From the NCBI GenBank assembly GCA_026991605.1, contig JALXBG010000169.1, positions 1 through 33,969 on the forward strand: 33,969 nucleotides of DNA, given 5' to 3'. Shown here piece by piece: positions 1 through 33,969 of the stretch. Position numbers and translations under genes: made by a program. Position 1 is the stretch's first letter, and each line of letters begins with the position of its first letter. The stretch is from Sulfurovum sp. (GTDB lineage: Bacteria > Campylobacterota > Campylobacteria > Campylobacterales > Sulfurovaceae). The notes beneath the pieces were generated by a model. It was given only the letters and a program-made list of their open reading frames with translations. It was not told the DNA's origin and did no database searches.

Positions 1-2
1 AC

Positions 3-1565
3 TCATACCCACACTGTTGGAGAACGAAAAAGCCACTTATCTATAGAGCAACAAACCAATGGTTTATCTCTATTGACGATAAGCCAAAGGGTTCTAACGA
101 TACACTTAGAAAGTCAGCACTGGATGCGATAGAAGATGTAAACTTCTACCCAGCTAGTTCTAAAAATAGACTCAAGCCTATGATAGAGGGTAGACCTGAC
201 TGGTGTATCTCTCGTCAGCGTTCATGGGGTGTGCCGATAGCATTCTTTAGAATCAAAAGTACGAAAGAAGTTATCTTTGATGCAGATGTGTTAGAGCACA
301 TCGCAGCACTTTTTGACGAGCACGGTGCAGATGCATGGTATTCTATGAGCAATGCAGAGTTATTGCCAGCAGGTAGTAAGTATAACCCAGATGACTTAGA
401 AAAAATCTCTGATATCTTGGATGTATGGTTTGACTCTGGTTCGACATGGAACTCAGTGCTTAGTAGCGGTAACTATGATGCAGGTGAATACCCAGCATCA
501 CTTTACATAGAAGGTTCTGACCAACATAGAGGTTGGTTCCAGTCTTCATTATTACTCTCTTCAGCAGTGAACCAAATATCTCCATATAAAACACTCATCA
601 CACACGGCTTTACCGTAGATGAGAAGGGTGAGAAGATGTCTAAGTCTAAGGGTAACGTGGTTGCTCCAGACAAGGTCATCAAACAGTATGGTTCTGAGAT
701 ATTACGTTTATGGGTAGCACTTAGTAACTACCAAACAGACTTGAAAATCTCTGATGGAATACTCAAACAAACAGCAGAGCAGTACAGAAAGATACGTAAT
801 ACCTTTAGATTTTTACTTGCAAACGTAGATGATTTGGAAGTGTATGTAGAAGCAGATGCGTATGGTGAACTAGACAGATGGATACTAACCAAAGCTAGAG
901 AAGTATTTGCTTCCGTGAAAGCAAGTTTTGATGCCTATGATTTCTTAGGTGGATTTGCAACACTTAATCACTTTATCACCAATGAACTCAGTGGAATCTA
1001 CATGGACATCACCAAAGACAGACTCTACTGTGAGGACAAAAACGATACAACTAGACGTGCAACACAGTCTGCAATGGCTCACATCTCTAAAGCAATGCTT
1101 GGGCTTGTAGCTCCTGTACTTACCTACACAGCAGATGAGATACTCGAATACGCTCCAGCACTCTTTAAAGATGGTATGGAAAATGTCTTTGACCTTGTGT
1201 ATGTAGAAGTACCAGAAGTAGAGGCAAGTTTTGATGATGCAGTACTTTTGGAAGCAAGAGTAAAATTCTCAGAAGCGGTTGATAAACTCAAAAAAGAGAA
1301 ACTCATGAAGTCTACACTTGAAGTGGAGATAGCAGGAGATATGAGTATCTTCGCTATTAGTGACAGTAAAGACTTAGAAGACTGGTTTGTCGTATCTGCT
1401 ATGAAAGCAAGTTCTGAGGGTGAGCAAGTGGCTTCATTTGAAGTAGAAGGTAAAACATTTACGGTACACAAAGCAACAGCAGCTAAGTGTCCTAGATGTT
1501 GGAGATTTACTTCGACTTCAGAGGATTGTGCCTGTGAACGTTGTGCCAAAGTGGTAGGTGCATAA
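3..1565 (+). CDS. ileS: Isoleucyl-tRNA synthetase, C-terminal part (5' end outside window)
   Basis: Frame stays open from base 3 (SYPHCWRTKKPLIYRATNQWFISID...), class I KMSKS motif (EKMSKSKGN), and C-terminal Zn-binding CPRCWRF...CERCAKVV typical of IleS. Confidence 0.97.
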   Translation, partial: SYPHCWRTKKPLIYRATNQWFISIDDKPKGSNDTLRKSALDAIEDVNFYPASSKNRLKPMIEGRPDWCISRQRSWGVPIAFFRIKSTKEVIFDADVLEHIAALFDEHGADAWYSMSNAELLPAGSKYNPDDLEKISDILDVWFDSGSTWNSVLSSGNYDAGEYPASLYIEGSDQHRGWFQSSLLLSSAVNQISPYKTLITHGFTVDEKGEKMSKSKGNVVAPDKVIKQYGSEILRLWVALSNYQTDLKISDGILKQTAEQYRKIRNTFRFLLANVDDLEVYVEADAYGELDRWILTKAREVFASVKASFDAYDFLGGFATLNHFITNELSGIYMDITKDRLYCEDKNDTTRRATQSAMAHISKAMLGLVAPVLTYTADEILEYAPALFKDGMENVFDLVYVEVPEVEASFDDAVLLEARVKFSEAVDKLKKEKLMKSTLEVEIAGDMSIFAISDSKDLEDWFVVSAMKASSEGEQVASFEVEGKTFTVHKATAAKCPRCWRFTSTSEDCACERCAKVVGA

Positions 1566-1690
1566 TGTTTGATATGACTCAACCTATACAGATGGAAGTG
1601 ATTGTTGGTTCAATTGTTTTCATTTTTGGATTGGTAGGTGTTGGGTTGGCTGTAGTGGCGTATTATAAAAAGAAATTAGATATCAAGTAG
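1565..1690 (+). CDS. 41-aa single-TM small membrane protein, translationally coupled to ileS
   Basis: TAATG overlap with the ileS stop; translation MFDMTQPIQMEVIVGSIVFIFGLVGVGLAVVAYYKKKLDIK has one hydrophobic helix followed by a basic tail; below the ORF-track cutoff. Confidence 0.7.
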   Translation: MFDMTQPIQMEVIVGSIVFIFGLVGVGLAVVAYYKKKLDIK

Positions 1691-1700
1691 AGGATGAAAA

Positions 1701-3044
1701 GTGATTACACTAAAAGAAGCATTAACAAAATCTAATGAAGAGATGGCAACGTTAAGAGCTGAACTTGAAGCTAAAGCAAAAGAGTCTGGTCTTAACGCTT
1801 ATGTTGGCTTTGAAAGTTCTGGTGAAGGTGTGCCTATCCTCATTAAAGACAACATTCAAGTCAAAGGCTGGTCTGTGACAGCAGGATCGAAAATCCTTCA
1901 AGGCTACATCGCTCCTTATGAAGCGACAGTCATTACCAACCTTAAGTCTAAAGGCATGATGGCATTTGGTCGTGCGAACATGGATGAGTTTGCTATGGGT
2001 TCGACAACGGAGAGTTCTTGTTATGGTGCAACTGTAAATCCACATGGTGACAACAGAGTACCAGGTGGAAGTTCAGGTGGATCTGCCGCGGCAGTTGCTG
2101 GTGGCATCGCCATCGCAGCGCTTGGGTCAGATACGGGTGGATCTATTCGTCAGCCTGCTGCATACTGTGGTGTGGTAGGGATGAAGCCTACCTATGGACG
2201 TGTATCTCGTTTTGGCTTGGGTGCGTATGCATCAAGCCTTGACCAAATAGGCCCCATCGCTCAAAATGTAGAAGATGCAGCAATACTTTATGATGCTATC
2301 AAAGGGCATGATGACAAAGACTCAACATCAGCGGACTTTGAGATAGAAGATATTGCAAATAACCTAAACCCAGATGTGAAACTGACTATCGCAGTCATTG
2401 ATTCCTATGTAGAGGCTGCAGATGCAGATGTCCAAAAAGCATTTAATGAGACAGTGGCTAAGCTGGAAGCTGCGGGACATACCATCGTACGTAAAGAGCT
2501 TTCTAACACCAAGTATGACATCGCAACCTACTATGTACTTGCCACTGCGGAAGCAGCGACAAACTTGGCACGTTATGATGGTGTACGTTATGGAACAAGA
2601 GCTGAGTCTAAGAGCACAGAAGAGCTTTTCTTTAACACAAGAAGCGAAGGTTTTGGTGAAGAGGTAAAAAGACGTATCATGCTTGGTAACTTTGTACTCT
2701 CTTCAGGGTATTATGATGCATACTATGTAAAAGCACAGAAAGTAAGACACCTTATCCGTGATGAGTTTAACGCTATCTTTGATGAGGCTGACCTTATCTT
2801 GTCTCCTGTGGCACCATCTGTGGCACCCAAGATAGGTGAGAGTGAAGACCCACTTGAGATGTACAAATCAGATATGTATACGCTTGGTGTAAACCTTGCG
2901 GGACTTCCTGGTATCTCTGTACCTGTGGCTAAAAATGATGAAGGTATGCCGGTTGGACTCCAACTTATTGCTAAGGCATTTAACGAAAAAGTACTTTTTG
3001 ATGGCGCTGCTAGCTTCGAAAAAGCTGTAAACTATAATAAATAA
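1701..3044 (+). CDS. gatA: Asp-tRNA(Asn)/Glu-tRNA(Gln) amidotransferase subunit A (GTG start)
   Basis: Amidase signature [49 protein letters not shown]. Confidence 0.97.
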
Positions 3045-3058
3045 ACCCAAAGGACTAA

Positions 3059-4507
<1,449 letters not shown>

Positions 4508-4512
4508 TAGTT

Positions 4513-4965
4513 ATGATTGTTAATTTAATTAGTTTACTGGTGGGTATTGCGATAATTAAAGTTTTTAATTTATCATTAATACGCTTTATATTACTTATAT
4601 TGTTACCAATGTTTTTATATGAATTCTATTTTCAAGTATTTGTTGCTATGCCTATGTTTGATGTAGATTTTAGTCTTATGTATATGATTAAAAGAATGTG
4701 GAAAGGTATTTTATATTTGTTACCTACACTTGTGATTTTTGCTATATTATCAGAGTTAATTTATAAAAAGTTCTTCTCTGAAAAAGCTCTTTTCTTATTT
4801 ATAGTGAGTATGTTGTACTTATTCACTTTTGAATTTGCTGGGTTTAATTTTAATGGTAATATTATTTCACGAATTAGTGAGTCTTTTGTACCATTATCTA
4901 TCATTGGTGCTATATCAGGAATTTTAATTTATATATTACCTTCTATATACAAAGATAAAAAATAG
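4513..4965 (+). CDS. Hypothetical multi-pass membrane protein
   Basis: 150-aa AT-rich ORF with several hydrophobic segments directly after guaB; no family recognised. Confidence 0.6.
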   Translation: MIVNLISLLVGIAIIKVFNLSLIRFILLILLPMFLYEFYFQVFVAMPMFDVDFSLMYMIKRMWKGILYLLPTLVIFAILSELIYKKFFSEKALFLFIVSMLYLFTFEFAGFNFNGNIISRISESFVPLSIIGAISGILIYILPSIYKDKK

Positions 4966-4976
4966 TATTTTCCCTC

Positions 4977-5000
4977 GTTCAACAGCTCCTGTTGTTGAAC
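4977..5000. repeat. Short palindrome (gttcaacagctcctgttgttgaac)
   Basis: Imperfect inverted repeat caacag-ctc-ctgttg with flanking gtt/aac. Confidence 0.6.
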
Positions 5001-5046
5001 CTCTATCTGTAATCAATATCATAACAAATTTATATACTGATATAAA

Positions 5047-5070
5047 GTATCACAGCTGGAGCTATGATAC
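5047..5070. repeat. Short palindrome (gtatcacagctggagctatgatac)
   Basis: 11-bp arms gtatcacagct / agctatgatac with one mismatch and a 2-nt loop. Confidence 0.65.
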
Positions 5071-5078
5071 TAGTCAAA

Positions 5079-5102
5079 GGTGCTGTAGCAACAGCACCCT
5101 AC
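5079..5102 (-). repeat. REP-like element A: GTAG + GGTGCTGT-tgct-ACAGCACC
   Basis: Minus strand reads GTAG followed by a perfect 8-bp stem with a 4-nt loop. Confidence 0.65.
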
Positions 5103-5190
5103 AATGCTTCTTGAAAAAATCATAAATGTCTGCATAACCCAATAATCAAATTATGTTATAATATTTTCAATACAAATATAAGGATGTTCT

Positions 5191-5370
5191 ATGACTGCAC
5201 CTAAAGAAGAAGCCAAGAAAATTATAGATGCTTTACCTGAAGATTCAACATATGAAGAGATAGTGAGAGAGTTAGCCTTTGATACGATGATACAGCGAGG
5301 GCTAAATGATGTGGATACTGGTAAAGTGATTTCAAATAAAGAGATGGAAAACGAAATAGCTCAATGGTAA
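5191..5370 (+). CDS. Putative antitoxin of type II TA module (59 aa)
   Basis: MTAPKEEAKKIIDALPEDSTYEEIVRELAFDTMIQRGLNDVDTGKVISNKEMENEIAQW; ATGGTAA overlap with the downstream ParE-like toxin; missed by the ORF track (59 aa). Confidence 0.8.
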   Translation: MTAPKEEAKKIIDALPEDSTYEEIVRELAFDTMIQRGLNDVDTGKVISNKEMENEIAQW

Positions 5371-5660
5371 AGATTGAGTGGACAGAAGAAGCCAAGTTTT
5401 GGCTTAAAGATATACATGATTATATTGCTCAAGATAACAAACGCATTGCCAAAAAGATTACAAAAGAGATATACAATAAAGTACAAATATTAGCTACATT
5501 TCCTCAAATAGGATATGTATATCCCAATGAGGATGATTTGGAAATACGTATATTGCTTTATGGACATTACAGGATTGCTTATTTGATTAAAGATAAAAAT
5601 AGCGTATCTGTATTGGGTGTATTTCATGGGGCATTAGATATACAAAGATATTTAAAATAA
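5364..5660 (+). CDS. RelE/ParE-superfamily toxin
   Basis: 98 aa, IEWTEEAKFWLKDIHDYIAQDN...FPQIG...IRILLYGHYRIAYLI...VLGVFHGALDIQRYL is the classic ParE/RelE pattern. Confidence 0.88.
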   Translation: MVKIEWTEEAKFWLKDIHDYIAQDNKRIAKKITKEIYNKVQILATFPQIGYVYPNEDDLEIRILLYGHYRIAYLIKDKNSVSVLGVFHGALDIQRYLK

Positions 5661-5672
5661 AAAGGAAAAACA

Positions 5673-6932
5673 ATGCACGAACAAACACTAGCTATCCATG
5701 CAGGATATGAAAAAGATGCTATGGGGACTATGGCTGTACCTATTTATCAAACGACAGCGTATGAATTTAGAGATACAGAACATGCAGCGAATTTGTTCGC
5801 ACTCAAAGAGCTAGGGAATATTTACACTCGACTTATGAACCCAACGACAGATGTTTTTGAAAAACGTTTTGCCGCACTTGAGGGTGGGGTAGCTGCCATA
5901 GGGACTGCTTCTGGGATGGCGGCTATCTTTTATGCCATTGCAAATGTGGCTGAGGCTGGAGATAACATCATCGTGGCAAAGCAGGTGTATGGTGGGACGA
6001 CTACACTTACAGGGCATACCATTAAACGTTTTGGTATAGAGACACGTTATTTTGATGTACGTAATCCTAATGAGATAGAAGCATTGGTAGATGATAAGAC
6101 AAAAATAATTATTTTTGAAAGTATCACAAATCCTAGCATTGATGTAGCAGATTTTGATGCGATTGTGGCTATTGCTAACAGGCATAACATCTTGACATGT
6201 GTAGATAATACTGTGGGTACACCCATACTTTGTAAGCCGTTTGATCATGGTGTTGACTTGACTGTACATAGTACGAGTAAATACACCATAGGACAAGGAA
6301 CGGCTCTTGGTGGTATGCTTGTAGAGCGTCATGACTTGGTAGAGAAGATAAAAGGTAACCCACGTTACGCACACTTTAATGCGCCAGATGAGAGTTACCA
6401 TGGTCTTGTGTATAGTGATTTACCGTTGCCACTCTTTACACTTAGAGTAAGACTGGCACTCTTACGCGACTTGGGTGCTACACCTGCACCATTTAATTCT
6501 TGGTTAAACATACAAGGTTTAGAGACACTGCCACTACGGATGAAACAGCACTCAAGTTCTGCACTTGCTATAGCAGAGTTTTTAGAAGCACATCCAAAAG
6601 TAGGAAAAGTAAACTACCCCGGACTGAAGTCTGATGCTAACTATGAGTTAGGACAAAAGTACTTCAAAGGTGGACACTCAGGACTACTCTCATTTGAAGT
6701 AGCAGACAAAGAGACTGCACAAAAGATAGCCGATAGTACAGATATTTTCTCACTGGTAGTTAACATTGGTGATAGTAAGTCTATCATTACTCATCCAGCA
6801 AGTACTACACACCAACAACTCTCTGCGCAAGAGCTAATAGATGCAGGTGTACCTAGTGGGCTTGTACGTCTTTCTGTTGGGTTGGAAGATACACAAGATT
6901 TGATTGAGGATTTGAAGAAGGCATTGGGGTAA
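5673..6932 (+). CDS. metY: O-acetylhomoserine aminocarboxypropyltransferase/sulfhydrylase (PLP, Cys/Met metabolism)
   Basis: MHEQTLAIHAGYEKD...PIYQTTAYEFRDTEHAANLFAL...YTRLMNPTTDVFEKR; SKYTIGQGTALGG PLP-lysine region. Confidence 0.93.
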   Translation: MHEQTLAIHAGYEKDAMGTMAVPIYQTTAYEFRDTEHAANLFALKELGNIYTRLMNPTTDVFEKRFAALEGGVAAIGTASGMAAIFYAIANVAEAGDNIIVAKQVYGGTTTLTGHTIKRFGIETRYFDVRNPNEIEALVDDKTKIIIFESITNPSIDVADFDAIVAIANRHNILTCVDNTVGTPILCKPFDHGVDLTVHSTSKYTIGQGTALGGMLVERHDLVEKIKGNPRYAHFNAPDESYHGLVYSDLPLPLFTLRVRLALLRDLGATPAPFNSWLNIQGLETLPLRMKQHSSSALAIAEFLEAHPKVGKVNYPGLKSDANYELGQKYFKGGHSGLLSFEVADKETAQKIADSTDIFSLVVNIGDSKSIITHPASTTHQQLSAQELIDAGVPSGLVRLSVGLEDTQDLIEDLKKALG

Positions 6933-6933
6933 A

Positions 6934-7029
6934 TTGTAGGTCGGGGTGTCCTCTCTCCGACATCACTTTGCATGCAAATATATTATGATTTTCAACTTCA
7001 TGTCGGGGAGAGGACACCCCGACCTACAA
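6934..7029. repeat. BIME-like palindrome of two inverted REP elements (B 6936-6961 plus, B' 7002-7027 minus)
   Basis: 30-bp arms ttgtaggtcggggtgtcctctctccgacat / atgtcggggagaggacaccccgacctacaa with a single mismatch; each arm is GTAG plus its own hairpin. Confidence 0.9.
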
Positions 7030-7085
7030 AACAAAGCACAAATACGATAAAATATTATCAATAAATTTAAGCACAAAAGCAGTCT

Positions 7086-8180
7086 ATGAAAATCGAAACC
7101 AAAACAGCCCATTTTAGCTCCCCTTTGTACCTTGAAAGTGGGCGTATTTTAGAGCCTTATGAGATAGCGTATGAGACTTATGGTGAGTTAAATGAGGACA
7201 AGTCTAATGTGATTTTGGTTTGTCATGCACTCTCTGGTTCTCATCATGCTGCAGGTGTCTATGAGGGTGAGCGTAAAGCTGGTTGGTGGGATGGACTCAT
7301 CGGTGAGGGTAAAGCCTTAGATACAAATAAGTATTTTGTCATCTCTACAAATGTTGTAGGCTCTTGCTTTGGTAGTACAGGACCTATGAGCAACAACTAT
7401 ACAACCCAAGCCCCTTACCGTCTTAAATTCCCAGTCGTAACCATCAAAGATATGATACGTGCGCAAATGCATCTACTCTCTGATCTTGGCATTCACCATG
7501 TGCGGGCTGTAGTGGGTGGTTCCATGGGTGGTATGCAATCACTTCAATTTGCTGTAGACTACCCGAACTTTGCAGATGACATCATCTCTTTGGCTGCTAC
7601 GTATGCGACACGTCCTTGGACGATAGCCTTTAACAAGGTAGCCGTAGAAGCTATACGCAGAGACCCTCGTTTTAAACATGGTAACTATGAGAAAGATGAC
7701 TTTAAAGAAGAGGGCTTGGATGGCTTAGCCATTGGGCGCATCGCAGGGCACATTTCTTACCTTTCTCCTGATTCTATGGATGAGAAGTTTGGGCGTAACT
7801 ATGTCAACAATGATGGACTTTTTGAACTCTTTGGACGTTATGAAGTAGAGCGATATATGGAGTACAATACGAATAACTTTTCACGGGTATTTGACCCACT
7901 CTCTTATCTCTATATAGTCAAAGCGATTAATACGTTTAACCTGAGCCGTGGATATGACTCTTTGCATGATGCGATTAGCCGTATAAAAGCCAATGTGCAT
8001 CTCATAAGCTTTTCGTCTGACTATCTGTTCTTCCCTTCGGAGATGGAACACATCGCTAAGATGATGGAACGTAATGGGCAGAAACATACGTACCTAGAAG
8101 TAGAGAGTGATTATGGGCATGATGCCTTTTTGGTAGAGTTAGATAAATTTGAAGCGCATATAAAAAAGGTATTACAATGA
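7086..8180 (+). CDS. metX: Homoserine O-acetyltransferase
   Basis: alpha/beta hydrolase; CHALSGSHHAAG, VVGGSMGGMQSLQFA nucleophile elbow, C-terminal YGHDAFLVE. Confidence 0.95.
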   Translation: MKIETKTAHFSSPLYLESGRILEPYEIAYETYGELNEDKSNVILVCHALSGSHHAAGVYEGERKAGWWDGLIGEGKALDTNKYFVISTNVVGSCFGSTGPMSNNYTTQAPYRLKFPVVTIKDMIRAQMHLLSDLGIHHVRAVVGGSMGGMQSLQFAVDYPNFADDIISLAATYATRPWTIAFNKVAVEAIRRDPRFKHGNYEKDDFKEEGLDGLAIGRIAGHISYLSPDSMDEKFGRNYVNNDGLFELFGRYEVERYMEYNTNNFSRVFDPLSYLYIVKAINTFNLSRGYDSLHDAISRIKANVHLISFSSDYLFFPSEMEHIAKMMERNGQKHTYLEVESDYGHDAFLVELDKFEAHIKKVLQ

Positions 8181-8260
8181 AATTACATGAACGATTGAGT
8201 GAATCTTTAGTGAGAGGAATTACAGTAGAGCTTTGCTCTATTGTAAGGAGAAGTATATAA
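8177..8260 (+). CDS. Possible 27-aa bridging micro-ORF between metX and xseB
   Basis: MKLHERLSESLVRGITVELCSIVRRSI; ATGA overlap with the metX stop and TAATG overlap with the xseB start. Confidence 0.35.
   Translation: MKLHERLSESLVRGITVELCSIVRRSI
8221..8245 (+). promoter_or_regulatory. RNA hairpin abutting the xseB Shine-Dalgarno
   Basis: tacagtagagc-ttt-gctctattgta: 11-bp stem (one G-T wobble), 3-nt loop, immediately followed by AGGAG. Confidence 0.5.
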
Positions 8261-8460
8261 TGGCAACATTTGAAGAGAAGTTAGAACACTCAAAAGAGCT
8301 ACTTGAAAAGCTTATGGATCCTGAGATAACACTGGAAGAGTCAGTGAAGCTTTATGAAGAGGGTTTAAAGAACATTAAAGAAGCACAAACACTGATAGAA
8401 GAGGCAAAAACGAAGATAACAATCATCGAACAAGCCAATCAGAATGTGGAGAGTGACTAA
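8260..8460 (+). CDS. xseB: Exodeoxyribonuclease VII small subunit
   Basis: MATFEEKLEHSKELLEKLMDPEITLEESVKLYEEGLKNIKEAQTLIEEAKTKI; AGGAG upstream of ATG 8260 (ORF-track start at 8233 is too early). Confidence 0.92.
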   Translation: MATFEEKLEHSKELLEKLMDPEITLEESVKLYEEGLKNIKEAQTLIEEAKTKITIIEQANQNVESD

Positions 8461-9272
8461 TGTCTAAACAGCTAGTTGTTGCAGCACTTCAGTTACCAAC
8501 ACTTGGTATGAATGCCACTAGACTAGAGTTTTACCTAAAAAAAGCACATGAACGTGGAGCAGATGTGATGCTTCTTGGTGAGTATGTGCTGAACCACTTT
8601 TTTAAAGAGTTTGCAACTATGGCGCCAAATATGGTGAAGGCGCAAACGACTAAGCATCTTGAACTACTTAAAAATCTTTCTATTAAATATGATATTATTT
8701 TTGTGGCACCTATTATCATTACTAAAAAAGATGGGTATTACAAAACCATTGTGAAGATTACACCTAAAAATACGCGTTATTATGAACAACAGATTTTACT
8801 CCCTTACACACACTGGAATGAGAAGAAGTTTTTTTCCAATAAAGTAGTACCTTTGAAGGATGCAATGACATTTACTATCAAAGGTTTTAAAGTGATGGTA
8901 ATGGCTGGTTTTGAGCTGCATTTTGACCCTTTCTGGGAGCAGGTGACACGAAAGAAAGTAGATTTGGTTTTACTTCCTACAGCTTCTACCTTTGGCTCAC
9001 ATAACAGGTGGAGAGAGATCATTAAAACCAAAGCCTTTTTACATGGATGTTACGTACTGCGTGCCAATAGACTGGGTGAGTATAGTGATGATGAGGTGAA
9101 GTGGAAGTTCTATGGTGATACGATGCTTGTTTCCCCAGAGGGCGAAGTAGAGATGATGCTTGAAGATAAAGAGTCTATGCTGGTAGAAGTCATAGACAAA
9201 GCTGAGGTTACAGAACATCGTAAAGCATGGGGATTTGAGAGAGAATTAAAATTAAGAGAGGAGCAAGCGTAA
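8460..9272 (+). CDS. Carbon-nitrogen hydrolase (nitrilase superfamily) family protein
   Basis: VVAALQLPTLGMNATRLEFYLKKAHERGADVMLLGEYVLN... nitrilase-like fold N-terminus; GDTMLVSPEGEVEMML. Confidence 0.75.
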   Translation: MSKQLVVAALQLPTLGMNATRLEFYLKKAHERGADVMLLGEYVLNHFFKEFATMAPNMVKAQTTKHLELLKNLSIKYDIIFVAPIIITKKDGYYKTIVKITPKNTRYYEQQILLPYTHWNEKKFFSNKVVPLKDAMTFTIKGFKVMVMAGFELHFDPFWEQVTRKKVDLVLLPTASTFGSHNRWREIIKTKAFLHGCYVLRANRLGEYSDDEVKWKFYGDTMLVSPEGEVEMMLEDKESMLVEVIDKAEVTEHRKAWGFERELKLREEQA

Positions 9273-9946
9273 TGACACAAAGCGAATACTTTAACAGACA
9301 GATACAACTATGGGGTTCTAACGTACAACAGAGTTTGGAGAAAAAGAAAATCGCTATTATCGGTTCAGGTGGACTTGGCTGTACGCTTGCTATGGCACTG
9401 GGAACTTCAGGTATAGGTGAGATACATATGGTCGACTTTGATACGGTCTCTTCTCATAATATTCACAGACAGATAGCCTTTACACTGAACGATGAAGGCA
9501 AAAACAAAGCCAAAGCAGTATGTGCACTTGTGGAGTCAAAAAACCCTTTTGTTAAAGCCGTAGCTTTTGATATGCGTTTTGAAGATTTTAAAGAGATGGG
9601 TAACAGCTATGACCTCATACTTGATGCTACCGATAATTTGCCTGTGCGTGGAGAGATAGACAAACATGCCAAAGCAACAAAAACCCCATGGGTATATGCT
9701 TCAGTCGAAGAGTTCAACGGACAAGTTTGTTTCTTTGATGAGGCAAACTTTCAAGTCTTTAATATCTCAGATCATAAACCCGGTGGTATTACTGCACCTA
9801 TTGTGATGCATATTGGTTCATTGCAAGCGAACTTGGCATTAAGATACCTTGCAGGCTTATCTGTGAAGAAAGATAAATTGTATTATTTATATTTTAATGA
9901 TGAAGGTGAATTGATAACCCAAAAGTTTGGTATGCCTAAAGCTTAA
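9272..9946 (+). CDS. ThiF/MoeB/HesA family E1-like adenylyltransferase
   Basis: YFNRQIQLWG...KKIAIIGSGGLGCTLAMALGTSGIGEIHMVDFDTVSSHNIHRQIAF; DATDNLPVRGEID. Confidence 0.9.
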   Translation: MTQSEYFNRQIQLWGSNVQQSLEKKKIAIIGSGGLGCTLAMALGTSGIGEIHMVDFDTVSSHNIHRQIAFTLNDEGKNKAKAVCALVESKNPFVKAVAFDMRFEDFKEMGNSYDLILDATDNLPVRGEIDKHAKATKTPWVYASVEEFNGQVCFFDEANFQVFNISDHKPGGITAPIVMHIGSLQANLALRYLAGLSVKKDKLYYLYFNDEGELITQKFGMPKA

Positions 9947-9977
9947 GCTTGATAAAATTATAAAAAAGGGGTAAAAG

Positions 9978-10319
9978 ATGAAATTAAAATTATTTTTAAT
10001 AGGTGGTGCACTGTTATTTTTAACTGCATGTACGCAAGAGACACAAAACAGCTTGAGTCGTTCATTGCAAAACTGGACAGGAACCAATGGGGTGCTAGAT
10101 ATTTATGCGGGAGATAAACTGGTGCATAAATTTATAATGATTGACAAATTATCAACAGCAAAAGGTACAACGGATGGTGGAGCAAGACCATATAGATATG
10201 GTTATGGAATTGATGATTTAAACTTTAATGGTAAAAAAGATAAGGGAGAGAAAAAAGTCTATTTTGAATTTTCAGACTACTCAACATCTTATATCTTCTA
10301 TGAAAGAAATACAAACTAA
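9978..10319 (+). CDS. Hypothetical lipoprotein
   Basis: Signal peptide with lipobox MKLKLFLIGGALLFLTAC. Confidence 0.7.
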   Translation: MKLKLFLIGGALLFLTACTQETQNSLSRSLQNWTGTNGVLDIYAGDKLVHKFIMIDKLSTAKGTTDGGARPYRYGYGIDDLNFNGKKDKGEKKVYFEFSDYSTSYIFYERNTN

Positions 10320-10331
10320 AGGGAACAAAAC

Positions 10332-10721
10332 ATGAAATTTATAGAAACAAAAGAGGCACCAGCAGCAATAGGACCATATTCACAGGCTATAGAAGCCAAT
10401 GGATTTATCTATACTTCCGGACAGATTGCATTAAAGCCAGATGGTACTATGGAGACAAGAGATGTTGAACATCAAACACACCAAGTGATGAAAAACCTTT
10501 TTTATGTACTTGAAGCTGCAGGTGCACACTTTAATGATGTCATTAAAACAACTATTTATTTGGCAGATATGGATGACTTTACTACAGTCAATAATGTGTA
10601 CGCACATTACTTTTGTGCACATAAACCGGCACGTAGTACGATAGCTGTGAAAACCTTACCTAAAAATGCATTGGTTGAGATAGAATGTATAGCACTTGCG
10701 GGAGCAGATTATACTTTTTAG
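10332..10721 (+). CDS. ridA: RidA/YjgF/YER057c/UK114 family deaminase
   Basis: MKFIETKEAPAAIGPYSQAIEANGFIYTSGQIAL...PARSTIAVKTLPKNALVEIECIA. Confidence 0.94.
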   Translation: MKFIETKEAPAAIGPYSQAIEANGFIYTSGQIALKPDGTMETRDVEHQTHQVMKNLFYVLEAAGAHFNDVIKTTIYLADMDDFTTVNNVYAHYFCAHKPARSTIAVKTLPKNALVEIECIALAGADYTF

Positions 10722-10773
10722 ACTAAAAGTTATAATAGTTGTTGTATTTAAAATTAGATTAAAATAGTTTTGG

Positions 10774-10779
10774 GTATAA
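10774..10779 (+). promoter_or_regulatory. Probable sigma-70 -10 element upstream of rplU
   Basis: gggTATAATcac in an AT-rich region ~43 nt before the rplU start; the same TATAATCAC context occurs before obgE. Confidence 0.55.
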
Positions 10780-10821
10780 TCACGAACTTTTTAAAAAACA
10801 TCGAATAACAAAGGGTTTGCA

Positions 10822-11127
10822 ATGTACGCAATCATTAAAGCAAGTGGTCAACAATTCAAAGTTCAAGAGGGTGATATCATCTGTTTTGACAACATGGGTC
10901 TTGATCCAAAATCAGCTGTAGAATTTAAAGAAGTTCTAGCACTAGACAATGGTGACTTAACTGTAGGTACTCCTTTCGTAGAAGGCGCAGTAGTTAAAGG
11001 TGAAGTGATCAATGAAGGTAGAGATAAAAAAGTTATCATCTACAAGAAAAGAAGAAGAAAAGATTCAAAACTTAAACGTGGTTTCAGAAGAGACTTCACT
11101 AGAGTAAGAATTACTAAAATAGCATAA
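10822..11127 (+). CDS. rplU: 50S ribosomal protein L21
   Basis: [25 protein letters not shown]...[27 protein letters not shown]. Confidence 0.98.
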
Positions 11128-11139
11128 GGAGAGAATGAT

Positions 11140-11394
11140 ATGGCACACAAGAAAGGACAAGGGTCCACTCAGAATAACCGTGATTCAGCTGGACGTCGTT
11201 TAGGCGTTAAAAAATTTGGTGGTGAGGCAGTTATCCCTGGTAACATCATCATTAGACAAAGAGGAACTAAAGTTCACCCAGGTAATGGTGTAGGGATGGG
11301 TAAAGACCATACTATATTTGCACTTGTTGAAGGTGTAGTGAAGTTTGATAACAGAAGTGCTACTCAGAAAAAAGTTTCCGTAGTACCTGCATAA
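11140..11394 (+). CDS. rpmA: 50S ribosomal protein L27
   Basis: [48 protein letters not shown]. Confidence 0.98.
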
Positions 11395-11405
11395 TCTCTC
11401 TATCT

Positions 11406-11433
11406 TTATAAGAAGCTTTTTGGCTTCTTATAA
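11406..11433 (+). terminator. Hairpin terminator after rpmA
   Basis: ttataagaagc-tttttg-gcttcttataa, 11-bp perfect stem directly after the rpmA stop; also fits the convergent minus-strand gene. Confidence 0.7.
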
Positions 11434-11736
11434 TATTAAATCCCCATTCTCATCTAATCTTAGAAGATTTCTACATCTTTTACGACCTAAAAACCATCCT
11501 TTATTATAGTCATTATTTATATTAAACAGTCTATGTGATTTTTTGTATTTACCTTTTGAAGTAGTACATCCATCTACTATACCTTGCTGATAATTTGGAC
11601 TGAAGTTTTTTCCAAAGTAGATGCCACTGTGTGTATATCCACCTTGACTTTCCGGTACTTTTGACGAACTACATCCTGAAAACAGGAAAAGGGTGCCAGT
11701 TAAGAGAAGTAATGATGTTATGCTACTTTTTATCAT
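11428..11736 (-). CDS. Hypothetical small lipoprotein
   Basis: Lipobox LFLFSGCSSSK; intergenic ORF convergent with rpmA. Confidence 0.6.
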   Translation of the reverse strand: MIKSSITSLLLLTGTLFLFSGCSSSKVPESQGGYTHSGIYFGKNFSPNYQQGIVDGCTTSKGKYKKSHRLFNINNDYNKGWFLGRKRCRNLLRLDENGDLIL

Positions 11737-11860
11737 TTGTCAACCTTTATCTTTATATAAGGAACCTTGAAAACCACAAATACAAGAAGAATTTGAATTC
11801 AAAGAATTCTATTTAGATATTTTGCTTGGAAAAGTATAGCAATAATTTCCTCAATTTAGA

Positions 11861-11866
11861 TATAAT
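11861..11866 (+). promoter_or_regulatory. Probable -10 element upstream of obgE
   Basis: TATAATCACA ~63 nt before the obgE ATG, resembling the rplU promoter context. Confidence 0.5.
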
Positions 11867-11880
11867 CACATAATTAATTT

Positions 11881-11903
11881 ACTATTGCTATTTTTGCAAT
11901 AGT
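11881..11903 (+). promoter_or_regulatory. Hairpin in predicted obgE 5'UTR
   Basis: actattgc-tattttt-gcaatagt, 8-bp perfect stem between the predicted -10 and the start codon. Confidence 0.5.
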
Positions 11904-11928
11904 TTTCATAGATAAAAAGGTTTAATAG

Positions 11929-13041
11929 ATGTTTGTAGATAGTGTAGAACTGATGATTAGTTCTGGAAAAGGTGGTGCCGGTTCCATATCTTTCTGGACA
12001 GAGAAATTTGTGGCCAATGGTGGCCCAGATGGTGGCGATGGTGGACGTGGTGGTGCTGTATTCTTTAAAGTAGATAACAATACAGATACCCTTTCAGGTC
12101 TTCGTGGGCGTGTCCATATGAAAGCTGAAAATGGACGTCCTGGTGAAGGACGTAAGTGTTATGGACGTAAAGGTCAAGATATGGTTATTACTGTACCACC
12201 GGGTACTACAGTGGTAGATATGGAGACAGGTGAAGAGCTTATGGATCTTCTCACAGAAGGTGAGGTAATACTGTTTTTAGAAGGGGGTAAAGGTGGTCTT
12301 GGAAATATGCACTTTAAATCTTCTTCTAACCAAAGACCAACCTATGCACAACCTGGGCTCCCAGGGATTACCAAAAAAATACGTCTTGAGATGAAGCTCA
12401 TCGCTGATGTTGGTTTAGTGGGTTATCCTAATGTTGGAAAGTCAACACTTATTGCGACACTTTCAAATGCGAGACCACAGGTAGCAAACTATGAATTTAC
12501 AACACTTACCCCAAAACTAGGTGTGGTGCATATGGGTGATTTTGATTCATTCATGATGGCAGATATCCCTGGTATCATCGAAGGTGCAAGTGATGGTAGA
12601 GGGCTTGGTTTAGAGTTCTTAAAGCACATTGAACGTACGAAGACACTCCTGCTTATGATTGATGCAGCAAACTATAGAGAGATGAAATATCAGTATGAAA
12701 CACTACTTGTTGAACTCACGCGTTATTCTGAGACTCTTGCTACACGTAAACATGCCATAGCCATTACAAAGATAGATTCTCTTTCTGTAGATGAAGTCAA
12801 TGCCTTAACAGAAACATTTTTAAAAGATGTTGACCTTGAAGCCAATAAAACGCTTAGTCAATATAAGGCAAAAGAGGAGTATATCTCGTATGGTTTTGAA
12901 AAAGACTTTGGTGTAAAACTTCCTGAAGAAAAACCACTTTTTGTACTTCCTATCTCTTCTGTCGCACATATAAATACAGAAGCGTTACGTTATGCACTGG
13001 GTGATTTTATAAAGAGTGTAAAAGAAGAAAACGAGGCTTAG
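11929..13041 (+). CDS. obgE: Obg-family GTPase
   Basis: Glycine-rich Obg domain ([16 protein letters not shown]), G1 [11 protein letters not shown]3 [10 protein letters not shown]. Confidence 0.97.
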
Positions 13042-13043
13042 GA

Positions 13044-13811
13044 GTGAGTATGCAACGGTTAGTCATAAAAGTTGGGTCTCATGTACTTACGCAAGATGGT
13101 ACTGTCGCCAATATTCGTATGTTGGCATTGGTACAACTTATAGCTGAACTCAAAGCCCATAAGTATGAAGTCATTCTTGTAAGCTCTGGTGCTGTAGCAG
13201 CTGGCTATACATTGTTACCTTTAGATAGAGGTAGTGTAGCTAATAAACAAGCGCTCGCTGCTATTGGTCAGCCACTTCTACTAAAGATGTATCAAGAGAA
13301 GTTTGCCAAGTTTGGACTGCTTTGTTCACAAGTACTTCTGAGTGCAGACGTTTTTGATTCTAGTAAGCATATTAAACATGCTAAAGTAGCTATAGATACA
13401 TTGTTAGAGAACAATGTTGTGCCTATTATCAATGAAAATGACACCGTGAGTGTAGAAGAGCTTGTCTTTGGAGATAATGACAGACTCTCTGCACACGTAG
13501 CACATCACTTTGATGCCAAGATGCTTATCATCCTTTCTGACATTGATGCCTTTTATGACAAAGACCCCAACCGATACAGTGATGCAAAACGTCGTGCAGT
13601 AGTCTCTGAAATCTCACAAGATGAACTAGAAGCAGAGCATACACCTAACAATGAATTTGCCACAGGTGGCATAGTTACTAAACTGCAATCGGCAGATTTC
13701 CTTATGAAACATGGTAGAGAGATGTTTCTAGCTTCAGGGTTTGAACTTAGTGATGTTAAGGCTTTTCTTGTTGAAGGTGAGCATGTGGGTGGAACGTTGT
13801 TTAAAAAATAA
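13044..13811 (+). CDS. proB: Glutamate 5-kinase (kinase domain only, no PUA domain)
   Basis: [15 protein letters not shown]...[13 protein letters not shown]...[24 protein letters not shown]; 255 aa. Confidence 0.93.
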
Positions 13812-13812
13812 T

Positions 13813-13860
13813 TTGACATTTTACTCTATAAAGTATATACTAAATTATAAATAGTATATA
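13813..13860 (+). promoter_or_regulatory. Sigma-70 promoter with overlapping operator palindrome for the RHH-PIN TA operon
   Basis: TTGACA (13813-13818), 17-bp spacer, TATACT (13836-13841); perfect 8-bp inverted repeat TATATACT-N11-AGTATATA (13834-13860) overlapping the -10. Confidence 0.75.
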
Positions 13861-13871
13861 AAGGAGCCAAG

Positions 13872-14117
13872 ATGACTGCAAAAATAGAGTATAAAAAAGA
13901 GTTGTACTCTTTACCGTCAGATGTCGTGGAGACGTTAAAAAATTATGCACAAGAGACACATAAGAAAAAAAGCCATATTGTTGCAGAGGCTATAGCTGAC
14001 TATATAGATAAAAATAGACGTAAAGAGTTGGCACAAGAAGCTAAAAAGATGTTTGGCATTATTAACGCAAATACTCCAGATATTCAAGTAATTAAAGCCA
14101 ATAGAGATGATATATGA
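13872..14117 (+). CDS. Ribbon-helix-helix (CopG-like) antitoxin
   Basis: MTAKIEYKKELYSLPSDVVETLKNYAQETHKKKSHIVAEAIADYIDKNRR: RHH pattern; ATGA overlap with the PIN gene. Confidence 0.82.
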   Translation: MTAKIEYKKELYSLPSDVVETLKNYAQETHKKKSHIVAEAIADYIDKNRRKELAQEAKKMFGIINANTPDIQVIKANRDDI

Positions 14118-14545
14118 TTAGACTTTTTATAGATGCCAATATATTTGTTGATGTAACAGATAGCAGTAGAAAATCTTCAGCAGCTAGTATTGCATTTATG
14201 GATAGTATGTTTGACAATATGGATAGGTATAAACTCTATACCTCTTGTGATTTGATAACAACTATATATTATATTACGAGAAAAAAATTAAATAATAGTG
14301 GAGCATTACAGCAGATAAAATTAATAAGTAGATTTATCTCTATTATTGAATTTGGAAACAAAGAAGTAGATGAAGCCATAGAACTTATGGAAAAAAACGA
14401 CAAATACAAAGACTTGGAAGATACCATACAGTATGTGATGGCACGCAAAGAAAAATGTGACTACATCATCACAAATGATGCAAATTTTGCTTCTGGAGAT
14501 GTGCCTGTGCTTAGTAGTGGGGAAGCTTTGAAAGAGTTACAATAG
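14114..14545 (+). CDS. PIN-domain (VapC-like) toxin
   Basis: MIRLFIDANIFVDV...CDYIITNDANFASGDVPVLSSGEAL with conserved acidic residues. Confidence 0.88.
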   Translation: MIRLFIDANIFVDVTDSSRKSSAASIAFMDSMFDNMDRYKLYTSCDLITTIYYITRKKLNNSGALQQIKLISRFISIIEFGNKEVDEAIELMEKNDKYKDLEDTIQYVMARKEKCDYIITNDANFASGDVPVLSSGEALKELQ

Positions 14546-14581
14546 ATGATTTTATTGAATTCGACAAAGCAATGAAGTTAC

Positions 14582-14606
14582 GTAGGTTGTAGTGTCTCAC
14601 TACGAC
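14582..14606 (+). repeat. REP-like element C: GTAG + GTTGTAGTG-tct-CACTACGAC
   Basis: GTAG tetranucleotide followed by a 9-bp stem with one G-T wobble and a 3-nt loop. Confidence 0.65.
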
Positions 14607-14750
14607 ATGAATTTGCACAAAGTTAAAGTGCTTGTTTTACCAGAAGATGAAGGGGATAGTTTTCCATATCTCCCACTAACCACTGCTGGACACCGGGTAA
14701 ATTAGTGAAAATGAGTTATCATTGTTACCCTGTATCACAATAAAATAAAA

Positions 14751-14803
14751 GTGCATTTTCAACGACTGACCCCAAAGTCTTGACCCCAAAGTGACCCCAA
14801 AGT
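14751..14803 (+). repeat. Left inverted-repeat end 1 (IRL1), three TGACCCCAAAGT iterations
   Basis: gtgcattttcaacgactgaccccaaagtcttgaccccaaagtgaccccaaagt; matches the reverse complement of 16521-16566 (20 of 22 in the first 22 bases). Confidence 0.8.
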
Positions 14804-14906
14804 CGATGGTAAGGATGAATGATGCTATACAACATTTTTCAATACTGATTCAAAGTAGAGACTCACATAGATGATTTTATTGAATTCAATAAAGCAATGA
14901 AGTTGC

Positions 14907-14931
14907 GTAGGTCGTAATGCCTCACTACGAC
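14907..14931 (+). repeat. REP-like element D: GTAG + GTCGTAATG-cct-CACTACGAC
   Basis: As element C, with one stem mismatch. Confidence 0.65.
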
Positions 14932-15075
14932 ATGAATTTGCATAAAGTGAAAGTGCTTGTTTTGCCAGAAGATGAAGTGGGTAGTTTTCCATATCTCCCA
15001 TTAACCACTGCTGTACACTGGGAAAATTGGTGAAAATGAGTTATCATTGTTACCCTGTATCACAATAAAATAAAA

Positions 15076-15124
15076 GTGCATTTTTAACGCCTGACCCCAA
15101 AGTTTTAAAGTTTGACCCCAAAGT
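15076..15124 (+). repeat. Left inverted-repeat end 2 (IRL2), two TGACCCCAAAGT iterations
   Basis: gtgcatttttaacgcctgaccccaaagttttaaagtttgaccccaaagt, inverted relative to 16521-16566. Confidence 0.8.
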
Positions 15125-15193
15125 TTAAAGTTTGTGATAAGTTCACGGTTTGTGTATTTATATTAGGTTAATGTATAAATGTCATGATATATT

Positions 15194-16375
15194 ATGGATA
15201 CAACTCATGCAAGACTATCAAACGGAAATATTGTAAAAGCTTACAGAGGTATGGTTAGGGAAGATGCCTTCTTTTGTTTAGGGTGTGGTGAGCAACTATA
15301 TGCAGCAGCAGGAGAAAAGAACAAAGCACACTTTAGACACAATACTCTAAAAGGTACAAAGGGTTGCAGTAATCCTGAAAGTTCTGCACATTGGATTACT
15401 AAAGAACTATTTGCGGAGCACTACAGAAAATCTACAGAATTTTTTCTATCTATCGCAGTAAGGCAAAGATGTTTCCATGATACTTGCGAACATATAGGTG
15501 AATATATTCTTAACCTAAAAGATATCTATCCTAAAGTAAAAGTTGAAGAGTCTTACGCAGGTGTTAGACCTGACTGTTTGCTTTATGATGAGGAAGACGA
15601 AAAGAAAAGATTGTTTTTTGAAGTCCTTTACACTCATCCTGTAAGTGAAGAGAAAATAAAATTGGGATACCCAATTATAGAAGTGAAAGTATTTAATGAA
15701 GCAGATATTGATAAAATTTGTAAAGTTGGAGGATTTACAACTAAAGAAAAAACATTTCAATTTTCTCACCTTAATTCAAAGGACTACTATAAAATCATAT
15801 TGTATAACAGCAAGGATTTAATACCGCAAAGTGTTAGAACGTTCGATTGTAAAGATAAGTGTATTATTGAAAAACAAAAAGCCGTTGAGAGGTTAAAAAA
15901 ACAAAGAGAGTATGCAGAAAAACTTAGAAAGGAGCAAGGCAATAAGCAAACTTCAGATATACCACAAAAAAACAATAATAAAAAGTCAAGTTCGCCGATT
16001 AAACTCATACCAATAAATGATACTAAAGCAATTGAACATATTTCTAATGCAACCAAGAAAAGAACAGCCTATACGATGAAAACTGAAATCCCCTCCATTA
16101 TTGGACAATCTATCTCGAATTATATGCACTACTATCATATACATAAAGATAAAACTCTAAAATATAATGAACTTTATATTTTAGAGGATTATGATTCTTT
16201 TATGTTTATGTCCTATAATAAAGAATATTTTGGTGCAATAAAGTATGAAGCAATTTGGCATATCTTTACTGTGAATCATAGTGCAAAACCATATAATGAC
16301 ATCTCATTTATAGTAAGCACCGAAGATGGTGGAGAGGTAAGTAAAATTATCAAAAAGATTTCTGATAGTTTTTAG
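15194..16375 (+). CDS. CoiA-like protein (putative competence/nuclease family) with long C-terminal extension
   Basis: N-terminal FFCLGCGEQLYAAAGEKNKAHFRHN plus SSAHWITKELFAEHY, ...VRPDCLLYDE...FFEVLYTHPVSEEK resembling the CoiA Zn-ribbon-like plus PD-(D/E)XK-like core; Lys-rich linker and an unrecognised C-terminal region. Confidence 0.7.
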   Translation: MDTTHARLSNGNIVKAYRGMVREDAFFCLGCGEQLYAAAGEKNKAHFRHNTLKGTKGCSNPESSAHWITKELFAEHYRKSTEFFLSIAVRQRCFHDTCEHIGEYILNLKDIYPKVKVEESYAGVRPDCLLYDEEDEKKRLFFEVLYTHPVSEEKIKLGYPIIEVKVFNEADIDKICKVGGFTTKEKTFQFSHLNSKDYYKIILYNSKDLIPQSVRTFDCKDKCIIEKQKAVERLKKQREYAEKLRKEQGNKQTSDIPQKNNNKKSSSPIKLIPINDTKAIEHISNATKKRTAYTMKTEIPSIIGQSISNYMHYYHIHKDKTLKYNELYILEDYDSFMFMSYNKEYFGAIKYEAIWHIFTVNHSAKPYNDISFIVSTEDGGEVSKIIKKISDSF

Positions 16376-16468
16376 AAATATTATTTTCATAGTTAAGTTT
16401 ATTATTTCAAGACATTTCATTTTTATGTGAAATAGCCAAAAATAATTTTCTTAGAGTTAAGTGTTGCT

Positions 16469-16496
16469 TTTCATAGTTAATTATTTAACTATGAAA
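16469..16496. repeat. Palindrome between the CoiA-like gene and right IR
   Basis: ttcatagttaa-ttat-ttaactatgaa, ~12-bp stem; arm motif tttcatagttaa also occurs at ~16386. Confidence 0.7.
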
Positions 16497-16520
16497 GATT
16501 GGCTACATAGAAAATTAAAA

Positions 16521-16566
16521 ATTAAAATTAGGGTCAAAAATTAGGGTCAGACGTTGAAAATACACT
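16521..16566 (-). repeat. Right inverted-repeat end (IRR)
   Basis: attaaaattagggtcaaaaattagggtcagacgttgaaaatacac; reverse complement gtgtattttcaacgtctgaccctaatttttgaccctaat matches IRL1/IRL2. Confidence 0.8.
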
Positions 16567-16663
16567 TTTTTAGGTATTTAAACTAATGGATAATAGCTTA
16601 TAAATTTCATTATGCCATTAGCCCTTACGGCAAAATAGTGACCTTACACATGTTTCCTTACGT

Positions 16664-16684
16664 GGTGGGTGAGACCCACCCTAC
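16664..16684 (-). repeat. REP-like element E: GTAG + GGTGGGT-ctc-ACCCACC
   Basis: Minus strand GTAG followed by a perfect 7-bp stem and 3-nt loop. Confidence 0.65.
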
Positions 16685-16740
16685 AAGACCATGCTAGAAA
16701 AAATCTCAAATACAAGATATATGTGAACTAATAAAACTCC

Positions 16741-16770
16741 TTGACATACTATAACACTATCTGTTATACT
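16741..16770 (+). promoter_or_regulatory. higBA promoter/operator
   Basis: TTGACA (16741-16746), 18-bp spacer, TATACT (16765-16770); perfect operator-like inverted repeat TATAACA-ctatc-TGTTATA (16750-16768) inside the promoter. Confidence 0.75.
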
Positions 16771-16775
16771 GTGCT

Positions 16776-17057
16776 ATGATAAAAAGTTTTGCAGATAAAG
16801 AGAGTGAACGCTCTTATAGTACAGCCAAAAGCAGAAAAATACCTTCAACGATCCACAAAGTGGCATTGAGAAAGTTGGATTATCTAAATGCTGCCCATGT
16901 TTTGGATGATTTACGTGTACCACCTGCTAATAGATTGGAAGCACTAGAAGGTGCATTGAAAGGTAAGTACTCTATCCGCATTAACAAACAGTATCGTATC
17001 GTGTTCGCTTATGAGAATGGCAATGCGTACGATGTAACAATTACAGACTACCACTAG
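16776..17057 (+). CDS. higB: HigB-family toxin
   Basis: MIKSFADKESERSYSTAKSRKIPSTIHKVALRKLDYLNAA...LRVPPANRLEALEGALKGKYSIRINKQYRIVFAYENGNAYDVTITDYH. Confidence 0.93.
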   Translation: MIKSFADKESERSYSTAKSRKIPSTIHKVALRKLDYLNAAHVLDDLRVPPANRLEALEGALKGKYSIRINKQYRIVFAYENGNAYDVTITDYH

Positions 17058-17066
17058 GAGATTAGA

Positions 17067-17372
17067 ATGATAGAACTAAACAGACAACCAACACATGCAG
17101 GGGAGATACTCAAAGAAGAGTTTCTAGAACCACTTGGTATGACACAAAGTTACTTGGCAAAAGCACTACATACCTCTTTTCGTGCCATCAATGAATTGGT
17201 CAATGAAAAAAGAGGCATCACAACAGAGATGGCACTGAAACTGGCGAAGTACTTTGGCACTTCTCCACAGTTATGGCTCAATCTACAAAATCAATTTGAT
17301 ATATATAAGGTGAGTATGAAAAAGCAAAAAGAGCTAGAAGAGATAGAAATAGGAAAATTTGAGGTAGCATAG
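17067..17372 (+). CDS. higA: HigA-family antitoxin (HTH)
   Basis: RQPTHAGEILKEEFLEPLGMTQSYLAKALHTSFRAINELVNEKRGITTEMALKLAKYFGTSPQLWLNLQ. Confidence 0.94.
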   Translation: MIELNRQPTHAGEILKEEFLEPLGMTQSYLAKALHTSFRAINELVNEKRGITTEMALKLAKYFGTSPQLWLNLQNQFDIYKVSMKKQKELEEIEIGKFEVA

Positions 17373-18287
17373 GTGAAAAATAAAATAGTTTACATGGGTA
17401 CACCCCATTATGCAAAAGAGATATTAGAGGCTTTAGTGAATGCTGAAGATATGGATGTATCATTGGTGTTAACACAGCCTGATCGTCCTGTCGGACGTAA
17501 AAAGGTTTTGACCCCACCACCTGTGAAGGTTTTGGCAGAAGAATATGATATAAAAGTATTACAGCCAAGTAGACTCTCTGAAGAAGGTATTTTTGAGGCT
17601 ATAGAAAAAGAGAAACCAGATTTTATCATCGTGGCGGCTTTTGGGCAGATATTACCTAAAAATATACTAGATATTGCACCCTGTATCAACCTGCATGCGT
17701 CGCTTTTACCACAATATAGAGGTGCATCTCCTGTACAACAGTCGCTACTCAATGGTGATGAAAAAACAGGTGTGACTTCTATGTTGATGGAAGAGGGCTT
17801 AGATACGGGTGATATACTCGAAAAAATAGAGTTTGTTATCCCTGATGATATGAGACTGCATGCTTTGATGCAACAATTGACGGAAGATGCATGTAAACTT
17901 ACTTTAAGTACCGTACGCAACTTTGAAAAGCTCATACCGCTCAAGCAAGATGAATCTCAGGCAACACTTTGTAAAAAGATTAAAAAATCTGATGGACAGA
18001 TTGATTTTGACGATGCTCAGAGTATTTATAATAAATATAGAGCATTTGAAGGATGGCCGGGGATATTTACCAATAATGGTACAAAACTTGATGAGATAGC
18101 TTTGATTGAAACTCAAAAAAACCACAAAGCTTCTGAATTGCTTGCCTTTGAAGATGAAAGCATTGTTGTGGGATGTGACAGAGGGGCATTAAAGATTGGC
18201 ACATTACAGCCAGCCTCTAAAAAAGCTATGTCTGCGAAGGCATATTGTGTAGGGAGAGGAATTAAAATTGGACATACACTATTTTGA
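17373..18287 (+). CDS. fmt: Methionyl-tRNA formyltransferase (GTG start)
   Basis: KIVYMGTPHYAKEILEALV...LTQPDRPVGRKKVLTPPPVKVLAEE...INLHASLLPQYRGASPVQQSLLNGDEKTGVT. Confidence 0.97.
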   Translation: MKNKIVYMGTPHYAKEILEALVNAEDMDVSLVLTQPDRPVGRKKVLTPPPVKVLAEEYDIKVLQPSRLSEEGIFEAIEKEKPDFIIVAAFGQILPKNILDIAPCINLHASLLPQYRGASPVQQSLLNGDEKTGVTSMLMEEGLDTGDILEKIEFVIPDDMRLHALMQQLTEDACKLTLSTVRNFEKLIPLKQDESQATLCKKIKKSDGQIDFDDAQSIYNKYRAFEGWPGIFTNNGTKLDEIALIETQKNHKASELLAFEDESIVVGCDRGALKIGTLQPASKKAMSAKAYCVGRGIKIGHTLF

Positions 18288-18903
18288 TACTTTGCCTTCT
18301 ACGCAAACATATCTTGTTGAAGCCCTTCAAAAAAAGAGACTAAATCCACCTGTGGCAGTGCTTGCCTTAGAACAAAAGGCAGGGGTTGGTAGTCGCGATA
18401 ATGCATGGTCAGGAGGAGAGGGAAACTTTTTTGCTTCATTTGCCGTAAAATTAGATGATTTACCCGAAGATTTATTACTCTCCTCAGCGTCTATCTATTT
18501 CTCATTTATTATGAAACAGACATTATTGGATTTAGGTGAAAATATTTGGTTAAAGTGGCCCAATGACTTCTATAAAAATGATGAAAAAGTAGGCGGAACC
18601 ATTACGAAAAAAGTAAATGATACTTTGGTATGTGGAATCGGAATAAATTTGAAAAAATCTCAAAATGGCTACAGTGCCTTGCAGAGCGATATTTCACCTA
18701 ATATATTACTTGATAAATACCTTTTTGCACTTGAAAAGTTTCCAAAATGGAAGCAGGTTTTTAGTGAATATGAGATAGAATTTGAGTTAAGTAGAAGGTT
18801 TTCAGTTCATATTGAAAACTATCAAAAGAGCCTAGGGGACGCACTGTTGTGCGATGATGGCTCTTTAATTATCGGAGGAAAAAAGGTGTATAGTTTACGA
18901 TGA
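18268..18903 (+). CDS. birA: Biotin-[acetyl-CoA-carboxylase] ligase (TTG start)
   Basis: HYFDTLPSTQTYL...AGVGSRDNAWSGGEGNFFASFAV...WLKWPNDFYKNDEKVGG. Confidence 0.93.
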   Translation: MDIHYFDTLPSTQTYLVEALQKKRLNPPVAVLALEQKAGVGSRDNAWSGGEGNFFASFAVKLDDLPEDLLLSSASIYFSFIMKQTLLDLGENIWLKWPNDFYKNDEKVGGTITKKVNDTLVCGIGINLKKSQNGYSALQSDISPNILLDKYLFALEKFPKWKQVFSEYEIEFELSRRFSVHIENYQKSLGDALLCDDGSLIIGGKKVYSLR

Positions 18904-19688
18904 GTGAGGTAATTAGTATAGCCAACCAAAAAGGTGGCGTAGGGAAAACAACAACAGCCGTAAACTTGGCAGCATCTTTAGCCGAAAAAGGTAAAAAAGT
19001 ACTTCTTTTAGATATCGATCCCCAGTCTAACGCAACAACAAGTTTAGGGTTCTCAAGAGGCGATTATGAGTTTAACATTTACCATGTGCTTATTGGTACA
19101 AAAAAACTCTCTGAAGTACTTCTTGAAACAAGTATCAAAAATCTTAAGCTGGCTCCTTCAAATATCGGTCTTGTAGGGATAGAAAAAGAGTTTTACAATC
19201 CTAAAAAGAAAAATAGAGAATTAGTTTTAAAAGAGAAACTAAAAGAGGTCTCTAAAAAGTTTGATTTTGTGATTATTGATTCACCTCCGGCATTGGGTCC
19301 TATTACAATCAACGCATTGAGTGCATCTGATTCTGTGATTATTCCTATTCAGTGTGAATTTTTTGCATTGGAAGGTTTGGCACAATTGTTGAACACTGTA
19401 TCTCTATTGAAAAAAACGATTAATCCGAAGCTGAAAATAAAAGGTTTCTTACCGACAATGTTCTCGGGACAAAACAACCTTTCTAAGCAAGTTTTGGCCG
19501 ACTTGTCTCATCACTTTAAAGACAAGCTTTTTCATATGAAAAAGAATTCCAAAGAGTGTATTGTGGTACCTCGTAATGTGAAAATTGCTGAGAGTCCAAG
19601 TTTTGGTAAACCTGTAACTACCTACGCATCAAGTTCCAAAGGTTCTGTTGCATACAGAGATTTGGCTACTGTTATAGCAAGAGGTTAA
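18900..19688 (+). CDS. parA: Chromosome partitioning ATPase ParA/Soj
   Basis: Walker A ANQKGGVGKTTTAVNLAASLA; LLLDIDPQSNATTSLG. Confidence 0.97.
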   Translation: MSEVISIANQKGGVGKTTTAVNLAASLAEKGKKVLLLDIDPQSNATTSLGFSRGDYEFNIYHVLIGTKKLSEVLLETSIKNLKLAPSNIGLVGIEKEFYNPKKKNRELVLKEKLKEVSKKFDFVIIDSPPALGPITINALSASDSVIIPIQCEFFALEGLAQLLNTVSLLKKTINPKLKIKGFLPTMFSGQNNLSKQVLADLSHHFKDKLFHMKKNSKECIVVPRNVKIAESPSFGKPVTTYASSSKGSVAYRDLATVIARG

Positions 19689-19691
19689 CAT

Positions 19692-20561
19692 ATGGCACTA
19701 GGAAGAGGACTGGGAGCAATACTCTCAGAAGTAGAAGAAGCATACGAAAAAGATCTTTCTACCATCGATAGTTTTGAACTGGAAGCACAAGGTGCACGTG
19801 TTGAAGAGATTGATGTTGAAAGTGTTACGCCTAACCCTTTTCAACCACGTAAACACTTTGATGAACAAGCACTTAAAGAGCTGAGTGAGTCTATTGCTGA
19901 ACATGGGTTGCTGCAACCTATTGTTGTGATAGAAAAAGAAGAGGGCTATCTTCTTATTGCAGGTGAGCGTCGTCTACGTGCCCATAAACTTGCCAAGATA
20001 GATACAGTAAAAGCGATTATCGCTGATGCAGGGATTGATGATGTTAAGCTTCGTGAACTTGCACTCCTTGAAAATATACAAAGAGAAAACCTCAATGCCA
20101 TTGAGCTTGCAAACTCTTATGCTGAACTTATAGATGTGCATGAAATTACACATGATGAACTCTCTTCTATCGTGCATAAAAGTAGATCTCAAATCACGAA
20201 TACTATGAGACTTCTTTCTCTTACGTCATATGCACAGGAACAGCTGATAAAAGGTAAAATTTCACAAGGTCATGCAAAAGTATTGGTTGGGCTTGATGAT
20301 AAAAAACAAAAGGTACTTATTGACAGTATTATCGGACAGAAACTTTCTGTACGTGAGACTGAAAATATGGTGAAGAACCATAAAGAAAATCCAACTAAAA
20401 ACCTACAGGTAAAAAGTGTGGAAAATTTTACAAAAACACATGCTGCAAGCTTGAAGGAACTACTCCCATTTACCCATAAACTCAAAGGAAAAAGTATTGA
20501 AATCTCCTTTAGTGATGAAGAAGAGTTAAAAAACTTTCTTACATTCCTTAATAAACACTAA
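19692..20561 (+). CDS. parB: Chromosome partitioning protein ParB/Spo0J
   Basis: PNPFQPRKHFDEQALKELSESIAEHGLLQPIVV...LIAGERRLRAHKLA...ELALLENIQRENLNAIE. Confidence 0.97.
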   Translation: MALGRGLGAILSEVEEAYEKDLSTIDSFELEAQGARVEEIDVESVTPNPFQPRKHFDEQALKELSESIAEHGLLQPIVVIEKEEGYLLIAGERRLRAHKLAKIDTVKAIIADAGIDDVKLRELALLENIQRENLNAIELANSYAELIDVHEITHDELSSIVHKSRSQITNTMRLLSLTSYAQEQLIKGKISQGHAKVLVGLDDKKQKVLIDSIIGQKLSVRETENMVKNHKENPTKNLQVKSVENFTKTHAASLKELLPFTHKLKGKSIEISFSDEEELKNFLTFLNKH

Positions 20562-20623
20562 TTTTTAACCGACCTCTCATCTCTATAATGCTAAAATAGC
20601 GCGAAATTACATGAGGAGTTTTA

Positions 20624-21046
20624 ATGCTTGACATACATTTACCATTGATGTTGTTCGTCTTAGCTTTGTTTCTAACCCTACTTGTTCTTTTAAATAATAT
20701 GCTATTTCAGCCATTGGTGAAATTTATGGATGACAGAGATGCCTCTATAGCAAAAGATTTGGAAGCAGCAAAAGGACTTAGTGGCAACACTGACGAACTC
20801 AATGCAAAGGCAGATGAAATTATTAGCAATGCTAAGAATGAAGCTGCGTCTATCAGACAGAAAGCAATCGATGATGAGAAAACATTGGCTGCAAGTAAAG
20901 TTGAGACCAAACAAAATGAACTAGATACTGAGCATAGGAAGTTTTTAGAAAAGCTTAACTCTGAGAAAGAGAACCTTAAAAATTCTCTTCTTTCACAAAT
21001 GCCTCTTTTCAAAGAGAGCCTCAAAGCTAAGTTTAGCAAGTTATAG
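20624..21046 (+). CDS. atpF': ATP synthase F0 subunit B'
   Basis: N-terminal TM helix plus long charged coiled coil (FQPLVKFMDDRDASIAKDLEAAKG) at the head of the atp cluster. Confidence 0.9.
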   Translation: MLDIHLPLMLFVLALFLTLLVLLNNMLFQPLVKFMDDRDASIAKDLEAAKGLSGNTDELNAKADEIISNAKNEAASIRQKAIDDEKTLAASKVETKQNELDTEHRKFLEKLNSEKENLKNSLLSQMPLFKESLKAKFSKL

Positions 21047-21060
21047 GAAGGGATGAGAAT

Positions 21061-21609
21061 ATGAAAAAAATTATACTATTGTCTCTACTTGTAGTACCAG
21101 CTATTCTTGTAGCAAGTGGTCATATAGAGAGTGAAACAAGTCGTTACTTTATACAAACAGGTAGAGAGAGTGACTTTTGGCCTAGAGTGATTAACTTCAC
21201 AATTTTTGCTGCATTACTTTACTATTTGGTTGCTAATCCAATCAAAGAGTTCTTTAAGCAAAGATCTGAAAGTATCGCATCTCAGCTTAATGAGATAGAA
21301 GAGAAACTTCAAGCAGCTAAAAATGAAAAAAAAGAAGCGCAAGCACGTTTAGCTGCAAGCGAAAAAAAAGCAGAAGAAATTCTTCTAGATGCGAAAGCAG
21401 AAGCAGTTATTTTGGCTGAAACAATCGCTATAGCTAATGAAAATGAGTTATCAGTTCTTGAAAAACAACTTGAAGAAAAAATGACTTTTGAAGAACGTAA
21501 ATCAGCAAGAGAAGTTGTTGATGAAGTATTAAGTGAGAATATTACAACTGATGATATTACCCTGGACGAAACTAAAGTTGTTGACATTATTTCTAAGAAG
21601 GTGGCATAG
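21061..21609 (+). CDS. atpF: ATP synthase F0 subunit B
   Basis: N-terminal TM, ANPIKEFFKQRSESIASQLNEIEEKLQAAKNEKKEA; position before atpH. Confidence 0.94.
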   Translation: MKKIILLSLLVVPAILVASGHIESETSRYFIQTGRESDFWPRVINFTIFAALLYYLVANPIKEFFKQRSESIASQLNEIEEKLQAAKNEKKEAQARLAASEKKAEEILLDAKAEAVILAETIAIANENELSVLEKQLEEKMTFEERKSAREVVDEVLSENITTDDITLDETKVVDIISKKVA

Positions 21610-22137
21610 ATGGAAGAATTAATCGCTAAAAGATATGCAAAAGCACTCTCATCAGTAACAAAAGACTTGCCAGCTATTTTAAAAGTACTGAACGTACTTG
21701 CTGAAGTAACAAGCAGTGTTGAAGTAAAGTCAGCATTAACATCTCCAATCATAGCAAGTGAAAAGAAAACAGAAATGATTCTTTCTACGCTTGGTAAAGA
21801 TGCAGATGTTTCACTGGTGAATCTTATTAAGATTTTAGGTGAAAACAGTAGATTGGATTTGATTCCAGCTATTGCTAAAGTACTTAATGCAGATCAACAA
21901 CGTATTTCTAACGAATATGAAGGTGTAGTAAAAAGTACATCTACACTCGATGCAAAAGCATTGGCTGATCTTGAGAAGACACTTAAGAAGTACACAGGTT
22001 CAACGATTAAATTGACACAGGAAAAGACGGATCTTGAAGGATTACGTGTATCAGTGGATGATTTGGGTATAGAGGTAAACTTCTCTAAGCAGAGAGTTAA
22101 AGAACAATTAATTGATTTCATTAAGAAATCACTATAG
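21610..22137 (+). CDS. atpH: ATP synthase F1 delta subunit
   Basis: MEELIAKRYAKAL...; position between atpF and atpA. Confidence 0.94.
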   Translation: MEELIAKRYAKALSSVTKDLPAILKVLNVLAEVTSSVEVKSALTSPIIASEKKTEMILSTLGKDADVSLVNLIKILGENSRLDLIPAIAKVLNADQQRISNEYEGVVKSTSTLDAKALADLEKTLKKYTGSTIKLTQEKTDLEGLRVSVDDLGIEVNFSKQRVKEQLIDFIKKSL

Positions 22138-22160
22138 TTATCTAAAGTAAAGGAGTAGTA

Positions 22161-23675
22161 GTGGCAAACAAATTGCAAGCAGATGAAATCTCTTCGATTA
22201 TCAAAGAAAGAATTGAAAACTTTGAAATTGATGTTGACATCAATGAAATAGGAAAAGTAGTAGGTATCGCGGATGGTATTACAACAGTATATGGTCTTAA
22301 CAATGTTATGGCTGGAGAAGTTGTAGAGTTCGATAATGGTGCAAAAGGTCTTGTGTTAAACCTTGAAGAAGCAAACGTTGGTGTTGTTGTTCTCGGTTCT
22401 AGTGCAGGGATTAAAGAAGGTATGAGCGTAAAAAGAGCAGGTGATCTTCTTAAAACACCAGTAGGTGATGCATTGATGGGTAGAGTGGTAAATGCACTTG
22501 GTGAACCTGTAGATGGTAAAGGTACAATCGAGGCTGCAGAGCAAAGATTTATCGAAGAAAAAGCACCTGGAATCATGGCTAGAAAATCAGTACATGAACC
22601 ACTTCAAACAGGTATCAAAGCAATTGATGCACTTGTACCGGTTGGTAGAGGGCAAAGAGAGCTTATCATTGGTGATAGACAAACTGGTAAAACAACTTTG
22701 GCTATCGATACAATTATTAACCAAAAAGGTCAAGATGTTGTATGTATCTACGTTGCGATTGGTCAAAAGCAATCAACAGTAGCTGCAACAGTGAAAAAAC
22801 TTGAAGAGCATGGTGCAATGGATTACACAATCATCGTAACTGCTGGTGCTGCTGAGTCTTCAGCGTTACAGTTCCTTGCTCCTTATGCAGGTGTAACTAT
22901 GGCTGAGTACTTTAGAGATAATGGTAGACATGCAGTTATCTTCTATGATGACCTTTCTAAGCACGCAGTTGCATATAGAGAGATGTCACTCATCTTGAGA
23001 AGACCTCCGGGTCGTGAAGCATACCCAGGGGATGTTTTCTACCTACACTCAAGACTACTTGAGAGAGCTGCAAAGCTTTCTGATGCTTTAGGTGCCGGTT
23101 CTATTACTGCATTCCCAATCATTGAAACACAAGCAGGTGATGTTGCAGCATATATCCCAACAAATGTTATCTCAATTACTGATGGTCAAATTTTCCTTGA
23201 AACTGACCTCTTTAACTCAGGTATTAGACCAGCGATTAACGTGGGACTTTCTGTTTCACGTGTTGGTGGTGCTGCACAAATTAAAGCAGTTAAACAAGTT
23301 TCTGGTACATTGAGACTTGACCTCGCTTCATTTAGAGAGCTTCAAGCTTTTGCACAATTTGCCTCTGATCTTGATGAGTATACTAGAAGTCAACTAGAAC
23401 GTGGACAGAGAATGGTTGAAGTTCTTAAACAAGGACCTTATGCACCTGTTCCAGTTGAGAAACAAGTTGTAATCATCTTTGCTGGTGCACAAGGATACCT
23501 TGATGATATTCCTGCATCTTCAGTGGTTAAGTTCGAAGCAGACCTTATGCCATTTATGGAAGCAAAATATGCAAACATCCTTGATGCTATCAGAAATGAG
23601 AAAAAAATCTCTGATGACACAGATGCAGAATTAAGAAAAGCTATCGAAGATTTCAAAGCTTCATTTGCTGGATAA
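22161..23675 (+). CDS. atpA: ATP synthase F1 alpha subunit (GTG start)
   Basis: [43 protein letters not shown]. Confidence 0.98.
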
Positions 23676-23687
23676 GAAAGGCTTACA

Positions 23688-24575
23688 ATGGCTAATTTAA
23701 AAGAGATAAAGCGTAAGATAGGGTCTGTTAAGAATACACAGAAAACCACTAACGCTATGAAGCTTGTCTCTTCTGCTAAATTAAAAAGAACAGAAGAGCT
23801 TGCTAAAAGATCTAGAGTCTATGCAGCAAAATTGACGGAACTCTTAAATGAGATTGCACAAAAAATGCAACAGTCAAATACTGACGGTATAGACAATGTT
23901 TACTTCAAGGATGTTCAAAATCCTAAAAAAGTAGATATTGTTTTTATTACTGCTGACAAAGGTCTTTGTGGTGGTTTTAACTCACAAACAATCAAGCGCG
24001 CACGTCAATTGATTGAAGAGTACCAAGCAAAAGATGTGAAAGTACGTCTTAGAGCTGTAGGTAGAAAAGGAATTGATTTCTTTAAGTTCAACGGTGTTGA
24101 ATTGAATGATGAAATCATAGGACTTTCTGCTGCACCAGACTTTAAACAAGCTGCAGAGTTTATCTCTGAAGTGGCGGAATCATATGTTAATGGTGAAACA
24201 GATAAGATTATTTTAGTACACAATGGTTATGTAAACATGATTACTCAAGAAATTAGAGAAGATCAGGTTTTACCAGTAGATACATCTAAATTAGAACTTA
24301 ATACTGTTTCAACTTCAGAACTTGAAGTAGAGCCAGATGACGATGACACACTTTTGGATGCATTGGTGAAGCGTTATGTAGAGTACACAATGTACTACTC
24401 ACTCATTGATTCACTTGCAGCTGAACACTCAGCACGTATGCAGGCAATGGACGCAGCAACTAAAAATGCTAAAGAGATGGTCAAAGAGTTAAACGTTAAG
24501 TATAACAAAGCAAGACAAGAATCGATTACTACTGAACTCATCGAGATTATCAGTGGTATGGAATCAATGAAATAA
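23688..24575 (+). CDS. atpG: ATP synthase F1 gamma subunit
   Basis: MANLKEIKRKIGSVKNTQKTTNAMKLVSSAKLKR; ITTELIEIISG C-terminus. Confidence 0.98.
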   Translation: MANLKEIKRKIGSVKNTQKTTNAMKLVSSAKLKRTEELAKRSRVYAAKLTELLNEIAQKMQQSNTDGIDNVYFKDVQNPKKVDIVFITADKGLCGGFNSQTIKRARQLIEEYQAKDVKVRLRAVGRKGIDFFKFNGVELNDEIIGLSAAPDFKQAAEFISEVAESYVNGETDKIILVHNGYVNMITQEIREDQVLPVDTSKLELNTVSTSELEVEPDDDDTLLDALVKRYVEYTMYYSLIDSLAAEHSARMQAMDAATKNAKEMVKELNVKYNKARQESITTELIEIISGMESMK

Positions 24576-24582
24576 GAGATAG

Positions 24583-25995
<1,413 letters not shown>

Positions 25996-26022
25996 TCTTA
26001 GTTCTCATCTTAAAGGATATTT

Positions 26023-26409
26023 ATGGAACTAATGAAACTAGAAATTGTCACGCCTAATGGTGTGATTTTTGATGATAAAGTAAAACAAGTAACACTACCA
26101 GGGTCTGAAGGTGAGTTTGGTGTTTTAGCCAACCATGCAACTTTGGTATCATTACTTGATACTGGTGTTATCGTTATCGATAAAGCAGACGGAGATGAAC
26201 TAGCAGTGGCTATTAACTCTGGATATGTAAAAGTTGATGAAGAGAAAACAACATGTATTGTAGATGGTGCAGTTGCTCTTTCTGGTGATGATAGTGATCT
26301 TGCTAAAGCACTAGAAGAAGCAAAAGAATTATTGAAAAAAACTGAATCTTCTGCAGCGGCTATTGCTTCAGCAGTTAGTAAAGTTGAACAAATTGGAAAG
26401 TCTCTCTAA
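26023..26409 (+). CDS. atpC: ATP synthase F1 epsilon subunit
   Basis: LEIVTPNGVIFDDKVKQVTLPGSEGEFGVLANHATLVS. Confidence 0.97.
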   Translation: MELMKLEIVTPNGVIFDDKVKQVTLPGSEGEFGVLANHATLVSLLDTGVIVIDKADGDELAVAINSGYVKVDEEKTTCIVDGAVALSGDDSDLAKALEEAKELLKKTESSAAAIASAVSKVEQIGKSL

Positions 26410-26410
26410 C

Positions 26411-26986
26411 TTGAGTGCCTTAACTAATTATTTCAGTCAAAGCAGTGCAATAACTATTTTTGTATTGCTTTTGCTATCTATGTATTTTGTTGCAACCTTC
26501 TGGATATTTTTAGATAGATTCTACATATTGACTTCTCGCATATCTGCAGAAGCAAAATCACTTAAAGCACTCTATACAGGTCAGTCAAAATCAGTGGCAG
26601 AAAACTCACTTATTTTTACTTATCTGTCTCGTGTACATACCCCAAACAAAGCCATTCTGGAAGCTGCATCTTCTGATGCTATCCGTGTTTCAACCAAAGG
26701 GTTAACATGGCTCTCTATCATTGCTTCAACGTCTCCTTTTATTGGTCTTTTTGGTACAGTTATAGGTATACTTGAGACTTTTACTAAGCTTGGAGGACAG
26801 TCAAGTGCTTCACTCTCTGTTGTTGCGCCTGCTATCTCTGAAGCCCTCATAGCAACTGCAGCAGGGATTGCTGTGGCTATCTTTGCGTATACTTTTCACC
26901 TTATCTTAAAACGTAAAGCCTATGAACTTTCTTCATTGCTCTCTTCTCAGTCAGAAGTTATACTTTCTCAGGTCAATGAGGATTAA
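26411..26986 (+). CDS. tolQ: MotA/TolQ/ExbB proton channel family protein (TTG start at 26411 more likely than ORF-track 26363)
   Basis: LSIIASTSPFIGLFGTVIGILETFTKLG...VVAPAISEALIATAAGIAVAIFAYTFH; upstream 16 codons overlap atpC. Confidence 0.88.
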   Translation: MSALTNYFSQSSAITIFVLLLLSMYFVATFWIFLDRFYILTSRISAEAKSLKALYTGQSKSVAENSLIFTYLSRVHTPNKAILEAASSDAIRVSTKGLTWLSIIASTSPFIGLFGTVIGILETFTKLGGQSSASLSVVAPAISEALIATAAGIAVAIFAYTFHLILKRKAYELSSLLSSQSEVILSQVNED

Positions 26987-27373
26987 ATGTTTTCTTGGGA
27001 TGATAGTCCAGACCTAAACATTACACCACTGGTAGATGTGATGCTTGTTTTGATGGCTATTTTAATGGTTACTGCACCTACGATTACTTTTCAGGAACAA
27101 ATTACTTTACCTCAGGGTTCAAAAACAGTTAGCGTAACCAAGCCTAAAACACTTACCATTCGTATGGATAAAAATAAAAAGATATATTTGGGTAAAGATG
27201 TCTACGAAATGGACACATTTGCAGATGATTTTGTAAATCAATCTGTCAAATATGATAAAACTTCAGATGTTTACATTCGTGCAGATGAAAATTTACAGTA
27301 TAAAAATGTGATTTATATTCTAAAGAGTGTAAAGGCTGCTGGTTTTGAACAGGTCTCTCTCATTACGTTATGA
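26987..27373 (+). CDS. tolR: Biopolymer transport ExbD/TolR family protein
   Basis: DLNITPLVDVMLVLMAILMVTAP; YIRADENLQYKNVIYILKSVKAAGFEQVSLIT. Confidence 0.9.
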   Translation: MFSWDDSPDLNITPLVDVMLVLMAILMVTAPTITFQEQITLPQGSKTVSVTKPKTLTIRMDKNKKIYLGKDVYEMDTFADDFVNQSVKYDKTSDVYIRADENLQYKNVIYILKSVKAAGFEQVSLITL

Positions 27374-28197
27374 ATAAAAAATCTTCTACTTTTATATCTG
27401 GTGTGGCTGCTGTAGGTATGTATGTTTTTGTGATAGGAATGCTTCTTTTTTATTTTAATTCACGTGACGAACAAAAATCGATACATTATGTAAAAAAAAA
27501 TGAAGATCGTATACGTGTAACGATGGCTGCACCAAAGAATAAAGCAAAAACAAAAAAGAAACAGCCTACAAAGAAGAAAACAGCACATAAAAAGAAACCT
27601 GTTGAAAAACCTAAAGCAAAAACAAAAGAGACGGTTAAAAAACAGAAAGATACCCGTAAAAAAGTCATCAAAGAAAAAATTGTTAAAAAAGTGAAGAAAA
27701 AGGAAAAACCTAAAAAAGTTGTAAAAAAAGCTCCACCTAAAAAAGTAAATAAACCTAAAGATCTGTTTGCCAATGTCAGTTCATCTAAAAAACCTAAAAA
27801 GAAAAATCCTATAAAGGTCACAGATCAACCTATAAAACCAAAACAAAATAATCTTATAAAAGTCTCTAATAAGGCAAGTGCAAGTGATTTGGTCTCTTCA
27901 TCTCTTAAGATACAAAAAAAGAGTGACAGAGGGATAGAAAATGCCTACTTTGCACTGATAGAAGAGAAACTTAAAGGTTGGCCTGCACAAAGTGATTATG
28001 CTGGAGAGATGGCAAAGGTATGGTTTAAAGTAGAGCCTAGTGGGAGATTTGTATTTAAAGTAACGACAGCTTCATCCAATGAAGACTTTAATATAGGACT
28101 GATTGCGTATTTGAAACAGCTTCAACGCATGGGTTTTGGACCACATAACGGCAATAGAGCCTATACACTAGATGTAGAGTTTGTTGCTACAGAATAA
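27370..28197 (+). CDS. tolA: TonB/TolA-like energy-transducing protein
   Basis: Single N-terminal TM, long Lys/Pro-rich middle, C-terminal GWPAQSDYAGEMAKVWFKVEPSGRFVFKV domain; position in the Tol cluster. Confidence 0.75.
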   Translation: MNKKSSTFISGVAAVGMYVFVIGMLLFYFNSRDEQKSIHYVKKNEDRIRVTMAAPKNKAKTKKKQPTKKKTAHKKKPVEKPKAKTKETVKKQKDTRKKVIKEKIVKKVKKKEKPKKVVKKAPPKKVNKPKDLFANVSSSKKPKKKNPIKVTDQPIKPKQNNLIKVSNKASASDLVSSSLKIQKKSDRGIENAYFALIEEKLKGWPAQSDYAGEMAKVWFKVEPSGRFVFKVTTASSNEDFNIGLIAYLKQLQRMGFGPHNGNRAYTLDVEFVATE

Positions 28198-28413
28198 TTG
28201 TAAATATAATCTTTTCAAAATACTACTGTGTATTTTTTTATGTTAGTTTTTTTACTATATACTCTTCAGACTTCGTTCACTATTATAGTGTATGATATGG
28301 ATAAAGTTTGTGTAGTAAAGTTTTTGACAGTGTATTTTGATATTAATTAATGAATACTTCAAGACTGCCTTGATACAATACTGTATAAACGTCCAAAATA
28401 TGAAGGAAAAAGA

Positions 28414-29667
28414 GTGCGAAATGTATTATTTATTTTAGTCTCATTAAGTATATTAAGTGGGACATTATTTGCTGTAGATGCAACGTTGAAGATAGAAAAA
28501 GATGTGGAACAAAGAGCACGTATTGCGTTGGTGGATGGTTCGGCTGTACCTGATGAACGTATGTTTAACATCTTACTTTCTGACTTAAAGATATCGGGAC
28601 ATTTTTTAGCCAATAAAACACATAATGTAGGAGACATCACAAGTAGTTTTGTCTTGCCTGCACTTAAAAATAGTGAATATATCTTAAAATATACACTCAA
28701 TAAAACCAATGGCACTAAACTACTGGTTCGTCTTTTAAGAGCCTCAAATGGTACACAGATTTTCAAAAAAAGTTACGCTATTGCGGGTACTGCAAAAGTG
28801 CCTTTTTTACTTCATAAAGCAATAAGTGATATTAACAAGGTATTAAAATATCCAGATATCTCATGGATCAACCGTTATGTAGTCTATGCAACCTATTCAA
28901 AACCAGGTCTGAGTGAAATACGTTTGGCAGACTATACATTTAACTATAGAAAAACCATCGTTAGAGGAGGATTAAACCTTTTTCCTAAATGGGCGAATGC
29001 AAAACAGCGTAGTTTGTATTATACGTCATACAATGGTCTGTTACCGACACTCTATAAGTTAGATATCTATACGGGTGCAAAAAGTAAGATTATTAGTTCT
29101 GAAGGGATGTTGGTGTGTTCAGATGTAAGTAAAGACGGTTCTAAGCTTTTACTTACTATGGCACCTAATGGACAGGCTGATATTTATGAACTTAATTTGG
29201 CATCTCACTCTAAAACAAGGGTAACAAAATTTAACGGTATTGATGTGAATGGACGTTATGTAGACAATGAACAAACTATATTGTTTGTTTCTAACCGTTT
29301 AGGATATGCGAATGTTTTTAAAAAATCTATACGTTCTGCAGCCACTTCACAAGTTGTGTATCATGGGCGTAACAACAATGCATGTGATGCCAATGGAGAT
29401 AAAATAGTCTATGCAAGTAGAGAGAGTAACCGTGCATTTGGTGCCAATACTTTCAATGTATATCTTGCATCGGCTAGCAGTGGAAGTACCAGACCTATTA
29501 CAACAACAGGTAGCAATCAATTCCCTCGTTTTTCACGTGACGGTGCGGTGGTATTGTTCTTGAAACAACAAGGTAATCGTACATCAGTAGGGTATACGAA
29601 TTTAGCTAGTTTCCAAAGTTTGCTTTTCCCGTATAGCGGTAACAAAATACAATCAATTGATTGGTAA
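28414..29667 (+). CDS. tolB: Tol-Pal system beta-propeller protein TolB (GTG start)
   Basis: Signal peptide, N-terminal TolB domain, repeated propeller motifs (e.g. VSKDGSKLLLTMAPNGQADIYELNLASHSKTRVT), adjacent pal. Confidence 0.9.
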   Translation: MRNVLFILVSLSILSGTLFAVDATLKIEKDVEQRARIALVDGSAVPDERMFNILLSDLKISGHFLANKTHNVGDITSSFVLPALKNSEYILKYTLNKTNGTKLLVRLLRASNGTQIFKKSYAIAGTAKVPFLLHKAISDINKVLKYPDISWINRYVVYATYSKPGLSEIRLADYTFNYRKTIVRGGLNLFPKWANAKQRSLYYTSYNGLLPTLYKLDIYTGAKSKIISSEGMLVCSDVSKDGSKLLLTMAPNGQADIYELNLASHSKTRVTKFNGIDVNGRYVDNEQTILFVSNRLGYANVFKKSIRSAATSQVVYHGRNNNACDANGDKIVYASRESNRAFGANTFNVYLASASSGSTRPITTTGSNQFPRFSRDGAVVLFLKQQGNRTSVGYTNLASFQSLLFPYSGNKIQSIDW

Positions 29668-29690
29668 TACATCTTAAATAAGGATTACAT

Positions 29691-30221
29691 ATGACACATA
29701 AACTCTTCATCATTACTTCACTAGCAGCTTTACTCTTTTCTGGGTGTGCACAAAATGCACCAGAACTTAATGGTAAAAACAATGTTTCCGGTACGGATGC
29801 CATTAATGGAGATACCGTAAGTATCAATGAAAACAACTATGGAAATAATGGAAGTGGTATAGACACCAATGGGAATTACAATAGTAGTAGTGATGGTTTT
29901 AAATCTATCTATTTTGCTTTTGATAACTATAGTGTCTCTCCAAAAATGGAAGCAAATATGCAGACCAATATTCAGGTAGCAACAGCTGCAGGGGCTAAAA
30001 TTAAGCTTGAAGGTAACTGTGATGAATTTGGTACAGATGAGTACAACTATGCGCTGGGATTGAAACGTGCAAAAGCGGTGAAAGATAGTCTTGTAGCACA
30101 AGGTGTTGCATCGTCTAAGATGATTATGGTGAGCTTTGGTGAGAGTAGTCCGGTATGCCAGACACCTAGTGACAGCTGTTATGACAGAAATAGAAGGGTT
30201 GACCTTCGTTTAGTAAGATAA
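29691..30221 (+). CDS. pal: Peptidoglycan-associated lipoprotein (OmpA-like)
   Basis: Lipobox LLFSGCAQ; EGNCDEFGTDEYNYALGLKRAKAVKDSLVAQGV...RNRRVDLRLV. Confidence 0.96.
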   Translation: MTHKLFIITSLAALLFSGCAQNAPELNGKNNVSGTDAINGDTVSINENNYGNNGSGIDTNGNYNSSSDGFKSIYFAFDNYSVSPKMEANMQTNIQVATAAGAKIKLEGNCDEFGTDEYNYALGLKRAKAVKDSLVAQGVASSKMIMVSFGESSPVCQTPSDSCYDRNRRVDLRLVR

Positions 30222-30222
30222 G

Positions 30223-31032
30223 TTGACCATGTTACGTAAAACGATTTTCTCTTGTGTTGGATTTGTAGTACTCAGTAGTACTGCAATGTATGCTGAGTCT
30301 TCTTTGTATGGCTTTGGGACTGAAGAGGAGACGATGAATGTGCAACAACCAAGTGCACCACTGAACTCTATGTCTGCTATGCGTCAGAAAATACTTGAAC
30401 AGCAAGAACGCATAGATGGGCTGACGACTATCATTGAAGGCTTGAGTGCTTCTATGAATGAACTTCGTTCGGCAAATACTGGGCAAACAACAGAAACTAC
30501 AGGTAGCGGTGATGCTCTTTTGCAAAAGCTTGCAGGAATGATAGATGAGATTAATGCGAACTATGTGAGCAAAGATGAACTGGCACGTATCTTAGGTAAA
30601 CAGAAAACACCATCTAAAATAAAAGTCAAGAAAACGACTACAAAAACAGATGATAGTACACTAAGTGGGAAAAGTAATGCGACACTTTACAGTGAAGGGG
30701 TACGGCACTTTGTAAAACACCGTTACAGTGAAGCAAAAAAGCGATTTAGTATTACCGATACCAAAGGCTATAAACCTGCAGCATCAAATTATTACCTAGG
30801 AGAGATAGCTTACTATACAAAGCAGTATGAAGATGCTATCTTTTATTTTAAAAAGAGTGCCGGACTTTATGATAAAGCAAGTTATATTGATACACTGCTT
30901 TTACATACGGCAATTTCTCTAGATAAAACAGGAGAGAAACAACAGGCAAGGGTTTTTTATCAAAATATTATAGAAAATTATCCAGGGAAAAAAACGGCAG
31001 AAATTGCTAAAGACAGAATAAAAAAACTTTAG
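30223..31032 (+). CDS. cpoB: Tol-Pal associated TPR protein (CpoB/YbgF-like)
   Basis: Signal peptide, coiled coil (EQQERIDGLTTIIEGLSASMNELRS), TPR-like ATLYSEGVRHFVKHRYSEAKKRF...YYLGEIAYYTKQYEDAIFYFKK. Confidence 0.85.
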   Translation: MTMLRKTIFSCVGFVVLSSTAMYAESSLYGFGTEEETMNVQQPSAPLNSMSAMRQKILEQQERIDGLTTIIEGLSASMNELRSANTGQTTETTGSGDALLQKLAGMIDEINANYVSKDELARILGKQKTPSKIKVKKTTTKTDDSTLSGKSNATLYSEGVRHFVKHRYSEAKKRFSITDTKGYKPAASNYYLGEIAYYTKQYEDAIFYFKKSAGLYDKASYIDTLLLHTAISLDKTGEKQQARVFYQNIIENYPGKKTAEIAKDRIKKL

Positions 31033-31040
31033 GAGAAAGA

Positions 31041-31604
31041 ATGTTGAAAGTTATTTTCTCAATCATTTTAACTTTCACATTTTTAACCGCAGACGAGTAT
31101 GAACAATATCCACCTAAAGGTCTAGAAACTATACCCATTGCTAAGACAATCTTTAAGCAATACCGAGGTGATAGGGAAAAAATCATCGACCTGACAGGTA
31201 AAAATTTCATTGTTGTCTCTGTGCGTGAACCTGGAAGTGATGGACGTTTTTATGCAGTTGATCGTGACGGGACAGTGTGGTGGAGTGGGGCTATCACCTC
31301 TGGTACCCCTGAGTTTAGAAGTCCTTCCGGTATTTTTAATATTATCGAAAAAAAGCGTTACCATATGTCTAGAGATTTTCCTGAAGAGAGTGGGGTAAAC
31401 AATATGGATTTTATGATGAAATTTACCAAACGAGGGCATGCTCTACACAAAGGCAGTGTTGACTGGCTCTCTCATGGCTGCATCCATATAGATCCCAGAG
31501 ACGTACCGGTGATTTACAGATGGAGTAATTTTAAAACTAAAATTATTGTGACAAGGCATACCTATATGCCTTTTGCCAGAGAAGATTTAAGAAGAATTTA
31601 TTAG
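31041..31604 (+). CDS. L,D-transpeptidase (YkuD/ErfK family)
   Basis: Signal peptide and catalytic motif HALHKGSVDWLSHGCIHIDPRDV. Confidence 0.88.
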   Translation: MLKVIFSIILTFTFLTADEYEQYPPKGLETIPIAKTIFKQYRGDREKIIDLTGKNFIVVSVREPGSDGRFYAVDRDGTVWWSGAITSGTPEFRSPSGIFNIIEKKRYHMSRDFPEESGVNNMDFMMKFTKRGHALHKGSVDWLSHGCIHIDPRDVPVIYRWSNFKTKIIVTRHTYMPFAREDLRRIY

Positions 31605-31613
31605 AGGTTCTTA

Positions 31614-32372
31614 TTAAAGTTCTTTGGCTCTTTTATAGGCTGCCTCGATAGCATTGATACAAGATGCTCTGACATTTCCTTCTTCGAGTGCTCCATAGCC
31701 TGCAGCTGTTGTACCTCCAGGACTCATGACCTCATCTTTTAGTGTAGCTGGGTGTACTTCTTGTATGAGTGTTCCAAAGCCTTCGAATAAACCTCTCATG
31801 GTAGCCATGGCATCTTCTCTTTTAAGCCCTTGTTTTACTGCACCATCTGCTAGTGCTTCGGCAATGAGTGCAAGATAGGCTGGACCAGAGCCTGCAAGTG
31901 CTGTGGCGATATCTATCTCTTTTTCGCTTCCTAGCCACAATGTTCTGCCTATTGCACCCAAGAGTGACTCGGCTTCTTTTTTGTACTCTGTGTCTCCCGT
32001 GAGTGTGGTCATAGATTTACCTACAGAAGCAGCAAGGTTTGGCATACATCTGACAACGGCTTGGGTTTCAAAGTTATATTTGAGTTTTTCAACTGTAGTG
32101 CCGGCTAAGACAGAGAAAATAACACGTGCAGTACCTTTAAGCTTGGCAGCGACCTCTTCAACGTTGGCAGGTTTGACACACAGTAATAAGGTCTTTTCAC
32201 TGACATCAAAATCATCTAGGAGTGCTTTTTCTATTCTGTGTCCTAAAGCATGTTCAAAAACATCAAGTTTTTCCATGTCTCGACCTACAACTTCGATGAT
32301 ATATTTTCCTTTGAGACCCTTAGCAATGCTAAGTCCCATATTTCCGTTACCGATAAATGTGATAGTTTGCAT
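31614..32372 (-). CDS. proC: Pyrroline-5-carboxylate reductase (start MQTITFIGNGNMG at 32372)
   Basis: MQTITFIGNGNMGLSIAKGL...VKPANVEEVAAKL...ALAGSGPAYLALIAEALADGAVKQGL...VMSPGGTTAAGYGALEEGNVR. Confidence 0.95.
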   Translation of the reverse strand: MQTITFIGNGNMGLSIAKGLKGKYIIEVVGRDMEKLDVFEHALGHRIEKALLDDFDVSEKTLLLCVKPANVEEVAAKLKGTARVIFSVLAGTTVEKLKYNFETQAVVRCMPNLAASVGKSMTTLTGDTEYKKEAESLLGAIGRTLWLGSEKEIDIATALAGSGPAYLALIAEALADGAVKQGLKREDAMATMRGLFEGFGTLIQEVHPATLKDEVMSPGGTTAAGYGALEEGNVRASCINAIEAAYKRAKEL

Positions 32373-32399
32373 AATTACTCGCTTATTATTGTTGTATCT

Positions 32400-32437
32400 G
32401 TAGGGTGGACATTTCCTATGAGCAAAACCCACCCTAC
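32400..32437. repeat. REP-like palindrome F: GTAGGGTGG-N20-CCACCCTAC
   Basis: gtagggtggacatttcctatgagcaaaacccaccctac, GTAG on both strands; lies between divergent proC and proA. Confidence 0.65.
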
Positions 32438-32508
32438 ATTTTAAATCAATTATAGCATTATTAGCATAACTTTGTTAAAATGAGTGCAATATTATTTTAG
32501 GATAGACA

Positions 32509-33741
32509 ATGGAAGCATTTTTACAAGAAGCCAAAGCCTCAAGCAGAGTACTCTCTACATTGAGTGGTACACAAAAAAACAGCATACTCAAAGCAATGGC
32601 ACAAGGTTTGCGTGACAATAAGGCACAGATACTTGAAGCCAATGCTCTTGATATGGCAGATGCCGAGACAAACAACTTGACTGCAGCGCTGAAAGACAGA
32701 CTTCTTTTAGATGATGGGAGGGTTGAAGGTATGGCTGTAGCCATCGAAGAGATAGCAGCACTTAAAGAGCCAGTAGGGCGTGTACTGGATGGTTGGTATG
32801 CAGATGCTGGGTTTAAGATAGAAAAAGTCTCTGTACCTATTGGTGTGATAGGAGTCATCTATGAGTCACGACCGAATGTCACAGCAGATGTAGGAGCACT
32901 TTGTTTTAAGTCTGGTAACGTAGCCATACTCAAAGGTGGTAAAGAGGCAGAGCACTCCAATAGAGCTATAGCATCTGTTTTGCAAGGTGTACTGGTAGCC
33001 CATGATTTACCAAAAGGAGCCATTGCACTTTTACCAGATTCTTCAAGAGAAGGGGTGGCAAAACTTATCAAACAAGATGCATATGTAGACCTCATAGTCC
33101 CTCGTGGTGGAGAAGCGCTTATTAAGTATGTCTCTTCCAATGCAACTGTGCCAGTAGTAAAACACGATAAAGGACTCTGCCATACCTATGTAGATGAAGA
33201 TGCTGATTTTGAAAAAGCCTTAGCTGTGATGATAAATGCCAAGTGTAGAAGAACAGGTATATGTGGAGCGTTAGAGACTTTACTGATAGATGAAGCTATC
33301 GCATTAGAGATACTACCAAGCATCAAAGAAGCGTATGATGCACAAGGCACAGAGATAAGAGGATGCCCTAAAACACAAGAAATCATAGAGGTGAATCCTG
33401 CAAATACTGAGGACTATGCAACTGAGTATTTAGATAATATCTTGACTATTAGAGTAGTAGAAGGTGTAGAAGAAGCCATATCTCACATAGAACAGTATGG
33501 TTCACAACACTCTGAAGCTATCATTACAGAAAACTATACCACAGCAGAGCACTTTTTAAACAGTGTAAATGCTGCTTGTGTCTACTTAAATGCAAGTACG
33601 CAGTTTACCGATGGTGGCGAGTTTGGCTTTGGTGCAGAAGTGGGCATAAGTACGAACAAACTGCATGCTAGAGGACCGATGGGTGTGAGTGAACTCACTA
33701 CGTACAAATATAAGATTTATGGGAATGGAGAAGTTAGGTAG
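32509..33741 (+). CDS. proA: Glutamate-5-semialdehyde dehydrogenase
   Basis: IGVIGVIYESRPNVTADVGALCFKSGNVAILKGGKEA; NAKCRRTGICGALETLLID; FTDGGEFGFGAEVGISTNKLHARGPMGVSELTTYKY. Confidence 0.98.
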   Translation: MEAFLQEAKASSRVLSTLSGTQKNSILKAMAQGLRDNKAQILEANALDMADAETNNLTAALKDRLLLDDGRVEGMAVAIEEIAALKEPVGRVLDGWYADAGFKIEKVSVPIGVIGVIYESRPNVTADVGALCFKSGNVAILKGGKEAEHSNRAIASVLQGVLVAHDLPKGAIALLPDSSREGVAKLIKQDAYVDLIVPRGGEALIKYVSSNATVPVVKHDKGLCHTYVDEDADFEKALAVMINAKCRRTGICGALETLLIDEAIALEILPSIKEAYDAQGTEIRGCPKTQEIIEVNPANTEDYATEYLDNILTIRVVEGVEEAISHIEQYGSQHSEAIITENYTTAEHFLNSVNAACVYLNASTQFTDGGEFGFGAEVGISTNKLHARGPMGVSELTTYKYKIYGNGEVR

Positions 33742-33755
33742 GGGATATTTATGAG

Positions 33756-33777
33756 AGAGGAGTTGTAAAACTCCTCT
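33756..33777. terminator. Bidirectional hairpin between proA and the convergent gene
   Basis: agaggagtt-gtaa-aactcctct, 9-bp perfect stem; no strong T-tract. Confidence 0.5.
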
Positions 33778-33787
33778 ATTCGTAGAA

Positions 33788-33969
33788 TTATTCAGCTGAA
33801 ATAGTGACTGTTGCACCTGATTTTGTAATAGAACCATCACTGGTCAGTCTTGCAGTGATTGAAGAACCACTAACACTTCTAGAAGCATCTATACTTCCAT
33901 CTAGTTTTGCTATTTGATTTCCATTTTCATCATAAAGATAGATAAAGTCATAACGAGCTTCTGTCTCAC
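33788..33969 (-). CDS. C-terminal fragment of an unidentified minus-strand protein (5' end beyond window)
   Basis: Minus frame open from the window edge to TAA: ETEARYDFIYLYDENGNQIAKLDGSIDASRSVSGSSITARLTSDGSITKSGATVTISAE; resembles CUB-like/extracellular beta-domain tails. Confidence 0.6.
   Translation of the reverse strand, partial: ETEARYDFIYLYDENGNQIAKLDGSIDASRSVSGSSITARLTSDGSITKSGATVTISAE

Follow-up and report, generated by a model that had tools for sequence, protein, structure and literature searches.

The window analysed here, a stretch of 33,969 nucleotides from Sulfurovum sp., contains a CoiA-like gene with repeats on both sides. We consider it very probable that these repeats are orphan terminal inverted repeats (TIRs) of the TIRYT/TIRtron kind lying in a hotspot between proB and fmt, that the CoiA-like gene is an accessory gene acquired separately and not mobilised by the TIR ends, and that the iterated short boxes at the repeats are local tandem duplications. 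Since the repeats face the wrong way to carry the CoiA-like gene, the region appears to be mostly an ordinary hotspot piece and not a new mobile cassette. This reading removes a false cassette. It leaves, in Sulfurovum-type Campylobacterota, a clear TIRYT family that can be counted and that has hairpin mini forms besides the full-length one; its size classes, transposase-TIR association and box duplications offer testable material on how the poorly studied Y1 transposases act.

The repeats in the window

The inverted repeats reported around the CoiA-like gene in a first-pass annotation were readily recovered. A search with GTGYATTTTCAACGNCTGACCC at up to three mismatches gave exactly three sites in the window (shuffle mean 0.00, 100 shuffles): copy 1 at 14751-14772 on the forward strand, copy 2 at 15076-15097 on the forward strand, with one mismatch to GTGYATTTTCAACGNCTGACCC, and copy 3 at 16544-16565 on the reverse strand. 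The outer 22-mers are identical at 20 of 22 positions, and the inverted arms reach 29 nt at 90% (14747-14775 and 16541-16569). A PWM trained on 104 TIRs of relatives gave the three copies scores of 35.5, 33.6 and 39.9, respectively, compared to 2.2 for the best unrelated site in the window, which identifies them as TIR arms of a TIRYT-type (Y1 transposase) element. The GGGGWSAS motif is present in the left copies and in many relatives (GGGGTCAG / CTGACCCC), and the right copy shares with many other TIRs the form GGGTCAG without the fourth G. No fourth copy of GTGYATTTTCAACGNCTGACCC at up to three mismatches was found in this genome assembly (1.97 Mb, 180 contigs, 88.9% complete).

All three are single arms. 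They showed no significant folding, and they do not form the two outward, hairpin-forming arms of a non-autonomous TIRYT mini-element. The partner arms have probably decayed, and alignment revealed no convincing remnants of them. One candidate partner arm, GGGTAAATTAGTGAAAATG near 14695, resembled a TIR by eye, yet it was unranked by the PWM. A search of the window against Rfam gave no match.

With regard to the flanking DNA, the two left copies share an origin, as both lie within a 325-bp tandem duplication on the forward strand (14542-15106; 14542-14781 and 14867-15106 are 92% identical over 240 nt), and they are thus one copy that was doubled. The right copy belongs to a 146-bp block (16541-16686) made up of the TIR, a spacer and a GTAG-headed palindrome. 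This block recurs in genome G110 (C69:21481-21634, 70%), where it is inverted relative to proB-fmt and has no CoiA. The TGACCC tips of the family point off the element body, whereas those in the window point inward, toward the CoiA-like gene, which is the reverse of canonical units. It follows that the body of the right unit lies to the right; that of the left unit lies leftward, inside the duplicated segment.

The TIR family among relatives

To place these arms, TTTTCAACGNCTGACCC was run with at most one mismatch against 175 genomes of the same family. This gave 148 placed hits in 47 genomes, with 1-12 copies per genome, and a backwards control pattern gave almost zero matches in the same set. 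On named contigs, the exact 21-mer occurred mostly in Sulfurovum and other Campylobacterota MAGs; the TIR-carrying genomes are mostly fragmented MAGs. A lone exact copy outside Campylobacterota was seen at position 195 of a Treponema MAG contig (L038), possibly as a result of transfer or of a binning error.

The ends of the supposed cassette are found well beyond this genome, and most of their adjacent pairs face outward, unlike those in the window. Adjacent outward-facing (-+) pairs, with the layout GGGTCAG...CTGACCC, numbered 25 and fell into two size classes, 35-47 bp (11 pairs) and 813-843 bp (12 pairs), with two pairs outside both. Inward-facing (+-) pairs were seen seven times, at irregular spacings of 123-2152 bp and without a size class. 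The three mini-elements that were folded all formed long hairpins (z -7 to -16). The flanks of paired TIRs gave no firm target rule: direct flank identity (the target-site duplication test) was 2.9 of 8, and inverted-flank identity was slight at the transposase units, at 4.0 of 8 positions vs 3.2 (P 0.001), while that at the mini-elements was not significant (P 0.26). One empty-site alignment of a mini-element was plausible (G018 C268 vs G022 C38), with diverged intergenic DNA leaving the junction unfixed. In G081, an insertion was noted upstream of nadC, with the contig ending to its left. A neighbourhood similar to that of the window was seen on G171 C303 (L142), which carries a PIN toxin pair, an inward TIR, an accessory ORF and then a TIRYT unit.

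The cognate transposase

The first-pass annotation had found no transposase ORF between the ends in the window, which agrees with our analysis, and had suggested a link to Y1/RAYT-type transposases. The full-length copy with a transposase that it envisaged exists in many relatives, where the 813-843 bp units are bounded by this sequence in inverted orientation. These 12 units hold a gene of about 260 aa encoding Y1_Tnp (PF01797) and a C-terminal HTH. PF01797 was matched at E 1e-13 in a sampled protein, with homologues in other units, and HTH_23, HTH_28 and HTH_38 matched residues 218-250 at E 7e-5 to 2e-4, slightly under the Pfam cut-offs. This arrangement, a Y1_Tnp and HTH gene between inverted TIRs, is seen in relatives and not in the window. 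Moreover, by sequence comparison GGGGTCAG fits the GGGGWSAS motif published for TIRtron TIRs, and the suggested RAYT link is therefore right.

It is also evident that the TIR follows one transposase clade, whose members share 66% identity or more with the query: the TIR is present in 17 of 19 genomes with this clade compared to 30 of 156 others (Fisher P 1.8e-9). For genomes with only more distant transposase clades no TIR association was found (P 0.29). Pairing, mini-elements and clade association together are what a transposase and its cognate ends would be expected to leave behind. Of the 47 TIR-carrying genomes, 30 had no detected close transposase. This assembly (88.9% complete) yielded no intact cognate transposase and has two more distant Y1_Tnp genes without these TIRs. 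A search by sequence for solved structures of the transposase returned none. More distant Y1 transposases (L075, L076) bear a variant TIR (TTTTCATCACCTGACCC / TTTTCACCACCTGACCC), suggesting that TIR and transposase protein change together.

Iterated GACCC boxes

Tandem (T)GACCC boxes are present at each end, as the first-pass annotation had described: three GACCCCAAAGT boxes outside copy 1 (14767-14803, forward strand, with the locus-specific tail CAAAGT), two GACCCCAAAGT boxes outside copy 2 (15092-15124, forward strand) and two GACCCTAATTTT boxes outside copy 3 (16524-16549, reverse strand, with the (T)GACCC motifs at 16531-16549). Their interpretation as multi-site binding ends for a transposase or recombinase did not hold, because the tails are locus-specific and the boxes are thus not a conserved multi-site binding array. 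In 18 of 107 TIR instances an exact GACCC recurred within 28 nt, where the background is 0.014 per 25 nt. Downstream of box 2, the next 7 nt matched those after box 1 at 6.1 of 7 positions within a locus, compared to 2.8 of 7 between shuffled loci (n = 2000, maximum tail match 4.4), and the box unit was 10-21 nt long, mostly 12-14 nt. Since the tails match within and not between loci, each set of boxes is a local tandem duplication that takes in the TIR tip and about 7 nt of flank. The left copies differ in box spacing (14 and 11 nt vs a single 21 nt), and such differing patterns within duplicated copies suggest that the boxes went on expanding after the 325-bp duplication.

The boxes would have arisen after or during insertion, either by replication slippage or by repeated nicking near the TIR tip. 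The cause that we prefer is slippage, or repair where the DNA is prone to form hairpins. A more speculative possibility, which we regard as rather unlikely, is that the boxes record the reaction of the TIRYT transposase itself, which would cut the flank some 7 nt outside GACCC and prime repeated copying of GACCC with its flank, so that 11-14 nt tandem units are added at one end per new site. We know of no description of such a one-ended re-copying step for Y1 transposases.

The proB-fmt hotspot and the CoiA-like gene

The repeats and the CoiA-like gene lie in a variable interval (13812-17372) between the genes read from their sequence as proB (13044-13811) and fmt (17373-18287). A pair of RHH antitoxin-like and PIN toxin-like genes occupies the left side of this interval (13872-14545, forward strand), and higB-like toxin and HTH antitoxin genes occupy the right side (16776-17372, forward strand). 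In the closest relatives, G081 and G078, proB and fmt are adjacent and nothing of the 3.5 kb insert is found; what the empty site lacks is thus the toxin-antitoxin pairs, the TIRs and CoiA together. In other genomes the same slot is filled differently: it holds the PIN pair, a degenerate TIR (PWM 26.8) and a different ORF in G110, other genes and a degenerate TIR (PWM 14.1) in G108, and different genes again in G119, which makes proB-fmt a hotspot. Across the genus, this interval collects toxin-antitoxin pairs and accessory genes.

The CoiA-like ORF (15194-16375, forward strand) encodes 393 aa with an N-terminal Cys-rich motif and a PD...E motif. CoiA_N was matched below the Pfam cut-off (20.8 bits vs 26.3), and the predicted protein resembles the CoiA competence family only distantly. 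Homologues 34-35% identical were found in G135 and G170, the gene being present in 3 of 175 genomes. Alignment with two relatives showed that the cysteines and the PD...E motif are conserved; one relative has E-x-K where the protein of the window has E-V-L-Y, and a putative PD-(D/E)XK-like nuclease is plausible. PADLOC assigned the window protein to no family. Viral contigs searched for relatives gave none, and plasmids gave many weak matches (at about 30%, with 43% of the protein covered), which represent broad CoiA-like kin only. The GC content is 31.6% for the gene and 37.5% for the window. No TIR was detected in the 11-13 kb surrounding the homologues in G135 and G170 (best scores < -6).

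Alternative explanations

The first-pass annotation had proposed a non-autonomous passenger element of about 1.5 kb, running from 14751 or 15076 to 16566, with CoiA as cargo and a Y1 transposase acting on it in trans. Such an element would account for true transposase TIRs that are inverted around one gene, for the rarity of CoiA (3 of 175 genomes) and its lack at the same site in close relatives, and it would have some parallel in the few other inward pairs that enclose an accessory ORF (G171). However, the boxes point inward, in an orientation opposite to that of every canonical unit, and inward pairs have no size class. CoiA as cargo also fits poorly with the neighbouring DNA, since the conserved companion of the right TIR lies outside the proposed cassette and recurs without CoiA, and since the CoiA homologues elsewhere have no such ends. 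The empty sites proposed for related strains do exist in G081 and G078, but they lose the whole proB-fmt insert and not the TIR-to-TIR segment. Neither the same ends with the cargo at another place nor a precise empty site was found, and we regard the passenger element as highly improbable.

A composite transposon, in which the left and right units once moved jointly with CoiA as the middle part, is very unlikely. TIR-bearing units do flank CoiA on both sides, and the lower GC content of CoiA compared to the window is in line with this explanation, but the two units have no identified outer ends, the PIN and higBA genes further out vary separately in relatives, and a second copy is absent from all 175 genomes. 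Ends of the IS21 type carry iterated short boxes near TG...CA-like ends, and the boxes in the window recall them, so the arms might be seen as what is left of an insertion sequence of the DDE type, IS21-like or other, that had multiple terminal repeats. This identity is refuted by the genes within the paired units, as the full-length units of relatives fit and hold only the Y1_Tnp gene; the box tails are locus-specific besides, and the probability of this origin is negligible.

Comparison with known systems

TIRtrons and TIRYT proteins were named by Di Nocera et al. 2013 (PMC3733652). In their account, many TIRtron TIRs share GGGGWSAS and occur single, dimeric or grouped. A later study (PMC6006769) places most TIRYTs in TnpA-REP subclass 2.1, equal to RAYT group 1 and HTH-bearing, and states that the link of this subclass to TIRs needs confirmation. 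The window repeats match the published kind: in the relatives, inverted GGGGWSAS TIRs (here GGGGTCAG) enclose a gene for a Y1_Tnp protein of about 260 aa with a C-terminal HTH, and TIRs also occur at a distance from the gene, whether single, in dimers or in clusters. In contrast to the systems outlined there, the TIRs of the window are orphans, single arms that surround an unrelated gene, and iterated boxes with locus-specific tails are absent from the portions of the published description available.

The source of the arms in the window is very probably a family that combines a group-1-RAYT-like transposase gene of the Y1 (HUH) type, whose product has a C-terminal HTH, with GGGGTCAG-type TIRs and hairpin mini-elements of about 50 bp. 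Its transposase would recognise paired TIRs, most likely when they are folded as single-stranded DNA, and would move mini elements as well as full ones. The elements of this genome have probably decayed to single arms, one of them doubled by the 325-bp tandem duplication, and arms stand on both sides of CoiA probably because all landed in the same proB-fmt hotspot.

REPINs and REP-RAYT systems (PMC3116915, PMC2817692) likewise have pairs of inverted short repeats as hairpin mini-elements, with a presumed dependence on a Y1 transposase in trans. They differ in that the arms here are not self-palindromic GTAG REPs and have few copies per genome (1-12 at up to one mismatch). GTAG REPs are resembled by the GTAG-headed palindrome near 16655-16690 in the block adjoining the right TIR, which recurs in this genome, although it is a repeat family separate from the TIR. 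This palindromic repeat (GTAGGGTGGGTCTCACCCACCACGTAAGG..., window 16615-16690) also occurs on contigs C81, C41 and C152 of G000 and in G110, G120 and G108, and in G110 it is TIR-adjacent too.
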